Shown here: positions 1-64,000 of the stretch, piece by piece | Position numbering within the stretch: the first letter of the stretch is position 1 | Layout of the letters: each line of letters opens with the position of its first letter | Assembly: GCA_020849295.1 (NCBI GenBank) | Contig: JADLGN010000005.1 | Coordinates: 62,001 to 126,000, forward strand | DNA: 64,000 nucleotides | Source of the DNA: Bacteroidia bacterium | GTDB lineage: Bacteria; Bacteroidota; Bacteroidia; NS11-12g; UBA9320 | Direction: 5' to 3' | Notes under the pieces: generated by a model | What the model saw: the letters and a program-made list of their open reading frames with translations, nothing else | Told to the model about the DNA's origin: nothing | The model's database searches: none | Program-made: the position numbers and the translations under genes

Positions 1-1430
1 ATGGGGCAAAATCATACAGTTATTCTGATTTATCAAACGATAAAAAACTAAATTCAAAATCCGTAAAAATAGAAAACAACACAAAATCAATAAAATTCAG
101 AAGCAGAATTACCGGACATGGGCATAATAGCAACGATGGTTCATATCCTCATTGCTGCGAATGGAAAAACAACAAGCACTTTCTGTTTTCGGGAAATAAA
201 AAGATAAAAGAATGGCAAATTTGGCAAACTTTGGATTGTGCCGATAATCCGGTATTTCCACAAGGCGGCACTTGGCCCTATGCCCGTGAAGGCTGGTGCC
301 CGGGTGATAGGGTAAAAGATACAGAATTTGATATTACAAATTATAAAAACAATGACAGTATAAATTTAGATTACAGAATTACTCCAGTACCTTCTGAAAA
401 TATAGGAATGGGCAACGGAAATTATGTAATGGCTATGCACCTGATTCAATATGGTAAAACAAATTTTACAAATGATGCCGAAGTTTATGATATATTATCT
501 CCCAATTCTGCTCAGATTTTTTCAAAATTCAGCCCTTCATGTGAAGAACCCAAAATTGTTATAAGAAATAATTCATCAGATACCATGACAAGTCTTGATA
601 TTGAATATAACATTTCAGGAGGATATACTATGAAATACAAATGGAAAGGAAAACTCGGATTTTTGCAAACCGATAACGTACAACTACCCATTTTCGATGC
701 CGGTTTTTATAGAGGTGATGGTAAAAATACGTTTTCAGTAAAAATTATCAACCGAAACGGAGTAAAAGACAATTATGAAGAAAATAATATTTTGACATCA
801 AAGTTTAAAATGCCGGATATATATAAAGATAAAATTTATATAGAGTTTAAAACCAATAACAACCCAAATGAAAACAAATATATTTTAAAAGACTCACGCG
901 ACAGCATTATTTTAATAAAAGAAAATCTCACTGCAAACAAAGTATATCGCGATACTTTGAAAAATATAAAATCCGGCTGCTATACTTTCGAGCTTACAGA
1001 TGAAGGAACAGACGGACTTAGTTTTTGGGCAAATGCATCGCAGGGAGCAGGATATTTAAGGTTTAGAAAGGCTACAGGAACCACTGTTTTAAAGAATTTC
1101 GGTTCAGATTTTGGGTATAGAATTTATTATTCATTCATTATTGACAGTTTGCAAAAAGGTATAGAACCTTTCTATCCTGAACCTGAAAATGGAATATTAA
1201 TATATCCAAACCCCAGCAATGGCAACTTTACTTTAACTACTTCCGGAATTTCAGGATATTACACACTTCAAATTTATAATACAATAGGTGAAAAAATTTA
1301 CGAAAGCGAGATAAATACTGACGTAGAAACAGATAAAACAATTAACAGTGGTGAAATGTCTTCGGGATTACATATTCTAAAATTATACAACGGAAATAAC
1401 CGTTTTGTAAAAAAAATAATAATTGAATAA
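1..1430 (+). CDS. PNGase F-like protein with T9SS type A sorting domain (5' end outside window)
   Basis: The reading frame is open from base 3 to the stop at 1428-1430, giving 475 visible residues, so the gene begins upstream of the window. The TTG at 231 is not a start, because coding sequence continues above it. That upstream part contains a GHGH motif (bases 114-125), a CCEW motif (153-164) and, further on, NPVFPQGGTWPYAREGWCPG. This arrangement resembles the peptide-N-glycosidase F family, which removes N-glycans from asparagine. About 80 C-terminal residues starting at IYPNPSNGNF and ending in KKIIIE form a T9SS type A sorting domain, so the protein is probably exported across the outer membrane or anchored to the surface. 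The middle part is beta-rich and has no clear assignment. The family call rests on motifs only; whether the enzyme is active cannot be judged without its N-terminal half. Confidence 0.75.
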   Translation, partial: GAKSYSYSDLSNDKKLNSKSVKIENNTKSIKFRSRITGHGHNSNDGSYPHCCEWKNNKHFLFSGNKKIKEWQIWQTLDCADNPVFPQGGTWPYAREGWCPGDRVKDTEFDITNYKNNDSINLDYRITPVPSENIGMGNGNYVMAMHLIQYGKTNFTNDAEVYDILSPNSAQIFSKFSPSCEEPKIVIRNNSSDTMTSLDIEYNISGGYTMKYKWKGKLGFLQTDNVQLPIFDAGFYRGDGKNTFSVKIINRNGVKDNYEENNILTSKFKMPDIYKDKIYIEFKTNNNPNENKYILKDSRDSIILIKENLTANKVYRDTLKNIKSGCYTFELTDEGTDGLSFWANASQGAGYLRFRKATGTTVLKNFGSDFGYRIYYSFIIDSLQKGIEPFYPEPENGILIYPNPSNGNFTLTTSGISGYYTLQIYNTIGEKIYESEINTDVETDKTINSGEMSSGLHILKLYNGNNRFVKKIIIE

Positions 1431-1492
1431 CTAATATATTAATTTGATTTATTGACTATAATTGCAAAAGAATTAATGCTTCATCAAGTTTA

Positions 1493-3037
1493 ATGCTATT
1501 TATAAATAATTTAATAGATAAAACAAAAAACTTTCAATTCAGCAGAAGAATAAACGCAAGAAATGGACATGAATTTCAAACAAAAACATTAAAAAAATTA
1601 CTCAAAAAAGCACAGTTTACTGAATTTGGTAAATTTTATGGGTTTGATGCGATATTAAAATCTGATAATATTTGTAAAACATTTAAAGAAAAAATACCCA
1701 GTGGCGATTATATGAAAATATTGTCCTGGTGGGAAAGAAGCCGCAATGGAGAACCAAATATTACATGGCCCGGCAAAGTTGATTTTTTTGCAGTAAGCAG
1801 CGGTACTACAGATAATAGCAGCAAATACATACCAATAACCGATCAAATGCTTAAAGCCATACAACGTGGAAGTATAAAGCAGATGATGTTTATTGCTAAA
1901 ACAGATATTCCTAAAGATCATATTGTAAAAAACTGGCTAATGATGGGCGGAAGTACAGACCTTGATTTTAATGGAATATATCACTCAGGAGACCTAAGCG
2001 GTATTACTACAGTAAAAGTGCCATTTATGCTTAGGCGGATATACAAACCCGACCCCATAATAAAACGAGAAAAATATTGGCCTAATAAGATTGCAAAAAT
2101 TACGCGTGAAGCTGTAAAATGGGACGTTGGAGGAATTGCTGGAGTTCCTGCATGGATTCAGTTATTATTTGAAAATATTCTTAAACATTACAAAATATCA
2201 AATATTCACGAACTATGGCCAAACCTTGAAGTTTATGTTCATGGCGGTGTATCAATAAAGCCCTACAAAAAAAGTATAGAAAAACTTATCGGTCGTCCTA
2301 TAAAATATTTTGAAACTTACCTGGCTTCAGAAGGTTTTATTGCTTTTCAAACTCATGAAGATTCAAGCGGAATGAGGCTTTTGTTTAAAAACGGAATTTA
2401 TTTTGAGTTTGTACCATTTAATTCTGAAAATTTTGATGAAAATGGAAATATAGTTGAAAATCATGAATGTTTAACATTATTAGAAGTAGAGCAAAATACC
2501 GATTATGCATTGCTTATTAGTACTTGTGCCGGTGCATGGCGATATTTAATAGGTGATGTAATTAGATTTACTTCATTAAAAAATTGCGAAATTGAAATTG
2601 TAGGCAGAACCAAACATTTTATAAGCCTGTGTGGCGAACACCTTAGTGTAGAAAACATGAACGATGCACTTGAAAAAACAAGCTCGGAACTTGGAGTAAA
2701 CCTTATTGAATATACAGTTAGCGGTATTCCGCACAAAGATGGTTTCTTTGCTCATCAATGGTATATAGGATACGATGGAGGTTCATTAAGTGCAGATTTG
2801 GTTAAAACTACTTTAGACAATAATATAAAAATACTTAATGATGATTATCGTGTAGAACGTACATCAGCATTAAGAGATATTTTTGTTGAACTTGTGCCAA
2901 ATCATTTGTTTGTAGAGTGGATTAAGCAATATGCCAAACTTGGGGCTCAATCAAAGTTTCCTAGAGTGCTAAACGAACAAAAACTTGAAAGTTGGAAAAA
3001 TTTTGTAAAGGCACATAAATCAGAAACCTCAATTTAA
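1493..3037 (+). CDS. GH3 auxin-responsive promoter family protein
   Basis: A 514-residue protein of the GH3 family, the acyl-adenylating superfamily whose plant members conjugate amino acids to acyl acids such as auxin and jasmonate. The nucleotide-binding motif SSGTTDNSSKYIP lies near residue 100, YLASEGF near 275 and YLIGDVIRF near 350, matching the three conserved GH3 motifs. Length fits bacterial members. The ATG start has no Shine-Dalgarno sequence, as usual here. It follows the T9SS gene by 62 bases and may be its own transcription unit. GH3 homologues are common in Bacteroidota but their substrate there is not established, so a specific reaction should not be assigned. The family call is firm and the function is open. 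Confidence 0.88.
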   Translation: MLFINNLIDKTKNFQFSRRINARNGHEFQTKTLKKLLKKAQFTEFGKFYGFDAILKSDNICKTFKEKIPSGDYMKILSWWERSRNGEPNITWPGKVDFFAVSSGTTDNSSKYIPITDQMLKAIQRGSIKQMMFIAKTDIPKDHIVKNWLMMGGSTDLDFNGIYHSGDLSGITTVKVPFMLRRIYKPDPIIKREKYWPNKIAKITREAVKWDVGGIAGVPAWIQLLFENILKHYKISNIHELWPNLEVYVHGGVSIKPYKKSIEKLIGRPIKYFETYLASEGFIAFQTHEDSSGMRLLFKNGIYFEFVPFNSENFDENGNIVENHECLTLLEVEQNTDYALLISTCAGAWRYLIGDVIRFTSLKNCEIEIVGRTKHFISLCGEHLSVENMNDALEKTSSELGVNLIEYTVSGIPHKDGFFAHQWYIGYDGGSLSADLVKTTLDNNIKILNDDYRVERTSALRDIFVELVPNHLFVEWIKQYAKLGAQSKFPRVLNEQKLESWKNFVKAHKSETSI

Positions 3038-3127
3038 AAAAAACAACTCACCTACAATTTTCGTTTATTTACCTACTTATGGGTTCTATTAGCCTAATAA
3101 CTCTTGTATGAACTAATAACTCAAAAT

Positions 3128-3135
3128 TATTTTTG
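3128..3135 (+). promoter_or_regulatory. Bacteroidota -7 promoter element
   Basis: TATTTTTG fits TAnnTTTG and lies 19 bases before the ATG at 3155. A TTG at 3104-3106, 21 bases upstream, could be the -33 element. It would drive the LiaF-like, DUF4288 and two-component genes. Confidence 0.55.
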
Positions 3136-3154
3136 CACCAAAAAATAAAAAAAT

Positions 3155-3940
3155 ATGAAAATTGAAAGTGAAGATTACAAAACAAATGAAAGCGAAAATT
3201 CTAATTTAAGAAAATCAAATGGAGGAAACATAATATTAGGATTAATTATAATTATTGCAGGAGCTATATTCTTATTAAAAAATACAGGAGTGCAATTCCC
3301 TCAATGGTTATTTACATGGCCAACCTTATTAATAACAATAGGACTTGTTTCCGGAGCACGTCATTCATTCAAAAGCGGAGGCTGGTGGATATTATGTTTA
3401 GTTGGTTTGGTATTTTTGTTCAAAGACTCTATAAACGGATTAGCAATAAGTAATATAGTATGGCCAATAATTCTAATATTTTTCGGATTAATTATTATGC
3501 TAAAACCACGCAAAACATGTAATATTAAAAACAATAGATATCGCGGTTTTAAGAACTGCGGGTGCAACTCAGCTTATAACTATGACATAAATGATACAAA
3601 TGAAGATATTGTTGAATCAACAACTATTTTTGGAGGTGTAAAAAAAAATGTAATTTCAAAAAACTTTAAAGGTGGAGAAATTGTATGTGTTTTTGGTGGT
3701 ACAGAAATCAATCTGATTAATGCCGATATTGATGAAAAAGCTATTTTAGATATCACACAAATATTTGGAGGAACTCAACTTATTATTCCTTCAAACTGGA
3801 ATGTAAAATCAGAAATGACGGCTATACTCGGAGGAATAGAAGATAAAAGAAATATTAATATTTCTTCAATAGAATCAGGGAAGAAAACTCTTATAATAAG
3901 AGGAACAAGCATTTTTGCAGGTATTGACATAAAAAATTAA
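3155..3940 (+). CDS. LiaF-like membrane protein (DUF5668 plus LiaF C-terminal domain)
   Basis: A 261-residue protein with four predicted membrane segments in residues 25-120 (a DUF5668/LiaI-like region), then a soluble part from about 150 with a repeated beta motif (TTIFGGVKKNV, CVFGGTEINL, QIFGGTQLII, AILGGIEDKR) typical of the LiaF C-terminal domain. LiaF in Firmicutes negatively regulates the LiaSR cell-envelope stress system. Here the gene is followed by a DUF4288 protein and a LytS-type kinase/LytTR regulator, all on one strand with short gaps. This suggests it modulates or reports to that two-component system. That regulatory role is inference from context; the domain assignment comes from the repeats. 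Confidence 0.8.
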   Translation: MKIESEDYKTNESENSNLRKSNGGNIILGLIIIIAGAIFLLKNTGVQFPQWLFTWPTLLITIGLVSGARHSFKSGGWWILCLVGLVFLFKDSINGLAISNIVWPIILIFFGLIIMLKPRKTCNIKNNRYRGFKNCGCNSAYNYDINDTNEDIVESTTIFGGVKKNVISKNFKGGEIVCVFGGTEINLINADIDEKAILDITQIFGGTQLIIPSNWNVKSEMTAILGGIEDKRNINISSIESGKKTLIIRGTSIFAGIDIKN

Positions 3941-3949
3941 TAAAATATT

Positions 3950-4288
3950 ATGAATTGGTATGTTGTAAAAATTGTATTTGAAGTTATAAATAAAAGTAAC
4001 ACTGTTCAATTTGACGAACAAATAAGATTAATAAATGCTGGTTCGTACAATGAGGCACACAATAAAACCATAGAAACAGCCCTAAATGAGGAGTCAGAAT
4101 TTTTAGACTACAGTAATTGTAAAGTATTTTGGAAATTCAGAGCAATTTCATACATAACCAAAATAGACGAATTGCAAAGTGGAATTGAGCTTTGTTCGCA
4201 AATTGTAGAAAAAACCCCGGAAGAAAATTATCATTATATTCTTGAATTAAAACATAAAGAAATTATCAGAAAAATATCGAGTAATTAA
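3950..4288 (+). CDS. DUF4288 family protein
   Basis: A 112-residue soluble protein beginning MNWYVVKIVFEV, the characteristic start of the DUF4288 family, a small alpha/beta domain of unknown function. No signal peptide or membrane segment is seen. It begins 9 bases after the LiaF-like gene and ends 8 bases before the histidine kinase gene, so it is very likely co-transcribed with both. It may be a cytoplasmic accessory of that signalling unit, but nothing in the sequence gives a biochemical role. Confidence 0.65.
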   Translation: MNWYVVKIVFEVINKSNTVQFDEQIRLINAGSYNEAHNKTIETALNEESEFLDYSNCKVFWKFRAISYITKIDELQSGIELCSQIVEKTPEENYHYILELKHKEIIRKISSN

Positions 4289-4296
4289 AAAATAAA

Positions 4297-5337
4297 ATGT
4301 TATTTTTTTCATCATGGAACATTAAAACAAAGATTGCAGTAGTATTACTTTTTTGTTTATTAAATTTTTTACATACACTGATTGTTAATCAGCTTGGCAA
4401 TTCATTTCAGGCTTCATTTTTTGACAGTATAATAAGCAATTCTCTATTATTTTTATTTTGTAGTGCAAGTGCTAATATAATTTTCCATTATCAGCCATCG
4501 GCAAAAACTGCTTGGAAATTACTTTTATGGTGTATTATATTAGCTGTTATAATAATTGTTTTACAAAAAATAGCAATTAGCCGAATTATAAAACTTGATA
4601 GTACATTTATTCTTAATTTTGATAAAACAATACCCGTAAGATTAGTCTTTGCGTTTTTACTTATTGGTATTACAATGCTTGCAGTATGGATATGGAAATA
4701 TGCTTTGTATCAAAGCGAAAATTTGTCGAGAAATACAAAAGCCGAGCTTTTAGAAAAAGAAGCTGAACTTTCAAAACTTACTCAACAATTGCAACCACAT
4801 TTTTTATTTAATAGTCTAAATTCTATTAATTCGCTTATAAGCTCAAAACCAGAAGATGCAAGAAAAATGATACAAAAATTGAGTGATTTTTTCAGAGGGA
4901 CATTGCGAAAAAACGAAAATACATTTATAAAACTTGAAGAAGAAATAAAGCACATAAACTTATATCTAGATATAGAAAAAACAAGGTTTGGACACAGATT
5001 AAAAACAAATTTTATAATCAATCAAAAAACCGAAAATTGCATAGTCCCACATTTAATATTGCAACCATTGATTGAAAATTCAATTAAATACGGTCTTTAC
5101 GAAACAACTAATGATGTTGAAATAGTATTAAAAACAGCCTTTACAAATAATATGCTCATAATTGAAATTACCAACCCCATAGATATTGAATCGTCAAGAA
5201 ATCTTAATGGCTCGGGGTTTGGATTATCGTCAGTTTCAAGAAGATTATATCTGTTATATTCGCGAATGGACTTATTAATTACATCAATCAATGAAAATAT
5301 TTTTTCAGTTCAAATTAAGATACCTCAACAAGCATGA
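4297..5337 (+). CDS. LytS/YehU-type sensor histidine kinase
   Basis: A 346-residue membrane kinase. Four hydrophobic segments occupy residues 1-145, followed by a short coiled region and the His_kinase domain with QPHFLFNSLNSINSL (phospho-acceptor His168). The ATPase part shows an N-box ILQPLIENSIKYGL and a glycine box GSGFGLSSVSRRL. There is no periplasmic sensor domain, so it probably senses through the membrane or via the LiaF-like protein encoded just upstream. Its stop overlaps the start of the LytTR regulator by four bases (ATGA), which indicates translational coupling. A second pair of the same type is at 45618-47384. Confidence 0.9.
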   Translation: MLFFSSWNIKTKIAVVLLFCLLNFLHTLIVNQLGNSFQASFFDSIISNSLLFLFCSASANIIFHYQPSAKTAWKLLLWCIILAVIIIVLQKIAISRIIKLDSTFILNFDKTIPVRLVFAFLLIGITMLAVWIWKYALYQSENLSRNTKAELLEKEAELSKLTQQLQPHFLFNSLNSINSLISSKPEDARKMIQKLSDFFRGTLRKNENTFIKLEEEIKHINLYLDIEKTRFGHRLKTNFIINQKTENCIVPHLILQPLIENSIKYGLYETTNDVEIVLKTAFTNNMLIIEITNPIDIESSRNLNGSGFGLSSVSRRLYLLYSRMDLLITSINENIFSVQIKIPQQA

Positions 5338-6086
5338 TTAAAGCATTAATTATTGATGATGAACCATTAGCCCGACAAATTATTAAAGAGTTTTTAGTAA
5401 GCTATAATGAAATTGAAATTTTAGCAGAATGTGGAGATGGTTTTGAAGGTATAAAAGCCATAAATAGTTTCAAACCCGAATTAATTTTTCTTGATATTAA
5501 AATGCCCAAAATTTCAGGTTTGGAAATGCTTGAACTTGTAGATAAAAAACCTTCGGTGATATTTACAACTGCCTTTGATGAATTTGCATTGAAAGCTTTT
5601 GAAACCAATGCCATTGATTATCTTCTAAAACCTTTTGACAAAGAACGATTTAACAAAGCACTTGATAAATTTATGATAAATTTTAAAAGCAATTTTAATG
5701 AAAATAATACAAAAAAAATTAATGAAATTTTAGGAGAAATAAATATAAGTAATGAAGAAACTTTAAGGGTTGTTGTAAAAACAAAACAAGGAATAAAAAT
5801 TCTATATTATAATGAAATATATTTTTTTGAAGCCTTTGATGATTATGTAAAAATTAACACAAAAGATGAATGTTTTTTGAAGAAAAATACTTTGTCGTTT
5901 TATGAAAATAATTTAAAAAAAGGCGAGTTTATAAGAGTTCACAGATCATTTATAATAAATCTAAACCAACTTACACGAATAGAAAACCCTACAAAAGATG
6001 TACATACTGCCCTATTAAAAAATGGGAAAAAAATTCCTCTAAGTCGTCAGGGTTATTCAAAATTAATTACCTTGCTAAAGGTATAA
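5334..6086 (+). CDS. LytTR-family response regulator
   Basis: A 250-residue regulator with an N-terminal receiver domain (acidic pocket DDE at 8-10, phospho-acceptor Asp54 in IFLDIKMP, conserved KPF near residue 100) and a C-terminal LytTR DNA-binding domain from about 145, with the family motif FIRVHRSFIINLNQL. It is the cognate partner of the overlapping histidine kinase. LytTR regulators bind direct repeats upstream of target promoters; no obvious site was recognised here. Targets are unknown, although the LiaF-like gene in the same operon makes envelope homeostasis plausible. Confidence 0.92.
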   Translation: MIKALIIDDEPLARQIIKEFLVSYNEIEILAECGDGFEGIKAINSFKPELIFLDIKMPKISGLEMLELVDKKPSVIFTTAFDEFALKAFETNAIDYLLKPFDKERFNKALDKFMINFKSNFNENNTKKINEILGEINISNEETLRVVVKTKQGIKILYYNEIYFFEAFDDYVKINTKDECFLKKNTLSFYENNLKKGEFIRVHRSFIINLNQLTRIENPTKDVHTALLKNGKKIPLSRQGYSKLITLLKV

Positions 6087-6141
6087 TTTATTTGTAGAAA
6101 AACATTATTACAATCATATTGTCTTTATATTAAAATAAATG

Positions 6142-6149
6142 TAGGTTTG
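6142..6149 (+). promoter_or_regulatory. Promoter of the transhydrogenase operon
   Basis: TAGGTTTG fits the -7 element TAnnTTTG. TTG at 6119-6121 lies 20 bases upstream, the expected -33 spacing. The start codon at 6179 is 29 bases downstream. This is one of the best two-box promoters in the window. Confidence 0.6.
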
Positions 6150-6178
6150 CACCTCGTTTAAATAAAACCAAACACAAA

Positions 6179-7345
6179 GTGAAAATTGGTGTAATAAAAG
6201 AAACAAAAACAAATGAAAAAAGGGTAGCAATGTCGCCCTCTGTAGCTAAAAATTTAAAATCAAGAGGCTACGAAATTTGCATAGAAAGCGGTGCAGGAAT
6301 ATTAAGTTCATATAGCGACCAAGCATATACAGATTCAGGTGCTGAAATATTATCAAATACTGATGTTTTAAATAATTCAGATATTATTATAGGTATAAAT
6401 CCACCATCTGATGAATTGATAAACCAAATAGGTGAAAACAAAATTTGGATATCTCTTTTATATCACAAATCAAACAATGATTTGATAAAAAAACTTGCAG
6501 ACAAGGGTTTGACAATTTTTAGTATGGATGCTATACCGCGAATATCAAGAGCACAAAATATGGACGTTCTAAGCTCGCAGGCAAATCTTGGCGGATATAA
6601 AGCTGTAATTTCAGGTGCAAATGAATTAGGAAAAATATTTCCATTGATGATGACTGCAGCAGGTACAATTACCCCATCAAAAGTGCTTATTTTTGGTGTA
6701 GGTGTTGCAGGCTTGCAGGCTATTGCAACAGCAAAAAGACTTGGTGCAGTAGTAGAGGCAACCGACGTAAGACCAGAAACAAAAGAACAGGCTGAAAGTC
6801 TCGGAGCTAAATTTATACAAGTAGAAGAAAATAAACCTACACAAAATAATCAGTTAAAAGATACAATTATTACTCCCGAAGCTTTAAATAAATTTGAAGA
6901 GAGCAAAAGTCACGGTGGATATGCAAAAGAAGTTTCTGATGACTATAAACAAAGACAAAAAGAAGCAGTAAACAAAAGTTTAGCACAAGCTGATTTAGTA
7001 ATTACTACAGCACTTGTACCTGGCAAAAAAGCACCTATATTAATAACAGAAGAACAAGTAAAACAAATGAAAATGGGATCTGTAATTGTTGATATGGCTG
7101 CTGAACAAGGTGGTAATTGCGAACTTACACAAATGGATAAAACAATAGAGCAATATGGTGTGAAAATAGTTGGAAAAATAAATTTGCCAGGGGAATTAGC
7201 TCAGGTAGCAAGCGAACTATATGCAAAAAATATATCTGCTTTCATAGAGCATTTGACAAACAAAGATGGATTTAAATGGGAAATGGATGAAGAAATAACA
7301 AAAGCTACATTAATTGTAAAAAACGGAAAAATTTTAGTTGATTAA
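6179..7345 (+). CDS. pntAA: NAD(P)+ transhydrogenase subunit alpha, part 1 (dI)
   Basis: A 388-residue protein forming the NAD(H)-binding domain I of the proton-translocating transhydrogenase, which couples hydride transfer from NADH to NADP+ to proton entry. It begins GTG-AAA (MKIGVIKETKTNEKRVAMSP) and shows the alanine dehydrogenase/PNT fold with RISRAQNMDVLSSQANLGGYKAV near 120 and the nucleotide-binding VLIFGVGVAGLQAIATAKRLGA near 175. The subunit is split, as in Rhodospirillum: the membrane portion of alpha is the next gene, 6 bases on. The three pnt genes form one operon. The GTG start is supported by the family N-terminus. Confidence 0.95.
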   Translation: MKIGVIKETKTNEKRVAMSPSVAKNLKSRGYEICIESGAGILSSYSDQAYTDSGAEILSNTDVLNNSDIIIGINPPSDELINQIGENKIWISLLYHKSNNDLIKKLADKGLTIFSMDAIPRISRAQNMDVLSSQANLGGYKAVISGANELGKIFPLMMTAAGTITPSKVLIFGVGVAGLQAIATAKRLGAVVEATDVRPETKEQAESLGAKFIQVEENKPTQNNQLKDTIITPEALNKFEESKSHGGYAKEVSDDYKQRQKEAVNKSLAQADLVITTALVPGKKAPILITEEQVKQMKMGSVIVDMAAEQGGNCELTQMDKTIEQYGVKIVGKINLPGELAQVASELYAKNISAFIEHLTNKDGFKWEMDEEITKATLIVKNGKILVD

Positions 7346-7351
7346 AAAAAT

Positions 7352-7645
7352 ATGTTAGAATTTATTAATTCAAATATCGAAATTATATACTTGCTGTTAC
7401 TTATGATATTTGTAGGTATAGAACTTATAGAAAAAGTACCATCAGTATTACATACACCTTTAATGAGTGGTGCAAACGCAATTCATGGAGTTGTAATAAT
7501 TGGAGCCATAATAATAATGGGGCAAGCTGAAAATACCCTTGCAACTATTTTGGGTTTTATTGCTGTTGTACTAGGAACACTTAATGTAGTTGGCGGATTT
7601 GTAGTTACAGACAGAATGCTTGAAATGTTTAAAAAGAAAAAATGA
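7352..7645 (+). CDS. pntAB: NAD(P)+ transhydrogenase subunit alpha, part 2 (membrane)
   Basis: A 97-residue membrane protein with three hydrophobic helices and the family motif HTPLMSGANAIHGVVIIGA near residues 32-50. It is the alpha-derived membrane part of the transhydrogenase proton channel and assembles with PntAA and PntB in the inner membrane. It ends in KKKK and its stop overlaps the start of pntB by four bases (ATGA), so translation is coupled. Split alpha subunits of this size are standard outside Enterobacteria. Confidence 0.95.
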   Translation: MLEFINSNIEIIYLLLLMIFVGIELIEKVPSVLHTPLMSGANAIHGVVIIGAIIIMGQAENTLATILGFIAVVLGTLNVVGGFVVTDRMLEMFKKKK

Positions 7646-9042
7646 ATAATCATATTTTACAAATAATATATCTCATAGGCTCACTGTCATTTATTGTAGG
7701 GCTAAAAATGCTTAGCAAGCCAAACACTGCAAGGAAAGGAAACCTTGTAGCTGCATTTGGAATGGCTATAGCAATAATAGGTACAATATTTCTGTATGAA
7801 GGTATAAAATCATCAAATTATATATGGATTTTTGGTGGTCTTATAATTGGTTCAATACTTGGAACAGTTTCAGCAAAAAAAGTTAAAATGACTCAAATGC
7901 CAGAAATGGTAAGTCTTTTCAATGGTATGGGAGGAGCTTGTGCCATGTTGATTTCTGCTGTTGAGTTCAATCATTTAAAACATAAATATTTGAATGAAGC
8001 ATTACCACAAGGTCAAATGATAATAATAATGCTTGGATTAATAATCGGGAGTATTTCATTTGTCGGTAGTATTGTAGCTTGGGGCAAATTAAGTGGTAGA
8101 TTAGGAGATAAAACTTTAGGAATACAACAAGTTATTAATATAGGATTACTTACATTAATACTAGGATTGGCAGCATATATGATATTTTGGAGCCCATCAG
8201 AAAATGATTTATATTTTTATTCTATTTGGGCTATTTCTGCACTGTATGGAGTACTGTTTGTTATGCCTATTGGTGGCGCCGATATGCCTGTAGTTATATC
8301 ATTATTAAACTCATTTACAGGTGTAGCTGCCGCAATGGGAGGTTTTTTGTACGACAACAAAGTAATGCTTGTTGGTGGAATTCTTGTTGGTAGCGCAGGC
8401 ACTATTCTTACTGTTGTAATGTGCAAAGCAATGAACAGAAGTCTTACCAATGTATTAATAGGTAATTTTGGAGGAAATAATAATGCAAATACAACTACTG
8501 CAGCCGGTGGAACAATTCGCGAAATAAATACAGGCGATACAGCAATATTGCTAAAATACGCTTCAAAGGTAATAATAGTTCCGGGTTATGGTTTGGCAGT
8601 TGCACAGGCTCAACATGTTTGTCACGAACTTGAAGAATTGCTCGAAAATGAAGGAATAAACGTAAAATATGCAATTCATCCTGTTGCTGGAAGAATGCCT
8701 GGTCACATGAATGTATTACTCGCAGAGAGTAATGTAAGTTACGATAAACTTATTGAAATGGAAAATATTAACCCTGAGTTTGCAACTACCGATGTTGTAT
8801 TGGTTGTTGGAGCTAATGATGTTGTAAATCCTGCTGCCAAAACAGATCCTTCAAGTCCAATATATGGAATGCCTATTTTAGATGTAGAAAATGCAAAAAG
8901 TATAATAGTGATGAAACGTAGTATGAAAGCAGGTTATGCAGGTATTGAAAATGAATTATTTTATCAACCTAAAACATCTATGCTATTTGGCGATGCAAAA
9001 AATACACTTACCAAACTTATTGCAGAAGTAAAAACTTTATAG
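7642..9042 (+). CDS. pntB: NAD(P)+ transhydrogenase subunit beta
   Basis: A 466-residue subunit with eight to nine membrane helices in the first 260 residues, completing the proton channel, and a C-terminal NADP(H)-binding domain III starting near 290. The latter shows VIIVPGYGLAVAQAQH, YAIHPVAGRMPGHMNVLLAE and VVLVVGANDVVNPAA, all typical PntB motifs. The expected product is NADPH at the expense of proton motive force. It ends two bases before the stop of the convergent pnuC gene, with no terminator hairpin between them, so the two transcripts probably overlap at their 3' ends. Confidence 0.96.
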   Translation: MNNHILQIIYLIGSLSFIVGLKMLSKPNTARKGNLVAAFGMAIAIIGTIFLYEGIKSSNYIWIFGGLIIGSILGTVSAKKVKMTQMPEMVSLFNGMGGACAMLISAVEFNHLKHKYLNEALPQGQMIIIMLGLIIGSISFVGSIVAWGKLSGRLGDKTLGIQQVINIGLLTLILGLAAYMIFWSPSENDLYFYSIWAISALYGVLFVMPIGGADMPVVISLLNSFTGVAAAMGGFLYDNKVMLVGGILVGSAGTILTVVMCKAMNRSLTNVLIGNFGGNNNANTTTAAGGTIREINTGDTAILLKYASKVIIVPGYGLAVAQAQHVCHELEELLENEGINVKYAIHPVAGRMPGHMNVLLAESNVSYDKLIEMENINPEFATTDVVLVVGANDVVNPAAKTDPSSPIYGMPILDVENAKSIIVMKRSMKAGYAGIENELFYQPKTSMLFGDAKNTLTKLIAEVKTL

Positions 9043-9044
9043 TT

Positions 9045-9593
9045 TTAATTTCCTTTCATAAGTTTTTTCCATCTTAATAAACCAAAAACACCAATAAAGG
9101 TTATTATTATTGCATAAATTGATGTAGGGTAAAGTTCTTTATAATAATATACAATACACATAATTATATCTGCTATTATCCAATAATACCAATTTTCAAG
9201 TTTCCTCAATGCTGTTAAAATTTGACCACTTATACTTAATGAAAGTATTAAAGATTCAGCAATAGGATAGGTACATTTAGTATAAATTTTAAAATACATA
9301 TAAACTCCATCCCACACAAGTAAAGTAAATAACAATGCAAGTAAATTACCCAAAAATGTTAATTTTTGTGGAAAACTCGCTTTGCTGTTATGCCAGTTTA
9401 TCCAACCCCAAATACCCAAAATCAGGAAAATTATTTGAACTGCAAAATCTCCATAGAGTTTTTCATGCCAAAATAAAATAAGAAAACAAAGTATATTAAT
9501 ATAGCCTGTAACCCATGTATAAATTGAATTTCTATACAAAAGATATACAGCAATAATACCTGATATTACTCCAATCCATTCAATTATTTTCAT
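9045..9593 (-). CDS. pnuC: Nicotinamide riboside/mononucleotide transporter PnuC
   Basis: An inner-membrane protein of 182 residues with about seven hydrophobic segments and the PnuC pattern W-G-W-x-N-W (ILGIWGWINWHNS near 65), ESLILSLSISGQILTALRKLENWYYWIIADI and a C-terminal RWKK. PnuC proteins import nicotinamide riboside by facilitated diffusion; some relatives (PnuT) carry thiamine. I chose the ATG at 9593 (MKIIEWIGVISG) over the GTG three codons upstream because it matches the family start. It faces pntB, so genes for NAD precursor uptake and for transhydrogenase sit together. No riboswitch-like leader was recognised. Confidence 0.88.
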   Translation of the reverse strand: MKIIEWIGVISGIIAVYLLYRNSIYTWVTGYINILCFLILFWHEKLYGDFAVQIIFLILGIWGWINWHNSKASFPQKLTFLGNLLALLFTLLVWDGVYMYFKIYTKCTYPIAESLILSLSISGQILTALRKLENWYYWIIADIIMCIVYYYKELYPTSIYAIIITFIGVFGLLRWKKLMKGN

Positions 9594-9673
9594 TATAAGC
9601 ACAATGCAATTTATTGTTTAATAAAGATAAATAAAAAAATAAAATAAATCAGCCTGATTATTTATTTTTATAC

Positions 9674-9694
9674 AATGTAAATAACTTACATTTG
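9674..9694 (+). promoter_or_regulatory. Promoter and overlapping palindrome upstream of arginine decarboxylase
   Basis: TACATTTG (9687-9694) fits the -7 element and lies 31 bases before the ATG at 9726. It overlaps the right half of a perfect palindrome AATGTAA-ATAAC-TTACATT (9674-9692). The overlap suggests an operator for a dimeric repressor. No regulator is identified nearby. Confidence 0.45.
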
Positions 9695-9725
9695 CAAAAA
9701 ATACTTAAAGTAAGTTAATCAGATA

Positions 9726-11117
9726 ATGAAAAATAAATACATTGATTTAATCCGACAAACATTTAATTTTCCACAAGAAGAGTTTCAAATCGAAGATGAT
9801 TCTTTGATTTTCCATAATATATATCTCATGGATTTAATTAAACAATATGGCACACCTTTAAAATTTCATTATCTACCCAAAATATCCGAAAATATAAAAA
9901 AGGCTAAAATGTGGTTTAATGTTGCTATGGCAAAATGCGACTATAAAGCAAAGTATCATTATTGCTATTGTACAAAAAGCAGTCATTTTCAGTTTGTACT
10001 TGATGAGGCACTTAAAAATGACATTCATATTGAAACATCATCAGCATTTGATGTTGACATAATTGAAACACTATATAATGAGGGAAAAATAAACAAACAA
10101 CAATTTATAATAGCAAATGGATTTAAAACAGACTTGTATATTGAAAATCTATCAAGAATAATAAACGATGGATTTGAAAATACTTATCCGATTTTGGACA
10201 ATAAAAGTGAACTTGAGAGATTGATGAAAATGGTGAACAAGCCCCTAAAAATCGGTATAAGAATAGCTGCTGAGGAAGAACCAAAATTTGAATTTTATAC
10301 AAGCCGCCTGGGAATTGGGTACAAAGATATAGTTCCCTTTTATCAAAATCAGATTAAAGGCAAAGAAAATGTTGAAGTAAAAATGCTGCACTTTTTTATT
10401 AATACTGGCATAGCAGACACTTCATACTATTGGAACGAACTTCACAAGTGCCTTAAAGTATATTGCGACTTAAAGAAAAATTGTCCATCATTAGATTCAT
10501 TAAATATAGGGGGAGGCTTCCCTATAAAAAACTCTCTATCGTTTGAATACGACTATGAGTATATGGCTGAAGAAATAATTGCTCAAATAAAACAAGTTTG
10601 CAATGAAAATAATATAGAAGAGCCAAATGTTTTTACAGAATTTGGCTCGTTTACTGTAGGTGAAAGTGGAGGTGCTATTTATCAGGTTTTATATCAAAAA
10701 CAACAAAACGATCGCGAAAAATGGAATATGATTGATAGCAGTTTTATGACAACTTTACCAGATGCTTGGGCTATAAACAAAAAGTTTTTGATGTTACCAA
10801 TTAATCTATGGGACAAAAATTACGAAAGAGTTTTACTTGGCGGACTTACATGCGATAGTGATGACTATTATAACTCCGAACAACATGTGAATGCTATATA
10901 TTTACCAAAAATCAGTGATGACGGACCTTTGTATTTAGGATTTTTTAATACCGGGGCATATCAGGAAAGTGTAGGTGGTTATGGCGGAATTCAACACTGC
11001 TTGATACCTGCTCCAAAACATATAATTATTGAAAAAGATAGTGAAGGGCAAATTACTACACGAATTTTCTCCAAAGAACAAAGCTTTAAAAGCATGTTAA
11101 AAATTCTTGGATACTAA
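9726..11117 (+). CDS. speA: Arginine decarboxylase (Bacteroidota type, PLP fold III)
   Basis: A 463-residue PLP enzyme of the alanine racemase/ornithine decarboxylase fold, closely following the short arginine decarboxylase of Bacteroidota (MKNKYIDLIRQTFNFPQEEF, then YHYCYCTKSSHF with probable PLP Lys84). Further conserved parts are IRIAAEEEPKFEFYTSRLGIGY near 175, the GGGFPI loop near 260 and LLGGLTCDSDDYY near 380. It lacks the large insert domains of the 630-residue E. coli SpeA. The product would be agmatine for polyamine synthesis. It stands alone, with a promoter and palindrome upstream. The substrate is assigned by family resemblance; diaminopimelate or ornithine decarboxylase is less likely. 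Confidence 0.85.
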   Translation: MKNKYIDLIRQTFNFPQEEFQIEDDSLIFHNIYLMDLIKQYGTPLKFHYLPKISENIKKAKMWFNVAMAKCDYKAKYHYCYCTKSSHFQFVLDEALKNDIHIETSSAFDVDIIETLYNEGKINKQQFIIANGFKTDLYIENLSRIINDGFENTYPILDNKSELERLMKMVNKPLKIGIRIAAEEEPKFEFYTSRLGIGYKDIVPFYQNQIKGKENVEVKMLHFFINTGIADTSYYWNELHKCLKVYCDLKKNCPSLDSLNIGGGFPIKNSLSFEYDYEYMAEEIIAQIKQVCNENNIEEPNVFTEFGSFTVGESGGAIYQVLYQKQQNDREKWNMIDSSFMTTLPDAWAINKKFLMLPINLWDKNYERVLLGGLTCDSDDYYNSEQHVNAIYLPKISDDGPLYLGFFNTGAYQESVGGYGGIQHCLIPAPKHIIIEKDSEGQITTRIFSKEQSFKSMLKILGY

Positions 11118-11198
11118 AAAGTATCTGTTTAAAGCCAAAAACTATTCAATACACTTACTTTTTTATATTTATCATTTAATAAAATTGTTATATTAAAT

Positions 11199-11206
11199 TA
11201 AATTTG
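11199..11206 (+). promoter_or_regulatory. -7 element of panD, very short leader
   Basis: TAAATTTG lies only 8 bases before the panD ATG at 11215. Transcription starting a few bases downstream of this element would leave a leader of about 0-5 bases. No correctly spaced TTG was found. Confidence 0.5.
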
Positions 11207-11214
11207 CGGCATAA

Positions 11215-11562
11215 ATGCAGATAGAAATATTAAAATCAAAAATTCATAATGCTAAAGTAACTCAAACAGAATTGCACTATGTAGGAAGTATTACACTTGA
11301 TGAAGACCTAATGATAGCTGCAAATCTTATAGAAGGAGAAAAGGTTCTAATTGTAAACAACAACAATGGCGAAAGACTTGAAACTTATATTATCAAAGGA
11401 AAAAAAGGCAGTAAAATTGTTTGCTTGAATGGGGCTGCTGCACGCAAAGCACAAGTGGGCGATATTATAATTGTAATTTCATTTGCCCATATAGATTTTG
11501 AAGAAGCAAAATCATTCAAACCAAGCCTTGCATTTGTTGACAGCAATAACTCTTTGATTTAA
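11215..11562 (+). CDS. panD: Aspartate 1-decarboxylase
   Basis: A 115-residue proenzyme that cleaves itself between Gly24 and Ser25 ([10 protein letters not shown]) to create the pyruvoyl group used to decarboxylate aspartate to beta-alanine for pantothenate and coenzyme A. The Lys9 region ([11 protein letters not shown]), the [15 protein letters not shown] strand and [21 protein letters not shown] are all as in the family. Length is normal. It is followed 13 bases later by the flippase-like gene on the same strand and may be co-transcribed with it. No other pantothenate genes are in the window. Confidence 0.97.
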
Positions 11563-11575
11563 TTACCAAATTCAA

Positions 11576-12571
11576 ATGAAATTCAGCCTGAGAAACATAT
11601 TAAAATTTATATTTTTTATGTCAATAGGCTTTTTACTGCTTGCATGGGCTTTTAATAATATTAATCTTGATAAATTAATTTTGGATGTAAAAAACACAAA
11701 TTTATTTTGGTTGTCAATAGCAATGATTTGCGGTTTATTTAGTCATTTTATAAGAGCAATAAGATGGAATTTGCTTCTCTCTCCAATAGGTTACAAAGCT
11801 GCAACATCTAATTCATTTTATGCTGTAATTATTGGATATTTTTCAAATTATCTTGTTCCTCGCCTTGGAGAAATTACAAGATGTGCCACATTGTCAAAAA
11901 CTGATAATATCCCAGTTGAAAAGCTATTAGGAACTGTTTTTATAGAACGTGTTGTTGATTTAATAATAACAGCAATAATTACATTGTTGATATTTATGTT
12001 TCAATTTGATTTGCTTACAGATTTTATTAATAAATCAATACTTCCCCTAACAAAAACAAGCAACAATAGTGGATTGGATATAAAAATTATTCTTATTGCA
12101 ATTGCGGTTTGCTGTGCTTTGATTTTTATTTTATTCAGAAAAAAAATACAAAATCTTACAGTATATAAAAAATTTAGAAATCTTGCTGTTGGTTTTGCAG
12201 AAGGGATAAAAAGTATTATTAAAATGAAAAATCCTATATTATTTATATCATATTCGTTGCTAATATGGTTAATGTACTTTTCAACTGCATACTTTACTTT
12301 TTTTACATATTCGCCTACCTCAAATCTTGGAATAAACGCTGGAATGATGGTATTGTTTTTAGGTACAATTTCTATAATTTTACCGATACCTGGCGGAATA
12401 GGTGTATTTCATAAACTTGTAGGAGCAGGACTTGTACTTTATGGAGTAAACGAAAACGAAGGAATAACTTATGCTACAATAAGTCATGCAATACAAATGA
12501 TTATGATTTTTATTGCAGGATTGCTCAGTATGCTTATTGTGGGAATAAAATTTAACAAAAAAACAGAGTAA
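11576..12571 (+). CDS. Lysylphosphatidylglycerol synthase-type membrane domain protein (UPF0104)
   Basis: A 331-residue integral membrane protein with about eight hydrophobic segments and the UPF0104/LPG_synthase_TM signature: FSHFIRAIRWNLLLSPIGY near 60, YFSNYLVPRLGEITRCATLSK near 95-115, ERVVDLI near 127 and LPIPGGIGVFHKLVGAGLVLYG near 270. It has no aminoacyltransferase domain, so it is not an MprF lysyltransferase; such stand-alone domains are thought to move or flip lipids. It sits between panD and rfaE2 with gaps of 13 and 5 bases. An envelope lipid role is inference. Confidence 0.85.
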   Translation: MKFSLRNILKFIFFMSIGFLLLAWAFNNINLDKLILDVKNTNLFWLSIAMICGLFSHFIRAIRWNLLLSPIGYKAATSNSFYAVIIGYFSNYLVPRLGEITRCATLSKTDNIPVEKLLGTVFIERVVDLIITAIITLLIFMFQFDLLTDFINKSILPLTKTSNNSGLDIKIILIAIAVCCALIFILFRKKIQNLTVYKKFRNLAVGFAEGIKSIIKMKNPILFISYSLLIWLMYFSTAYFTFFTYSPTSNLGINAGMMVLFLGTISIILPIPGGIGVFHKLVGAGLVLYGVNENEGITYATISHAIQMIMIFIAGLLSMLIVGIKFNKKTE

Positions 12572-12576
12572 TAAAA

Positions 12577-13062
12577 GTGAATTATAAATCAAAAATCCTA
12601 ACATTACATCAAGCTGAAATTATTAGAAATGAATGGCTGAATAATAATGAAAAGGTAGTTTTTACAAACGGATGTTTTGATATTATTCACAGAGGACATA
12701 TTGACTATTTAAACAAAGCACAAGAACTCGGCACAAAGCTAATAGTAGCAGTAAACAGTGATTCTTCAGTAAAAAAATTAAAAGGTAATACTCGTCCCTT
12801 TCAAGATGAAACATCTAGAGCAGAAATTATAGCTTCACTTGCATGTACTGATATTGTAATAATATTTAATGAAGAAACCCCGATAAACTTAATAAAAACA
12901 CTCAAACCCGAGTTTCTTGTAAAAGGTTCTGATTATAATGCAGAAGAAATTGTAGGTTACGAAATTGTATCAAAAAATGGGGGAAAAGTAGTATTAATTG
13001 ATTTTTTAAAAGGATATTCAACAAGCAATATTGAAAAAAAGATAAAAAGTAATATTCAATGA
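12577..13062 (+). CDS. rfaE2: D-glycero-beta-D-manno-heptose 1-phosphate adenylyltransferase
   Basis: A 161-residue cytidylyltransferase-fold protein with the N-terminal motif VVFTNGCFDIIHRGHIDYL (HxGH at about 37-40), AVNSDSSVKKLKG, RAEIIASLACTDIVIIF and LVKGSDYNAEEIVG. These match the stand-alone RfaE domain II (HldE C-terminal half), which makes ADP-heptose for the lipopolysaccharide inner core. The start is GTG at 12577, five bases after the previous stop; no better start exists. Domain I, the kinase, is not in the window. The exact product depends on that partner, but RfaE2 is the usual assignment in this phylum. Confidence 0.9.
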   Translation: MNYKSKILTLHQAEIIRNEWLNNNEKVVFTNGCFDIIHRGHIDYLNKAQELGTKLIVAVNSDSSVKKLKGNTRPFQDETSRAEIIASLACTDIVIIFNEETPINLIKTLKPEFLVKGSDYNAEEIVGYEIVSKNGGKVVLIDFLKGYSTSNIEKKIKSNIQ

Positions 13063-13093
13063 TTTTTTTAATAATTCACTAAAATAAAAACTC

Positions 13094-13101
13094 TAAATTT
13101 G
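13094..13101 (+). promoter_or_regulatory. -7 element of metK
   Basis: TAAATTTG fits TAnnTTTG and lies 15 bases before the metK ATG. The 54-base gap between rfaE2 and metK is too short for a known S-adenosylmethionine riboswitch, and none is seen. Confidence 0.5.
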
Positions 13102-13116
13102 CAATAATAAAAATAT

Positions 13117-14409
13117 ATGTCATATTTATTTACATCAGAATCAGTTTCAGAAGGACACCCGGACAAAGTAGCCGACCAAATATCAGACGCATTGATAGAC
13201 AATTTCCTTGCTTGGGATTCACAATCGAAAGTAGCATGCGAAACATTAGTAACCACAGGGCTTGTAGTGATAGCAGGAGAAGTAAAAACCAACACATATA
13301 TAGATGTCCAAAAAATAGCCAGAGAAGTTATTCGTAAAATAGGTTATACCAAATCTGAATATATGTTTGAAGCAGATTCATGTGGTGTAATCAGCGCTAT
13401 TCACGAGCAAAGTGCAGATATAAACAGAGGAGTAGATAAAACTAACAAAGAAGAACAAGGTGCCGGCGACCAAGGGATGATGTTTGGGTATGCAAACAAC
13501 GAAACTGAAAATTATATGCCATTGCCCCTTTTTTTGGCACATTTAGTTCTTGATGAACTTGCATTAATAAGAAGAGAAAATAAAAATATCAAATACCTGA
13601 GACCAGATGCTAAAAGTCAGGTAACTATTGAATATAATGACAATAACCAACCTATAAGAATTGATACAATAGTAATATCAACTCAACATGATGATTTTAT
13701 AAAACCTAAAACAAACAAACAAAGTGATATTGATAAAGCAGATACTGAAATGTTGAATAAAATAAGGGAAGATATGATTAATATTGTCATTCCCAGAGTT
13801 ATTAAAAAACTACAACCTTCGGTAAAAAAACTATTTAATGACAAAATCCAATATCATATAAATCCAACAGGAAAATTTGTAATTGGCGGTCCACATGGCG
13901 ATACAGGCCTTACCGGAAGAAAAATTATAGTTGATACTTATGGAGGCAGAGGAGCACATGGTGGTGGAGCTTTTTCTGGCAAAGACCCGTCAAAGGTTGA
14001 CCGTTCGGCAGCTTATGCCACAAGACATATTGCTAAAAATATGGTAGCAGCAGGGCTTTGCAACGAAGTACTTGTACAAGTTTCTTATGCAATTGGCGTT
14101 GCAGAACCATGTGGTTTGTATATTAACACATTTGGTACGGCTAAGGTAAAAATGACAGATGGAGAAATAGCAAAAGAAATAGGTAAAATTTTTGATATGA
14201 AACCTTATGCTATTGAAACTCGACTCAAGCTTAGAAATCCAATATACTCTGAAACTGCATCATATGGTCACATGGGTAGAAAAAATGAATTGGTAGAAAA
14301 AACCTACTTTAGCCCTGATGGAAAAACTAAGAAATTAAAAGTTGAACTTTTTACTTGGGAGAAACTCGATTATACAGATAAAATTAAGAAAGCATTTAAA
14401 ATAAAATAA
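13117..14409 (+). CDS. metK: Methionine adenosyltransferase
   Basis: A 430-residue S-adenosylmethionine synthetase. It starts [25 protein letters not shown] with the ATP-binding GHPDK, has the glycine-rich [12 protein letters not shown] near 113 and the phosphate loop [19 protein letters not shown] near 288. It is longer than the 384-residue E. coli enzyme, as is usual in Bacteroidota, because of an insertion around residues 165-240. Its TAA overlaps the ATG of glmS by one base. Together with metH at 57.6-60.3 kb it covers two steps of the methionine cycle. Confidence 0.97.
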
Positions 14410-16256
14410 TGTGTGGAATTGTTGCCTATATCGGACCTAATCAGGCTTACGATTTTTTAATTAAAGGGTTAAAACGATTAGAATACAGAGGTTATGACAG
14501 TGCCGGTATTGCCCTTATTGAAAATAATGAAATAAAAGTATTTAAGGAGCACGGGAAAGTTCAGGATCTTGTAGATAATTTGAAGGGTAAAAATCTTTCT
14601 GGAAATATTGGAATTGGGCATACCCGTTGGGCTACTCATGGTGAACCAAACCAGAAAAATGCACATCCACACTTATCAGGCTCCGGAAATCTGGCAGTAA
14701 TTCACAATGGCATTATTGAAAATTATGCAACATTAAAAGAAGTATTAATAAAAAACGGTCATACATTTAAAAGTGATACCGATACTGAAGTTTTAGTACA
14801 CTTAATTGAAGAAATTAAAACAAACGAAAAATGCAGTCTGTTTGAAGCAGTACGATTAGCCTTAAACGAAGTAGTTGGAGCTTACGCAATTGTAATATTA
14901 TCAAACAGTGATCCTGATACAATAATAGCTGCAAGAAAAGGCAGTCCTCTTGTTGTAGGTATAGGAAAAAATAAAGACGAATTTTTTATGGCAAGTGATG
15001 CAACACCCATAGTTGAATACACTAGAACGGTTACATACTTAGAAGATAATGAAATTGCAGAAATAAGAGATGGACAATTAAATGTTAAAACAATTGAAAA
15101 CAGAGAAAAAACACCATATATTCAAAATCTTGAACTTTCACTTGAAGCAATAGAAAAGGGGGGATTTGAGCATTTTATGCTTAAAGAAATATATGAACAA
15201 CCCAAGTCTATATTAGATAGTTTCAGAGGTCGTATAGATTCGCAAAATCTTAAAATAGAAATGCGTAGCCTTAACGAGTTTGAAAATAAAATTAAAAGTT
15301 TAAAAAGAATTATTATTGTTGCATGTGGCACTTCGTGGCACGCCGGTCTTGTTGCCGAGTATCTGTTTGAAGATTATGCAAGAATACCTGTAGAAGTAGA
15401 ATATGCATCAGAATTCAGATATCGCAATCCTATTTTGTATCCCGAAGACCTTGTAATAGCAATATCTCAATCAGGAGAAACTGCAGATACAATGGCAGCA
15501 CTTGAATTGGCTAAAAAATCAGGTGCTACAATTTTTGGAGTTTGCAATGTTGTAGGTTCTTCTATACCACGAATTACAGATGCAGGCGCTTATACTCATG
15601 CAGGGCCTGAAATTGGTGTTGCATCTACTAAAGCATTTACTGCACAAGTTACAGTACTCACATTGCTTGCATTAGGATTTGCCCAACGCAGAGGTACAAT
15701 TTCAGATTCTAAACTAAGAAATATTTTACACGAAATTGAAAGAGTACCTTCTAAGGTTGAAAAAGTTCTTAATTCATGCGAAAACATAGTAATACAAATT
15801 TCAAAAGAATTTTATAAATCAAGTAATTTTTTGTATTTGGGAAGAGGATACAATTTTCCGGTTGCATTAGAAGGTGCATTAAAACTAAAAGAGATATCAT
15901 ACATACATGCCGAAGGCTATCCCGCTGCCGAAATGAAACATGGACCTATAGCTTTGATAGATGAACAAATGCCTGTTGTTGTAATAGCTACTCAAAACGA
16001 AATTTACGAAAAAGTTTTAAGCAATATTCAAGAAGTAAAAGCCCGAAAAGGAAAAATCATTGCAATAGTTACAGAAAATGATGAAAAAGTAAAAAACCTT
16101 GCTGAATTTTGTATTGAAATTCCTGAAACTGAAGACTCACTTATTCCATTGCTCAGCACTATTCCACTTCAACTTTTATCTTATCATATAGCTATTTTAC
16201 GCGGCTGTAATGTTGACCAACCACGAAATCTTGCAAAATCAGTTACTGTAGAATAA
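14409..16256 (+). CDS. glmS: Glutamine-fructose-6-phosphate aminotransferase (isomerizing)
   Basis: A 615-residue enzyme making glucosamine 6-phosphate, the entry to UDP-GlcNAc, peptidoglycan and lipid A. The N-terminal class II glutaminase begins MCGIVAYIG with nucleophile Cys2 after methionine removal, with GHTRWATHG and AVIHNGIIENY following. Two SIS domains follow (VACGTSWHAGLVAEY and AISQSGETADTMAAL in the first; YLGRGYNFPVALEGALKLKEISYIHAEGYPAAEMKHGPIAL in the second), and the C-terminus is the canonical NLAKSVTVE. It starts inside the metK stop. No glmS ribozyme is possible, because there is no leader. Confidence 0.98.
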   Translation: MCGIVAYIGPNQAYDFLIKGLKRLEYRGYDSAGIALIENNEIKVFKEHGKVQDLVDNLKGKNLSGNIGIGHTRWATHGEPNQKNAHPHLSGSGNLAVIHNGIIENYATLKEVLIKNGHTFKSDTDTEVLVHLIEEIKTNEKCSLFEAVRLALNEVVGAYAIVILSNSDPDTIIAARKGSPLVVGIGKNKDEFFMASDATPIVEYTRTVTYLEDNEIAEIRDGQLNVKTIENREKTPYIQNLELSLEAIEKGGFEHFMLKEIYEQPKSILDSFRGRIDSQNLKIEMRSLNEFENKIKSLKRIIIVACGTSWHAGLVAEYLFEDYARIPVEVEYASEFRYRNPILYPEDLVIAISQSGETADTMAALELAKKSGATIFGVCNVVGSSIPRITDAGAYTHAGPEIGVASTKAFTAQVTVLTLLALGFAQRRGTISDSKLRNILHEIERVPSKVEKVLNSCENIVIQISKEFYKSSNFLYLGRGYNFPVALEGALKLKEISYIHAEGYPAAEMKHGPIALIDEQMPVVVIATQNEIYEKVLSNIQEVKARKGKIIAIVTENDEKVKNLAEFCIEIPETEDSLIPLLSTIPLQLLSYHIAILRGCNVDQPRNLAKSVTVE

Positions 16257-16283
16257 TTTTCTTCAATTATTAAATATATAAAT

Positions 16284-16338
16284 GTTTTATAAAATAGACG
16301 ATTTTATAAAACAATTTCAGGTTGATATTTTTCAACCT
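16284..16338 (+). repeat. Two consecutive hairpin-forming inverted repeats
   Basis: Downstream of glmS there is a perfect 12-bp inverted repeat GTTTTATAAAAT-agacg-ATTTTATAAAAC (16284-16312), then a 7-bp one AGGTTGA-tatttt-TCAACCT (16319-16338). Neither is followed by a long T run in the forward direction, so they are not typical terminators. They may protect the glmS 3' end or act as regulatory sites for the DUF4476 gene that follows. Confidence 0.5.
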
Positions 16339-16401
16339 TCATGTTTTCAATAGCTTAAATGTCGAATTACTTTAAGGTAAAATTATTGAATTATTCAAAT
16401 C

Positions 16402-16406
16402 GGAGG
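16402..16406 (+). promoter_or_regulatory. Shine-Dalgarno sequence that fixes a start codon
   Basis: GGAGG lies nine bases before the ATG at 16416. This supports that start over the in-frame ATG at 16359 and is unusual in this window, where nearly all genes lack such a site. Confidence 0.6.
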
Positions 16407-16415
16407 AAATTTATT

Positions 16416-17267
16416 ATGAAACACATTACTAAAAAAATCGCAAAATTGGCTAGTTCAGGATTATTTATTTTATTAATAATTCTTTCAGGAAACACAAATG
16501 CCGAAAAAGATCACAGAAAAAAATCATCTTTAAAATTATTACTTCCACATACAAGTAACTATACTGTAGTATTTGATAATGTAAAATATTTTGATATTAA
16601 TGAATGTTTTAATATTGGCAATCTTCAACATGGCAATCACAGAATAAAAATAATCGAATTAATAGAACGCAGAAGTAGAGTTATTAAAAGAGTTGTAATT
16701 TTCAATGGAACAATTAATATCCCTAAAAATTCGAGAGTATGGGCAAAAATAAGTCACCATGGAAGATTAAGAATTGATAGAATTATGCATTCTGAATATC
16801 GTGGTAAAGGGAATAGAAATAATTATTATTATGAAAAAAATAATGACTATGATGAATATTACAACGATGATGATTATAATCAAAATAGAGAAAGTGACTA
16901 CTATGATAATGATTGGAACAGTTTTGAAAATGAAAATTTAAAAGATGATGCTTATTATAACTATAATTACAACAATGATAACAATGATAAAAAATCATTC
17001 GGTATTGCGTTGAGTTCTATTAAAAACCAATCTTTTGACAGTGAAAGACTGAAAATAGCTAAAAATACAGTAAAGCAACAAAAATTAAACTCAGAACAAA
17101 TTTTAGAAATCATTAAATTGTTTTCATTTGAATCAAGCAGATTGGAGTTTGCAAAATTTGCTTATAACTATACAATTGACAAAAAGAATTATAATGTCAT
17201 ATCAAGTGCTTTTCAGTTTTCAAGTAGTACTTCAGAGCTTCAAGATTACATAGAAAGCCAAAATTAA
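16416..17267 (+). CDS. Secreted DUF4476 domain protein with Tyr/Asn/Asp-rich linker
   Basis: From the ATG at 16416 the protein has 283 residues: a signal peptide (MKHITKKIAKLASSGLFILL through NTNA), a beta-rich N-terminal domain (residues 35-120), a low-complexity Tyr/Asn/Asp/Glu-rich segment (about 125-195) and a C-terminal DUF4476 domain (about 205-283) with the helical pattern SFDSERLKIAK ... SSRLEFAKFAYNYTIDKKNYN. DUF4476 is a helical repeat of unknown function common in Bacteroidota secreted proteins. The longer frame from 16359 would place 19 charged residues before the signal peptide and is rejected. An intrinsic terminator follows the stop. Confidence 0.8.
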   Translation: MKHITKKIAKLASSGLFILLIILSGNTNAEKDHRKKSSLKLLLPHTSNYTVVFDNVKYFDINECFNIGNLQHGNHRIKIIELIERRSRVIKRVVIFNGTINIPKNSRVWAKISHHGRLRIDRIMHSEYRGKGNRNNYYYEKNNDYDEYYNDDDYNQNRESDYYDNDWNSFENENLKDDAYYNYNYNNDNNDKKSFGIALSSIKNQSFDSERLKIAKNTVKQQKLNSEQILEIIKLFSFESSRLEFAKFAYNYTIDKKNYNVISSAFQFSSSTSELQDYIESQN

Positions 17268-17278
17268 ATGTTAAAATT

Positions 17279-17304
17279 AGCCGGAGCAATCCGGCTTTTT
17301 TTTT
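17279..17304 (+). terminator. Intrinsic terminator after DUF4476 gene
   Basis: Stem AGCCGG (17279-17284), loop AGCAAT, stem CCGGCT (17291-17296), followed by a run of nine T ending at 17304. This is a classic Rho-independent terminator. Confidence 0.85.
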
Positions 17305-17356
17305 ACTTAAATTTAATATACTTTTCAATGAATTTTCGTTTGTTTTGTACCCCTTA

Positions 17357-18442
17357 ATGTATAGGTGTTTATTCATATTGCTTTTTATATCACAAAATAA
17401 ATCAATTGCTCAATATACAAGAGCTTTTGGCGGTATGTATTTCCCGGGTTTTCTATATGCTCATACTGCTGATGCAAGAAATTTAGAATCGCATGTACAA
17501 GGTTTTGAAATTTCTTATTCGCAATTAAATAATTATAATAAAAGTTGGAACAAATATTATAAAGATGCTTCTGTAAATTATAATTTTTTTTATATGAATC
17601 TTGGAAATCCCAAACTTACAGGCAGTATATATTCTTTATGTACAAATTTTCAATTTAATATTAAAGGAAATTCAAAAAGCCATCTTGCACTCAGGTTTGG
17701 AACTGGTTTGGGATATATAACACAAAAATTTGATTTTTATAAAAATCGTAAAAATATGGCTATTGGCAGTAACATAAACGGATGCATACAACTTGGATTA
17801 TATATTCAACATAAACTTTCTTCAAAAATTGACATGAGAGCAGGATTGGGAGTTACACATTTTTCAAATGGTAGTATGAGAGTGCCTAACTTAGGAGTAA
17901 ATATGCCATCTCTATTTATCGGCTTACAAACAAGATACAAATATCGTAATACTTTGCCAGATACAACTTCAAAAATTTCTAAACAAGCAAAACACACCGT
18001 TTTGTTTAATTATGCTTTTAAAGAAAAATTTACAGCCAAACCAAGAGTTTTTAATATTTATAATATTGGGTATCGAATGACTAATAACATTTCGCCAGTA
18101 CGAGACTGGTACTGGGGTGGCGATATAGTTTGGGATGCAACACACCCTTATACTCATGATTTGAAAAACCCTAATCCACGTGTTGCTATTGATAATTCAA
18201 CTGAAGCAGGTATATTGGTTGGTCACCAATATAATATTGGACAATTAAGTTTTCTAACTGACATTGGTATATATATACTAAACCCATATCAGACCAAATA
18301 TTTTACTTATCAAAGACTTGGATTCAGATATAGGTTTAATAAAAAATGGTTTGCAAATGGTACTTTAAAAGTGCATTTTGGTACTGCTGATTACTTTGAA
18401 TGGGGTATTGGTTATAGTTTTGATAAATTTAAAATAAAATGA
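17357..18442 (+). CDS. PagL-like acyloxyacyl hydrolase (lipid A deacylase family)
   Basis: A 361-residue outer-membrane beta-barrel from the ATG at 17357 (MYRCLFILLFISQNKSIAQ signal peptide); the TTG four codons upstream is less likely. The PagL active-site motif THFSNGSM is present, with His168 and Ser170 as the probable catalytic pair, preceded by HKLSSKIDMRAGLGV. PagL removes the 3-O-acyl chain of lipid A; Bacteroidota members are annotated as acyloxyacyl hydrolases and usually, as here, carry a longer C-terminal barrel part (residues 200-361). Its stop overlaps the start of the head-GIN lipoprotein by four bases, so the two genes are coupled. Confidence 0.82.
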   Translation: MYRCLFILLFISQNKSIAQYTRAFGGMYFPGFLYAHTADARNLESHVQGFEISYSQLNNYNKSWNKYYKDASVNYNFFYMNLGNPKLTGSIYSLCTNFQFNIKGNSKSHLALRFGTGLGYITQKFDFYKNRKNMAIGSNINGCIQLGLYIQHKLSSKIDMRAGLGVTHFSNGSMRVPNLGVNMPSLFIGLQTRYKYRNTLPDTTSKISKQAKHTVLFNYAFKEKFTAKPRVFNIYNIGYRMTNNISPVRDWYWGGDIVWDATHPYTHDLKNPNPRVAIDNSTEAGILVGHQYNIGQLSFLTDIGIYILNPYQTKYFTYQRLGFRYRFNKKWFANGTLKVHFGTADYFEWGIGYSFDKFKIK

Positions 18443-19191
18443 ATTTTAAAAAAAATGTTATAATATTTATTATTTCAGTTTTAAATTTTTCATGTATGAA
18501 AGAGCAGTTGAATGATTGTTTTCAGTCAACCGGAGCAGACATAAGTATTACTAAACAATTAAACTCTTTCAGTAAAATAAATATAGGCGAAAATTTTAAC
18601 ATTATACTAAAACAAGACACTTCACAAAATGAGCATATAAAAATCACAGGTGGGAAAAATATCATTAGTCAGATTGTAACTAATGTAAAAAATGGAACTC
18701 TTAGTGTAAAAAACAGAAACACCTGCAACTTTGTACGCAGTTATAAACGAAAAATAACTTTAGAAATTTATGTTAAATATTTAGATGAAATCATACTTAC
18801 ATCGGTTGCAGAACTTAACACTCCCGACACTTTATATTTTGAAAATCGTACTATTAAAATTAAAAATCTTGGTCTTGGCGATGTTAAAATAAACATAAAA
18901 TCAGGTTTTCTTGATATTCAAAGTATAAACTCCGGCAGTTTAACTTTATCAGGTTTTTCAAACATTATGAGTTGCAGTATAGAGGAGGTTAGCAGTTTTG
19001 ATGCACTAAACTTACTTTGTGACGATATTTATATTGATTGTCATAGCCCGCTTAATTGTTATGTGTTTCCAAAAATTAAATTATACGCCAAACTGTTCAA
19101 TTCAGGTAATGTATTTTACAGAAACGGGTCTGATGACTTAAAAACATATCTTGTAGAAAAAAGAGGTAGTGGCAGTTTGCTAAAATTATAA
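18439..19191 (+). CDS. Head-GIN (DUF2807) lipoprotein
   Basis: A 250-residue protein with a lipoprotein signal ending at Cys19 (VLNFSC) and a DUF2807 beta-helix domain with FSKINIGENFNIILKQD near 45 and repeated strands such as LDIQSINSGSLTLSGF. The family, once described as putative auto-transporter adhesins, is widespread in Bacteroidota and of unknown function. It overlaps the PagL-like gene by four bases, which suggests both act at the outer membrane under common control. It converges with the next minus-strand gene with only 8 bases between stops. Confidence 0.85.
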   Translation: MNFKKNVIIFIISVLNFSCMKEQLNDCFQSTGADISITKQLNSFSKINIGENFNIILKQDTSQNEHIKITGGKNIISQIVTNVKNGTLSVKNRNTCNFVRSYKRKITLEIYVKYLDEIILTSVAELNTPDTLYFENRTIKIKNLGLGDVKINIKSGFLDIQSINSGSLTLSGFSNIMSCSIEEVSSFDALNLLCDDIYIDCHSPLNCYVFPKIKLYAKLFNSGNVFYRNGSDDLKTYLVEKRGSGSLLKL

Positions 19192-19199
19192 ATCAAAAA

Positions 19200-22100
19200 C
19201 TATTCTTCACTTTCATCAAATTTTTCTATAAATTTTGATACAGTTCTTGTAGTGCCTGGTCTTATATTGTAATTTGATTTTTGAACTTCTGAGTATTTAT
19301 CCCTTATTAAGTCATTAAATTCTTTATCAGAACTAATTGCAACCAGATTATTTCTAAAATATTCAAAATAAAACCAATCGTATTTTGATAGTTCAAAATA
19401 TATTTTAATACTTGCTCCGCTGCGTTTTATCTGCATTTGCATACGACTTGTAAAACTTTTGTTTATCTGTTGTCCGTTTATTACAGAAATTCCTATTGGT
19501 TCTGTACTAAACCACGATTTGTTTAATGGCGAATATTTAAACCTTACCTCACTAAAAATCATTTTGCGTTTTATTTCATCTTCAACTTGAAATTCACCAA
19601 TTTCAGTTGCTTTTTTAAGTGTTGATTTAAGTTGTTTATCGCTTAAAAATTCACCAAGATTATATTTAAAATCATCATCCATATATGTAAGTCTGTAAGC
19701 ACTTTCTCCTTTTTCTTTAATAATATCTACCATTCTTTTATATGCATCTTTAGGTAATAAAATATCTAAAGCCATAAATGCATCCATTGAGTAACTGCTA
19801 TCTTCTTCTTTTTTGTAAATTTTTCCTGATATAAGTGGATCTAATACAGGCATAGTAAAACCAAGATTAAGTTTGCCTTGAGTGCTTATCACTCTTGTTT
19901 TTTCATTAAATGTAATAATACATCCTCGAGGTGCATCTTTTAGTATTCTGTCTTTATTGCCTACTTTAAATTCTGAATTTAGCTCATCATAAATAAATAT
20001 TCCGGTATCTGTGGTAAACTCGGGGTCAGCATATTTTCTTTTGAAATTGAAAAATGTAGGATATATCAAAGCCGTATCAAGAGCTGAGTTCAAACTGACT
20101 GATACAAATTTATTTTCGTCATTTTTAGGATCTCTTGCATCTATTACAATATTTTTAGGGTCAGGTCTGTCTTTGTATCTAATCCAATTGCTGCCAATAT
20201 TAAAGGTATGTAAAGGTTTTACATAACCATTAAAACTAAGAAATTCGTTATTTGAGTTTATTTCAAATGAACCTTTGTATCCAATCATCGGATATATTTT
20301 AAAAATAATTGAATCTGTTATAAAACCTGCTGCTTGTACAGTACTATCTGGTAATACTCTAAGCTTATTAAAAAATATTTCTTGTTTTGTTTTATACTTA
20401 TCATTATACCTATAAATTCCGCTTCCACTTATTGATTTTCTGCCCAAAATTTTTAGTGTTGCAGAAAAAAATTCATGATATTTGTTTGCTCTTGCTGCAA
20501 GCATTTTTGCATTTTTAAGAGGCAAAATATCTGCTTCTTTTTCAATAGTTACCTTACCATCGTTAGGAAAAACTCTAGAATCTGCAATATCTATATAGGG
20601 TACATTTTCTGCGTAAATTATTCCTTCTTTCATATCAAACAAAGCTTTGTCAGAGTCAAACTTCAATCCATCCATATCAGGTTTTAATGCTACAAATTGA
20701 GAGGTTTTCAGTTTGTTGCTTTTGGTTAATAAAATTGTTTGCTTGTCCATTTCCCAAAAAAACTGATCCATATTTGAAGCAAATTGGTTATATGCAAAAG
20801 TTGTATATTGCCCTGCAATATTTGCTTTAAAATCTCCTGTACGTTTGTCAAAATCAACATAAGAGTTTACATTACTACTCGAAAATGCAATTTTTTGTTT
20901 ATCAATTGTACTTATTTGAATATTTGAAGTATCAGCTTTTACACTATTAGTTGCAAATTTCATTTGATTGCTTGTAAGTTTTGCATTATCCCATTCAAGA
21001 AGTCCATTGCCAGATAGTAGTTTTGGTGTCATTACCATTTTGCCTGAAAATTGTTGTCCGTTTCTAAAAATTTCGGCTGTATTACTTGTAGTTGTAATAT
21101 AAAGGCTATCTTTTTTTGGAACCCAATGATTATAAACTTTCACAGCTTTTACTTTTGGATATTTTTCTGATTCGTCAATAGTAAACAATTCAGTATTTGA
21201 GTTCATAGAATCCGGCAAAAGCACAATATCATTTGATTTTATTTTTGCTCCAAGATACTCTACTTCTCCTTTTGCTGTAAGACCTTTGTCATTCAAAGTA
21301 ATATCAATTTTACCGTTTCCTTTGTTTTTGTACATAGGATAACCTTCAGGAGGCGACTCTCTTTCAAATCCAAGCGAATAATCTTTCATTATTTTAGCTT
21401 CAAATCTAAACTCAGGTAATATATCAGCACTTACAAAAGAACCCGGAAACTTCAATCCGCTAATGGTAAAATTATCAATACTATCAATTGTAAACGGGTC
21501 AACTTTAAAATAAAAATCATTATCATTATATGCTCCTTTGTAAATACTGTTTTTCTGATATGAAATTTTTGATGATTTTTCACTAACAAAAATTGGATAT
21601 TCACCGTTTGAAGTATCAGCCCCCGATTTATTATTAGGTTTATCAATATATATAGTTCCGCTTATATCTTTAAGAAGAGATGTAACCGGTACTAGCGAAT
21701 TGCCTGTTACAGAGTCCGGATAATACAATCTCAGCGAATCAATTTTATCAGAATGAACAAGAAATTTTAAATAATTAAATTTAAATTCATCTGAATAAAA
21801 GTCAAACCATCCAGCAGTAAGTTTACCGCCAAAATCAATATTTCTTTTACTTTTTATATATAAAATCTGTTCACGCGGGTATGCTACCACTGTTTGCGAA
21901 TCGCTAAAATTAAATGCCGCAACCCCTTCAATTACAAAATTATTATTTACAAGATTGAGATACGAGTTTGGTCTTCCACCAATTATTGATCTAAAGCGAA
22001 TTACATCATAATCGGTAAGCTTAAAGTGTGAATTTACATAATCAAATATTTTTCGTTTTACTTTTATTTTACCTGAAGATGGGTTGTAATAAATATACCC

Positions 22101-23585
22101 GTTGTCTGCAAGATTTATTATCTGATTTACAATTTTATCAGGAGTACTCCCCATCCACTGTGCGTATTGGCCTATAGTAAATTCGCGACTTTTTGTTTGG
22201 ATACAGTATTGCTGAATTTTATTTACTGGATTATAATTAAGCATTCCCTGCATTTTTTCATAGTTAAATTCTCTGAAATAATTTATAGATTCAAACCTTG
22301 CTGTGCCATCTTTGGTATTCATCAAAAAATCAATTTTTGGCTGCTCAAGTGTCCATTGTACTTTGTCAACATAAAACTCCAAACCATGATCTGTATTGTA
22401 AAACGGCGATCTTTCAATACCTTCTTCGCCTCTGTTCATTGTTATTTTTTTGCTTTCTATGTTAAAATTAAAATTTAGTTTTGGATGAAAAATAAATCCA
22501 CTATCAGTCAATATTGTTACAGCAGTTTGTTGTGAGGTAATTCTTTTGTCGCGTATAACAAATGCCTCAGACTCTGCTTTCAGTTTTAATTTGTTTTTAT
22601 AATAAAATTCAAGTATTGCAGGATTTTCGGCTGTACCAATACCTATTATATCTCTTCCCTGAATACTAAATCCGCCGTTGTATTTGGCTAAACCCTCAGA
22701 AATTTTTTCTAATGACATATTGGTTTTATATGCAGTAAACTGCGGATATTTTGAATCTTTAAAATCTTTTTGAGTTTCGCTTAATCGTTCATAAGATGCT
22801 CTTTCTTTTAGTTTACCGTATAATGGGGTTGGTAAAAAATGTTTGTTTGTAAAAAGTACTGAATCAGCCTCAAATTCAACTTTCGACATATCAATTGAGT
22901 AATTTTTTAAAACAGCATTAACATCTGCTTGAGCAAATCCTACCCTTGTCCAATATACTTTACCTCCTTTGCCTTTCCAAGTATTTTTTTCCAAATCATA
23001 AACTCCCGATGTGGTTTTTATTTCCAATTTGTCATCAATAGTAGTACCTGTCAAATCAATATTATTAAACTCAATCAGGTATTTACTTTTTGTAAAATTA
23101 TATTTAAAATCAGTTTCAGTATATGACCATTTTTTTGATTCTGCTATATAAATTGCATTTTCTTCAAACATGCTTTTTGATGTTTTTAAAAGTAGTTTTA
23201 CTTTTGATGAACCGGCTTTTGAAGCATCATAAACTGCCTTTATCCAAAATTCAAATTTGTCATCTTTTAAACCCTTTATTGAATCTTTTGAGCAAACTAA
23301 TGTAAGCAAATAAAGCTCAAAATCAGGTGAAACTTTCATTTTGTTTATCAATAATTCATCAGCAATTTTTATTATTAATAATTTATTTTCATCAGAAAAC
23401 TTTGTGGTTTTCCATATTTTTTCAAATTTATCAAACGCTTTTGAAGGATTTTCCTCTGAAGTGCTTTTCATAAAATCTTTTAATTCTACAATAAAAACTT
23501 CATGTTTTTTTGAAAACGACTTTGGTTGTGAATACAACAAACCGAATTGAATAATGGCAACAATAAATAAAATTTTTCTCAGCAT
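19200..23585 (-). CDS. Very large exported protein of unknown function
   Basis: From the ATG at 23585 it has 1461 residues: a signal peptide (MLRKILFIVAIIQFGLLYSQ) with no lipobox cysteine, a helical region to about 160, then more than 1200 residues of beta-rich sequence in which similar phrases recur (DSVLFTNKHF, DSLRLYYPDS, KDSLYITTTSNTAEIFRNG). There is no recognised catalytic motif, sorting domain or membrane anchor, and the C-terminus is acidic (KFIEKFDESEE). The pattern recalls long beta-solenoid or jelly-roll envelope proteins, but I do not recognise the family. The TTG six codons upstream is less likely than this ATG. It overlaps the 3' end of prmA by 7 bases, so it is probably co-transcribed with it. 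Confidence 0.75.
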   Translation of the reverse strand: MLRKILFIVAIIQFGLLYSQPKSFSKKHEVFIVELKDFMKSTSEENPSKAFDKFEKIWKTTKFSDENKLLIIKIADELLINKMKVSPDFELYLLTLVCSKDSIKGLKDDKFEFWIKAVYDASKAGSSKVKLLLKTSKSMFEENAIYIAESKKWSYTETDFKYNFTKSKYLIEFNNIDLTGTTIDDKLEIKTTSGVYDLEKNTWKGKGGKVYWTRVGFAQADVNAVLKNYSIDMSKVEFEADSVLFTNKHFLPTPLYGKLKERASYERLSETQKDFKDSKYPQFTAYKTNMSLEKISEGLAKYNGGFSIQGRDIIGIGTAENPAILEFYYKNKLKLKAESEAFVIRDKRITSQQTAVTILTDSGFIFHPKLNFNFNIESKKITMNRGEEGIERSPFYNTDHGLEFYVDKVQWTLEQPKIDFLMNTKDGTARFESINYFREFNYEKMQGMLNYNPVNKIQQYCIQTKSREFTIGQYAQWMGSTPDKIVNQIINLADNGYIYYNPSSGKIKVKRKIFDYVNSHFKLTDYDVIRFRSIIGGRPNSYLNLVNNNFVIEGVAAFNFSDSQTVVAYPREQILYIKSKRNIDFGGKLTAGWFDFYSDEFKFNYLKFLVHSDKIDSLRLYYPDSVTGNSLVPVTSLLKDISGTIYIDKPNNKSGADTSNGEYPIFVSEKSSKISYQKNSIYKGAYNDNDFYFKVDPFTIDSIDNFTISGLKFPGSFVSADILPEFRFEAKIMKDYSLGFERESPPEGYPMYKNKGNGKIDITLNDKGLTAKGEVEYLGAKIKSNDIVLLPDSMNSNTELFTIDESEKYPKVKAVKVYNHWVPKKDSLYITTTSNTAEIFRNGQQFSGKMVMTPKLLSGNGLLEWDNAKLTSNQMKFATNSVKADTSNIQISTIDKQKIAFSSSNVNSYVDFDKRTGDFKANIAGQYTTFAYNQFASNMDQFFWEMDKQTILLTKSNKLKTSQFVALKPDMDGLKFDSDKALFDMKEGIIYAENVPYIDIADSRVFPNDGKVTIEKEADILPLKNAKMLAARANKYHEFFSATLKILGRKSISGSGIYRYNDKYKTKQEIFFNKLRVLPDSTVQAAGFITDSIIFKIYPMIGYKGSFEINSNNEFLSFNGYVKPLHTFNIGSNWIRYKDRPDPKNIVIDARDPKNDENKFVSVSLNSALDTALIYPTFFNFKRKYADPEFTTDTGIFIYDELNSEFKVGNKDRILKDAPRGCIITFNEKTRVISTQGKLNLGFTMPVLDPLISGKIYKKEEDSSYSMDAFMALDILLPKDAYKRMVDIIKEKGESAYRLTYMDDDFKYNLGEFLSDKQLKSTLKKATEIGEFQVEDEIKRKMIFSEVRFKYSPLNKSWFSTEPIGISVINGQQINKSFTSRMQMQIKRSGASIKIYFELSKYDWFYFEYFRNNLVAISSDKEFNDLIRDKYSEVQKSNYNIRPGTTRTVSKFIEKFDESEE

Positions 23586-24388
23586 TTTTTTAAGTATATA
23601 CAAGCCCAGTTATCTTTGCTTTTTGTATTTAAAATTTCAAGTTTCAGTTCATTTGATTTTTTTTCAAAATCAATTACATCGCTAATATAAAAACCACTCA
23701 AAAGCATTATTCCACCTGATTTTAATGCTTCATGGTATTTTTCTATCAATTGAAGATTTATATTTTTGGTAATATTGCTCAAAATCAAATCAAATTTTCC
23801 TTCAAAATTGCTTTCTCTTTTAAAAACAGAAATTCTCTTGCAATTATTGTTTTTAATATTTTCTAAACTGTTTTCTACAGCCCAATCTTCATTATCTATA
23901 GCTGTAATTTTTCTTGCTCCGAGTTTTTCGGAAAGAATAGCAAGTATTCCTGTTCCGCAGCCCATATCCATTACATCCATATTTTCTGGTTTTATTTCAA
24001 ACAACGACTGTGCCATGAGATAAGTTGTAGAATGGTGGCCTGTGCCAAAAGACATTTTAGGCGTAATTACTATTTCGTATTTTGTGTTTGTTGGTGTATG
24101 AAAGGTTGCCCTAATTATACAATCATCGTTTATTTTTACAGAATTGTAGCTGCTTTCCCACTCAGCATTCCAGTTTTTATTTTCAACTGATTTAATTTGG
24201 TAATTGGTATTGATATTATACTTTGACAGAACAAAATCTATTTCTTCATTTTTTATTTCTTTGTTTCTGATATAACATTTTAAAGTATTATTTTCTTCCC
24301 AAATTCCTTCAATACCAATATTAATAAGCTCTGATTGGACAATTTCAATTAAGTTTTCCGGACAATTTATTGTAATTTCTGAATACAA
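23579..24388 (-). CDS. prmA: Ribosomal protein L11 methyltransferase
   Basis: A 269-residue enzyme that trimethylates ribosomal protein L11. The SAM-binding motif VMDMGCGTGILAILSEKLGA sits near 140, preceded by the PrmA signature MSFGTGHHSTTYLMAQ, and LILSNITKNI matches the NPPY-like motif IV region. There is no in-frame ATG between the upstream stop and the conserved N-terminal sequence, so TTG at 24388 is the probable start. A -7 element sits only 5 bases upstream, which would make a leaderless or nearly leaderless message. It lies upstream of, and overlaps, the 1461-residue exported protein gene. Confidence 0.92.
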   Translation of the reverse strand: MYSEITINCPENLIEIVQSELINIGIEGIWEENNTLKCYIRNKEIKNEEIDFVLSKYNINTNYQIKSVENKNWNAEWESSYNSVKINDDCIIRATFHTPTNTKYEIVITPKMSFGTGHHSTTYLMAQSLFEIKPENMDVMDMGCGTGILAILSEKLGARKITAIDNEDWAVENSLENIKNNNCKRISVFKRESNFEGKFDLILSNITKNINLQLIEKYHEALKSGGIMLLSGFYISDVIDFEKKSNELKLEILNTKSKDNWACIYLKKC

Positions 24389-24393
24389 GAATT

Positions 24394-24401
24394 CAAAATT
24401 A
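24394..24401 (-). promoter_or_regulatory. -7 element immediately upstream of prmA
   Basis: On the minus strand this reads TAATTTTG, fitting TAnnTTTG. Only 5 bases separate it from the TTG start of prmA. Confidence 0.45.
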
Positions 24402-24445
24402 CACGAAAAGAAACAGCATGTCTAATAAAAATTTTATTGATATTG

Positions 24446-25147
24446 TTAATTTATAACAAAGCAAAATTTCATTCCGCCTGTACAGTTTATATAGTTAAAT
24501 TTTCCTGGAACTACATAATAGCCTTTCATGTCATAATAATTTATAGGAGACCAGCCGGGCATATCGAAATCAGGAGTTGTTGAAACTAACTCGGTTTTTC
24601 TTGTTCCGAGCCCTCCATAAATTTCAAAATATAATTTGTCATTTATTTTTTTATTTAATCCTACAATTAAATTTACTGTAATTGCAGTTTTTTCAAATTT
24701 TACTTGTTTTAGTTTGTATGCTCCAATTGAGTTCCACGACCAAATAGTTCTACCTGACGAGGTTAAATAATATGTCATTAATGAACTATAATTTGTATAA
24801 CTGATACCGGAATTAAGTGCAGTAAAAAATTGATAACTTTCTTTGGGCTTAAAATAATACCTTAAATCTCCCCTACACTTTATTCCTGTATAGTTTTCAT
24901 TTGGTATTACATAGTTTGCCAATATTGCACCGACTTCTAATTGCCAAGAAAATGGACTTTCATTTTTAAAATTGAACGACCTTTCATAAGCTATTGTAAA
25001 TGCCTGATTATGCCAATCAAGTAGAGAAAACGGATTTATTTTAAATGAGTTTTTGGAAGGAAAAGGAGTATCATCTGCTAATGTTAATACATTAGAAATA
25101 GCAGTAACAAATAAAATAAGAATGTATTTTATCAAATTATTTTCCAA
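24446..25147 (-). CDS. Predicted outer-membrane beta-barrel protein
   Basis: A 233-residue protein with a signal peptide (to about residue 24) and alternating aromatic/hydrophobic strands resembling DUF3575-type or small OmpA-like barrels (SFKINPFSLLDWHNQAFTIAYERSFN, then CRGDLRYYFKP and YFEIYGGLGTRK). It ends in an aromatic strand plus short tail (MKFCFVIN). It overlaps the 3' end of the upstream LVIVD lipoprotein gene by 11 bases, so the two are translationally coupled. Function is unknown; it is likely the outer-membrane partner of the two lipoproteins. Confidence 0.68.
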   Translation of the reverse strand: MENNLIKYILILFVTAISNVLTLADDTPFPSKNSFKINPFSLLDWHNQAFTIAYERSFNFKNESPFSWQLEVGAILANYVIPNENYTGIKCRGDLRYYFKPKESYQFFTALNSGISYTNYSSLMTYYLTSSGRTIWSWNSIGAYKLKQVKFEKTAITVNLIVGLNKKINDKLYFEIYGGLGTRKTELVSTTPDFDMPGWSPINYYDMKGYYVVPGKFNYINCTGGMKFCFVIN

Positions 25148-25901
25148 TTTCTATTTTGCTAAGCAAATTAAGTGAAGTTGGCAAATTTGAATAATCATAT
25201 TGCTTAATTCCTTCTTTTCCGGTTGTGATAAGCAAATTATTTGAAGGTATTAAATCAAAAGCGAAAATATTTGCAAATGTGTTTTTTAAAATTGGATTGG
25301 CTGGGTTAGAAATATCAAAATAAGCTATACTTTCTGCATTATCACATACAAAAAGATGTGTGCCATCTACGCCAAGTCCCCATGGATTTTTCATAGGAAT
25401 TGCTTTAATAAATTGGGGGTCACTTTTACTTGAAATATCAATTACCTCAAGTTGATTTAATCCTCGTGCACAATTTGTACCTGTTCGTAAGGTTATATAT
25501 GCATAATTTTCTTGAACCACTACCGGATCGCAACTTACAATATGCGAATATGTGCTTACAACAGTAGGGTTTGCAGGGTCAGTTAGCGAACAAATAATCA
25601 TTCCATTATTAGAACCAATGTACAAATACTGTTGGTAGTAAAAAATTGTTTCTATTCCAAACCCCATATCTTTTTCGCTTGTTTTTGTCGGTTTTGAAGG
25701 ATTTGCAAGAGTGTAAACATGAAGTTTAGATTCGTCAACGATATAAAGAAAATTTTCTGCTATGCAATATCTTGCAAGCGAGCCGCTTTTGCCTGTTATG
25801 CCTGAATTATTTGGAGATAATAAATCATTTTGTGAACCTTTATCACAACTTATAAAAGTTATAGTTATTAGTATGCTGAATAATAAATTTATTTTTTTCA
25901 T
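25137..25901 (-). CDS. LVIVD-repeat lipoprotein
   Basis: A 254-residue lipoprotein with the acylation site at Cys19 (TFISC), followed by at least four LVIVD-type beta-propeller repeats, each ending in a phrase such as VYTLANPSKPTKTS, ICSLTDPANPTVVS, VIDISSKSDPQFIK or YFDISNPANPILKN. LVIVD repeats form propellers on surface proteins of bacteria and archaea; no enzymatic role is known. It lies 20 bases downstream of a second LVIVD lipoprotein and overlaps the barrel gene. The short repeat number suggests an incomplete propeller or one completed by a partner. Confidence 0.83.
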   Translation of the reverse strand: MKKINLLFSILITITFISCDKGSQNDLLSPNNSGITGKSGSLARYCIAENFLYIVDESKLHVYTLANPSKPTKTSEKDMGFGIETIFYYQQYLYIGSNNGMIICSLTDPANPTVVSTYSHIVSCDPVVVQENYAYITLRTGTNCARGLNQLEVIDISSKSDPQFIKAIPMKNPWGLGVDGTHLFVCDNAESIAYFDISNPANPILKNTFANIFAFDLIPSNNLLITTGKEGIKQYDYSNLPTSLNLLSKIEIGK

Positions 25902-25921
25902 TTTTTAATTGTTTTAATAAA

Positions 25922-26524
25922 TTATTCTTCGAAACTTCTTGAGTATCCTAAGTAACACTCTGGTTTGTAAATAGTATCTTTTTCCCATGATAATAATATT
26001 CCTTTTCTTTCATCAGCACATTCATAAAAAACTCTCGATTCATTGGGAAAATATTTATTCATCAAATCATTTGTTGGTCTTAACTTACTAATTTGAATAG
26101 TATTAATAATACTTGTAACTTTTGCATTTAGTGGGTCGCTGATATCTATTGTTACTAAGTTTCCATTACAATCAGCGTATAGATAATTTCCTTTTCTTGC
26201 AAGGTCTATGTTGCCTGGTATATTTATAAATGCTTTTTTAATCGGATTAATTTTATCAGAATTATCTATTACATGTATTCCTTTATTTTCATCGCTTATA
26301 AGGAGCATTTTGCCATATTTGAATATTTTACCTGGTTTTACAAGCACTCTTGGATTGGTGCTATAAATTACTTCATTTATAGTGTTTGAATCAACATACA
26401 CCGGCTTAAAACCTATTGCAATACTTGGAATTTTTACACTATTGTCTTCATTATAACAAGCACTTAGCAGAGTTACAACAAACAGAATAAATGCAAAATT
26501 CAATAGCTGATTTTGACTTTTCAT
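25922..26524 (-). CDS. Short LVIVD-type lipoprotein
   Basis: A 200-residue lipoprotein with Cys23 at the end of the signal peptide (LLSAC) and two or three propeller-like repeats (GKMLLISDENKGIHVIDNSDKINPIKKAFI, then GNYLYADCNGNLVTIDISDPLNAKV). The C-terminal 50 residues are not repeat-like and contain CADERKGILLSWEKDTIYKPECY, with two cysteines that could pair. It is the first gene of a three-gene set with the next LVIVD lipoprotein and the barrel gene. Function is not known; together the two lipoproteins could provide the six or seven blades of a propeller. Confidence 0.75.
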   Translation of the reverse strand: MKSQNQLLNFAFILFVVTLLSACYNEDNSVKIPSIAIGFKPVYVDSNTINEVIYSTNPRVLVKPGKIFKYGKMLLISDENKGIHVIDNSDKINPIKKAFINIPGNIDLARKGNYLYADCNGNLVTIDISDPLNAKVTSIINTIQISKLRPTNDLMNKYFPNESRVFYECADERKGILLSWEKDTIYKPECYLGYSRSFEE

Positions 26525-26595
26525 AATTATTAATTTTTTAATTATAACAAATCAACACTTAAGTTATAATAAACCCCTATTGAAGAAAAGAAATA

Positions 26596-28575
<1,980 letters not shown>

Positions 28576-28681
28576 CTACTTCATTCAGAGCAATTTTTTA
28601 GGCTTTATTTATATGCTTGTTTTCCACAAGTAATTAACGATTTGGGCATTTTTCACATTTATATGATTATTATATTTTATC

Positions 28682-28709
28682 AAAAAAAAAGAGGGATATT
28701 ACTCCCTCA
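28682..28709 (-). terminator. Intrinsic terminator downstream of the 28741-29700 gene
   Basis: On the minus strand: stem TGAGGGA, loop GTAATA, stem TCCCTC, followed by nine T (28682-28690). It separates the barrel gene and its upstream operon from gyrB. Confidence 0.8.
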
Positions 28710-28740
28710 TTTTCTTATTAATAATTAATATTCTTTTTAT

Positions 28741-29700
28741 TTAAAATCCAAATCCAAAACCCCAACTTAAATATCCTTGATTTAAATATTTTGATTCTTT
28801 ATTTGGAGAATATAATCCAGGTCTTAACCCTATTTCCATGTGCTGAAACCAACCAATTTTATTTTTCCCATAATCAGTTATAATTCTAAATCCCATACGT
28901 CTTTTTTCTACATCTGTAATTTCTCCTTCTTTTACTTGGTTATTTTCTTCCCAATAAGCTTTACTTCCCATATTCATATTTAATGCTAATAAAAATTCAA
29001 TAGCTGTAATAAAAGATTTTTTGATTTTTGCTGATTTGGTTGTAACAGGAGCAGCAGAAAAAGAATACTTTGAATGACTGTAATTTCCTACAAAAATTCC
29101 TACACCAAGAATCATATTTTTTTGATTTACGAATGAATTTGGTTGGTAAACATTATTGTTTCCTACTTTTACATTATAGGCTCTTTTATCAGATGAGCTA
29201 TCATTCATCTGTCCTCCAATGTGGTTATGAATATTTATAGATGCTGTTAATCCTATAATTTCTCTTGTATCGATTGTATAATTTGTTGAATAATTATATT
29301 CGCCGTCGCTTCCTAAATTCGCTTTACAATTTACTTTTTTAATTTTGTCGGATAGATGAAAACTTGCTCTACCTTCTATGTGCATATAAGGGTTTAGTTT
29401 GTTATACACTTCGCCATATTTTATTAGTCCTTTTCCGTCTGTTAATTTTGCTAAGTCCATTGCAGCATTTAAATTAAATGTCATTAGTTTTCCAAGAGTG
29501 TATCTCCCATGTGCAAAATAATAAATACCCCCCGAAGTTTTGTTTTGAATATCCAAACCAAGTGCCATTCCCACATTCCATGAGTTCTTTTTGGGGTCGT
29601 CATAAATTTTAGTAATTATTACTTTGTCATTTTGTGCTTTACTTAAAAAAGAGCTAGCAATAAACATTGTCAGTAAAATGAATTCTTTCTTATTTTTCAT
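28741..29700 (-). CDS. Predicted outer-membrane barrel protein, unknown function
   Basis: A 319-residue protein with a signal peptide (MKNKKEFILLTMFIASSFLSKAQ) and beta-barrel-like strands (VGMALGLDIQNKTSGGIYYFAHGRYTLG, MHIEGRASFHLS) ending in the aromatic terminal strand GYLSWGFGFGF, a usual outer-membrane insertion signal. No family is recognised. It lies 21 bases after ansA on the same strand and ahead of a terminator, so it may be the last gene of the pyrR-pyrB-ansA unit, although a separate promoter cannot be excluded. Confidence 0.65.
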   Translation of the reverse strand: MKNKKEFILLTMFIASSFLSKAQNDKVIITKIYDDPKKNSWNVGMALGLDIQNKTSGGIYYFAHGRYTLGKLMTFNLNAAMDLAKLTDGKGLIKYGEVYNKLNPYMHIEGRASFHLSDKIKKVNCKANLGSDGEYNYSTNYTIDTREIIGLTASINIHNHIGGQMNDSSSDKRAYNVKVGNNNVYQPNSFVNQKNMILGVGIFVGNYSHSKYSFSAAPVTTKSAKIKKSFITAIEFLLALNMNMGSKAYWEENNQVKEGEITDVEKRRMGFRIITDYGKNKIGWFQHMEIGLRPGLYSPNKESKYLNQGYLSWGFGFGF

Positions 29701-29721
29701 ATTTTTATATTTTTTAAATTT

Positions 29722-30771
29722 TCAGTATAATTCACCTTTTAGGTTTTTGGTAAATGCAAATTTAATTAAATTTATTTCTATATTTCCTATTAGCCAAATT
29801 AGTTTTGTTATTGCTGCCTCCAAAGTCATGTTTTTACAACTTATAACACCACATTCGTCTATTTTTTTACCTGTATTATACTTTTCAGTCAATACTTCAC
29901 CTTCTATACATTGAGAAATATTAAATAATAATTTACCACAATTAACCAAGTTTTTTAAACAGTTTATAAAATTAGAATCTGTAGGGGCATTACCGTTTCC
30001 ATAAGTTCTCAATATAATAGCTTTTATATTTTTATCTTCTGCTATTGTATCAAAATATTTATAATCAAACCCTGGAAATAATGTAATGACAATTATCCCT
30101 GTATCGTATTTTTTGTGTGTCTCAAATTTCCCATCAGGAATTGGCAATATTAAATCTTCATTTATTTTTATTGGTTCATTAAGATCTCCAAGAAGCTTAA
30201 AAGATGGGGTTTCGAATCCAGAGAAATCTCTTGAACTTGATTTGGTTGCCCTATTGCCACGCATTAGTTTATCATTAAAACAAATCAACACTTCGGGTAT
30301 ATTTTTTATCCCGAATAAGTCTGAAGCGGCTATATGTATAGCATTGCTCAAATTTTGTATAGCATCAGTTCTTGAATGTAACACCGGAAGTTGGCTGCCA
30401 GTTAGTACAATTGGTTTTGTGAGATTTTGAATGGCAAAACTTAGAAACGAGGCTGTATAAGCCATAGTATCTGTACCGTGTATTATAATAAATCCGTCAT
30501 GATTAAAATAGTTATCTTCTATTATCTCAAGTATTTTTATCCAATGCAATGGGTTTATATCAGAACTGTCAATGGCTTCATTAAATTTATGAAATGTAAA
30601 TTCAATTCCTTTTTCTTTAACAAAATATCCCTCATGCGAAAAAATATGAATTGAATTTTGAATTTCTGACCAATCTAAAGGGATAAGCGGACTGTTTTCG
30701 TCTCCCCTTATTTTATATCCCATACCAAGAGTACCTCCGGTATATATAATAAGAATTTTTTTCTTAGGCAT
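29722..30771 (-). CDS. ansA: Type I L-asparaginase
   Basis: A 349-residue cytoplasmic asparaginase hydrolysing asparagine to aspartate and ammonia. The first catalytic threonine motif is IIYTGGTLGMGY near 10-20 and the second is IIHGTDTMAYTASFLSFA near 100. The later TGSQLPVLHSRTDAIQNL and ILRTYGNGNAPTD match type I enzymes. There is no signal peptide. Its start overlaps pyrB by 8 bases, so its aspartate product is made alongside the enzyme that uses it. The family also contains amidases such as GatD, but the lack of extra domains favours AnsA. Confidence 0.93.
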   Translation of the reverse strand: MPKKKILIIYTGGTLGMGYKIRGDENSPLIPLDWSEIQNSIHIFSHEGYFVKEKGIEFTFHKFNEAIDSSDINPLHWIKILEIIEDNYFNHDGFIIIHGTDTMAYTASFLSFAIQNLTKPIVLTGSQLPVLHSRTDAIQNLSNAIHIAASDLFGIKNIPEVLICFNDKLMRGNRATKSSSRDFSGFETPSFKLLGDLNEPIKINEDLILPIPDGKFETHKKYDTGIIVITLFPGFDYKYFDTIAEDKNIKAIILRTYGNGNAPTDSNFINCLKNLVNCGKLLFNISQCIEGEVLTEKYNTGKKIDECGVISCKNMTLEAAITKLIWLIGNIEINLIKFAFTKNLKGELY

Positions 30772-31702
30772 TATCAGAATTCTTCATTGCTAAAAGATAT
30801 AGCACGGCCATTCTTATTGCTACTCCGTTTTCTACCTGATTTAAAATAATAGACTGATGATGGTCTGCAACATCGCTGGTTATTTCAACTCCTCTATTTA
30901 TAGGTCCAGGATGCATTATTACTATATCCTTTTTTAGTTTTTTTAATGTGTTAAGATTAATTCCATATTGAAGTATATATTCTCTTAAAGAAGGGAAGTA
31001 TTTTATATCTTGTCTTTCAAGTTGTATTCTTAACACATTTGCAACTTCGCACCAGTTAAGAGCTTTTATAAGATTGTATTCAACTTTTACTCCTGTACTT
31101 TCTATATATTTGGGTATTAGTGTGGCAGGTCCGCAAACCATTACTTCTGCCCCCAATTTCTTAAGACAAAATATATTAGATAATGCTACTCTTGAGTGCA
31201 AAATATCTCCAATAATTGCTATTTTTTTGCCTTTCAATTCTCCAAGTTTTTCTTTTATTGAATATGCATCTAATAATGCTTGTGTAGGGTGTTCGTGAGT
31301 GCCATCTCCTGCATTTATTACTTTTGTTTTAGTATGATTTGCAAGAAAAATTGCAGCTCCCGGCACCGGATGTCTCATTACTACCATATCTACTTTCATG
31401 GCAAGTATATTGTTTACTGTATCTATCAATGTTTCTCCTTTTGAGACAGAAGAAGATGATGATGAAAAATTTACAATATCTGCAGAAAGTCGTTTTTCGG
31501 CAAGTTCAAATGACACTCTGGTTCGTGTAGAATTTTCAAAAAAAATATTGGCAACAGTTATATCTCTAAGGCTTGGCACTCTTTTGATTGGTCGGTTTAT
31601 TATAGTTTTAAAATTATCTGCTGTTTTAAAAATCAGATTAATATCGTTTATATTAATATTTTTTATTCCCAGTAAATGATTTGTACTTAGTGTTTCTTCC
31701 AT
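30764..31702 (-). CDS. pyrB: Aspartate carbamoyltransferase catalytic subunit
   Basis: A 312-residue enzyme that joins carbamoyl phosphate and aspartate in the first committed step of pyrimidine synthesis. The carbamoyl phosphate motif FFENSTRTRVSFELAEKRL (near 53), MRHPVPGAA, HEHPTQALLDAYSIKEK (near 140) and the aspartate-binding HPGPINRGVEI (near 265) are all present. No regulatory subunit gene pyrI is next to it. It follows pyrR with a 3-base gap and overlaps ansA, indicating a single transcript. Confidence 0.97.
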   Translation of the reverse strand: MEETLSTNHLLGIKNININDINLIFKTADNFKTIINRPIKRVPSLRDITVANIFFENSTRTRVSFELAEKRLSADIVNFSSSSSSVSKGETLIDTVNNILAMKVDMVVMRHPVPGAAIFLANHTKTKVINAGDGTHEHPTQALLDAYSIKEKLGELKGKKIAIIGDILHSRVALSNIFCLKKLGAEVMVCGPATLIPKYIESTGVKVEYNLIKALNWCEVANVLRIQLERQDIKYFPSLREYILQYGINLNTLKKLKKDIVIMHPGPINRGVEITSDVADHHQSIILNQVENGVAIRMAVLYLLAMKNSDNA

Positions 31703-31705
31703 TTT

Positions 31706-32248
31706 TTATTTTTCTGTAATAATCCAAACTTCGGGTTCAGTTTTTTGTTCATCCCATTTTACTTCTACTATATCATTTGCTCTGGTATCTACCTCTTCGC
31801 CAATATAATCAGGCTGTATTGGCAATTCTCTGTTAAACTTTCTATCAATCAATGTTAGAAGTTCTATTTTTAATGGCCGTCCAAAATCACCAAGTGAGTT
31901 TAGTGCCGAACGAACTGATCGACCGGTATATAATACATCATCAACAAGTATTATTATTTTATTCTCTATTAAAAAATCAATTTTTAGTGAGTTGGGTATT
32001 AAAAATTTATCACCTTTTCTAAAATCATCTCTATAAAAAGTGCTGTCAAGTTCTCCGTATTCTATTTTTTTATTTTTAGTAATTTCAGATAATATCTCTA
32101 CAAGTCTTTTTGCAAGTTGTATTCCTCTTGGCTGCATACCTATTATTGCACAATTATCAAGATTACCATGGGTTTCGTTTATTTGCAAAGCAATTCTTTT
32201 TAAAATAATTTTGGTATGGTTGGTATCTAGTAATATTCTTTTTTTCAT
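31706..32248 (-). CDS. pyrR: Pyrimidine operon attenuation protein / uracil phosphoribosyltransferase
   Basis: A 180-residue PRTase-fold protein with the PRPP-binding loop IIILVDDVLYTGRSVRSALNSL near 95-115 and the N-terminal IGMQPRGIQLAKRL. In Gram-positive bacteria PyrR binds pyr mRNA leaders and also has uracil phosphoribosyltransferase activity. Here no PyrR-type leader hairpin was seen, because the upstream gene ends only 2 bases away; any attenuation would have to act within the EVE gene or elsewhere. The lack of a leader means the enzymatic role may dominate, which is inference. Confidence 0.94.
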   Translation of the reverse strand: MKKRILLDTNHTKIILKRIALQINETHGNLDNCAIIGMQPRGIQLAKRLVEILSEITKNKKIEYGELDSTFYRDDFRKGDKFLIPNSLKIDFLIENKIIILVDDVLYTGRSVRSALNSLGDFGRPLKIELLTLIDRKFNRELPIQPDYIGEEVDTRANDIVEVKWDEQKTEPEVWIITEK

Positions 32249-32250
32249 TC

Positions 32251-32655
32251 CTATTGAGCCATTTTAATTATCTTTTCATATTCTTCTTTAGTTATTTTTA
32301 TAACTGATAGTCTTGTTTGTCTAAGCAAACCAATATTTTTCAATTCAACTTCATTTTTAATTTCATTAAGGCTAACTTTTTTCTCAAATTTTTCTTCTGC
32401 CTTTATATCAATTGTTACCCAATTAGTATCTTCTGTAGTTGGGTCTTGATAATATTTACTTTTTACACAGCATTTGCCAACTATCTCTTTGTCGGTTCCA
32501 CTATGGTAAAAAAGGCAAATATCTCCTATTTGCATTTCTTTAATATAATTGCGGGCTTGAAAATTTCTAATTCCTGTCCAAGATGTGGTATTTTCTTTTA
32601 CCAAATTTGCCCATGAGTATGTGGATGGTTCTGATTTAATAATCCAGTAGTTCAT
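32251..32655 (-). CDS. EVE-domain protein
   Basis: A 134-residue protein starting MNYWIIKSEPSTYSW, the hallmark of EVE domains (PUA-like fold; eukaryotic relatives are THYN1). Also visible are WTGIRNFQARNYIKEMQIGDICLFYHSG near 26-54 and GLLRQTRLSVIKITKEEYEKI at the C-terminus. EVE domains bind modified bases in nucleic acids, and some are fused to restriction enzymes. Here it stands alone at the head of the pyrR-pyrB-ansA set with a 2-base gap, so a housekeeping role is more likely than defence. The rpsA terminator lies just upstream. Confidence 0.9.
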   Translation of the reverse strand: MNYWIIKSEPSTYSWANLVKENTTSWTGIRNFQARNYIKEMQIGDICLFYHSGTDKEIVGKCCVKSKYYQDPTTEDTNWVTIDIKAEEKFEKKVSLNEIKNEVELKNIGLLRQTRLSVIKITKEEYEKIIKMAQ

Positions 32656-32666
32656 TTATATTGTAA

Positions 32667-32698
32667 AAAAAAATCCCATTCAAAAATGGGATTTTTTT
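32667..32698 (-). terminator. Intrinsic terminator after rpsA
   Basis: A perfect 13-bp stem (32667-32679 with 32686-32698) around a six-base loop, core ATCCCAT/ATGGGAT, flanked by A and T runs so that it can work in both directions. It separates rpsA from the EVE gene. Confidence 0.85.
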
Positions 32699-32727
32699 AT
32701 TAGTATTTTAAAAAAAATATTCAAATT

Positions 32728-35163
32728 TTAACTTTTCATTAATTCTTTTGCCTGACCTATCCAGTTTTCTCTTTCTACTCTTCCCGGGAATTTGGTAAGT
32801 TCTTCTAAAACTGCAACTCCTTCATCATTAAGCTTACTTATTTGTTCGTAAGTGTAAATACCGATTGAATGTAAAGTTTTTTCAAACTTAGGACCTATTC
32901 CAACTATTGCTTTAAGGTCATTTTGATTTTCTTCATTCGCCTCTCCTACTATTGATTTTAATAAATCTACATTTTCAGATTTTTTTTCAGAAACTTTTGG
33001 AGTTTTCTTTTCTGCTTTTTCTTCGTTTACTAAATCAATAGTTTCTTTATCTGATTTTTTGTTTTTCTTTTCAGCATTTTTGGCGTTTGATTCCATTTTT
33101 GCTTTCAGATCAGAAAGAGCTTCTATTTCACCCAAAGTTTGTCTTTCAGTTTTCTGGTTGAAATTTTTAATTGTTTTTGATGTGCTCTTTTCATTTTTCA
33201 AAGTTTCTGATTTTTCTTCTTCTCTACGTGCTCTTTCAGCATCTTTCCATATATCAGTATGTGATAATATAATGCGTTTTTGCTCTTTGTTAAAATCAAT
33301 TACTCTAAATTGAAGTTCATCGTCAACTTTTGCATTTCCTGATTTTTGTCCTTCTTTTTTAATGTGTTTAGAAGGGGCAAAACCTTCTACTCCATAAGGC
33401 AATGCAACGGTTGCTCCCTTATCATTTACTTCTAAAACTGTACCTGTGTGTTCACTATCAATTGTGAAAACATCTTCAAATGTATCCCAAGGATTTTCAT
33501 CTAATTGTTTGTGTCCAAGACTTAATCGTCTGTTTTCTCTGTCAATTTCAAGAACTATAACATCAAGCTCATCACCTTTTTTGGTAAATTCAGCCGGATG
33601 TTTAATTTTTTTGCTCCATGATAAATCAGATACGTGAACCAAGCCATCTACACCTTCTTCAAGTTCTATAAACAAACCATAATTTGTAAGATTTCTCACT
33701 ATACCTTTATGTTTGCTTCCTATTCCATATTTAACTTCAATATTTACCCATGGGTCAGGTGTAAGTTGCTTAATACCTAAAGACATTTTTTGTTCATCTT
33801 TGTCAAGTGTAAGTATCATAGCTTCTATCTCGTCACCAATTTTCATAAAATCTTGTGGATTTTTAAGGTGTTGGCTCCAGTTCATTTCAGATACATGTAT
33901 TAATCCTTCAATTCCTGGTGTGATTTCAACAAAAGCACCGTAATCAGCAACAGTTACTACTTTTCCTTTAATTTTTGAACCTACTGTAAGACTTGAATCA
34001 AGGTTGTTCCATGGATTATCCGTAAGTTGTTTTAAGCCAAGTGATATTCTTTTTTTACCATCGTCAAAGTCAAGAACTACCACATTTATTTTTTGCTCAA
34101 GGTGTAATACTTCTTCTGGATGATTTATTCTTCCCCATGAAATATCTGTTATATGCAACAATCCGTCTAAGCCTCCTAAATCAATAAATACCCCAAAGTT
34201 TGTCATATTCTTAACAACTCCTTCAAGTATTTGTCCTTTTTCTAGTCTTGACAAAATTTCACCTTTTTGAGCTTCAATATCATCTTCTATCAATGCCTTG
34301 TGAGAAATAACAATGTTTTTGAAAGCTTCATTTACTTTCACTATTTTAAATTCCATTGTTTGTCCTACATACACATCATAGTCTTTTATTGGTTTTACAT
34401 CAATTTGAGAACCTGGCAAGAATGTATCCATTCCCATCAAATCAACTACTAAACCTCCTTTTGTTCTTGATTTGATATAACCATTAACAATTCTGTTTTC
34501 TTCTTTGGCTTCAATTATTCTATCCCAAGCACTTTCAGCTATTGCTTTACGCCTTGATAAAATTAACTGTCCTAAAGCATCTTCTGTTTTTTCAACATAA
34601 ACTTCTACAGAATCTCCAACTTTCAAATCAGGATAATCTCTAAATTCAGTACGGCTTACAATACCGTCAGATTTAAAACCTACGTTTACTACTACATCTT
34701 TTGCACTTATAGAAACTACAGTACCTTTCACAACCTGATGTTCTAACAGTTGATTAAATGTACCTCGATACATTTCCATCATTTGGTTTTTCGATTCATT
34801 ATCGTAATTAGAAAAACCCTCATTGTCAATATTCCAGTCAAAACTTTCTTCCAGAGCATTTACTATTGGCTTTTCAACAGTTTTTTTCTTTGCTTTTGGA
34901 ATTTTTACATCGTTTTCAGGAAATTCAGTTTCTGAAGCTACAACTTCTTGTACTTCATTTTCTGGTGTAATTGCAGTTTCTTCAATTACATTTTCTGTTT
35001 GATTTTCTTCGATGTTTGAATTTGAATTGATTTCTGTTTCTGGTTCGATTGCTGATTCCGTATTTTCCTCGATAGTTACTTCGGCTTCAGTTGTAATTTC
35101 TGTTAGATTTGAATTTTGTGGAGTTTCAATCTCCTGTTTGGTTTCTTGTGTGTTTTCTGTCAA
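32728..35163 (-). CDS. rpsA: 30S ribosomal protein S1 with C-terminal helix-hairpin-helix extension
   Basis: An 811-residue protein. Residues 1-115 are Glu/Thr-rich; then come six S1 RNA-binding repeats (about 135-640; for example GVFIDLGGLDGLLHITDISWGR and GAFVEITPGIEGLIHVSEMNWSQ), followed by LGEIEALSDLKAKM, where phylum relatives normally end. It continues with a Lys/Glu-rich linker and a C-terminal domain (about 748-811) with LKAIVGIGPKFEKTLHSIGI, a helix-hairpin-helix motif seen at the ends of other Bacteroidota proteins. S1 binds mRNA for translation initiation. The start is TTG, supported by a strong Shine-Dalgarno sequence; the first in-frame ATG is over 120 codons later. Confidence 0.93.
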   Translation of the reverse strand: MTENTQETKQEIETPQNSNLTEITTEAEVTIEENTESAIEPETEINSNSNIEENQTENVIEETAITPENEVQEVVASETEFPENDVKIPKAKKKTVEKPIVNALEESFDWNIDNEGFSNYDNESKNQMMEMYRGTFNQLLEHQVVKGTVVSISAKDVVVNVGFKSDGIVSRTEFRDYPDLKVGDSVEVYVEKTEDALGQLILSRRKAIAESAWDRIIEAKEENRIVNGYIKSRTKGGLVVDLMGMDTFLPGSQIDVKPIKDYDVYVGQTMEFKIVKVNEAFKNIVISHKALIEDDIEAQKGEILSRLEKGQILEGVVKNMTNFGVFIDLGGLDGLLHITDISWGRINHPEEVLHLEQKINVVVLDFDDGKKRISLGLKQLTDNPWNNLDSSLTVGSKIKGKVVTVADYGAFVEITPGIEGLIHVSEMNWSQHLKNPQDFMKIGDEIEAMILTLDKDEQKMSLGIKQLTPDPWVNIEVKYGIGSKHKGIVRNLTNYGLFIELEEGVDGLVHVSDLSWSKKIKHPAEFTKKGDELDVIVLEIDRENRRLSLGHKQLDENPWDTFEDVFTIDSEHTGTVLEVNDKGATVALPYGVEGFAPSKHIKKEGQKSGNAKVDDELQFRVIDFNKEQKRIILSHTDIWKDAERARREEEKSETLKNEKSTSKTIKNFNQKTERQTLGEIEALSDLKAKMESNAKNAEKKNKKSDKETIDLVNEEKAEKKTPKVSEKKSENVDLLKSIVGEANEENQNDLKAIVGIGPKFEKTLHSIGIYTYEQISKLNDEGVAVLEELTKFPGRVERENWIGQAKELMKS

Positions 35164-35173
35164 GTTTTATGTT

Positions 35174-35180
35174 CCTCCTT
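35174..35180 (-). promoter_or_regulatory. Strong Shine-Dalgarno sequence of rpsA
   Basis: The minus strand reads AAGGAGG ten bases before the TTG start at 35163. It matches the 16S rRNA tail and supports a non-ATG start. Such sites are rare in this phylum, where the ribosomal anti-Shine-Dalgarno sequence is reported to be sequestered. Confidence 0.7.
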
Positions 35181-35191
35181 TAAATGGGGGG

Positions 35192-35199
35192 CAAATTTA
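35192..35199 (-). promoter_or_regulatory. -7 element of rpsA
   Basis: On the minus strand it reads TAAATTTG, fitting TAnnTTTG, 28 bases upstream of the TTG start, so the Shine-Dalgarno sequence would be within the transcript leader. Confidence 0.5.
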
Positions 35200-35321
35200 A
35201 AATTTATAAGCTAATAAAACAATATATTATTGAATTTATTTTTTAAGTCATATTTTTTAAGCATAACTAAGTAGATTAATAATATACTTTAAGGATTGCC
35301 AAGAAGAAATTTATGAAAAAA

Positions 35322-36365
35322 TTAGTTACTAATTATTTCCTTAAGCTTTACAAAATCAATCTTTTTATAACATTCATTAATTTGGGGCAAATTTCCTGAA
35401 AAAGTAATTCTAACACAATATGGGTTAACCCAAGGTTTGGGCAATTCGTTTTTGTTGTTATATAATCTACCGATATATGCTATAAAAGTTGGGTAACTGC
35501 TATATTGAAATTTATCAGATTTTTTGTACATATCAAAATATATACAGGCAAAATCGCATCCCGGTATGTTTATTTCTTTATAATAGAACCCGTTTTTATT
35601 TTTTAATTGTTGTAAATTATTTTTTTCGCTATTAAGTAAAGGCGTATTTGTTGTAATTAAAAGGTCAGATTTTAATGAATAAGAACAACCATACATAGCA
35701 TGTAGTGTGTCATCACTTATTGTTTGTGATTTTTCATTTTCATCACCCATCGTTTTTATTCGCTTACTTTTTTCTTCAATTTCTGCAAGTTTTCTTTCAT
35801 CTATATTGCTCATGTCCATATTTTCTATTTCCTTTTGCAATTTTTCCATTTCCTCTTTAAGTTTCTTTTCATTGCCTGTGGCAGAGTTTCTTCTTTTTTC
35901 ACTAATTGAGATTATTAACTTAGATAAGCTATCATCTATATTATGTTTTTTTAAATACGACTCTGTATTTTCTATCAATTCAAGACTTATTTTGTGTTCG
36001 TACTGAAAGTGTTCTCCTGTATTTGGATTATGAGAATAATAACAAGTTACACATTTACTGCCATTTGCTTTACTTTCCTTTTGCTTTTGCGGATCGAATG
36101 CAAAACTCATATCATATATACTGGTATTATAGTCGCCAGGGTTTTCTATTAAGTTTTTGCTGGCAGCTATTATAATCTTGTTCGTTCTGGCGAGTACTAT
36201 TCTGTCTTGTTCGCTGGTATTATAACTCCAGCCCCATTCGGGGTCTTGAAATAATTCACCTGTATAGGTGAATCCTGTTGGTTTATGAACTTTTTGAGAA
36301 ATTGCAATATCTATAAAGATTAAATTAAACAATATCAAAAAGCTGAATAATTTAAGATTAATCAT
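35322..36365 (-). CDS. Secreted protein of unknown function with a coiled-coil middle
   Basis: From the ATG at 36365 it has 347 residues (MINLKLFSFLILFNLIFIDIAISQ signal peptide); the TTG six codons earlier is less likely. A CVTCYYSHNP motif near residue 105, a Glu/Lys-rich coiled coil (about 160-215) and two more cysteines in MYGCSYSLKS and PGCDFACIYF are visible. I do not recognise the family. It lies 46 bases after the OmpA-family gene on the same strand and could share its transcript. No membrane segment or sorting domain is seen, so it is probably periplasmic or surface associated. Confidence 0.7.
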   Translation of the reverse strand: MINLKLFSFLILFNLIFIDIAISQKVHKPTGFTYTGELFQDPEWGWSYNTSEQDRIVLARTNKIIIAASKNLIENPGDYNTSIYDMSFAFDPQKQKESKANGSKCVTCYYSHNPNTGEHFQYEHKISLELIENTESYLKKHNIDDSLSKLIISISEKRRNSATGNEKKLKEEMEKLQKEIENMDMSNIDERKLAEIEEKSKRIKTMGDENEKSQTISDDTLHAMYGCSYSLKSDLLITTNTPLLNSEKNNLQQLKNKNGFYYKEINIPGCDFACIYFDMYKKSDKFQYSSYPTFIAYIGRLYNNKNELPKPWVNPYCVRITFSGNLPQINECYKKIDFVKLKEIISN

Positions 36366-36411
36366 AATATTTTTATTAAACAAACTCTGTTATATTAAAA
36401 GCTAAGTCTGC

Positions 36412-37434
36412 TTAAATTTTAATAAACTCTACTCTCCTGTTATCTGCTTTTCCTTCAGAAGTATCATTACTGCTCGAAGGTTTTGATTCTCCATAGCCTT
36501 TTGATTTCAATCGGGAACCATCTACACCTAATGAAACTAATAGTTTTCTAACTGCCTCGGCTCTTTGTTCTGATAGTTTTAAATTTGACGCATCGTCACC
36601 ATCACTATCTGTATGGCCTCCTATTTCAAGTTTTATTGTTGGATTCTCTTTTAACCATTTGCCGAGTTCATTTATAAATCCCATACTTTCTCCCTTGATT
36701 GTTGATTTTCCTACATCAAATTTTATTGCATGTGAAACAAATTTCCCATCGGTAAGTATTTTATTAAGCATATTCATTCCTCCCCCATCCGCTAATTTAA
36801 AATTCTTAATTTTTACATTAAGCGAACCACCCATATACAATTTTATCGGGTCAAACTCACAATCAGGTATTACAAGTACTCTATGTTGGTCTATATAGCA
36901 TTTTATTTGTTTGTTCTTAAATGCAAATGCTGCATGATGCCATTTGTTTATCAATTTTTCGGCATCTGGAATTTTACCTTCTAAACCTTCTGCAAAATAA
37001 TTCGGTTTCAAAATCCCGTTTGAAGGTTCAATTGAAATAAATTTTTCATCATCATCACTTAGTTTAAAAATTAGTGACACTACTTCTTCTGTAGGTATAT
37101 TAAAGTCAAATTCTAATGTAAATGCGTTGCCTAAATAGCTTTTTGTTTTGATTCGAGGTTCTATTTTCCCTATATTTCCCCAAGAACAGTCGTAAAATAA
37201 AAAGTATTTTTCATTTTCATTTGAATTTATTACACCTTGCCCTGAAATTAATTTCCATCTCTGTGGAAATTCTCCATTTAAGGCATCGTGTAAATCATCT
37301 TCAAAAAGCACTTTTTCTCCGGGAATAAAATCATAATTATTATACACTTTAAGATCTTTGTTGTCTTGTGAGTATAGAATATTATTCACTAAAATCAAAC
37401 AAACAGGCAATAGAATTTTTATTGGATTTTTCAT
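36412..37434 (-). CDS. OmpA-family outer membrane protein
   Basis: A 340-residue protein with a signal peptide (MKNPIKILLPVCLILVNNILYSQ), a laminin-G/concanavalin-like N-terminal domain (about 40-215, with LEFDFNIP and HHAAFAFKNKQIKCYID) and a C-terminal OmpA domain (about 230-340). The peptidoglycan-binding signature IGGHTDSDGDDASNLKLSEQRAEAVRKLLVSLGVD and the ending ADNRRVEFIKI are clear. It would anchor the outer membrane to the cell wall. Its promoter element lies 18 bases upstream. Confidence 0.9.
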   Translation of the reverse strand: MKNPIKILLPVCLILVNNILYSQDNKDLKVYNNYDFIPGEKVLFEDDLHDALNGEFPQRWKLISGQGVINSNENEKYFLFYDCSWGNIGKIEPRIKTKSYLGNAFTLEFDFNIPTEEVVSLIFKLSDDDEKFISIEPSNGILKPNYFAEGLEGKIPDAEKLINKWHHAAFAFKNKQIKCYIDQHRVLVIPDCEFDPIKLYMGGSLNVKIKNFKLADGGGMNMLNKILTDGKFVSHAIKFDVGKSTIKGESMGFINELGKWLKENPTIKLEIGGHTDSDGDDASNLKLSEQRAEAVRKLLVSLGVDGSRLKSKGYGESKPSSSNDTSEGKADNRRVEFIKI

Positions 37435-37452
37435 ATTTTTAAATTTTTATTA

Positions 37453-37460
37453 CAAATGTA
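37453..37460 (-). promoter_or_regulatory. -7 element of the OmpA-family gene
   Basis: The minus strand reads TACATTTG, fitting TAnnTTTG, 18 bases upstream of the ATG at 37434. Confidence 0.5.
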
Positions 37461-37547
37461 TATTAATAAAAAATATATAAATCAATTAAATTTTTTATAA
37501 AAACTTAAAGAAGTGTTATGTCATTTATGGCTTATACAAATTCCCCC

Positions 37548-37751
37548 TTACCTCATCAAATGTAATGTCACTTTAAAAAACTGTATCTGCCTGTAGTTTC
37601 GTGTGGCGTGTATGCTGTAAAAATATATTTCTGTTTAGGCAGTTTTGCCGTTTATCTGTCCATTCCATGGGGTGCTGCTACTGTAAACCATTTCGCCCCA
37701 GAGATTGAATATATTTAATGTAAGCTCTCTATTCCAATCATTGCAGGTTCA
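37548..37751 (-). pseudogene. Remnant of a T9SS type B sorting domain
   Basis: The frame reads NDWNRELTLNIFNLWGEMVY, then SSSTPWNGQINGKTA, an in-frame TAA (37635-37637), then TEIYFYSIHATRNYRQIQFF and KVTLHLMR with a final TAA at 37548-37550. The order of IFNxWGExVY, PWNGxxNGK, YFYxI and a terminal VTLxxR matches the type B (gliding motility associated) C-terminal domain of T9SS cargo proteins. The rest of that protein is absent: an in-frame stop lies just upstream at 37749-37751. This appears to be the decayed end of a former large cargo gene. Confidence 0.7.
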
Positions 37752-37776
37752 AATGTTTCATTTATACTTCGACTTG

Positions 37777-38052
37777 TCATACAAACCAATCATTCGTTTG
37801 CTCGAAATCTTCGATTACAATTACTTCTTCTTCTTGTTAAAATTGTTCAAAGTATTCTTTTGTGTTTTCGTAAACAAATTTGTTATAGATATTATCACGA
37901 GTAGGAACAAAAATTCTTGAAGGTTCAATTCCTTTGTAACAGTTTCTATTGGTTAAATAATGATGAAAACCTCGCAAATATTGACTTTCGGTTTTTATTC
38001 GTTCGATTAATGGCAATAATTCATTTGTGAGTGTTTCATATTTCAAATTCAA
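37777..38052 (-). pseudogene. Unassigned reading frame with an internal stop
   Basis: A frame open from a stop at 38059-38061 reads LNLKYETLTNELLPLIERIK ... NKFVYENTKEYFEQF (71 codons), then TAA at 37837-37839, and continues in the same frame as QEEEVIVIEDFEQTNDWFV to TGA at 37777-37779. Its only possible start is a TTG at 38052. The protein-like composition on both sides of the stop suggests a fragment of a former gene with a nonsense mutation. No family was recognised, and it may be only the end of a longer lost gene. Confidence 0.4.
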
Positions 38053-38061
38053 ATCTTTTTA

Positions 38062-38528
38062 CTACTTGGCGAAGTAAATGAGTCTGTTTTCAGAATATAC
38101 AGTAACTATGGATTAACTCATTTGGAGATAGCTGAAAAAATTAAAAACGGACTATATATTGAAAACATTTTAAAACGCATTCAAAAATGTGGATGGCGGT
38201 TATAATTTGGTTGGAATGCATGGGTATGGGCATAGCTTTGCTTTCGTTATTTGCAATTCTGTCGGAATCTGTCCTTGGTTTTATTGCAAAGAGGACTAAA
38301 TATTTGTAGTAGTTAGCGAAAGGCTGTCAATTCACACAATCACTTAAACTTATAGAATATAAAATATTGGAATAATATAAAGCTATCTATTGAACGGAGC
38401 AGGGAGTATTTCTATAAAGCCATGGTGTAGCAATGTGTGTTGGCTGAGTCTTTCATTTATCTCCAAATAAGCAAACACTAAATTATTAAAAGAATTAAAA
38501 ACGGTTTTAAACAAACTTTGTAAAAAAA
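38062..38528. other. Gene-poor stretch with no supported gene
   Basis: About 470 bases with no gene I can support. On the plus strand a 54-codon open frame (38041-38205) includes SNYGLTHLEIAEKIKNGLYI, which could be a helix-turn-helix fragment but has no start codon. A block at about 38390-38460 is richer in G and C than its surroundings and could be structured RNA or a dispersed repeat; I cannot identify it. No terminal repeats or target-site duplications were seen. Confidence 0.4.
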
Positions 38529-39068
38529 TTACCTATTAGCTTTATGTTTCTCCTTAATTAAACTTTTGTATGTGTATAATTTAGAGAAAACGAAAGAAAG
38601 CTTTATATACCAGGAGAATCCATGACTTCCATTGTAATTTTTTAATACATTGGTTGCTAAGCCAATTGACGTATCAAAATCTATTTTTCCCATTGGAACA
38701 GAACAACCCATCCCCATCATTAACAATGCCTTATTTTCTTGTTCCTGAGTAGTCAACTTTGACTTGAAAACTTGACCTGAAATATCCATTAAAGGTTTAG
38801 GTCCGGTAGTTCTATTTAAAATAAACCTTGATGAAAAGTCAAATCCAATAGTCATATAATTGGTATCATATTTAATTAATGGGCCTATAGAAAAATTAAA
38901 GCCAGAATTCCTTTTTAATTGTATTGAAGGAGAAAATCCTAATGAATTACTTTCATATGCAATCCCTGATATTTTAATTCCAATTGACGTTACGTTTGAA
39001 TTGGTATGCTGACCATTTAAATTGTTTATAAATAATAATAATACAATAGTAGCTAATTTAGAACGCAT
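38529..39068 (-). CDS. Small predicted outer-membrane barrel protein
   Basis: From the ATG at 39068 it has 179 residues: a signal peptide (MRSKLATIVLLLFINNLNGQ) and amphipathic strands such as FNFSIGPLIKYDTNYMTIGFDF and GFSWYIKLSFVFSKL, typical of a small barrel. The open frame extends 44 codons further upstream, but that part lies in another frame over the decayed gene at 39079-39747, so it is not coding. It starts 10 bases after the stop of that gene and was probably its operon partner. Function is unknown. It is the only intact gene of the 37.5-40.1 kb region. Confidence 0.65.
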   Translation of the reverse strand: MRSKLATIVLLLFINNLNGQHTNSNVTSIGIKISGIAYESNSLGFSPSIQLKRNSGFNFSIGPLIKYDTNYMTIGFDFSSRFILNRTTGPKPLMDISGQVFKSKLTTQEQENKALLMMGMGCSVPMGKIDFDTSIGLATNVLKNYNGSHGFSWYIKLSFVFSKLYTYKSLIKEKHKANR

Positions 39069-39078
39069 CTTATTATCA

Positions 39079-39747
39079 TTAAATACCAAGAGAACCCCAC
39101 GCTGATGCAGAAGTGGCGTAAAATGCTGCAATGCCGAAATTTCGCCAGCTTGTACTACTTTCTTTGCTGTCTTCAGACCAAAAACTATCAACATTGCCAT
39201 TATTTAAATAAAAGAACCAAAACACAAAAGTTACTGTATCAACAAACGGGTCAAAATTAGCACGGTATGGATACCAAGGGTCTAAAGGATTAGCATCAGC
39301 CGCAGCCCAATATGTATTACTGTATATAGCAATAGCACATCCTGCTAATAATACAGATGATTCTTCTGGTGTTAGTAGTGAGTTTAATATATCTTCTTGT
39401 AAGGTTTCGAAATATCAAACGGGTGGTGGATTATCACTATTTAGCAGTCGAATTAAAAAGTCAAGTTGTAACCCATTAAAATTTGACTTAGCGATTATCA
39501 AATCTTTTAAAGTGTATGAAACACTACCCGGCGAAATATAAAAATTTGCTGTATTATATGCTTTACCAGCCATCATTTTTGATTTAATCTAAAAATTAGG
39601 GGTTGAATCATCACATTGAGTAGCCCATGAATCTGCCAATATATCTATTGCTTCTTCAATTGTCGGAGATGGGTTTGTTGTTATTAAATTAGTTAATAAG
39701 CTATTGTGAAACTCGCCAAGAGGATTATAAGGATTAATGACTGGCAT
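39079..39747 (-). pseudogene. Gene of unknown family broken by two in-frame stops
   Basis: Starting at ATG 39747 (MPVINPYNPLGEFHNSLLTN), one frame runs 222 codons to TAA at 39079-39081, interrupted only by TAG after STPNF (39549-39551) and TGA after NPPPV (39415-39417). There is no frameshift, and the sequence stays protein-like (TYWAAADANPLDPWYPYRAN; NFGIAAFYATSASAWGSLGI). The intact product would be about 220 residues with hydrophobic stretches late in the chain. TAG and TGA are used as normal stops elsewhere, so a different code is not likely. A recent pseudogene is the simplest reading; readthrough or base errors are alternatives. Confidence 0.65.
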
Positions 39748-40139
39748 AGTTTATGAATTTTAATCAAAATTGCATTAAAATAATTACAATTATTTGTAAT
39801 TATTTTACAATATCGCCCTAAACGAAAAGAAAAGAGTAAGCGAATAGTTTTATTCAAAGTTATCTTTGAGGTTAAATAAAACTCAAATGTCTTGTCCTAA
39901 AAACGGATTTTAACTACAAAGTGAAAAATGGTATAAATACACATATTTAAGAGTTAATTTTTAATCTTAAAGTTTATGTCAGGATTTAAGTGTTTAACTG
40001 TAAACTTTTTTAAGAAGAGTTACTATTACTCAACTTTATTTATTGATGAAATTCTATTAATATAAAATAAAAAACAAATTTGTATTGTATTGTATTTATA
40101 AAAATCATAATTTCGCACACTTTTTAAAGAAAATTTCAA
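39748..40139. other. Intergenic region with inverted repeat, otherwise nothing recognised
   Basis: About 390 AT-rich bases between the broken minus-strand gene and rpmE2. It contains the 30-base inverted repeat listed separately. The sequence CATAATTTCGCAC (about 40107-40119) resembles a degenerate -7 element for rpmE2. No gene, tRNA or riboswitch was seen. Confidence 0.5.
39777..39806. repeat. Perfect 13-bp inverted repeat
   Basis: AAAATAATTACAA (39777-39789), a four-base spacer TTAT, then TTGTAATTATTTT (39794-39806). It lies 30 bases upstream of the start of the broken gene at 39747. It may be an operator or an AT-rich hairpin; in the plus direction the T run is short. Confidence 0.6.
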
Positions 40140-40388
40140 ATGAAAGAAAATATACACCCAAAAAATTATCGTCTTGTAGTGTTTAAAGATATGAGCAATG
40201 ACCAAACTTTTATCACACGTTCAACAGTAGAAACTAGAGAAACTGTTAAATGGGAAGATGGTAATGAATATCCACTATACAAACTTGAAATTTCTAATTT
40301 GTCACATCCATTCTTTACAGGTAAAATGAATTTTGTAGATACTGCAGGAAGAATAGACAAATTCAACAAAAGATATTCAAAGAAATAA
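40140..40388 (+). CDS. rpmE2: 50S ribosomal protein L31 type B
   Basis: An 82-residue L31 of the type B (zinc-independent) form, starting [20 protein letters not shown] and containing [20 protein letters not shown] and the C-terminal [13 protein letters not shown]. The CxxC zinc ligands of the type A form are absent. L31 bridges the ribosomal subunits. In many bacteria type B replaces type A under zinc limitation, but in Bacteroidota it is often the only copy, and no Zur-like site was recognised. A strong terminator follows. Confidence 0.96.
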
Positions 40389-40410
40389 TTTTAGAAATAT
40401 GCAATTCTGT

Positions 40411-40440
40411 AAAAAACCATCAGAAACTGATGGTTTTTTT
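40411..40440 (+). terminator. Intrinsic terminator after rpmE2
   Basis: A perfect 13-bp stem (40411-40423 with 40427-40439), core CCATCAG/CTGATGG, a three-base loop and a T run to 40440. Confidence 0.88.
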
Positions 40441-40504
40441 ATTTATAAATAAAATATTTCACAAAAAAATATCAACTTTACAACTTAAAAATACACAATA
40501 AGAA

Positions 40505-41719
40505 ATGAATATTATTTTGTTTGATGACGAATATAGAGTAAACTTATTGCCTCTCGCATTTACAAGACCTTGCGGGGCATTAAGAGTTGGTATTTTTACT
40601 ATTGCAGAAAAATGGCAACATTATTTAAACTGTAATGTTTCTTTTAAAACTCAAAAGTATCTTTCAAAAAAGTTTAACTCAAAAATTGATATAACCAATA
40701 TATTTATTAATGGAAGATACCTTCCTTCAAATAAATTAATTGAGGTATTAATTAATTTGAAAGAAAATGAAATAATAACAGACAATAATGCTGTAGTAGC
40801 TTTTGTTTTGAATGAAAACCATTCTATAGATTTTATTAATGATAATTTCAGCCTTGCAGAATTAAATAATGTAAATCAAAATATAGAATTAAGTAAAGTA
40901 AAATTCAGTTACGATATTTTCAGGCTTAACGGCGAAGAAATAGAAAAAGATTTTGACCTTATTACAAAAAACAAAAAATCACAAAATTTAAGTTCGAGCA
41001 ATAAAGCAATTTGCCATGAAAATATTTTTATTGAAGAAGGGGCAAAGGTTGAATTTTCAATTTTAAATGCAAGCTCAGGAAAAATATTTATCGGGAAGAA
41101 TGCTCAAATAATGGAGGGTTCGCTCATTCGCGGACCTTTTGCTTTGTGCAATAACAGTGAAGTGAAAATGGGTGCAAAAATATATGGACCTACTACCGTG
41201 GGACCATATAGCAAAGTAGGAGGCGAAATAAATAATTGTGTAATTTTCGGATATAGTAATAAAGCTCATGATGGGTTTATTGGTAATTCGGTAATTGGAG
41301 AATGGTGTAATATTGGAGCCGACAGTAATTCGTCAAACCTTAAAAATAATTATGCCGAAGTAAAACTATGGAATTATCCTTCTCAAAAATATCTAAAAAC
41401 CGGACTACAGTTTTGCGGGATAATAATGGCAGACCATACTAAATGCGGAATAAATACGATGTTCAATACCGGTACTGTTGCAGGTGTTTCAGCAAATATA
41501 TTCGGTACAGGTTTCCCTCGAAATTTTATTCCTGATTTTAGTTGGGGAGGCAGTTCGGGTTTCGAGACTTTTTCGCTCGAAAAAGTATTTGATGTTGCAC
41601 AAAAAGTAATGCAAAGACGCGGTGTTGAATTTGATGATAAAGAAAAAGAAATTCTTACATATATTTTTAATGAGACATCAAAATTTCGTATCTGGGAAAA
41701 CTCAATTAAACAAATATAA
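40505..41719 (+). CDS. Alternative GlmU: UDP-GlcNAc pyrophosphorylase / glucosamine-1-P acetyltransferase-like
   Basis: A 404-residue protein of the Bacteroidota GlmU-like family. It starts MNIILFDDEYRVNLLPLAFTRPCGALRVGIFTI, a divergent nucleotidyltransferase N-terminus, and has a C-terminal left-handed beta-helix from about 180 (IGKNAQIMEGSLIRGPFALCNNSEVKMGAKIYGPTTVGPYSKVGG) with hexapeptide spacing. The proposed reactions are acetylation and uridylylation of glucosamine 1-phosphate, downstream of GlmS at 14.4 kb. It starts 9 bases before tpiA ends its spacing and is co-directional with it. The assignment is by family resemblance; the exact sugar is not certain. Confidence 0.83.
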   Translation: MNIILFDDEYRVNLLPLAFTRPCGALRVGIFTIAEKWQHYLNCNVSFKTQKYLSKKFNSKIDITNIFINGRYLPSNKLIEVLINLKENEIITDNNAVVAFVLNENHSIDFINDNFSLAELNNVNQNIELSKVKFSYDIFRLNGEEIEKDFDLITKNKKSQNLSSSNKAICHENIFIEEGAKVEFSILNASSGKIFIGKNAQIMEGSLIRGPFALCNNSEVKMGAKIYGPTTVGPYSKVGGEINNCVIFGYSNKAHDGFIGNSVIGEWCNIGADSNSSNLKNNYAEVKLWNYPSQKYLKTGLQFCGIIMADHTKCGINTMFNTGTVAGVSANIFGTGFPRNFIPDFSWGGSSGFETFSLEKVFDVAQKVMQRRGVEFDDKEKEILTYIFNETSKFRIWENSIKQI

Positions 41720-41728
41720 ATAACACAA

Positions 41729-42496
41729 ATGAGAAAATTTATAATTGCAGGCAACTGGAAAATGAACCTCAATATTGAAGAGGGTTATAGTCTTGGTTCA
41801 GAAATAAATGGGATGATAAATGACGAACTAAACAACTCTAATGTTGAAATTATATTGATTCCTCCTTTTATTCATATTGCAGGTTTATTAAAAATAATAG
41901 ATTCTTCTATAATTTCTGTTGGTGCACAAAATTGCCATTATTTGAACAACGGGGCATACACTGGCGAAATTTCGCCAAAAATGTTGAAAGATATGGGAGT
42001 AAAATATGTATTAATAGGACATTCTGAAAGAAGACAATACAACTTTGAAACTAATGAACTGCTGGCTAAAAAAACTGTTGCAGCCATAGAAAACAACCTA
42101 TCACCAATTTATTGTATCGGCGAAACTTTAGAACAAAGAGAAAAAAAACTTGAATTCAATACAAATAAAACTCAACTTGAAGAAGGACTATTTCATCTTA
42201 CTGCCGATAATATTTTAAAAACTGTAATTGCTTATGAACCTGTATGGGCTATAGGTACAGGAATTACTGCAACTGCAGAGCAAGCAAATCAAATGCATGC
42301 TTTCATTAGAAAATTAATTGCCGATAAGTATAGTGATAAAGTGGCTGAAAATGTAAGAATTTTATATGGCGGAAGTATGAAACCTGAAAATTCAAATGAA
42401 TTATTAAATTGTAAAGATATTGATGGTGGTTTGATTGGAGGGGCTTCACTTGAATCGCGAAGTTTTGTAAATATAGCAAAAACTATCCCTGTTTAA
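41729..42496 (+). CDS. tpiA: Triosephosphate isomerase
   Basis: A 255-residue TIM-barrel enzyme interconverting dihydroxyacetone phosphate and glyceraldehyde 3-phosphate. Catalytic Lys is in IIAGNWKMN (near 12), His in YVLIGHSERRQY (near 98) and Glu in VIAYEPVWAIGTG (near 170), with the phosphate loop LYGGSMKPEN and GLIGGASLE. It begins 9 bases after the alternative glmU gene and is probably co-transcribed with it. Its last four bases overlap the stop of the convergent gene. Confidence 0.98.
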   Translation: MRKFIIAGNWKMNLNIEEGYSLGSEINGMINDELNNSNVEIILIPPFIHIAGLLKIIDSSIISVGAQNCHYLNNGAYTGEISPKMLKDMGVKYVLIGHSERRQYNFETNELLAKKTVAAIENNLSPIYCIGETLEQREKKLEFNTNKTQLEEGLFHLTADNILKTVIAYEPVWAIGTGITATAEQANQMHAFIRKLIADKYSDKVAENVRILYGGSMKPENSNELLNCKDIDGGLIGGASLESRSFVNIAKTIPV

Positions 42497-42963
42497 TCAA
42501 TATCGCCAAGTCTAAAACGATTTTTTACATATAAAAAAGCAAAAGCTATCTTATTTTTTTCGCCTTTTTTAAAATACTCTAAAAGAAGTACATGCCAAGT
42601 CCCTTCTCTTTCAGTATTTGTAAGATACTTTGTAATTACAAAATTTGTATCTTGATTTATTGTTCGGTTTATCCTCAAGCATATATTATCAACTCCTTCT
42701 TTTTCTTCGTTATTTTCATAATTGGCAAAATCTTTCCAATTTCGGTTTTTATCTTCTCCTCTATAAATAATATATGGTGCGGCTTTGTAAAAAGTACCCA
42801 ACTCAGTTGTCTTTGGGTCTGCAAAATCTACTGTTCTGCATATTTTTAATAATTCCTTAAGTGTAATAGCAACTTTTGCAGAATCATTTACGGTTTTTTG
42901 TGCTTTTGCTTCCGAAATAAAAAATAACAATAAAAACGCTACTGATAAATAATTAAACTTCAT
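42493..42963 (-). CDS. Secreted protein of unknown function
   Basis: A 156-residue protein with a clear signal peptide (MKFNYLSVAFLLLFFISEAKAQ) and no lipobox. The mature part is mixed alpha/beta with two cysteines (KICRTVDFAD near 42, DNICLRINR near 92) and WHVLLLEYFKKG near 125. I do not recognise a family. It is monocistronic, overlaps the tpiA stop by four bases in convergent orientation and has a -7 element 44 bases upstream. Likely periplasmic. Confidence 0.72.
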   Translation of the reverse strand: MKFNYLSVAFLLLFFISEAKAQKTVNDSAKVAITLKELLKICRTVDFADPKTTELGTFYKAAPYIIYRGEDKNRNWKDFANYENNEEKEGVDNICLRINRTINQDTNFVITKYLTNTEREGTWHVLLLEYFKKGEKNKIAFAFLYVKNRFRLGDID

Positions 42964-43007
42964 TTTTTTCTATAAATTAATTACAGATTTAAACTTAAAT
43001 CCTTTCA

Positions 43008-43015
43008 CAAATTTA
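43008..43015 (-). promoter_or_regulatory. -7 element of the 42493-42963 gene
   Basis: The minus strand reads TAAATTTG, fitting TAnnTTTG, 44 bases upstream of the ATG at 42963. Confidence 0.4.
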
Positions 43016-43106
43016 TAATTATAAATTAATACTAAAACAACTATGATTTTAATGTAAATATTATAAACTAATAATAAAATTCATCAATTAAATTTTTATT
43101 ATTTAA

Positions 43107-43114
43107 TAATTTTG
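43107..43114 (+). promoter_or_regulatory. -7 element of the 43128-43487 gene
   Basis: TAATTTTG fits TAnnTTTG and lies 13 bases before the ATG at 43128, giving a very short leader. Confidence 0.45.
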
Positions 43115-43127
43115 CAATGTTTAATAA

Positions 43128-43487
43128 ATGGAAAATTTCGACTCTTTATCGCTTTCTAATAATTTGACAAATAACATTGATAAACAAAAAATATTAGAAG
43201 CAATTATAATTCAACTTGAGAAAGATACAGGATTTGATTTTACTAAAGAAATTATACCTGACAATTTAAATTTATTTATAGAAAAATTGCATTTCGAACT
43301 AATGAATTATTTAATAAAAGTATCAAAACAAAGCCAAACTAAATTAATGAATTTAATATACAGAGTAGATATCAATCAGCGTAGTTTTAATAAAATTAAA
43401 AACAATGAAAAATACTTCCATACTTTTACTGATATGGTGCTAAGTAGAATTTTTCAAAAAACAATAACAAAGATTTATTACAAATAA
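43128..43487 (+). CDS. Small helical cytoplasmic protein, unknown function
   Basis: A 119-residue protein, almost entirely helical in pattern, with no signal peptide or membrane segment (LEAIIIQLEKDTGFDF near 22-37; LHFELMNYLIKVSKQSQTKLMNLIYRVDINQ near 54-85; a basic C-terminus KTITKIYYK). The VDINQRSFNKIKNN stretch may be conserved among Bacteroidota, but I do not recognise a named family. It has its own -7 element and terminator, so it is a single-gene unit. Confidence 0.65.
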   Translation: MENFDSLSLSNNLTNNIDKQKILEAIIIQLEKDTGFDFTKEIIPDNLNLFIEKLHFELMNYLIKVSKQSQTKLMNLIYRVDINQRSFNKIKNNEKYFHTFTDMVLSRIFQKTITKIYYK

Positions 43488-43530
43488 AAAAGCTTCCAGA
43501 AATTTAATTCTGAAAGCCTTGGCTTTTTTT
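43487..43530. terminator. Bidirectional terminator between a small gene and tRNA-Asn
   Basis: An A run and GC (43487-43493) pair with GCTTTTTT (43522-43529), enclosing a second hairpin TTCCAGAA/TTCTGAA. T runs flank it on both strands, so it can serve both convergent units. Confidence 0.55.
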
Positions 43531-43531
43531 G

Positions 43532-43605
43532 CTCCCCCTGCTGGACTTGAACCAGCGACCCTCTGATTAACAGTCAGATGCTCTAACCAGCTGAGCTAAG
43601 GAGGA
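43532..43605 (-). tRNA. tRNA-Asn (GTT)
   Basis: The minus strand reads TCCTCCTTAGCTCAGC, a D-loop with GGTTAGAG, anticodon stem-loop CTGACTGTTAATCAG with anticodon GTT, and T-loop GGTTCAAGTCC. The 5' TCCTCCT pairs with AGGGGGA at the 3' end (one G-T pair), then discriminator G. The full CCA tail is not encoded. It is 74 bases long. Confidence 0.96.
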
Positions 43606-43677
43606 ATATTAAAAAGGTGTGCAAAATTAATAATTAAATTTTTCTAATCAAGTTATTTATTAAAAAAATTAATTGTG

Positions 43678-45483
43678 CTATGAAATGCTTTTAGAAAACC
43701 TTCTTCTGTCTGATTCTTTAAGATAAATTTTTCTTAATCTGATTGATTTTGGAGTTACTTCAACATACTCGTCAGCCTGTATGTATTCAAGGGCTTCTTC
43801 TAGAGTAAATTTTACAGCAGGTGCAATTTTCATTTTTTCATCAGAACCCGAAGCTCTAACATTGCTTAATTTTTTTGTTTTAGTAAGATTTACAACCAAA
43901 TCTCCTGGTCTGGTATGCTCTCCTACAATCTGTCCTTCATAAATAGGCTCTCCAGAATTAACAAAAAACACACCTCTTTCTTGCAAATTGTTTAAACTAT
44001 AAGGTATAGAATCTCCATTATCCATGCTTATTAGTGAACCGCTTATTCTACCTTGAATTTCTCCTTTGTAAGGTTCAAAATCAATAAAACGATGGCTCAT
44101 AATTGCTTCACCTGCCGTAGCTGTAAGCAACTCGCTTCTAAAACCTATCAAACCTCTTGAAGGAATGTGGTAATTCAAAATCATTCTATCTCCTTTCGGA
44201 TTCATTCCTTTCATTTCCCCTTTACGCTGATTTGCCATTTCAATAGCTTTACCGGCAACATTTTCGGGCAAATCTATTGTAAGTTCTTCAATAGGTTCAC
44301 ATTTTACTCCATCTACTACTTTTATTATCACTTGCGGCTGTCCTATCTGGAGTTCGTATCCCTCACGCCGCATAGTTTCTATTAAAACCGAAAGATGCAA
44401 AATTCCTCTTCCGAATACCACAAATGTATCGGCAGAATCTGTTTCACTTAATCTCATTGCAAGATTTTTTTCAAGTTCTCGCTCAAGTCTTTCTTTTATA
44501 TGCCTGCTTGTTACAAATTTCCCTTCTTTGCCATAAAATGGGCTATCGTTTATAGTGAAAACCATACTCATAGTTGGTTCGTCAATTGCTATTCCAGGCA
44601 TTGCTTCAGGATTTTCAACATCTGCTATTGTATCTCCTATTTCAAAATTTTCAAGCCCGAATATGGCACATATATCACCTGCCAACACTTCGTTTGTTTT
44701 AATTTTAGCAAATCCTTCAAACACAAAAAGTTCTTTAATTTTATTTTTAAAAATTTTACCGTCTTTTTTAATCAATGCAACTGTTTGTCCTGATTTTATA
44801 ATTCCTCTATTCACTCTTCCTATTGCAATTCTACCTGTATAACTGCTATAATCAAGTGAAGTGATTTGCATTTGTAAGTCGCCTTTGGGTGGTGTAGGTG
44901 CTGGTATATGTTTTATTATTGTTTCAAAAAGTGCTTCAATATTATCAGTAGGATTTTTCCAGTCGTAACTCATCCAACCATTCTTTGCACTTCCAAATAC
45001 AGTTGGAAAATCAAGTTGCGACTCGTTTGCGTCAAGATTAAACATTAAATCAAAAACTGCATCGTGAACTGCATCAGGTGTACAATTTTTCTTATCCACT
45101 TTATTAATTACTACTACGGGTTTTTTGCCGAGTTGTATTGCTTTTTGTAGTACAAATCTTGTTTGTGGCATCGGACCTTCAAAAGCATCAACCAATAATA
45201 ATACGCCGTCTGCCATGTTTAGCACACGTTCTACTTCGCCACCAAAATCACTGTGCCCGGGTGTGTCTATTATATTAATTTTTATGTTTTTATAATTTAC
45301 CGAAACATTTTTTGCCAGAATTGTAATCCCTCTTTCTCTTTCAAGCTCATTATTGTCTAAAATTAATTCACCCGGATTTTCATGCTCTTTGAAAACTTTT
45401 GATGAAAGAAGCATTTTATCTACTAGTGTAGTTTTTCCGTGGTCAACGTGAGCAATAATGGCTATGTTTCTAATATTAATCAT
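43678..45483 (-). CDS. typA: Translational GTPase TypA/BipA
   Basis: A 601-residue GTPase of the elongation factor family that associates with the ribosome under stress and helps 50S assembly. The P-loop [12 protein letters not shown] (near 11), effector region [27 protein letters not shown] and NKVDKKN are present, as are the BipA-specific [15 protein letters not shown] and [16 protein letters not shown] near the C-terminus. Length is normal. It is monocistronic, with a -7 element 23 bases upstream. Confidence 0.97.
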
Positions 45484-45506
45484 TCAATTTTTTTTTTGAA
45501 AGGGTG

Positions 45507-45514
45507 CAAAAATA
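45507..45514 (-). promoter_or_regulatory. -7 element of typA
   Basis: The minus strand reads TATTTTTG, fitting TAnnTTTG, 23 bases upstream of the ATG at 45483. Confidence 0.5.
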
Positions 45515-45617
45515 CTCTTTTTTAAGTGCTATAAAAAATGAATAAAAGCAAAAATAGATGGGGTACAGAACTTATGATTTTAGTTTATAAACTTGCGTAT
45601 AGAAAATTTGGTTAGTT

Positions 45618-46328
45618 TTATAAAATATTCTTCTTTTTCATCAATGCTAAAAAATCATCTTTGTAGCTTTTCCCTACAGGTATTTTTGCATCGCCAATTT
45701 CAATTTCTGTACTATTAAAACTTGAAATATATTTAACTCCAACAATAAACGAACGATGAACTCTTATAAATTTTTCTTTTGGAAGTTTATTTTCCATATT
45801 TTTCATTGTTTGAAGTGTTATATATCTTTTGTTGTCAGTAAATAATTTTATATAATCAGCAAAAGCTTCTATGTATTGAATCTGGTCATAGCTAATTTTT
45901 ATTTGTTTCTGATTTGACTTTATATAAATACATTCATATTCAATATCAGATTGCTCTACTTCTTTATTTGTTTTCAGTACAAGATATTCTTTTATACGCT
46001 CTATAGTTTTACAAAATCTATCGTAAGACAATGGTTTAAGCAAATAATCAATTGCGTTTAATTCAAATCCTTCAATTGCAAAATCGGGATATGCAGTGCA
46101 AAAAACAATGAGTGGTGAATTTGTAAGGTTTTTAACAAACTCAAGCCCTGTGATTTCGGGCATCTGCACATCAATAAACATTACTTCAACTTTGTTGGTT
46201 TTCAAAAATTCTGATGCTTCAAGTGCATTATTGCATCGTGCAGCCAGTTCTATATCAGGATTTTTTTTAATATAACTTTCAAGTACATCAAGTGCAAGAG
46301 GTTCGTCATCTACTATTATACATTTCAT
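45618..46328 (-). CDS. LytTR-family response regulator (second pair)
   Basis: A 236-residue regulator with a receiver domain (DDEP at the N-terminus, phospho-acceptor Asp53 in MFIDVQMPEITG, KPLSYDRF near 98) and a LytTR DNA-binding domain (IQYIEAFADYIKLF, FIRVHRSFIVGVKYI). It lies 15 bases after the histidine kinase gene in transcription order and is its likely partner. It is clearly separate from, and not a recent copy of, the regulator at 5334-6086, since the two differ through most of their length. Confidence 0.92.
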   Translation of the reverse strand: MKCIIVDDEPLALDVLESYIKKNPDIELAARCNNALEASEFLKTNKVEVMFIDVQMPEITGLEFVKNLTNSPLIVFCTAYPDFAIEGFELNAIDYLLKPLSYDRFCKTIERIKEYLVLKTNKEVEQSDIEYECIYIKSNQKQIKISYDQIQYIEAFADYIKLFTDNKRYITLQTMKNMENKLPKEKFIRVHRSFIVGVKYISSFNSTEIEIGDAKIPVGKSYKDDFLALMKKKNIL

Positions 46329-46343
46329 ATCTTTTTTATTTTA

Positions 46344-47384
46344 TCAAATATGCAAAATTAATTTAACTTTATATGTATCGCTATTTTCTTCAATATATAT
46401 GTTGTGCTTGTCTGGATATATAAGCATCAATCTTTTTTTTACATTATTTATGCCTATACCGCTGTTGGGTAATACTGTTTTATTATGTGTAGGTATTTTA
46501 TTATTTTCTATTTCAAATTGAAGCAAATCTTTGTCTGAAATAATTTTAATTTTTATAAATGAATCGCCAATAGTTGAATTTACTCCATGCTTAAAGCTGT
46601 TTTCTACAAAGGGTAATAATATCATAGGTGAAATTTCTTTGCCCGAAAAATCTCCTTTTAAGTCAATAGATAGTTTAAGTCTTTCGCCAAATCTTACTTT
46701 TTCAAGTTCAAGATAGCTTTTCAGGTATTCTATTTCTTTTTTAAGCTCAACTGTTTTTTCTCCACCTTCGTAAAGTATATATCTTAATATATCTGAAAGC
46801 TTGAGAATTACTTCGGGGGCTTTGTCGCTTTTGCTTAGTGTAAGTGCATATATGCTATTAAGGCTATTAAACAAAAAATGAGGATTTATCTGGCTTTTAA
46901 GAAATTTTAACTCTGTTTCTATATTCAATTTTTCAAGTTTAGTTGTCAGTCTTTCTTTTTCAAACCATTGCTTAAAAAATAAAAGTGCCATAGTGATTGC
47001 CAAGGTATAGCTTACACTTATTGCATCATTTATAAAAAACTCAAAACTCCAGAGATTGTATTTTTCTGCATTTTCTATTAAATCTGACCATAGTAAAAAG
47101 ATAATATGTATAAAACAGATAAACGAAATTGAAAAAAATACTGAAAAAAAATATTGAATATATTTTCTAAACTGAAGTAATGTAGGTATTAGATAATAAT
47201 TGTTGAAGTATGAAACTGTACCATGAAGAATAATTGTAGAAAAAGCATTTTCAATTGCTTTGCTTGTACCTAATGCTTGTTTGTATAGAAATATCCAGAA
47301 AAAAAGGTATAATAACCAAAATGCAATGTGATGTATTTTATATTTTAATATTTTTAGAAGTATTACTGTTGAATTAGCTTTCAA
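46344..47384 (-). CDS. LytS/YehU-type sensor histidine kinase (second pair)
   Basis: A 346-residue membrane kinase with four hydrophobic segments in residues 15-140 and a His_kinase domain, LKSQINPHFLFNSLNSIYAL, with phospho-acceptor His169. The N-box ILLPFVENSFKHGV and glycine box PNSGIGINNVKKRLMLIYP follow. There is no extracytoplasmic domain. Unlike the pair at 4.3-6.1 kb, it is not accompanied by a LiaF-like gene; its upstream neighbour, 6 bases away, is a 73-residue exported protein. Confidence 0.9.
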   Translation of the reverse strand: MKANSTVILLKILKYKIHHIAFWLLYLFFWIFLYKQALGTSKAIENAFSTIILHGTVSYFNNYYLIPTLLQFRKYIQYFFSVFFSISFICFIHIIFLLWSDLIENAEKYNLWSFEFFINDAISVSYTLAITMALLFFKQWFEKERLTTKLEKLNIETELKFLKSQINPHFLFNSLNSIYALTLSKSDKAPEVILKLSDILRYILYEGGEKTVELKKEIEYLKSYLELEKVRFGERLKLSIDLKGDFSGKEISPMILLPFVENSFKHGVNSTIGDSFIKIKIISDKDLLQFEIENNKIPTHNKTVLPNSGIGINNVKKRLMLIYPDKHNIYIEENSDTYKVKLILHI

Positions 47385-47390
47385 AATTCA

Positions 47391-47612
47391 CTAATTTGTA
47401 TTTGGTTTTTTAAAGTACTTAAGAAGATTATAGCTCCAGTTTATTATTTGCCAACCTTTTTCAATATAATCTATTTGTTGGGTTTCGTTAAATGAAACAC
47501 TTGCAGTATTATATTTTTTTGCATAAGACTTTGCTGTAGAAAATGCAATAGTATTAACAACTAATAATATTAAAATAATTTTTTTTGATTTTGATAGTTT
47601 AAACCTTTTCAT
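47391..47612 (-). CDS. Small exported protein
   Basis: A 73-residue protein if started at ATG 47612 (MKRFKLSKSKKIILILLVVN, then a cleavage region near SYA), with a mature part of about 50 residues (YNTASVSFNETQQIDYIEKGWQIINWSYNLLKYFKK). An ATG two codons earlier and a much earlier TTG at 47711 are possible but would spoil the signal peptide. It lies 6 bases upstream of the histidine kinase and could be a ligand or accessory of that system, which is only a guess from position. Confidence 0.55.
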   Translation of the reverse strand: MKRFKLSKSKKIILILLVVNTIAFSTAKSYAKKYNTASVSFNETQQIDYIEKGWQIINWSYNLLKYFKKPNTN

Positions 47613-47703
47613 AAACATTGCCGAATTAAATACATTTACTACTACGCTAAAGTTAATATTATGTTTCAAAATAAGTATTTTTTTAGCAAAAATTACAAAA
47701 ATT

Positions 47704-49011
47704 TTACTCAAAAAAGTTTAAAATAAAATTTCTCTGGCTTTTTAATGCTTTTATTATATTTCTGCCCTTTGATGTAAAATTAATTCTAAATATGTCTAAT
47801 GTAATAATTGCAGATTCTTTCCAAAACCAAAACAAATATCCCATAAGCCTTAGCAGCAAAGCTAAATATATTGCTTTATACCCAAAAAAAGGAATCAATA
47901 TTAAAACTAATATTACAAAATACAGGATGCCCGATATTGAACCTACACCAAAAATTACAGAATCTACAAACTCCGCTTTCTTCACCTTTGTACTTGTAAT
48001 ATAATTTGTAAAAAAAACTCGAGGATAATTTACTATAAAACCAACAACTGATGGTACACAAAGCAATATGGTAAACAATATATAAGATGTTTTTTCGGCA
48101 AGATTCAACGATAGAACTTTATCTCCTATATTCAGCTCTTTCAGATCGTTTGAGTAATCTGCAATTTTTTTTCTAAACAATTCAAATTTTTCTTGATTAT
48201 GCTCTGATATATTATTTATATCATTAGCAGCTCTTTTTTCTGCAATAAATCTTTTTTTGCTTTTTTTAAAAAAACCAAAAAATGATAGCTTATATTGGTT
48301 TCGAGCCATGTTTAAATATTGGTTTGCAATTAAATCATTTGATTTATCATTAATAATTACCATCTCATTTTCTATGGCATTGTATAATTCATTATTAAAT
48401 TCTTTTATTAGCTCAGAGTTGCTAAGTTTTTCTGACAATTTCTTTATTTTATTAATACTAATGGGAGTACCCAAATTAATACAAACTTCTTGTCTAAATT
48501 GCCCGGGGTTTGAATAGTTTATCCCAACAGGTACTACATCAAGGTCTATTTGAGGATATTTCTCAAGAATTTCTAAACAAAGTCTAATAACTCCATTTTT
48601 CATTGGTCTTAGTCTGCGTTCGCTTACGCAGTTACCTTCTGGAAAAATTACAAGTGTTCCGTTCTTTTTTTTTAAAATATCAATACTTTCTTCCAAAGTT
48701 TTCTTATTATATGATGACTGAGCATTTCTGTCATCAATATCGTGAGTTCTGTAAATTGGCAATAATCTTAAACTTCGCAAAACAATATTTGCCCATTTTT
48801 TTTTAAAAATATCACCTCTTACATATACATACACTTTTCGCCTTAATAATACTGATAGCAAAACACCATCTAGAAAGGCACTGCCATGATTGGCAGCTAA
48901 TATTACAGCTTTTTGGGGCGGTATAGAACCTACATTTATTAGATAAATGCGACGAAAATATGTTCTTAATGAAATATATAAATTATTTAATAAAATCCAA
49001 TATAAAATCAC
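47704..49011 (-). CDS. PlsC-type glycerolipid acyltransferase
   Basis: A 435-residue membrane protein with an N-terminal acyltransferase domain: active-site motif AANHGSAFLDG (His42 and Asp48, an H-x5-D spacing seen in this subgroup), VRGDIFKKK near 66, and VIFPEGNCVSERRLRPMKNG near 125 for phosphate binding. Two or three membrane helices occupy residues 310-420. The reaction would be acyl transfer to glycerol phosphate or lysophosphatidate for phospholipid synthesis. It is 50 bases downstream of dnaG on the same strand. The length is well above plain PlsC (about 250), as in related Bacteroidota proteins. Confidence 0.85.
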   Translation of the reverse strand: MILYWILLNNLYISLRTYFRRIYLINVGSIPPQKAVILAANHGSAFLDGVLLSVLLRRKVYVYVRGDIFKKKWANIVLRSLRLLPIYRTHDIDDRNAQSSYNKKTLEESIDILKKKNGTLVIFPEGNCVSERRLRPMKNGVIRLCLEILEKYPQIDLDVVPVGINYSNPGQFRQEVCINLGTPISINKIKKLSEKLSNSELIKEFNNELYNAIENEMVIINDKSNDLIANQYLNMARNQYKLSFFGFFKKSKKRFIAEKRAANDINNISEHNQEKFELFRKKIADYSNDLKELNIGDKVLSLNLAEKTSYILFTILLCVPSVVGFIVNYPRVFFTNYITSTKVKKAEFVDSVIFGVGSISGILYFVILVLILIPFFGYKAIYLALLLRLMGYLFWFWKESAIITLDIFRINFTSKGRNIIKALKSQRNFILNFFE

Positions 49012-49061
49012 AATCTGCGAATAAAAGAAAAAAAGCTATCCAAACAAAAACAATGATAAAA

Positions 49062-50990
49062 TTAATGAATTATTATTCCATAAAAAGATGCCAGTTTAGA
49101 CTTCAGTTCTAAAATATTTTTTTGAATTTGAAGTAACTCATTTAATGTTTCCTGCTCTTTGGTTTCTTTAATTTTTTCTGAGTTTTCATTTAACAATCTG
49201 TTTAAATGAGAAAGTTTAAGATAATTTACGTTGTTTATTACTTCTTTTTTATAATTATCAAAATCTGTTTTAATAGATTTTTCGGCATCGCTTAGCCATC
49301 TGGGACTCAAAAGATGTTTTTGTGAGTCAATTATTATATCCGAAGCTATTTGAGATGTAATAATATTGTTTTTGAAAAAATATTCATCTACAAATCCATT
49401 TGTATTAAAGTATTTTCTGGTCTCTACTAATATGTTGCCATAATTTTCGTTCAAAAACTCGAGATTATCCATTTCAATCTCTTCAAGTATATATTTTACA
49501 ACAGTGTAATCATCTATGCATGGCATATTGCCATACAAAATTATTGACCGAATGACAGATTTCTCTCTGTCTTCATCAGGGTTAAAATTTGTATTTTCAA
49601 TATCATTATTAAAAGATAGCAGATTTTCAAATTCATCATTTATTTTTTTATAGGTTTTTTCGTTGTCTTTAAGTCGCAGGCGGTTTGCTTCTGAAATAAG
49701 TATTTGTTCATTGGTATCAAGCAATGTAGATGTTTGTTTTATAAAAACGCTTCTTTTTATAGGGTCCGGAATTTTTGAAATAGTTTCTACAATTTCTCTA
49801 ATAGTAGTTGCTTTTTTTATTGGGTCACCATGGCCTTCTTTTAACAAAAATCGAGTTTTAAAAACTATAAAATCTGTTGCATTTTGGCTAATGTATTCTT
49901 CAAAAGCTGTTCCGCCTGATTTTTTGCAAAAACTGTCGGGGTCTTCTCCTTCGGGTAATACTACAATTTTTACATTTAGATTATTTTCAAGAATAATATC
50001 AGTACCCATTATTGCAGCTTTTATTCCTGCACTATCACCATCATATAGCATTGTAATATTATCAGTAAAACGTCCAATTTGTTTTACTTGATCTTGTGTA
50101 AGTGCTGTTCCGGCAGAGGCTACAACATTTTCAATACCATTTTGTGAAAGAGTTATTACATCAAGATATCCTTCGGTAAGTATGCAAAAATCCTTTTCTC
50201 GTATTGATTTTTTTGCTTGAAACATACCATAAAGAACTTTTGACTTATGATACACTTCGTTTTCAGGAGAATTTATATATTTAGAAATTTTATCATCTTT
50301 TTTGAGCAATCTGGCTCCAAATGCTATTATACGACCGGTAATATCATGTATCGGAAAAATTACTCTTTCGCGATAAACATCAAAATATTCTTCTTTCTTG
50401 TTTTCTTCTTTTTGTTCTTTTTGTTTTATAAAACCTGCTTTTATCAGTATTTCAGGTTTAAATCCGTTTTTTGTAGCATGGTTATAAAATTCTGTCCATC
50501 CTTTTTTACAATATCCAATTTCAAACTTTTCAATTGTGTCATCTCTAATACCGCGTTCTGTCAGATATGATTTTGCAATCACTTTTCCTTCTTCATCATT
50601 CAATAAATTATCTTTAAAATATTTGTTGGCAAATGAATAAACAGCCAAAAGTGCCTCTCTTTCTGATTTTTGTTTGCTTATTTCTTCGCTATCTACAAGT
50701 TCTTCTTCTATTATTATTTGATATTTTGCAGCGAGCCAACGCAAGGCTTCGGGATAATTTAATCTGTTTTGCTCCATTATAAAACCTACAGCATTACCGG
50801 CTTTACCACAACCAAAACATTTGTAAATTCCCTTGGTAGGCGAAACAACAAAAGAAGGTGTTTTTTCATCGTGAAAAGGACAATTGCCCATAAGATTTAC
50901 ACCTCGTCGCTTAAGGTTTACATATTCGCCAACAACTTCAGCAATATCTGCTGTGTCTAATATTTTTTCTATTGTTGACTGGCTTATCAT
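49062..50990 (-). CDS. dnaG: DNA primase
   Basis: A 642-residue primase making RNA primers at replication forks. The CHC2 zinc finger uses Cys37, His40, Cys58 and Cys61 (NCPFHDEKTPSF and YKCFGCGKAG). The TOPRIM domain shows CILTEGYLDVITL near 265 and MLYDGDSAGIKAA near 313. A C-terminal helicase-binding region follows. Length is normal. It is divergent from the M20 amidohydrolase gene with 70 bases between starts, which hold two back-to-back -7 elements. Confidence 0.97.
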   Translation of the reverse strand: MISQSTIEKILDTADIAEVVGEYVNLKRRGVNLMGNCPFHDEKTPSFVVSPTKGIYKCFGCGKAGNAVGFIMEQNRLNYPEALRWLAAKYQIIIEEELVDSEEISKQKSEREALLAVYSFANKYFKDNLLNDEEGKVIAKSYLTERGIRDDTIEKFEIGYCKKGWTEFYNHATKNGFKPEILIKAGFIKQKEQKEENKKEEYFDVYRERVIFPIHDITGRIIAFGARLLKKDDKISKYINSPENEVYHKSKVLYGMFQAKKSIREKDFCILTEGYLDVITLSQNGIENVVASAGTALTQDQVKQIGRFTDNITMLYDGDSAGIKAAIMGTDIILENNLNVKIVVLPEGEDPDSFCKKSGGTAFEEYISQNATDFIVFKTRFLLKEGHGDPIKKATTIREIVETISKIPDPIKRSVFIKQTSTLLDTNEQILISEANRLRLKDNEKTYKKINDEFENLLSFNNDIENTNFNPDEDREKSVIRSIILYGNMPCIDDYTVVKYILEEIEMDNLEFLNENYGNILVETRKYFNTNGFVDEYFFKNNIITSQIASDIIIDSQKHLLSPRWLSDAEKSIKTDFDNYKKEVINNVNYLKLSHLNRLLNENSEKIKETKEQETLNELLQIQKNILELKSKLASFYGIIIH

Positions 50991-51007
50991 TTATGAAATA
51001 AAAAACA

Positions 51008-51015
51008 CAAAATTA
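51008..51015 (-). promoter_or_regulatory. -7 element of dnaG
   Basis: The minus strand reads TAATTTTG, fitting TAnnTTTG, 17 bases upstream of the ATG at 50990. It is divergent from the element at 51046-51053, with 30 bases between them. Confidence 0.5.
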
Positions 51016-51045
51016 TAAATTATGTATTTTAAAAATTAATATTTT

Positions 51046-51053
51046 TAACTTTG
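51046..51053 (+). promoter_or_regulatory. -7 element of the M20 amidohydrolase gene
   Basis: TAACTTTG fits TAnnTTTG and lies only 7 bases before the ATG at 51061, which implies a leaderless or nearly leaderless transcript. Confidence 0.5.
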
Positions 51054-51060
51054 CCAAAGA

Positions 51061-52245
51061 ATGATAACTGAAATCAAATCTCTTGCAAAACAATATACCA
51101 ACGAAATAAAGGATATAAGGCATCATATTCATAAAAACCCCGAATTGTCTTTTGAAGAGTATAATACTCAAAAATTCATATTAAAAAAACTAGAAGAATA
51201 TGAAATTAAAAACGTCAAAACCATAGCTAACACAGGAGTTATAGTATTAATTAAAGGTGAAAATTCTGATAAAAAAACTATTGCATTGCGTGCAGATATT
51301 GATGCACTGCCAATAACTGAATCAAACGAAGTAGAGTATAAATCGCAAAATACCGGAGTAATGCATGCTTGTGGTCATGATGTTCACACAAGTTGCATGC
51401 TTGGAGCAATTAAAATTCTTGATAAATTAAAAAACAATTTTGAAGGAACTGTAAAAGTTATTTTCCAGCCTGGTGAAGAAAAATTACCTGGCGGAGCTTC
51501 AATTGTTATAAAAGAAGGCGGTTTGAAAAATCCTGATATTACAAGTATCATAGGGCAACATGTAATGCCACTTTTGCCAGTTGGTACAATTGGTTTTCGC
51601 AAAGGTTTGTATATGGCAAGTACAGATGAAATTTACATGACTGTAATAGGTAAAGGTGGTCATGGTGCTCAACCTCATCAAAATATTGATCCTGTAACTG
51701 CAACTGCACAAATTATTACTTCGCTTCAGCAAGTGGTAAGTAGAATAGCACCGCCTATTATACCCTCGGTATTATCATTTGGGAAAATAGAAGCCAAAGG
51801 TGCAACTAATATTATTCCCGATAAGGTTTATCTTGAAGGCACTTTCAGAACATTAAATGAAGATTGGAGAGAAAAAGCACATGAGTCAATTATAAAAATA
51901 GCTAAAGGTGTAGCTGAAAGTTTTGGGTGTAGTTGTGAAATTGAAATAAGAAAAGGTTATCCTTTTTTAAAAAATGATGAAACTCTTACTGATAAACTAA
52001 TAAACCATGCCAAAGAATACATGGGAGCAGAAAATGTAAAAGAACTTGATATGTGGATGGCTGCAGAAGATTTTGCATATTACAGCCAAATAGTTCCTGC
52101 ATGTTTTTATAGACTTGGTACTCGAAATGAATCAAAAAATATTATTTCAAATGTACATACTTCAACATTTGATATTGATGAAAATGCTATATGTGATGGT
52201 ATGGGATTAATGGCTTGGCTTGCAATATGCGAACTAAATGACTGA
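51061..52245 (+). CDS. M20-family amidohydrolase
   Basis: A 394-residue metal-dependent amidohydrolase of the M20D group (aminoacylase, hippurate hydrolase, N-acetyl-diaminopimelate deacetylase). It shows HIHKNPELSFEEYNTQ near 20, the metal-binding MHACGHDVHTSCMLG near 100, GQHVMP near 168, the dimerisation-domain GKGGHGAQPHQNIDPV near 197 and AAEDFAYYSQIVPACFYRLG near 335. There is no signal peptide, so it acts in the cytoplasm on N-acyl amino acids or peptides; the substrate cannot be told. Its 3' end overlaps yraN by 8 bases. Confidence 0.92.
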   Translation: MITEIKSLAKQYTNEIKDIRHHIHKNPELSFEEYNTQKFILKKLEEYEIKNVKTIANTGVIVLIKGENSDKKTIALRADIDALPITESNEVEYKSQNTGVMHACGHDVHTSCMLGAIKILDKLKNNFEGTVKVIFQPGEEKLPGGASIVIKEGGLKNPDITSIIGQHVMPLLPVGTIGFRKGLYMASTDEIYMTVIGKGGHGAQPHQNIDPVTATAQIITSLQQVVSRIAPPIIPSVLSFGKIEAKGATNIIPDKVYLEGTFRTLNEDWREKAHESIIKIAKGVAESFGCSCEIEIRKGYPFLKNDETLTDKLINHAKEYMGAENVKELDMWMAAEDFAYYSQIVPACFYRLGTRNESKNIISNVHTSTFDIDENAICDGMGLMAWLAICELND

Positions 52246-52594
52246 GCAAATATCAACAGGCAAAACAGGTGAACAAATTGCTGCCCAATTACTAAAAGAT
52301 AAAGGCTATGAAATAATTGAAACTAATAAATACTTTGGAAAATCAGAAATAGATATAATTGCTAAAATTGGAAATGAATACGTATTTGTTGAAGTAAAGA
52401 CCCGAAAGTCAGATTTTTTTGGGTTTCCCGAAGAGTCTGTAAATGATAAAAAAATAGAAATGATGGCTAAAGCGGCAGAAATATTTACAGAACAAAATAA
52501 TATAAATACAGAAGTTAGATTTGATATAATTTCGATTGTAATAAACAAAAGCAAAACTAATATTACGCATATTGAAGATGCATTTATACCTTAA
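52238..52594 (+). CDS. yraN: YraN family protein (UPF0102)
   Basis: A 118-residue protein with the restriction-endonuclease-like core of the UPF0102 family: TGKTGEQIAAQLLKDKGYEIIETN near 6-29, KSEIDIIAKIGNEYVFVEVKTRKS near 35-58 (the Asp and ExK residues of a PD-(D/E)xK site are present). The family is housekeeping and widespread, and has been suggested to process nucleic acids, but no reaction is proven. It starts within the end of the M20 gene and ends 14 bases before the GSCFA gene. Confidence 0.92.
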   Translation: MTEQISTGKTGEQIAAQLLKDKGYEIIETNKYFGKSEIDIIAKIGNEYVFVEVKTRKSDFFGFPEESVNDKKIEMMAKAAEIFTEQNNINTEVRFDIISIVINKSKTNITHIEDAFIP

Positions 52595-52608
52595 AAATAA
52601 AAACTACA

Positions 52609-53544
52609 ATGAGCATTAGTTTTTCATTAAAATTTCCAATAAAACCATTTAAAATTATAAATTCTGACAGTAAAATTTTGCTTTCAGGTTCTTGCTTTAC
52701 AGAACATATAGGTAATTTTTTGCAAAGCTCAGGTTTTTCTACAACAATAAACCCTTTCGGCATTTTATACAATCCTGTTTCGATTGCAAATTCACTCAAT
52801 TTTATAATAGATAATAAGGTATTTTGTGAAGAAGATTTACATTTAACTCATGAAAAAAAATATATATCTTTTGACCATCACGGTCGTTTTTCGGGCATTG
52901 AAAAAAATGATATATTAGACAATATAAACAACGAAATAAACAAATCTCACTTATTTCTGAAAAATGCAGATTGCTTAATAATTACTCTTGGTTCGGCATG
53001 GGCATACTCACACTTAGCTCTAAATAAAATTGTAGCCAATTGCCATAAAGTGCCAAACAAAGAGTTTTCAAAATCGCTTTTACCCTTAGATTTAATTACT
53101 GAAAAATTGAATACTGTTGTTGAGAAAATAAAAAATTTCAATGATAAAATTTCAATAATATTTACTGTAAGTCCTGTAAAGCACCTTGCTGACGGCATAG
53201 TTGAAAATCAGCAAAGTAAGGCTACACTTATACTTTCAATAAAAAATATTGTAGAAAATAATCAGGATTATTGCTATTATTTTCCATCTTATGAAATAGT
53301 TACTGACGAACTGAGAGATTATCGTTTTTATGAAAATGACCATGCACATCCTACACCATTAGCAACAGCTTACGTTTGGGAAAGATTTGTAAATGCATGT
53401 TTTGACAATGATGCGGCAGAAAAGGTAAAAGATTCTGCAATAATTGAAAAATATTTAAACCACAAGCAAATTACTTCATCAGATTTACCAAACCCCGACA
53501 TTTTTAAAAAAATTGAAGCATATATTAAAAAGTACAACAAGTAA
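52609..53544 (+). CDS. GSCFA-domain protein
   Basis: A 311-residue protein named for its motif: SKILLSGSCFTEHIGNFLQSSGFSTTINPFGILYNP at residues 20-55. A GSAWAY block near 128, TVSPVKHLADG near 188 and a C-terminal DHAHPTPLATAYVWERF near 265 suggest an SGNH-hydrolase-like fold with Ser in the first block and Asp-x-His in the last. The family is almost confined to Bacteroidota and some Proteobacteria and has no established function. Its stop is directly followed by the ATG of the next gene with no gap. Confidence 0.93.
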   Translation: MSISFSLKFPIKPFKIINSDSKILLSGSCFTEHIGNFLQSSGFSTTINPFGILYNPVSIANSLNFIIDNKVFCEEDLHLTHEKKYISFDHHGRFSGIEKNDILDNINNEINKSHLFLKNADCLIITLGSAWAYSHLALNKIVANCHKVPNKEFSKSLLPLDLITEKLNTVVEKIKNFNDKISIIFTVSPVKHLADGIVENQQSKATLILSIKNIVENNQDYCYYFPSYEIVTDELRDYRFYENDHAHPTPLATAYVWERFVNACFDNDAAEKVKDSAIIEKYLNHKQITSSDLPNPDIFKKIEAYIKKYNK

Positions 53545-54474
53545 ATGAAAAAAATATTAGTTACAGGAAGCAACGGATTATTAGGACAAAAACTTACGGA
53601 ATTATATCTAAAAACAAATAATTGCAAACTAATAGCTACCGGAAAAAGTACAAACCGATTCCCTAAAAAAGATGGATATATTTACGAAACACTTGATATT
53701 ACTGAAAGAAACGAAGTTTTAAAAATTGTACAAAAACATAAGCCAGATTGCATTATTCATGCAGCGGCAATGACAAATGTTGATGAATGTGAACTAAATA
53801 TCGAAGCATGCAGAAAACAAAATATTGATGCAGTAGAATATATAACTGAAGCTGCAAATACTGTAAATTCACATTTAATATATATATCAACCGATTTTAT
53901 TTTTGATGGAAAAAATGGACCTTATACAGAAAATGATTTGCCAAATCCGTTGAGCATTTATGGTAACTCAAAGTTGGAAGCTGAACAAATTGTAATTTCA
54001 AAAGCCAAAAAATGGTCAATTGCCCGAACCGTACTGGTATATGGACTTGTGGCTGATATGAGCCGCAGTAATATTGTACTTTGGGCAAAAGATGCTCTTG
54101 AAAAAAACAAACCCATTAAGGTAGTAGATGACCAGTACAGAACACCTACACTTGCCGAAGACCTTGCCATGGGTTGTCGCTTGATTGAAAAAAATGAAGC
54201 TTTAGGAATTTTTAATATTTCTGGTAAAGATTTTATGAATATATATCAACTTGTAGAAAAAGTAGGCAATTTTTTTAATCTGAAATTAAAAAATGTAGAA
54301 ACTGTAAGCAGTCTCACTTTAAATCAACCTGCAAAAAGACCTCATTTAACAGGTTTTGTAATTGATAAAGCTATGAACGAACTTGGATATAATCCACATA
54401 GTTTTGAAGAAGGTATAGCTATTGTTCAAAAACAATTTGAAAACTATTCAAAAAAATATTGCAACAATTTATAA
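53545..54474 (+). CDS. RmlD-like sugar nucleotide reductase (SDR family)
   Basis: A 309-residue extended short-chain dehydrogenase. It has the N-terminal nucleotide motif KILVTGSNGLLGQKL, CIIHAAAMTNVDECE near 70, YISTDFIFDGKNGPYTENDLPNPLSIYGNSKLEAE near 112-146 (catalytic Tyr and Lys in YGNSK) and a PTLAEDLA motif near 205. It resembles dTDP-4-dehydrorhamnose reductase, but no other rml genes are near, and the group also includes methionine adenosyltransferase beta-like proteins. The exact substrate is uncertain. It is directly adjacent to the GSCFA gene. Confidence 0.82.
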   Translation: MKKILVTGSNGLLGQKLTELYLKTNNCKLIATGKSTNRFPKKDGYIYETLDITERNEVLKIVQKHKPDCIIHAAAMTNVDECELNIEACRKQNIDAVEYITEAANTVNSHLIYISTDFIFDGKNGPYTENDLPNPLSIYGNSKLEAEQIVISKAKKWSIARTVLVYGLVADMSRSNIVLWAKDALEKNKPIKVVDDQYRTPTLAEDLAMGCRLIEKNEALGIFNISGKDFMNIYQLVEKVGNFFNLKLKNVETVSSLTLNQPAKRPHLTGFVIDKAMNELGYNPHSFEEGIAIVQKQFENYSKKYCNNL

Positions 54475-54504
54475 AAAAATCTTCTCTTGATATTTAAAAA
54501 AACT

Positions 54505-56889
54505 ATGATAAATATAAAATCCTTTTGCATTATAATTTTCCTTTCTTTTTCTGTTTTAGTAAATGGATATAACAAGCCTAACAGTATCGCTTTTGACTCT
54601 AAAACCAAAAGTTATTTTATATCCAACAACAAAGGAAAAACTATCACATTACTTGATTCTAACTACAATAAAAATGAAATTATTACAGGCTTAACAAGTC
54701 CAAAAGATTTACTGTTTGCCACTTTCGGATCCTACAAAGGTTTATTGGTATTAGACAGTAATCAGGTAAAAGTTTTTGAAGCTGACAGTTTTAAATTAAT
54801 TGCAACATTTAATGTAAGCGGAGCTATTGACTTAGAAGATGGTGAAGCAGATAAAACCAAATCTAATATTTTTTATATTAGCGATCCCAAAGCTCATAAA
54901 ATATTCAAAGTTGAAATTGGTGGAGCACCTCTTTATATCCCCACTTTCTCTACTCTTTGCAATTTTAGGAATGCCAAAGCTTTGCTTTTTGACAGCAAAA
55001 ATCGCTTGCTTTGCACAACAGACACAACACAATCGCAAGTTTATATTGTAAATACTTCAACCGGCAATAAATCACTTTTTCAGACTACGGATATTGACTA
55101 TATAAATTCAATTGAGGAAGATTTTGAAGGAAATTTTTATGCTACAAGTTGGGGTGACAGCTACGTTTACAGATTAGATAAAAATTTTAAAAACTCTAAA
55201 GGGTTAATAGTTTACAGTAAACCTACTGGACTTTTTTTTAATAAAATGTACGACTTACTTGCAATAGCCTGTTCCAATTGCAATAAAGTTGAATTTTACA
55301 AACTTCACATGGTATATATTGAAAATTCTGACACCATAAAATGCCCCGACGATAGCTTCTATGTAAATGCAAATATTCAATACAAGGGAATTGGAACTTA
55401 TAATCAAGGAAATATTTTTTATGTAGAAATTTCTGACAGTAAAGGAAACTTTAACTCTCCCTTAAAAATAGGTATGGCAAATTCAATATCTGAGTTAAGT
55501 TCTTACAAAGCTACATTACCCGGTCATTTCAGATTTTACGGCAATTCATATAAAATAAGAATCAAAAGTACTAATCCTGTTTTTTACAGTATTAATGAAA
55601 TAAATGTAAACTTGCCGTATGTTCCATTTTCTGATTTTTTTGACAAAGACACAATAAAATATTGCACTTCAAACAAAATTGTATTGGGAAAAAAAATTAA
55701 TACAGATGATACATTGCTATGTAACTACAGTTGGTATGAAGATGGTAAAAAAGTTCAAAACTCAAATACTTTTTTAGATTATAAAAAAACCGGCAATCAT
55801 AAGTATTTGTTAAATGCAGAGCCAAAATCAAATGGTTGTACAGTATCTGATTCTGTGTTTCTATTAGAATACATTAAAATAAAAATACCATACAGCGATA
55901 CTGTAATAGTTTGTCAAAAAAGTGAAGCAATAATAGGCGGAGACAGTATTAATAATACAACAATAAACTGGTTTGAAAAATCAACTCTTTATAATTATGG
56001 TACAAAATTTAAGTTTTATATACCTTGGCAAAAGGGCAATCAAAACAGCATTTATACAGCAATTGTAAAATCAAACGTAGCAGAATGTACAGATCAAAAA
56101 GACATTTATCTTTTTTACAAAAATCTTCCTCAGTTTTCGCTTAATAATGATACTTTTTTTAAAATTTGTACTGGAACATCCGTAAACTTAGACCCAAAGT
56201 TTATAGAAGGCGATACACAATTTGCAAAATATATATGGACACCACAAAACAGATTTAATAATCCATTTAATAATTCAGTTTATTTTACCAATGAAATCAA
56301 TATAGATTCTATTTTTAAAATTAAATTTTCGTTTTCTGACTCTGTGAGCAAATGCCAAGATAGCCTTAGTTGTAAGATTGTTAATTTTCAAAAACCTGAA
56401 AAACCTGCTTTAATACAAATAAGCAATACTAAAGCAATTGTTAAAAATTATAACTCTAAGTTTCAATACCAGTATGAAATTACAAGAAAAGACAATTCAA
56501 TTATAAATGGAGATTTGACAGATTCTGTTATTGTAAATTTCAACTCGGCAAGTTCAAAATATATTGTAATAAAAGTTTCAAACCAAAACCTATGTGATAC
56601 AATGTCTGATACTTTATTTTTATTAAACTTTAATAAAATTATAACCAATCAAAAATATCCTATCGAAGTTTTTCCTAACCCAAGCAGCGATATTATTTGC
56701 ATAAAATCTCTAAATAACAATGGTAAAAAAATAAAAATAACAATATTTGATATAAGTGGTAGAGATATTTCAACTAAAGAAACAGCATTTGGTCAAAATA
56801 TCAATATTTCAGATTTGGAGATTGGTTATTACTATATAAATATTACATTTGAAAACAATTATTATAATACTGTTTTAATTAAAAAATAA
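54505..56889 (+). CDS. T9SS cargo protein with beta-propeller and type A sorting domain
   Basis: From the ATG at 54505 it has 794 residues; the TTG six codons earlier is less likely. A signal peptide (MINIKSFCIIIFLSFSVLVNG) is followed by an NHL/SMP-30-like propeller (about 25-280; NKPNSIAFDSKTKSYFISNN, SIEEDFEGNFYATSWGDSYVYRLD), several Ig/PKD-like modules rich in cysteine-flanked strands (about 285-705), and a type A sorting domain beginning YPIEVFPNPSSDIICIKSLN and ending in NTVLIKK. It is predicted to be exported by T9SS to the surface. The function of the propeller is unknown. Confidence 0.88.
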   Translation: MINIKSFCIIIFLSFSVLVNGYNKPNSIAFDSKTKSYFISNNKGKTITLLDSNYNKNEIITGLTSPKDLLFATFGSYKGLLVLDSNQVKVFEADSFKLIATFNVSGAIDLEDGEADKTKSNIFYISDPKAHKIFKVEIGGAPLYIPTFSTLCNFRNAKALLFDSKNRLLCTTDTTQSQVYIVNTSTGNKSLFQTTDIDYINSIEEDFEGNFYATSWGDSYVYRLDKNFKNSKGLIVYSKPTGLFFNKMYDLLAIACSNCNKVEFYKLHMVYIENSDTIKCPDDSFYVNANIQYKGIGTYNQGNIFYVEISDSKGNFNSPLKIGMANSISELSSYKATLPGHFRFYGNSYKIRIKSTNPVFYSINEINVNLPYVPFSDFFDKDTIKYCTSNKIVLGKKINTDDTLLCNYSWYEDGKKVQNSNTFLDYKKTGNHKYLLNAEPKSNGCTVSDSVFLLEYIKIKIPYSDTVIVCQKSEAIIGGDSINNTTINWFEKSTLYNYGTKFKFYIPWQKGNQNSIYTAIVKSNVAECTDQKDIYLFYKNLPQFSLNNDTFFKICTGTSVNLDPKFIEGDTQFAKYIWTPQNRFNNPFNNSVYFTNEINIDSIFKIKFSFSDSVSKCQDSLSCKIVNFQKPEKPALIQISNTKAIVKNYNSKFQYQYEITRKDNSIINGDLTDSVIVNFNSASSKYIVIKVSNQNLCDTMSDTLFLLNFNKIITNQKYPIEVFPNPSSDIICIKSLNNNGKKIKITIFDISGRDISTKETAFGQNINISDLEIGYYYINITFENNYYNTVLIKK

Positions 56890-56894
56890 TTAAA

Positions 56895-57050
56895 TTGGCA
56901 AAAACAAAACAAGAATTATTCAACCAACTATTATTATCTGAAATTGTAATTACTGCAATTGTTTTTATTGGTGTTTATTTTATTCTAAGAGATTTATGGC
57001 GTAAAACCGAGAAAGAAAAACAGGAAAAAGACAAAAAAGAATCTAAATAA
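56895..57050 (+). CDS. 51-residue single-pass membrane protein
   Basis: A short gene beginning TTG at 56895: AKTKQELFNQLLLSEIVITA, a hydrophobic helix (IVITAIVFIGVYFILRDLW), then a very basic and acidic tail (KTEKEKQEKDKKESK) and TAA at 57048-57050. No ATG is available. It lies between two genes of the same strand, 5 and 13 bases from them, with coding-like composition, which supports a real gene. Function is unknown; the layout recalls small regulatory subunits of membrane complexes, but no partner is seen. Confidence 0.5.
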   Translation: MAKTKQELFNQLLLSEIVITAIVFIGVYFILRDLWRKTEKEKQEKDKKESK

Positions 57051-57063
57051 TTTAATTAAAGAA

Positions 57064-57579
57064 ATGGAAGCAATAATATTTCCCTACATTCGATTAATTC
57101 ATATAATTTTTGGAACAATTTGGGTTGGTTCAAATTTATTTATGGCATTATTCCTTTATCCGGCAGTAAAACTAAGCGGAAATATCGGGAATCAATTTTT
57201 GCCTTATTTGCCCAAAACTAATAATATGCCTATGACTATGACAATTTCTGGATTTATAGCAATAGTAACCGGAATTTGGATAATTTACTATATGTCAGGC
57301 GGCAGTTTCGATTATTTATCAAGTTCGTTAGGCAAATGTATTCTTATAGGAGGAATTTTAGGTTTAATAGCATTTGTAAATGGAGTTTTTTATATAAGAC
57401 CAAAAGGATTGAAGATTGATAAAATTGCTTACAATATCTCCAAATCCGACAATCCACCTACACAACAAGATATTAATGAAATTACAAGATTGAGTAATGC
57501 AATAGTAAAAGCTACAAATTTTGAAGCTATAGTATTAGCACTTTGTCTGATTTTTATGGGTATAGCTAGGTATATTTAA
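57064..57579 (+). CDS. Four-helix membrane protein (CopD/DUF2269-like)
   Basis: A 171-residue integral membrane protein with four predicted helices and N-terminal YIRLIHIIFGTIWVGSNLFMALFLYPAV, where the conserved His and Trp resemble CopD/DUF2269 and related families that bind haem or copper. A second helix (MTISGFIAIVTGIWIIYYMSGG) and GLIAFVNGVFYIRPKG follow. The assignment to one of these families is tentative. It follows the 51-residue membrane protein by 13 bases and ends 46 bases before the convergent metH gene. Confidence 0.6.
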   Translation: MEAIIFPYIRLIHIIFGTIWVGSNLFMALFLYPAVKLSGNIGNQFLPYLPKTNNMPMTMTISGFIAIVTGIWIIYYMSGGSFDYLSSSLGKCILIGGILGLIAFVNGVFYIRPKGLKIDKIAYNISKSDNPPTQQDINEITRLSNAIVKATNFEAIVLALCLIFMGIARYI

Positions 57580-57625
57580 GTTTTATTATCCAAACTCAAA
57601 TTGTATTATTTTTAGGTGAGATACA

Positions 57626-60292
57626 TTACAATACCAAAGGTTTTAATAATTTTTCGGCTAAATCAATTTCTATTCCTTTTCTTAAAGCATAATCATTAAT
57701 TTGGTCATTTAAAATTTTACCTACTGAAAAATATTTGCTGAAAGGCGATGCAAAATAGTAACCGCAAACCGCAGCAGCAGGATGCATTGCAAAGTTTTCG
57801 GTAAGTATAATTCCGGTATTTTCTTCTACATCCAACAGTTTAAATATTTTCTTTTTTTCTGAATGTTCTGGGCAAGCAGGATAACCGGGAGCAGGTCTTA
57901 TGCCGTTATATTTTTCATCAATTAACTCTTCGTTTGAGAGCAATTCTTCTTTGTTATAACCCCAAATTTCTGTTCTTACAATTTTATGCAAGTATTCTGC
58001 AAGTGCTTCGGCAAATCTATCGGCAATTGCTTTTAGCATTATTGCATTGTAATCATCGTGCTTTTGCCTATAATCTGCTACTGCTTCATCTGCTCCTATG
58101 CCTGTTGTAACGGCAAAAAAACCGATGTAATCATCACCATCATTTATAAAATCGGCAAGTGAAATATTTGGAATTTCATCTCCCATTTTTCGTTGTTGTC
58201 TTAAAAAACAAAATGTTTCTTTCTCCTCATTTCTTTTTTCATTTGAATAAACAATAACATCATCTCCATTGCGTGAAGCATTGTAAATTCCAATAACTGC
58301 ATTAGCTGTTAAAATCTTTTCTTTTATTATTTTATCTATAATCAAATTTGCTTCATTATATAATTTTAAAGCTTCTGCACCTACATACTCATCTTCAAAA
58401 ATTTTAGGATATTTTCCTTTTAATTCCCATGTTTGAAAAAATGGAGTCCAATCAATATAATCTCTTAGTAATGCAAAATCTATATTTTTAAAAACCTTGT
58501 TACCTGTAAATTTGGGCTTAATAATTTTAGTGTCGGGTAATTTAAATTTATTTTTTCTTGCTTGCTCAAGGGTTAACAGTTCTTTTACTGTTTTCTTTTT
58601 AGAATGAGAAATAACAAGTTCATTATATTCTGAATTAATTTTTGATAAAAAATCATTCTTGTTATTTTTATTTAAAAGTTTATTTACCACTTGTACACTT
58701 TTACTAGCATCAATTACATGAACTACTCCATTGCTATAACTTGGAGCAATTTTTACTGCAGTGTGCAAGCGTGAAGTTGTTGCTCCACCTATCAACAAAG
58801 GCATTTCAAGTCCTGCTTTTTGCATTTCTGAAGCTACATTTACCATTTCTTCCAAACTTGGAGTAATAAGTCCGCTCAGTCCTACAATATCAGCATTTAT
58901 TTCTTTTGCTTTATTAATAATGGTTTCGCTGCTTACCATTACGCCAAGGTCTGTAATTTCGTAATTATTGCATGCAAGTATCACTCCTACAATGTTTTTA
59001 CCAATATCGTGAACATCGCCTTTTACGGTAGCCAGCAATATTTTCACATTTTTATCTTCAGCATTACTTTTTTTTAATTCTTTTTCCAATAAAATATAAG
59101 GTTCAAGAAACGCAACTGCTTTTTTCATTACTCTTGCACTTTTTACAACCTGCGGAAGAAACATTTTTCCGCTTCCAAAAAGTTCTCCAACTATGTTCAT
59201 GCCGTCCATCATAGGACCTTCAATAATGTTTATTGGATTTGGCATTGTTTCAAGCAAATCGCTAACATCTGTTTCTATAAAATCACTTATTCCATTTACA
59301 AGCGAGTGTTTTACCCTATCGCTAGGATTTTGCTTTCTCCATTCAAGTTCATCTTTAATTTTTACACCTGAGCTTTTTACGGAATTTGCAAATTCAATAA
59401 GTCTATCAGTTGCATCTGTTCGGCGGTTTAGCAATACATCTTCAATTCTTGTTAAAAGTTCCGGTTCTATTTCATCATATACCGTTATCATTCCTGCATT
59501 TACAATCCCCATATCCATGCCTGCTTTTATAGCATGGTACAAAAATGCAGAGTGCATTGCTTCTCTTACTGTATCATTTCCTCTAAAAGAGAATGAAATA
59601 TTACTTACTCCCCCACTCACTTTCACGTTTTTCAGATTTTTTTTAATCCATTTTGTTGCATTTAAAAAATCAAGTGCATAATTATTGTGTTCTTCAAGCC
59701 CTGTTGCTACAGTTAGAATATTTGGGTCAAATATTATATCGTTAGAATTAAATTTAACTTTATTAACAAGTAAATCGTAGCTGCGTGTACATATTTCAAT
59801 ACGTCTTTCAAGGTTGTCAGCCTGTCCTTTTTCATCAAATGCCATAACTACTACGGCAGCTCCGTATAGTTTAATTAGATTTGCCTGATTAATAAATTCA
59901 TCTTCACCATTTTTAAGACTTATCGAATTTACAATTCCTTTACCTTGCAAGCATTGCAATCCGGCTTCAATTATTTCCCATTTTGATGAATCAATCATTA
60001 CAGGAACTTTACTAATATCAGGCTCTGAAGCAATTAAATTAAGAAAATGAGTCATAGCTGACTTCCCGTCAAGCATTGCTTCATCCATGTTTATATCAAT
60101 TATCTGAGCACCGTTTTCTACTTGCTGTCTTGCTACTGTAACAGCATCTTCAAATTTTCCATTTAAAATTAACTTGGAAAATTTTTTTGAACCTGTAATA
60201 TTTGTTCGTTCACCAATATTTATAAAGTTATTTATGGTTGTAACTTTTAAAGGTTCAAGTCCGCTAAGTTCAAGTATATCTTTGTTTTTCAA
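57626..60292 (-). CDS. metH: Cobalamin-dependent methionine synthase lacking the homocysteine-binding domain
   Basis: An 888-residue protein starting at the methyltetrahydrofolate-binding part ([22 protein letters not shown] near 24, then [17 protein letters not shown]), followed by the cobalamin-binding domain ([24 protein letters not shown] near 428, His of DxHxxG present) and the activation domain ([16 protein letters not shown] near 825). The roughly 330-residue N-terminal homocysteine S-methyltransferase domain is missing; in Bacteroidota it is usually a separate gene, not in this window. With that partner it makes methionine. It follows dusB by 16 bases, probably as an operon; no cobalamin riboswitch was seen. 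Confidence 0.94.
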
Positions 60293-60308
60293 TTAATATT
60301 ATTATTTA

Positions 60309-61298
60309 TTAGTTATCAATAAAGCAATATTCACTTTCAATTTTGTCAAGTGTATCTATAATTTCTTCCAACTCAACCGAAGTAACAAGTTTTGATTTAA
60401 TTTCTTTAAAATGAGGTAAACCTTTAAAATAATTAGAGTAATGTTTACGCATTTCCAATATACCTACAACACCGTTTTTCCATTTAATGTTTTGTATAAG
60501 ATGAGTTTTGTAGGCATGTACTCTTTCACTTAATTGCACAGGTTGATAAAATTCGCTATACGCGATAAAGTGTTTTATTTCTCTAAAAATCCAAGGATTG
60601 CCAATTGCAGCACGCCCTATCATTATTCCGTCAACTCCATATCGGTTTTTGTACTCGAGTGCTTTTTGGGGCGAATCAATATCACCGTTCCCAAAAACTG
60701 GTATTTTTATTCTTTGATTATTTTTCACTTTTGCTATAAGAGTCCAATCTGCCGAACCTTTATAAAGCTGTGACCTTGTTCTGCCATGTATGCAAATAGC
60801 TTTTATTCCAATATCTTGCAATCTTTCTGCTACTTCTTCTATATTTTTACTTGATTCGTCCCAACCTAATCTTGTTTTTACAGTAACTGGAAGATTTGTA
60901 TTGTTTACCACCTCTTGGGTCATCTCTACCATTTTTGGGATATTTTGTAATAATGCCGCCCCTGCACCTTTGCAAGCAACTGCTTTTACAGGACAACCAT
61001 AATTTATATCAATAATATCTGGATTAGCTTTTGTAGCAACAATTGCAGCTTCTTTCATAGAATCAGTACTACTGCCGAAAAGTTGAATACCAACAGGGCG
61101 TTCGCTATCAAAAATATCAAGTTTCTTTACACTTTTTGCAGCATTGCGTATCAATCCTTCTGAAGAAATAAATTCACTATATACCAAATCAGCACCATTA
61201 GCTTTGCAAACTGCTCTGAATGGCGGACCGCTAACATCTTCCATAGGTGCAAGAAGCAATGGAAATTCTCCTAACTCTATTTTACCAATTTTTACCAA
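60309..61298 (-). CDS. dusB: tRNA-dihydrouridine synthase
   Basis: A 329-residue flavoenzyme reducing uridine to dihydrouridine in the tRNA D-loop. TIM-barrel motifs LLAPMEDVSGPPFRAVCKANGADLVYSEFI near 14, IIDINYGCPVKAVACKGAGAALLQN near 94 (catalytic Cys in GCPV), VKTRLGWDESSKN, ICIHGRTRSQLYKGSADW near 168, and GNGDI and DGIMIGRAAIGNPWIF near 230 are all visible. The DusB-type length and the final helical RNA-binding domain agree. It is upstream of metH with a 16-base gap. Confidence 0.95.
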   Translation of the reverse strand: MVKIGKIELGEFPLLLAPMEDVSGPPFRAVCKANGADLVYSEFISSEGLIRNAAKSVKKLDIFDSERPVGIQLFGSSTDSMKEAAIVATKANPDIIDINYGCPVKAVACKGAGAALLQNIPKMVEMTQEVVNNTNLPVTVKTRLGWDESSKNIEEVAERLQDIGIKAICIHGRTRSQLYKGSADWTLIAKVKNNQRIKIPVFGNGDIDSPQKALEYKNRYGVDGIMIGRAAIGNPWIFREIKHFIAYSEFYQPVQLSERVHAYKTHLIQNIKWKNGVVGILEMRKHYSNYFKGLPHFKEIKSKLVTSVELEEIIDTLDKIESEYCFIDN

Positions 61299-61324
61299 AT
61301 TAAATTATTAAAAATATCGGGGTT

Positions 61325-61332
61325 CAAAGTTA
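61325..61332 (-). promoter_or_regulatory. -7 element of dusB-metH
   Basis: The minus strand reads TAACTTTG, fitting TAnnTTTG, 26 bases upstream of the dusB ATG at 61298. Confidence 0.45.
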
Positions 61333-61467
61333 ACATTTTGAAAAATTTAATTTTAATAAATAAAACCAAAAGATTATTAATAATACTATTATGTTTTTTT
61401 TAGGTTTTAAGTAATTAAATAATGAAATTTCATAAAAACTTTTTCTACTTAAATTTTTTAAAAAAAT

Positions 61468-61475
61468 TATTTTTG
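61468..61475 (+). promoter_or_regulatory. -7 element of the E1 dehydrogenase gene
   Basis: TATTTTTG fits TAnnTTTG and lies only 7 bases before the ATG at 61483. The transcript would be leaderless or nearly so. Confidence 0.5.
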
Positions 61476-61482
61476 CAATATA

Positions 61483-63897
61483 ATGATTCAATCAGGTGCA
61501 ATTAGTGACTCAATAACCCGTAATGAATTTAAGCAAGAAGTATTAAATGATTACCAGATTGCATGCGAAAGCAGACAAGCAAGTCTTATTGGAAGAAAAG
61601 AAGTACTTACTGGTAAAGCTAAGTTTGGGATTTTTGGTGATGGAAAGGAAATTCCCCAAATAGTTTTATCAAAGTTTTTTGAAAAAGGAGATTATCGTTC
61701 GGGCTATTATCGCGACCAAACTTTGATGTTTGCTACCGGAATGAGAACTATCAAAGATTTTTTTGCACAGTTGTATGCCAATACCGAACAAAATGCTGAT
61801 CCGTCATCAGGCGGTAGAAGTATGAACAGTCATTTTGCCACAAAATTTATTGACAAAAATGGCAATTGGATAAACCAGACTGAAAATTTTAATTCAACAT
61901 CAGATATTTCGCCTACAGCATCACAAATGCCAAGATTACTTGGGCTTGCTTATGCTTCAAAACTATACAGAAAAAATAAAAGCCTTCACGTGTATTCAAA
62001 TTTTTCAATTAATGGAAATGAAATTGCTTTTGGCACAATTGGAGATGCAAGTACTTCTGAAGGAATATTTTGGGAAGTAATAAATGCCGGAGGTGTACTT
62101 CAAGTCCCTATGCTTGTGAGTATTTGGGATGACCAATACGGAATTTCTGTTCCGGCAAAATACCAGACCACAAAAGAAAATCTTAGTGCTGTTCTTGATG
62201 GTTTTAAAACAGATGAACATGGTTTAGGTTATCAACTTTTCAGAGTAAAAGGTTGGGATTATCCATCTTTATTAAAAACTTATAAAAAAGCTACTGAAAT
62301 ATGCAGAAATGAACACGTACCTTGTATAGTACATGTTGTAGAACTTACACAACCTCAGGGACACTCTACATCAGGATCTCATGAACGATATAAGTCTAAG
62401 CAAAGACTTGAGTGGGAAAAAGAATACGACTGTATTTCTCAAATGAGAATATGGATAGAAAAAAATGGTATTGCTGATAGTGCAGAACTTGATGAAATAG
62501 AAAAAAACGCTACTGAATATGTTAAAAATATTCAAAAAGAAGCATGGGATGAATATTTGATACCTCTAAAAAATGAAAAAGAAGAAACCATTAAAATATT
62601 ACAAAATCTCTCTTCTAATTCTGTAAAAAATGAACAAATAAATATAATTACAGAAGAACTGAAATCATTAAACATACCCGAAAGAAAAGATATTTATAAA
62701 GCCATATACGACTCGCTTCGAATTACTATAAATGAAAAAAATGAGCAAAGAAATGAACTTGTAACTTTACTGCAAAACTTTGATACAATAAATTTTTCGA
62801 GATACAATTCAAAGCTTTATGCTGAAGATAATTCATCAATTAAAAACATAGTAGAAATAAAAGCCGAGTATAGTGAAAATTCAAAAAGTATTGATGGATA
62901 CAAGTTGCTACAAACTTTTTTTGACAAGGCATTTGAAAGGGATAATCGTTTGATTGCATTTGGTGAAGATGTAGGAAATATTGGTGATGTTAATCAAGGT
63001 TTTGCCGGGTTGCAATTAAAATATGGAGAACACAGAATTTCTGATACAGCTATAAGAGAACTAAGCATTGCCGGACAAGCAATAGGTCTTGCTCTTAGAG
63101 GCTTGAGACCAATAGCCGAAATTCAATATCTCGATTATTTTTTATATGCTGTACAAATAGTAAGTGATGACCTTGCAACTTTGCATTATCGAACTGCCGG
63201 CGGACAAAAGGCTCCTGTAATAATAAGAACAAGAGGTCATAGACTTGAAGGAATTTGGCACAGCGGCTCTCCAATGGGCATGATACTTAATTCTATAAGA
63301 GGTGTAAATGTTGTAGTACCTCGAAATATGACTCAGGCAGCAGGATTTTATAATGCATTGCTTAAATGTGATGAGCCTGCTCTTGTAATAGAACCTCTAA
63401 ATGGTTACAGAATAAAAGAAAGACTTCCTGATAACATAGCAGATTTTACAATTCCTCTTGGTATTCCTGAAATATTGCAGGAAGGAAATGATATTACCCT
63501 AGTTACATATGGAAGTTGTTGCAGGATAGCTTTAGAAGCTACTACAAAACTTGCCGAATTTGGTATTTCTGTTGAAATTATAGACATTCAAACTCTTTTA
63601 CCATTTGATATTAATAATAGTATAGCAGAATCTGTTAAAAAAACTAACAAACTTGTAATTCTTGACGAAGATGTCCCCGGAGGGGCTTCTGCTTTTATTT
63701 TGCAGCAAGTATTGGAAAAGCAAAATGCCTTTAAGTATTTGGATATTGAACCATTAACTATTACTTCTAAAGAGCATCGTACTGCTTATGGCTCTGATGG
63801 CGATTATTTTTCAAAGCCAAATTGCGAAAATGTATTTGAAAAAATATACAATATGATGCATTTGTATAACCCTTCAAAATATTCTGTATTTTATTAA
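61483..63897 (+). CDS. Fused alpha/beta E1 component of a 2-oxoacid dehydrogenase
   Basis: An 804-residue thiamine diphosphate enzyme in which alpha (residues 1-about 340) and beta (about 475-804) are one chain. The alpha part shows GDASTSEGIFWEVINAGG near 187 (a GDG-to-N cofactor motif in GDA form) and WDDQYGISVPAKYQ; the beta part shows LIAFGEDVGNIGDVNQGFAGL near 488, DTAIRELSIAGQAIGLALRGLRPIAEIQY near 520 and AYGSDGDYFSKPNCENV at the end. It would decarboxylate pyruvate or branched-chain oxoacids; Bacteroidota forms are usually branched-chain-like. No E2 or E3 gene is in the window. Confidence 0.93.
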   Translation: MIQSGAISDSITRNEFKQEVLNDYQIACESRQASLIGRKEVLTGKAKFGIFGDGKEIPQIVLSKFFEKGDYRSGYYRDQTLMFATGMRTIKDFFAQLYANTEQNADPSSGGRSMNSHFATKFIDKNGNWINQTENFNSTSDISPTASQMPRLLGLAYASKLYRKNKSLHVYSNFSINGNEIAFGTIGDASTSEGIFWEVINAGGVLQVPMLVSIWDDQYGISVPAKYQTTKENLSAVLDGFKTDEHGLGYQLFRVKGWDYPSLLKTYKKATEICRNEHVPCIVHVVELTQPQGHSTSGSHERYKSKQRLEWEKEYDCISQMRIWIEKNGIADSAELDEIEKNATEYVKNIQKEAWDEYLIPLKNEKEETIKILQNLSSNSVKNEQINIITEELKSLNIPERKDIYKAIYDSLRITINEKNEQRNELVTLLQNFDTINFSRYNSKLYAEDNSSIKNIVEIKAEYSENSKSIDGYKLLQTFFDKAFERDNRLIAFGEDVGNIGDVNQGFAGLQLKYGEHRISDTAIRELSIAGQAIGLALRGLRPIAEIQYLDYFLYAVQIVSDDLATLHYRTAGGQKAPVIIRTRGHRLEGIWHSGSPMGMILNSIRGVNVVVPRNMTQAAGFYNALLKCDEPALVIEPLNGYRIKERLPDNIADFTIPLGIPEILQEGNDITLVTYGSCCRIALEATTKLAEFGISVEIIDIQTLLPFDINNSIAESVKKTNKLVILDEDVPGGASAFILQQVLEKQNAFKYLDIEPLTITSKEHRTAYGSDGDYFSKPNCENVFEKIYNMMHLYNPSKYSVFY

Positions 63898-63917
63898 TCA
63901 GTACTTTTCTTATAAAT

Positions 63918-63949
63918 AAAAAAGCCAGAAGAAATCTTCTGGCTTTTTT
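63918..63949. terminator. Bidirectional terminator at the end of the E1 gene
   Basis: A perfect 14-bp stem (63918-63931 with 63936-63949), core AGCCAGAAG/CTTCTGGCT, a four-base loop and A/T runs on both sides. It serves the E1 gene and the convergent gene entering from the right edge. Confidence 0.9.
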
Positions 63950-63966
63950 ATTTAAATTAAGTTTTT

Positions 63967-64000
63967 TTATTTCTTCTTTTTACCAAAATCAACAGCAATA
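63967..64000 (-). CDS. 3' end of a further gene (partial)
   Basis: Only the last codons are inside the window: the minus strand reads IAVDFGKKKK followed by TAA at 63967-63969. The lysine-rich end and the adjacent terminator support a real gene, but ten residues do not identify it. Confidence 0.5.
   Translation of the reverse strand, partial: IAVDFGKKKK

What the first reader, a model, noticed from the sequence alone, without database searches (positions are those of the whole stretch)
39079..39747. A 222-codon gene interrupted only by TAG and TGA
Two nonsense codons, no frameshift and strong protein-like sequence throughout. It sits 10 bases upstream of an intact barrel gene. Nonsense-only damage in three nearby frames with three different stops is unusual; options are recent pseudogenes, deliberate silencing in a diversifying locus, readthrough, or mixed populations in the assembly.
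Basis: seen in the sequence. Interest (0 to 1): 0.55.

Follow-up and report, generated by a model that had tools for sequence, protein, structure and literature searches.

The report
Dead gene in a gene graveyard
A bacterial gene broken by two premature stop signals is a decaying relic in a stretch of gene debris; its living relatives form a family not found in the main protein-family databases, some of them sitting beside enzymes that make modified antimicrobial-type peptides.

Summary
In detail: one reading frame (39747-39079, minus strand) encodes 222 codons and is interrupted only by TAG and TGA. A profile built without this gene or its two closest relatives recognises it across both stops (76 bits), so it was once one protein. 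Two same-family genomes carry intact homologues (34-44% identity). In one of them (G013) a distant relative of the downstream gene follows at 1 base. Both stops fall in columns that vary across the family, and TAG and TGA are ordinary terminators in this window. The surrounding 2.3 kb holds other debris: a type IX secretion tail with an in-frame TAA, a frameshifted purF fragment and the 3' end of another gene. A pseudogene, probably fairly young, is the best reading; 'nonsense-only' is unremarkable. The protein belongs to a Bacteroidota family with no Pfam or NCBIfam model: an N-terminal domain of about 160 residues joined to exchangeable C-termini, including lanthipeptide-like cores beside LanB and LanC. 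That family, not the stops, is the more interesting result. Reads were not available, so strain mixture or error at the two codons is not excluded.

The parts
39079..39747 (-). Interrupted frame: ATG, 222 codons, terminal TAA; pseudogene of the 'NPY...YW' family
39589..39591 (-). In-frame TAG (codon 53)
   Evidence: aligned column is variable in the family
39415..39417 (-). In-frame TGA (codon 111)
   Evidence: aligned column is variable in the family
38529..39068 (-).
   Evidence: (E 1.4e-5); no Pfam or NCBIfam match; barrel fold not shown, model pLDDT 40
39776..39807 (.). Inverted repeat upstream of the start codon (possible operator)
   Evidence: self-match on the opposite strand
37578..37748 (-). 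Remnant of a type IX secretion C-terminal domain (CHU_C), with an in-frame TAA and no N-terminal part
   Evidence: Pfam PF13585 28.7 bits, cut-off 27; frame
37780..38058 (-). Protein-like frame with one TAA; no relative in the 57 other genomes searched
38066..38338 (+). Frameshifted internal fragment of purF (name from recall of the sequence)
   Evidence: 73-75% nucleotide identity to the purF ORF of G003, G004 and G006, 66-70% to those of G001, G002 and G005; frame change visible
38338..38382 (+). 3' end of an unrelated gene, joined directly to the purF fragment
   Evidence: 96% identity in G003:C86 and 90% in G002:C3

Best explanation
The frame is a pseudogene. A gene of a Bacteroidota-wide family, paired in an operon-like way with the small gene after it, was probably acquired or kept as an accessory pair, lost its function, and picked up two independent nonsense substitutions while drifting in a debris-filled gap between an OmpA-family gene and the L31 gene. 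Translation should stop after 52 codons. The middle piece could restart at the two ATGs at codons 58-59 but stops at codon 110. The last 111 codons contain no ATG, only a GTG at codon 175. Shown: the frame, the stops, the homology across both stops, intact relatives, and the debris. Inferred: that the product is not made, that the loss is fairly recent, and that the living protein is an exported bacteriocin-like or RiPP-precursor-like product.
For: Homology spans both stops. Intact relatives are G013:C6 and G006:C5, and in G013 a distant relative of the downstream gene follows at 1 base. The pair of gene and downstream gene occurs only in G000 and G013 of 58 genomes, so it is accessory. The target keeps 16 of 21 family-conserved columns, against 18 and 19 of 21 in the two intact relatives, and both stop columns are variable. 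Neighbouring debris. In the loci fetched around L31 from the six other genus members, none holds this gene or the downstream gene beside L31, and S1 is not next to L31 in any of the six. Of 50 ORFs of at least 110 codons in the window, 40 end in TAA, 6 in TGA and 4 in TAG. Start codons in the frame.
Against: No reads, RNA or second strain. No frameshift in 666 bases and still good coding statistics, so decay is not advanced. The downstream ORF is intact, but at the target's rate zero stops in 179 codons has a probability of about 0.20, so this says little. Selection could not be measured, because the nearest relatives are only 34-44% identical.
Confidence: 0.85

Rival explanations
1. Strain mixture or consensus error: the population holds intact alleles and the assembled consensus caught stop-bearing reads.
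For: The genome is a 55-contig assembly. Damage is limited to two substitutions with no frameshift.
Against: Two independent false stops in one gene of a 99.99% complete, 0.1% contaminated assembly would be a coincidence (figures). The flanks hold clear decay of other kinds.
Confidence: 0.08
2. Programmed readthrough or recoding makes a full-length protein from this frame.
For: Both sides of each stop are still protein-like. A relative in the same genus, G005:C185, has a TGA just before a Gly-rich tail with no frameshift.
Against: Stop positions are not shared between copies. Apart from the own copy, only G005 and G222 of 37 copies had a stop in the matched stretch, and the G222 one comes from a frameshift. 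TAG and TGA end ordinary genes in the window. No aligned relative has Cys at the TGA column.
Confidence: 0.03
3. Silenced cassette in a diversifying locus, restored by recombination with another copy.
For: In the family member G109, two neighbouring copies are 94.9% identical over 693 nt and then have unrelated C-termini, and a third orphan fragment lies beside them.
Against: The own genome has a single copy and no donor.
Confidence: 0.03

Closest known systems
Bacterial nonsense pseudogenes in accessory regions
   Same: Intact homologues elsewhere, premature stops, neighbouring fragments, patchy distribution
   Different: No frameshift yet; a family without a database model
Class I lanthipeptide precursors of Bacteroidetes (LanA with the LxLxKx5L leader motif; motif described in PMC7268733, passages read)
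   Same: Family members G140 and G455 carry that motif, or a near match to it, followed by a Cys-rich end, next to LanB and LanC
   Different: Their motif follows an N-terminal region of about 238 residues; the target and its two nearest relatives have no motif, no Cys in the last 60 residues and no such enzymes recognised in the sequence seen around them
Grasp-with-spasm peptide system (TIGR04192/TIGR04193)
   Same: Member G255 lies beside both maturases
   Different: No such enzymes were recognised in the window (ORF list, read by eye)

Membership tests
Pseudogene | Homologous frame interrupted, with intact relatives elsewhere | tested here: met
Pseudogene | No functional product made | not testable with these tools
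   needs RNA or protein data
Pseudogene | Stops present in the reads | not testable with these tools
   no reads available
'NPY...YW' family (my working name) | Match to a profile built without the target's clade | tested here: met
   76.0 bits, E 5e-22, best shuffle E 0.21
Class I lanthipeptide precursor | LxLxKx5L-type leader and Cys-containing core | tested here: not met
   target: no motif, 0 Cys in the last 60 residues
Class I lanthipeptide precursor | LanB and LanC nearby | tested here: inconclusive
   none recognised by eye in the window ORF list; the window was not scanned by profile
Recoded (selenocysteine or pyrrolysine) protein | Recoded residue conserved at the stop column | tested here: not met
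   both stop columns are variable

The most novel reading that the evidence does not exclude
The broken gene is a dead member of an undescribed Bacteroidota family of precursor-like proteins. In it a conserved N-terminal domain of about 160 residues carries exchangeable C-terminal cargo (Gly-zipper tails, Cys-rich ends, class I lanthipeptide-like cores), acting as a giant leader or export domain for RiPPs and bacteriocin-like products, with a small partner gene downstream.
Probability: 0.45. Interest if true: 0.55.

Novelty: new member of a known kind. Interest (0 to 1): 0.27.

Why it matters
The stops themselves are ordinary gene decay. The masked search, though, exposes a family with no Pfam or NCBIfam model whose members sit in complete-looking lanthipeptide clusters (LanB, LanC, precursor) and beside grasp-with-spasm maturases. 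If the long N-terminal domain is a leader, miners that look for short precursors would overlook these peptides.

Tried and rejected
Plasmid, viral-contig and genome-contig searches with the masked protein found no relative. PHROGs gave only weak, inconsistent matches. Search of solved structures with the family profile: best E 0.099, not meaningful. Structure predictions of target and downstream ORF from single sequences had mean pLDDT 40.2 each, so no fold search was made. A resemblance of one Cys-rich tail (G109) to phospholipase A2 is recalled only; Pfam found nothing in it. NF038153 (lanthipeptide leader) scored 16.2-16.3 bits on two relatives, below its cut-off of 22. The third nearby frame, 37780-38058, found no relative in 57 other genomes, so whether it was ever a gene stays open. 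One tRNA in the window, tRNA-Asn, no suppressor; only the window was scanned. Paper searches: 'grasp-with-spasm' 0 papers (with Bacteroidetes also 0); lanthipeptide + Bacteroidetes + 'long leader' 0; one search counted 20 papers, 18 and 17, of which I saw only the listings. PMC7268733 and PMC10352776 were read as found passages only. 'Undescribed' rests on these searches and the family libraries alone.

Full report
What is there. On the minus strand, 39747-39079 reads ATG, 222 codons and TAA, with TAG at codon 53 (39591-39589) and TGA at codon 111 (39417-39415). Shuffles preserving dinucleotides never reached so few stops (0 of 5000; mean 11.0 in the best frame), and the codon statistic favours this frame in all three segments. 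The ATG of the next ORF is 10 bases after the TAA.

It was one protein. Masked at the stops, it finds G013:C6 (44% identity) and G006:C5 (37%), both without stops, among 58 genomes including its own. Local tblastn on the fetched loci gave 36% and 34% over longer stretches. With wider profiles the family appears in 5 of 108 genomes of the order, 15 of 395 of the class and 16 of 395 of the phylum. These counts include the own genome, and G006 is in two of them. A profile from 14 relatives, built without the target, P0001 and P0002, gives the target 76.0 bits (E 5e-22). Two of its stop-bounded pieces score 37.5 and 28.6 bits; the best of 2000 shuffled decoys has E 0.21. The target keeps 16 of 21 conserved columns, its intact relatives 18 and 19.

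Why pseudogene. Both stop columns are variable in the family. TAG and TGA end 10 of 50 ORFs of at least 110 codons in the window, so they are not reassigned. The own genome has no second copy. Around it lie a CHU_C type IX secretion tail with an in-frame TAA (PF13585, 28.7 bits, cut-off 27), a frameshifted purF piece and the last 45 bases of another gene. The neighbouring gene pair 35322-37434 is present in G001 in another place. In the six other genus members S1 and L31 are not neighbours, and the fetched L31 loci lack the target and the downstream gene; the G005 contig is only 3.8 kb, so that one is a weak negative.

Nonsense-only damage. Depending on the transition weight, 4.0-5.2% of single substitutions in this frame make a stop. 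For 0.02-0.2 frameshifting indels per substitution (assumed, not measured), the first two lesions are both nonsense with probability 0.52 to 0.03. The intact downstream ORF is not evidence of selection: P of zero stops is 0.20 at the same rate.

The downstream gene. It finds only itself and the ORF after the G013 homologue among 58 genomes (E 1.4e-5; 24% over 160 aa). In G005 the ORF after the relative shows a marginal match (29% over 83 aa, pairwise E 0.001). In G006 no such gene follows.

The family. Members share NPY...G..H near the N-terminus and a YW motif roughly 130-150 residues later, then differ. Several end in Gly-rich tails (for example G140 first copy, G013:C19). In G140:C79 and G455:C40 the protein continues to an LxLxKx5L-type motif at residue 239 (strict in G140, with final F in G455) and an end with 5 and 4 Cys in 60 residues. 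24 of 5000 shuffled proteins contain the strict motif by chance. Both lie with LanB (PF04738 441.9 and 412.2 bits) and LanC (PF05147 168.9 and 142.3 bits, the latter on a partial ORF). The leader model NF038153 scores below cut-off. In G255:C163 the neighbours are the grasp-with-spasm ATP-grasp and SPASM proteins (TIGR04192 274.7 bits, TIGR04193 326.5 bits). In G109:C94 two copies are 94.9% identical over 693 nt and then unrelated, with an orphan fragment beside them, which looks like C-terminal exchange. None of the members scanned matched a Pfam or NCBIfam model over the shared domain above its cut-off.

Other damaged copies. Of the 37 copies other than the target, the tool flagged a stop in the matched stretch of 2: G005 (TGA before the Gly tail) and G222, where the N-terminal part lies in another frame. 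G013:C19 also has its N-terminal part in another frame. That makes at least 3 of 37; not every copy was checked outside its matched stretch. These are independent losses at different places.

Limits. Reads, transcripts and strains are not available. Age and selection could not be measured at this divergence.

Noticed in passing
L093 (G140:C79) 2773-9825; L092 (G455:C40) 821-8171: Class I lanthipeptide clusters (LanB, LanC) whose precursor carries an N-terminal region of about 238 residues before the leader motif.
   Followed up: partly
L095 (G109:C94) 1543-4651: Tandem family copies, 94.9% identical over 693 nt, with unrelated C-termini and an orphan fragment: apparent C-terminal exchange.
   Followed up: partly
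L094 (G255:C163) 3548-6589: Family member next to grasp-with-spasm ATP-grasp and SPASM maturases.
   Followed up: partly
window 38066-38382: purF fragment closer to G003, G004 and G006 than to the purF of G001, joined to the 3' end of a gene 96% identical in G003: possible transfer within the genus before decay.
   Followed up: no
L023 (G005:C185) around 1804-1806: In-frame TGA just before a Gly-rich tail, followed by a possibly related downstream gene, in a relative from the same genus.
   Followed up: partly
window 39776-39807: Inverted repeat upstream of the target start, operator-like.
   Followed up: no
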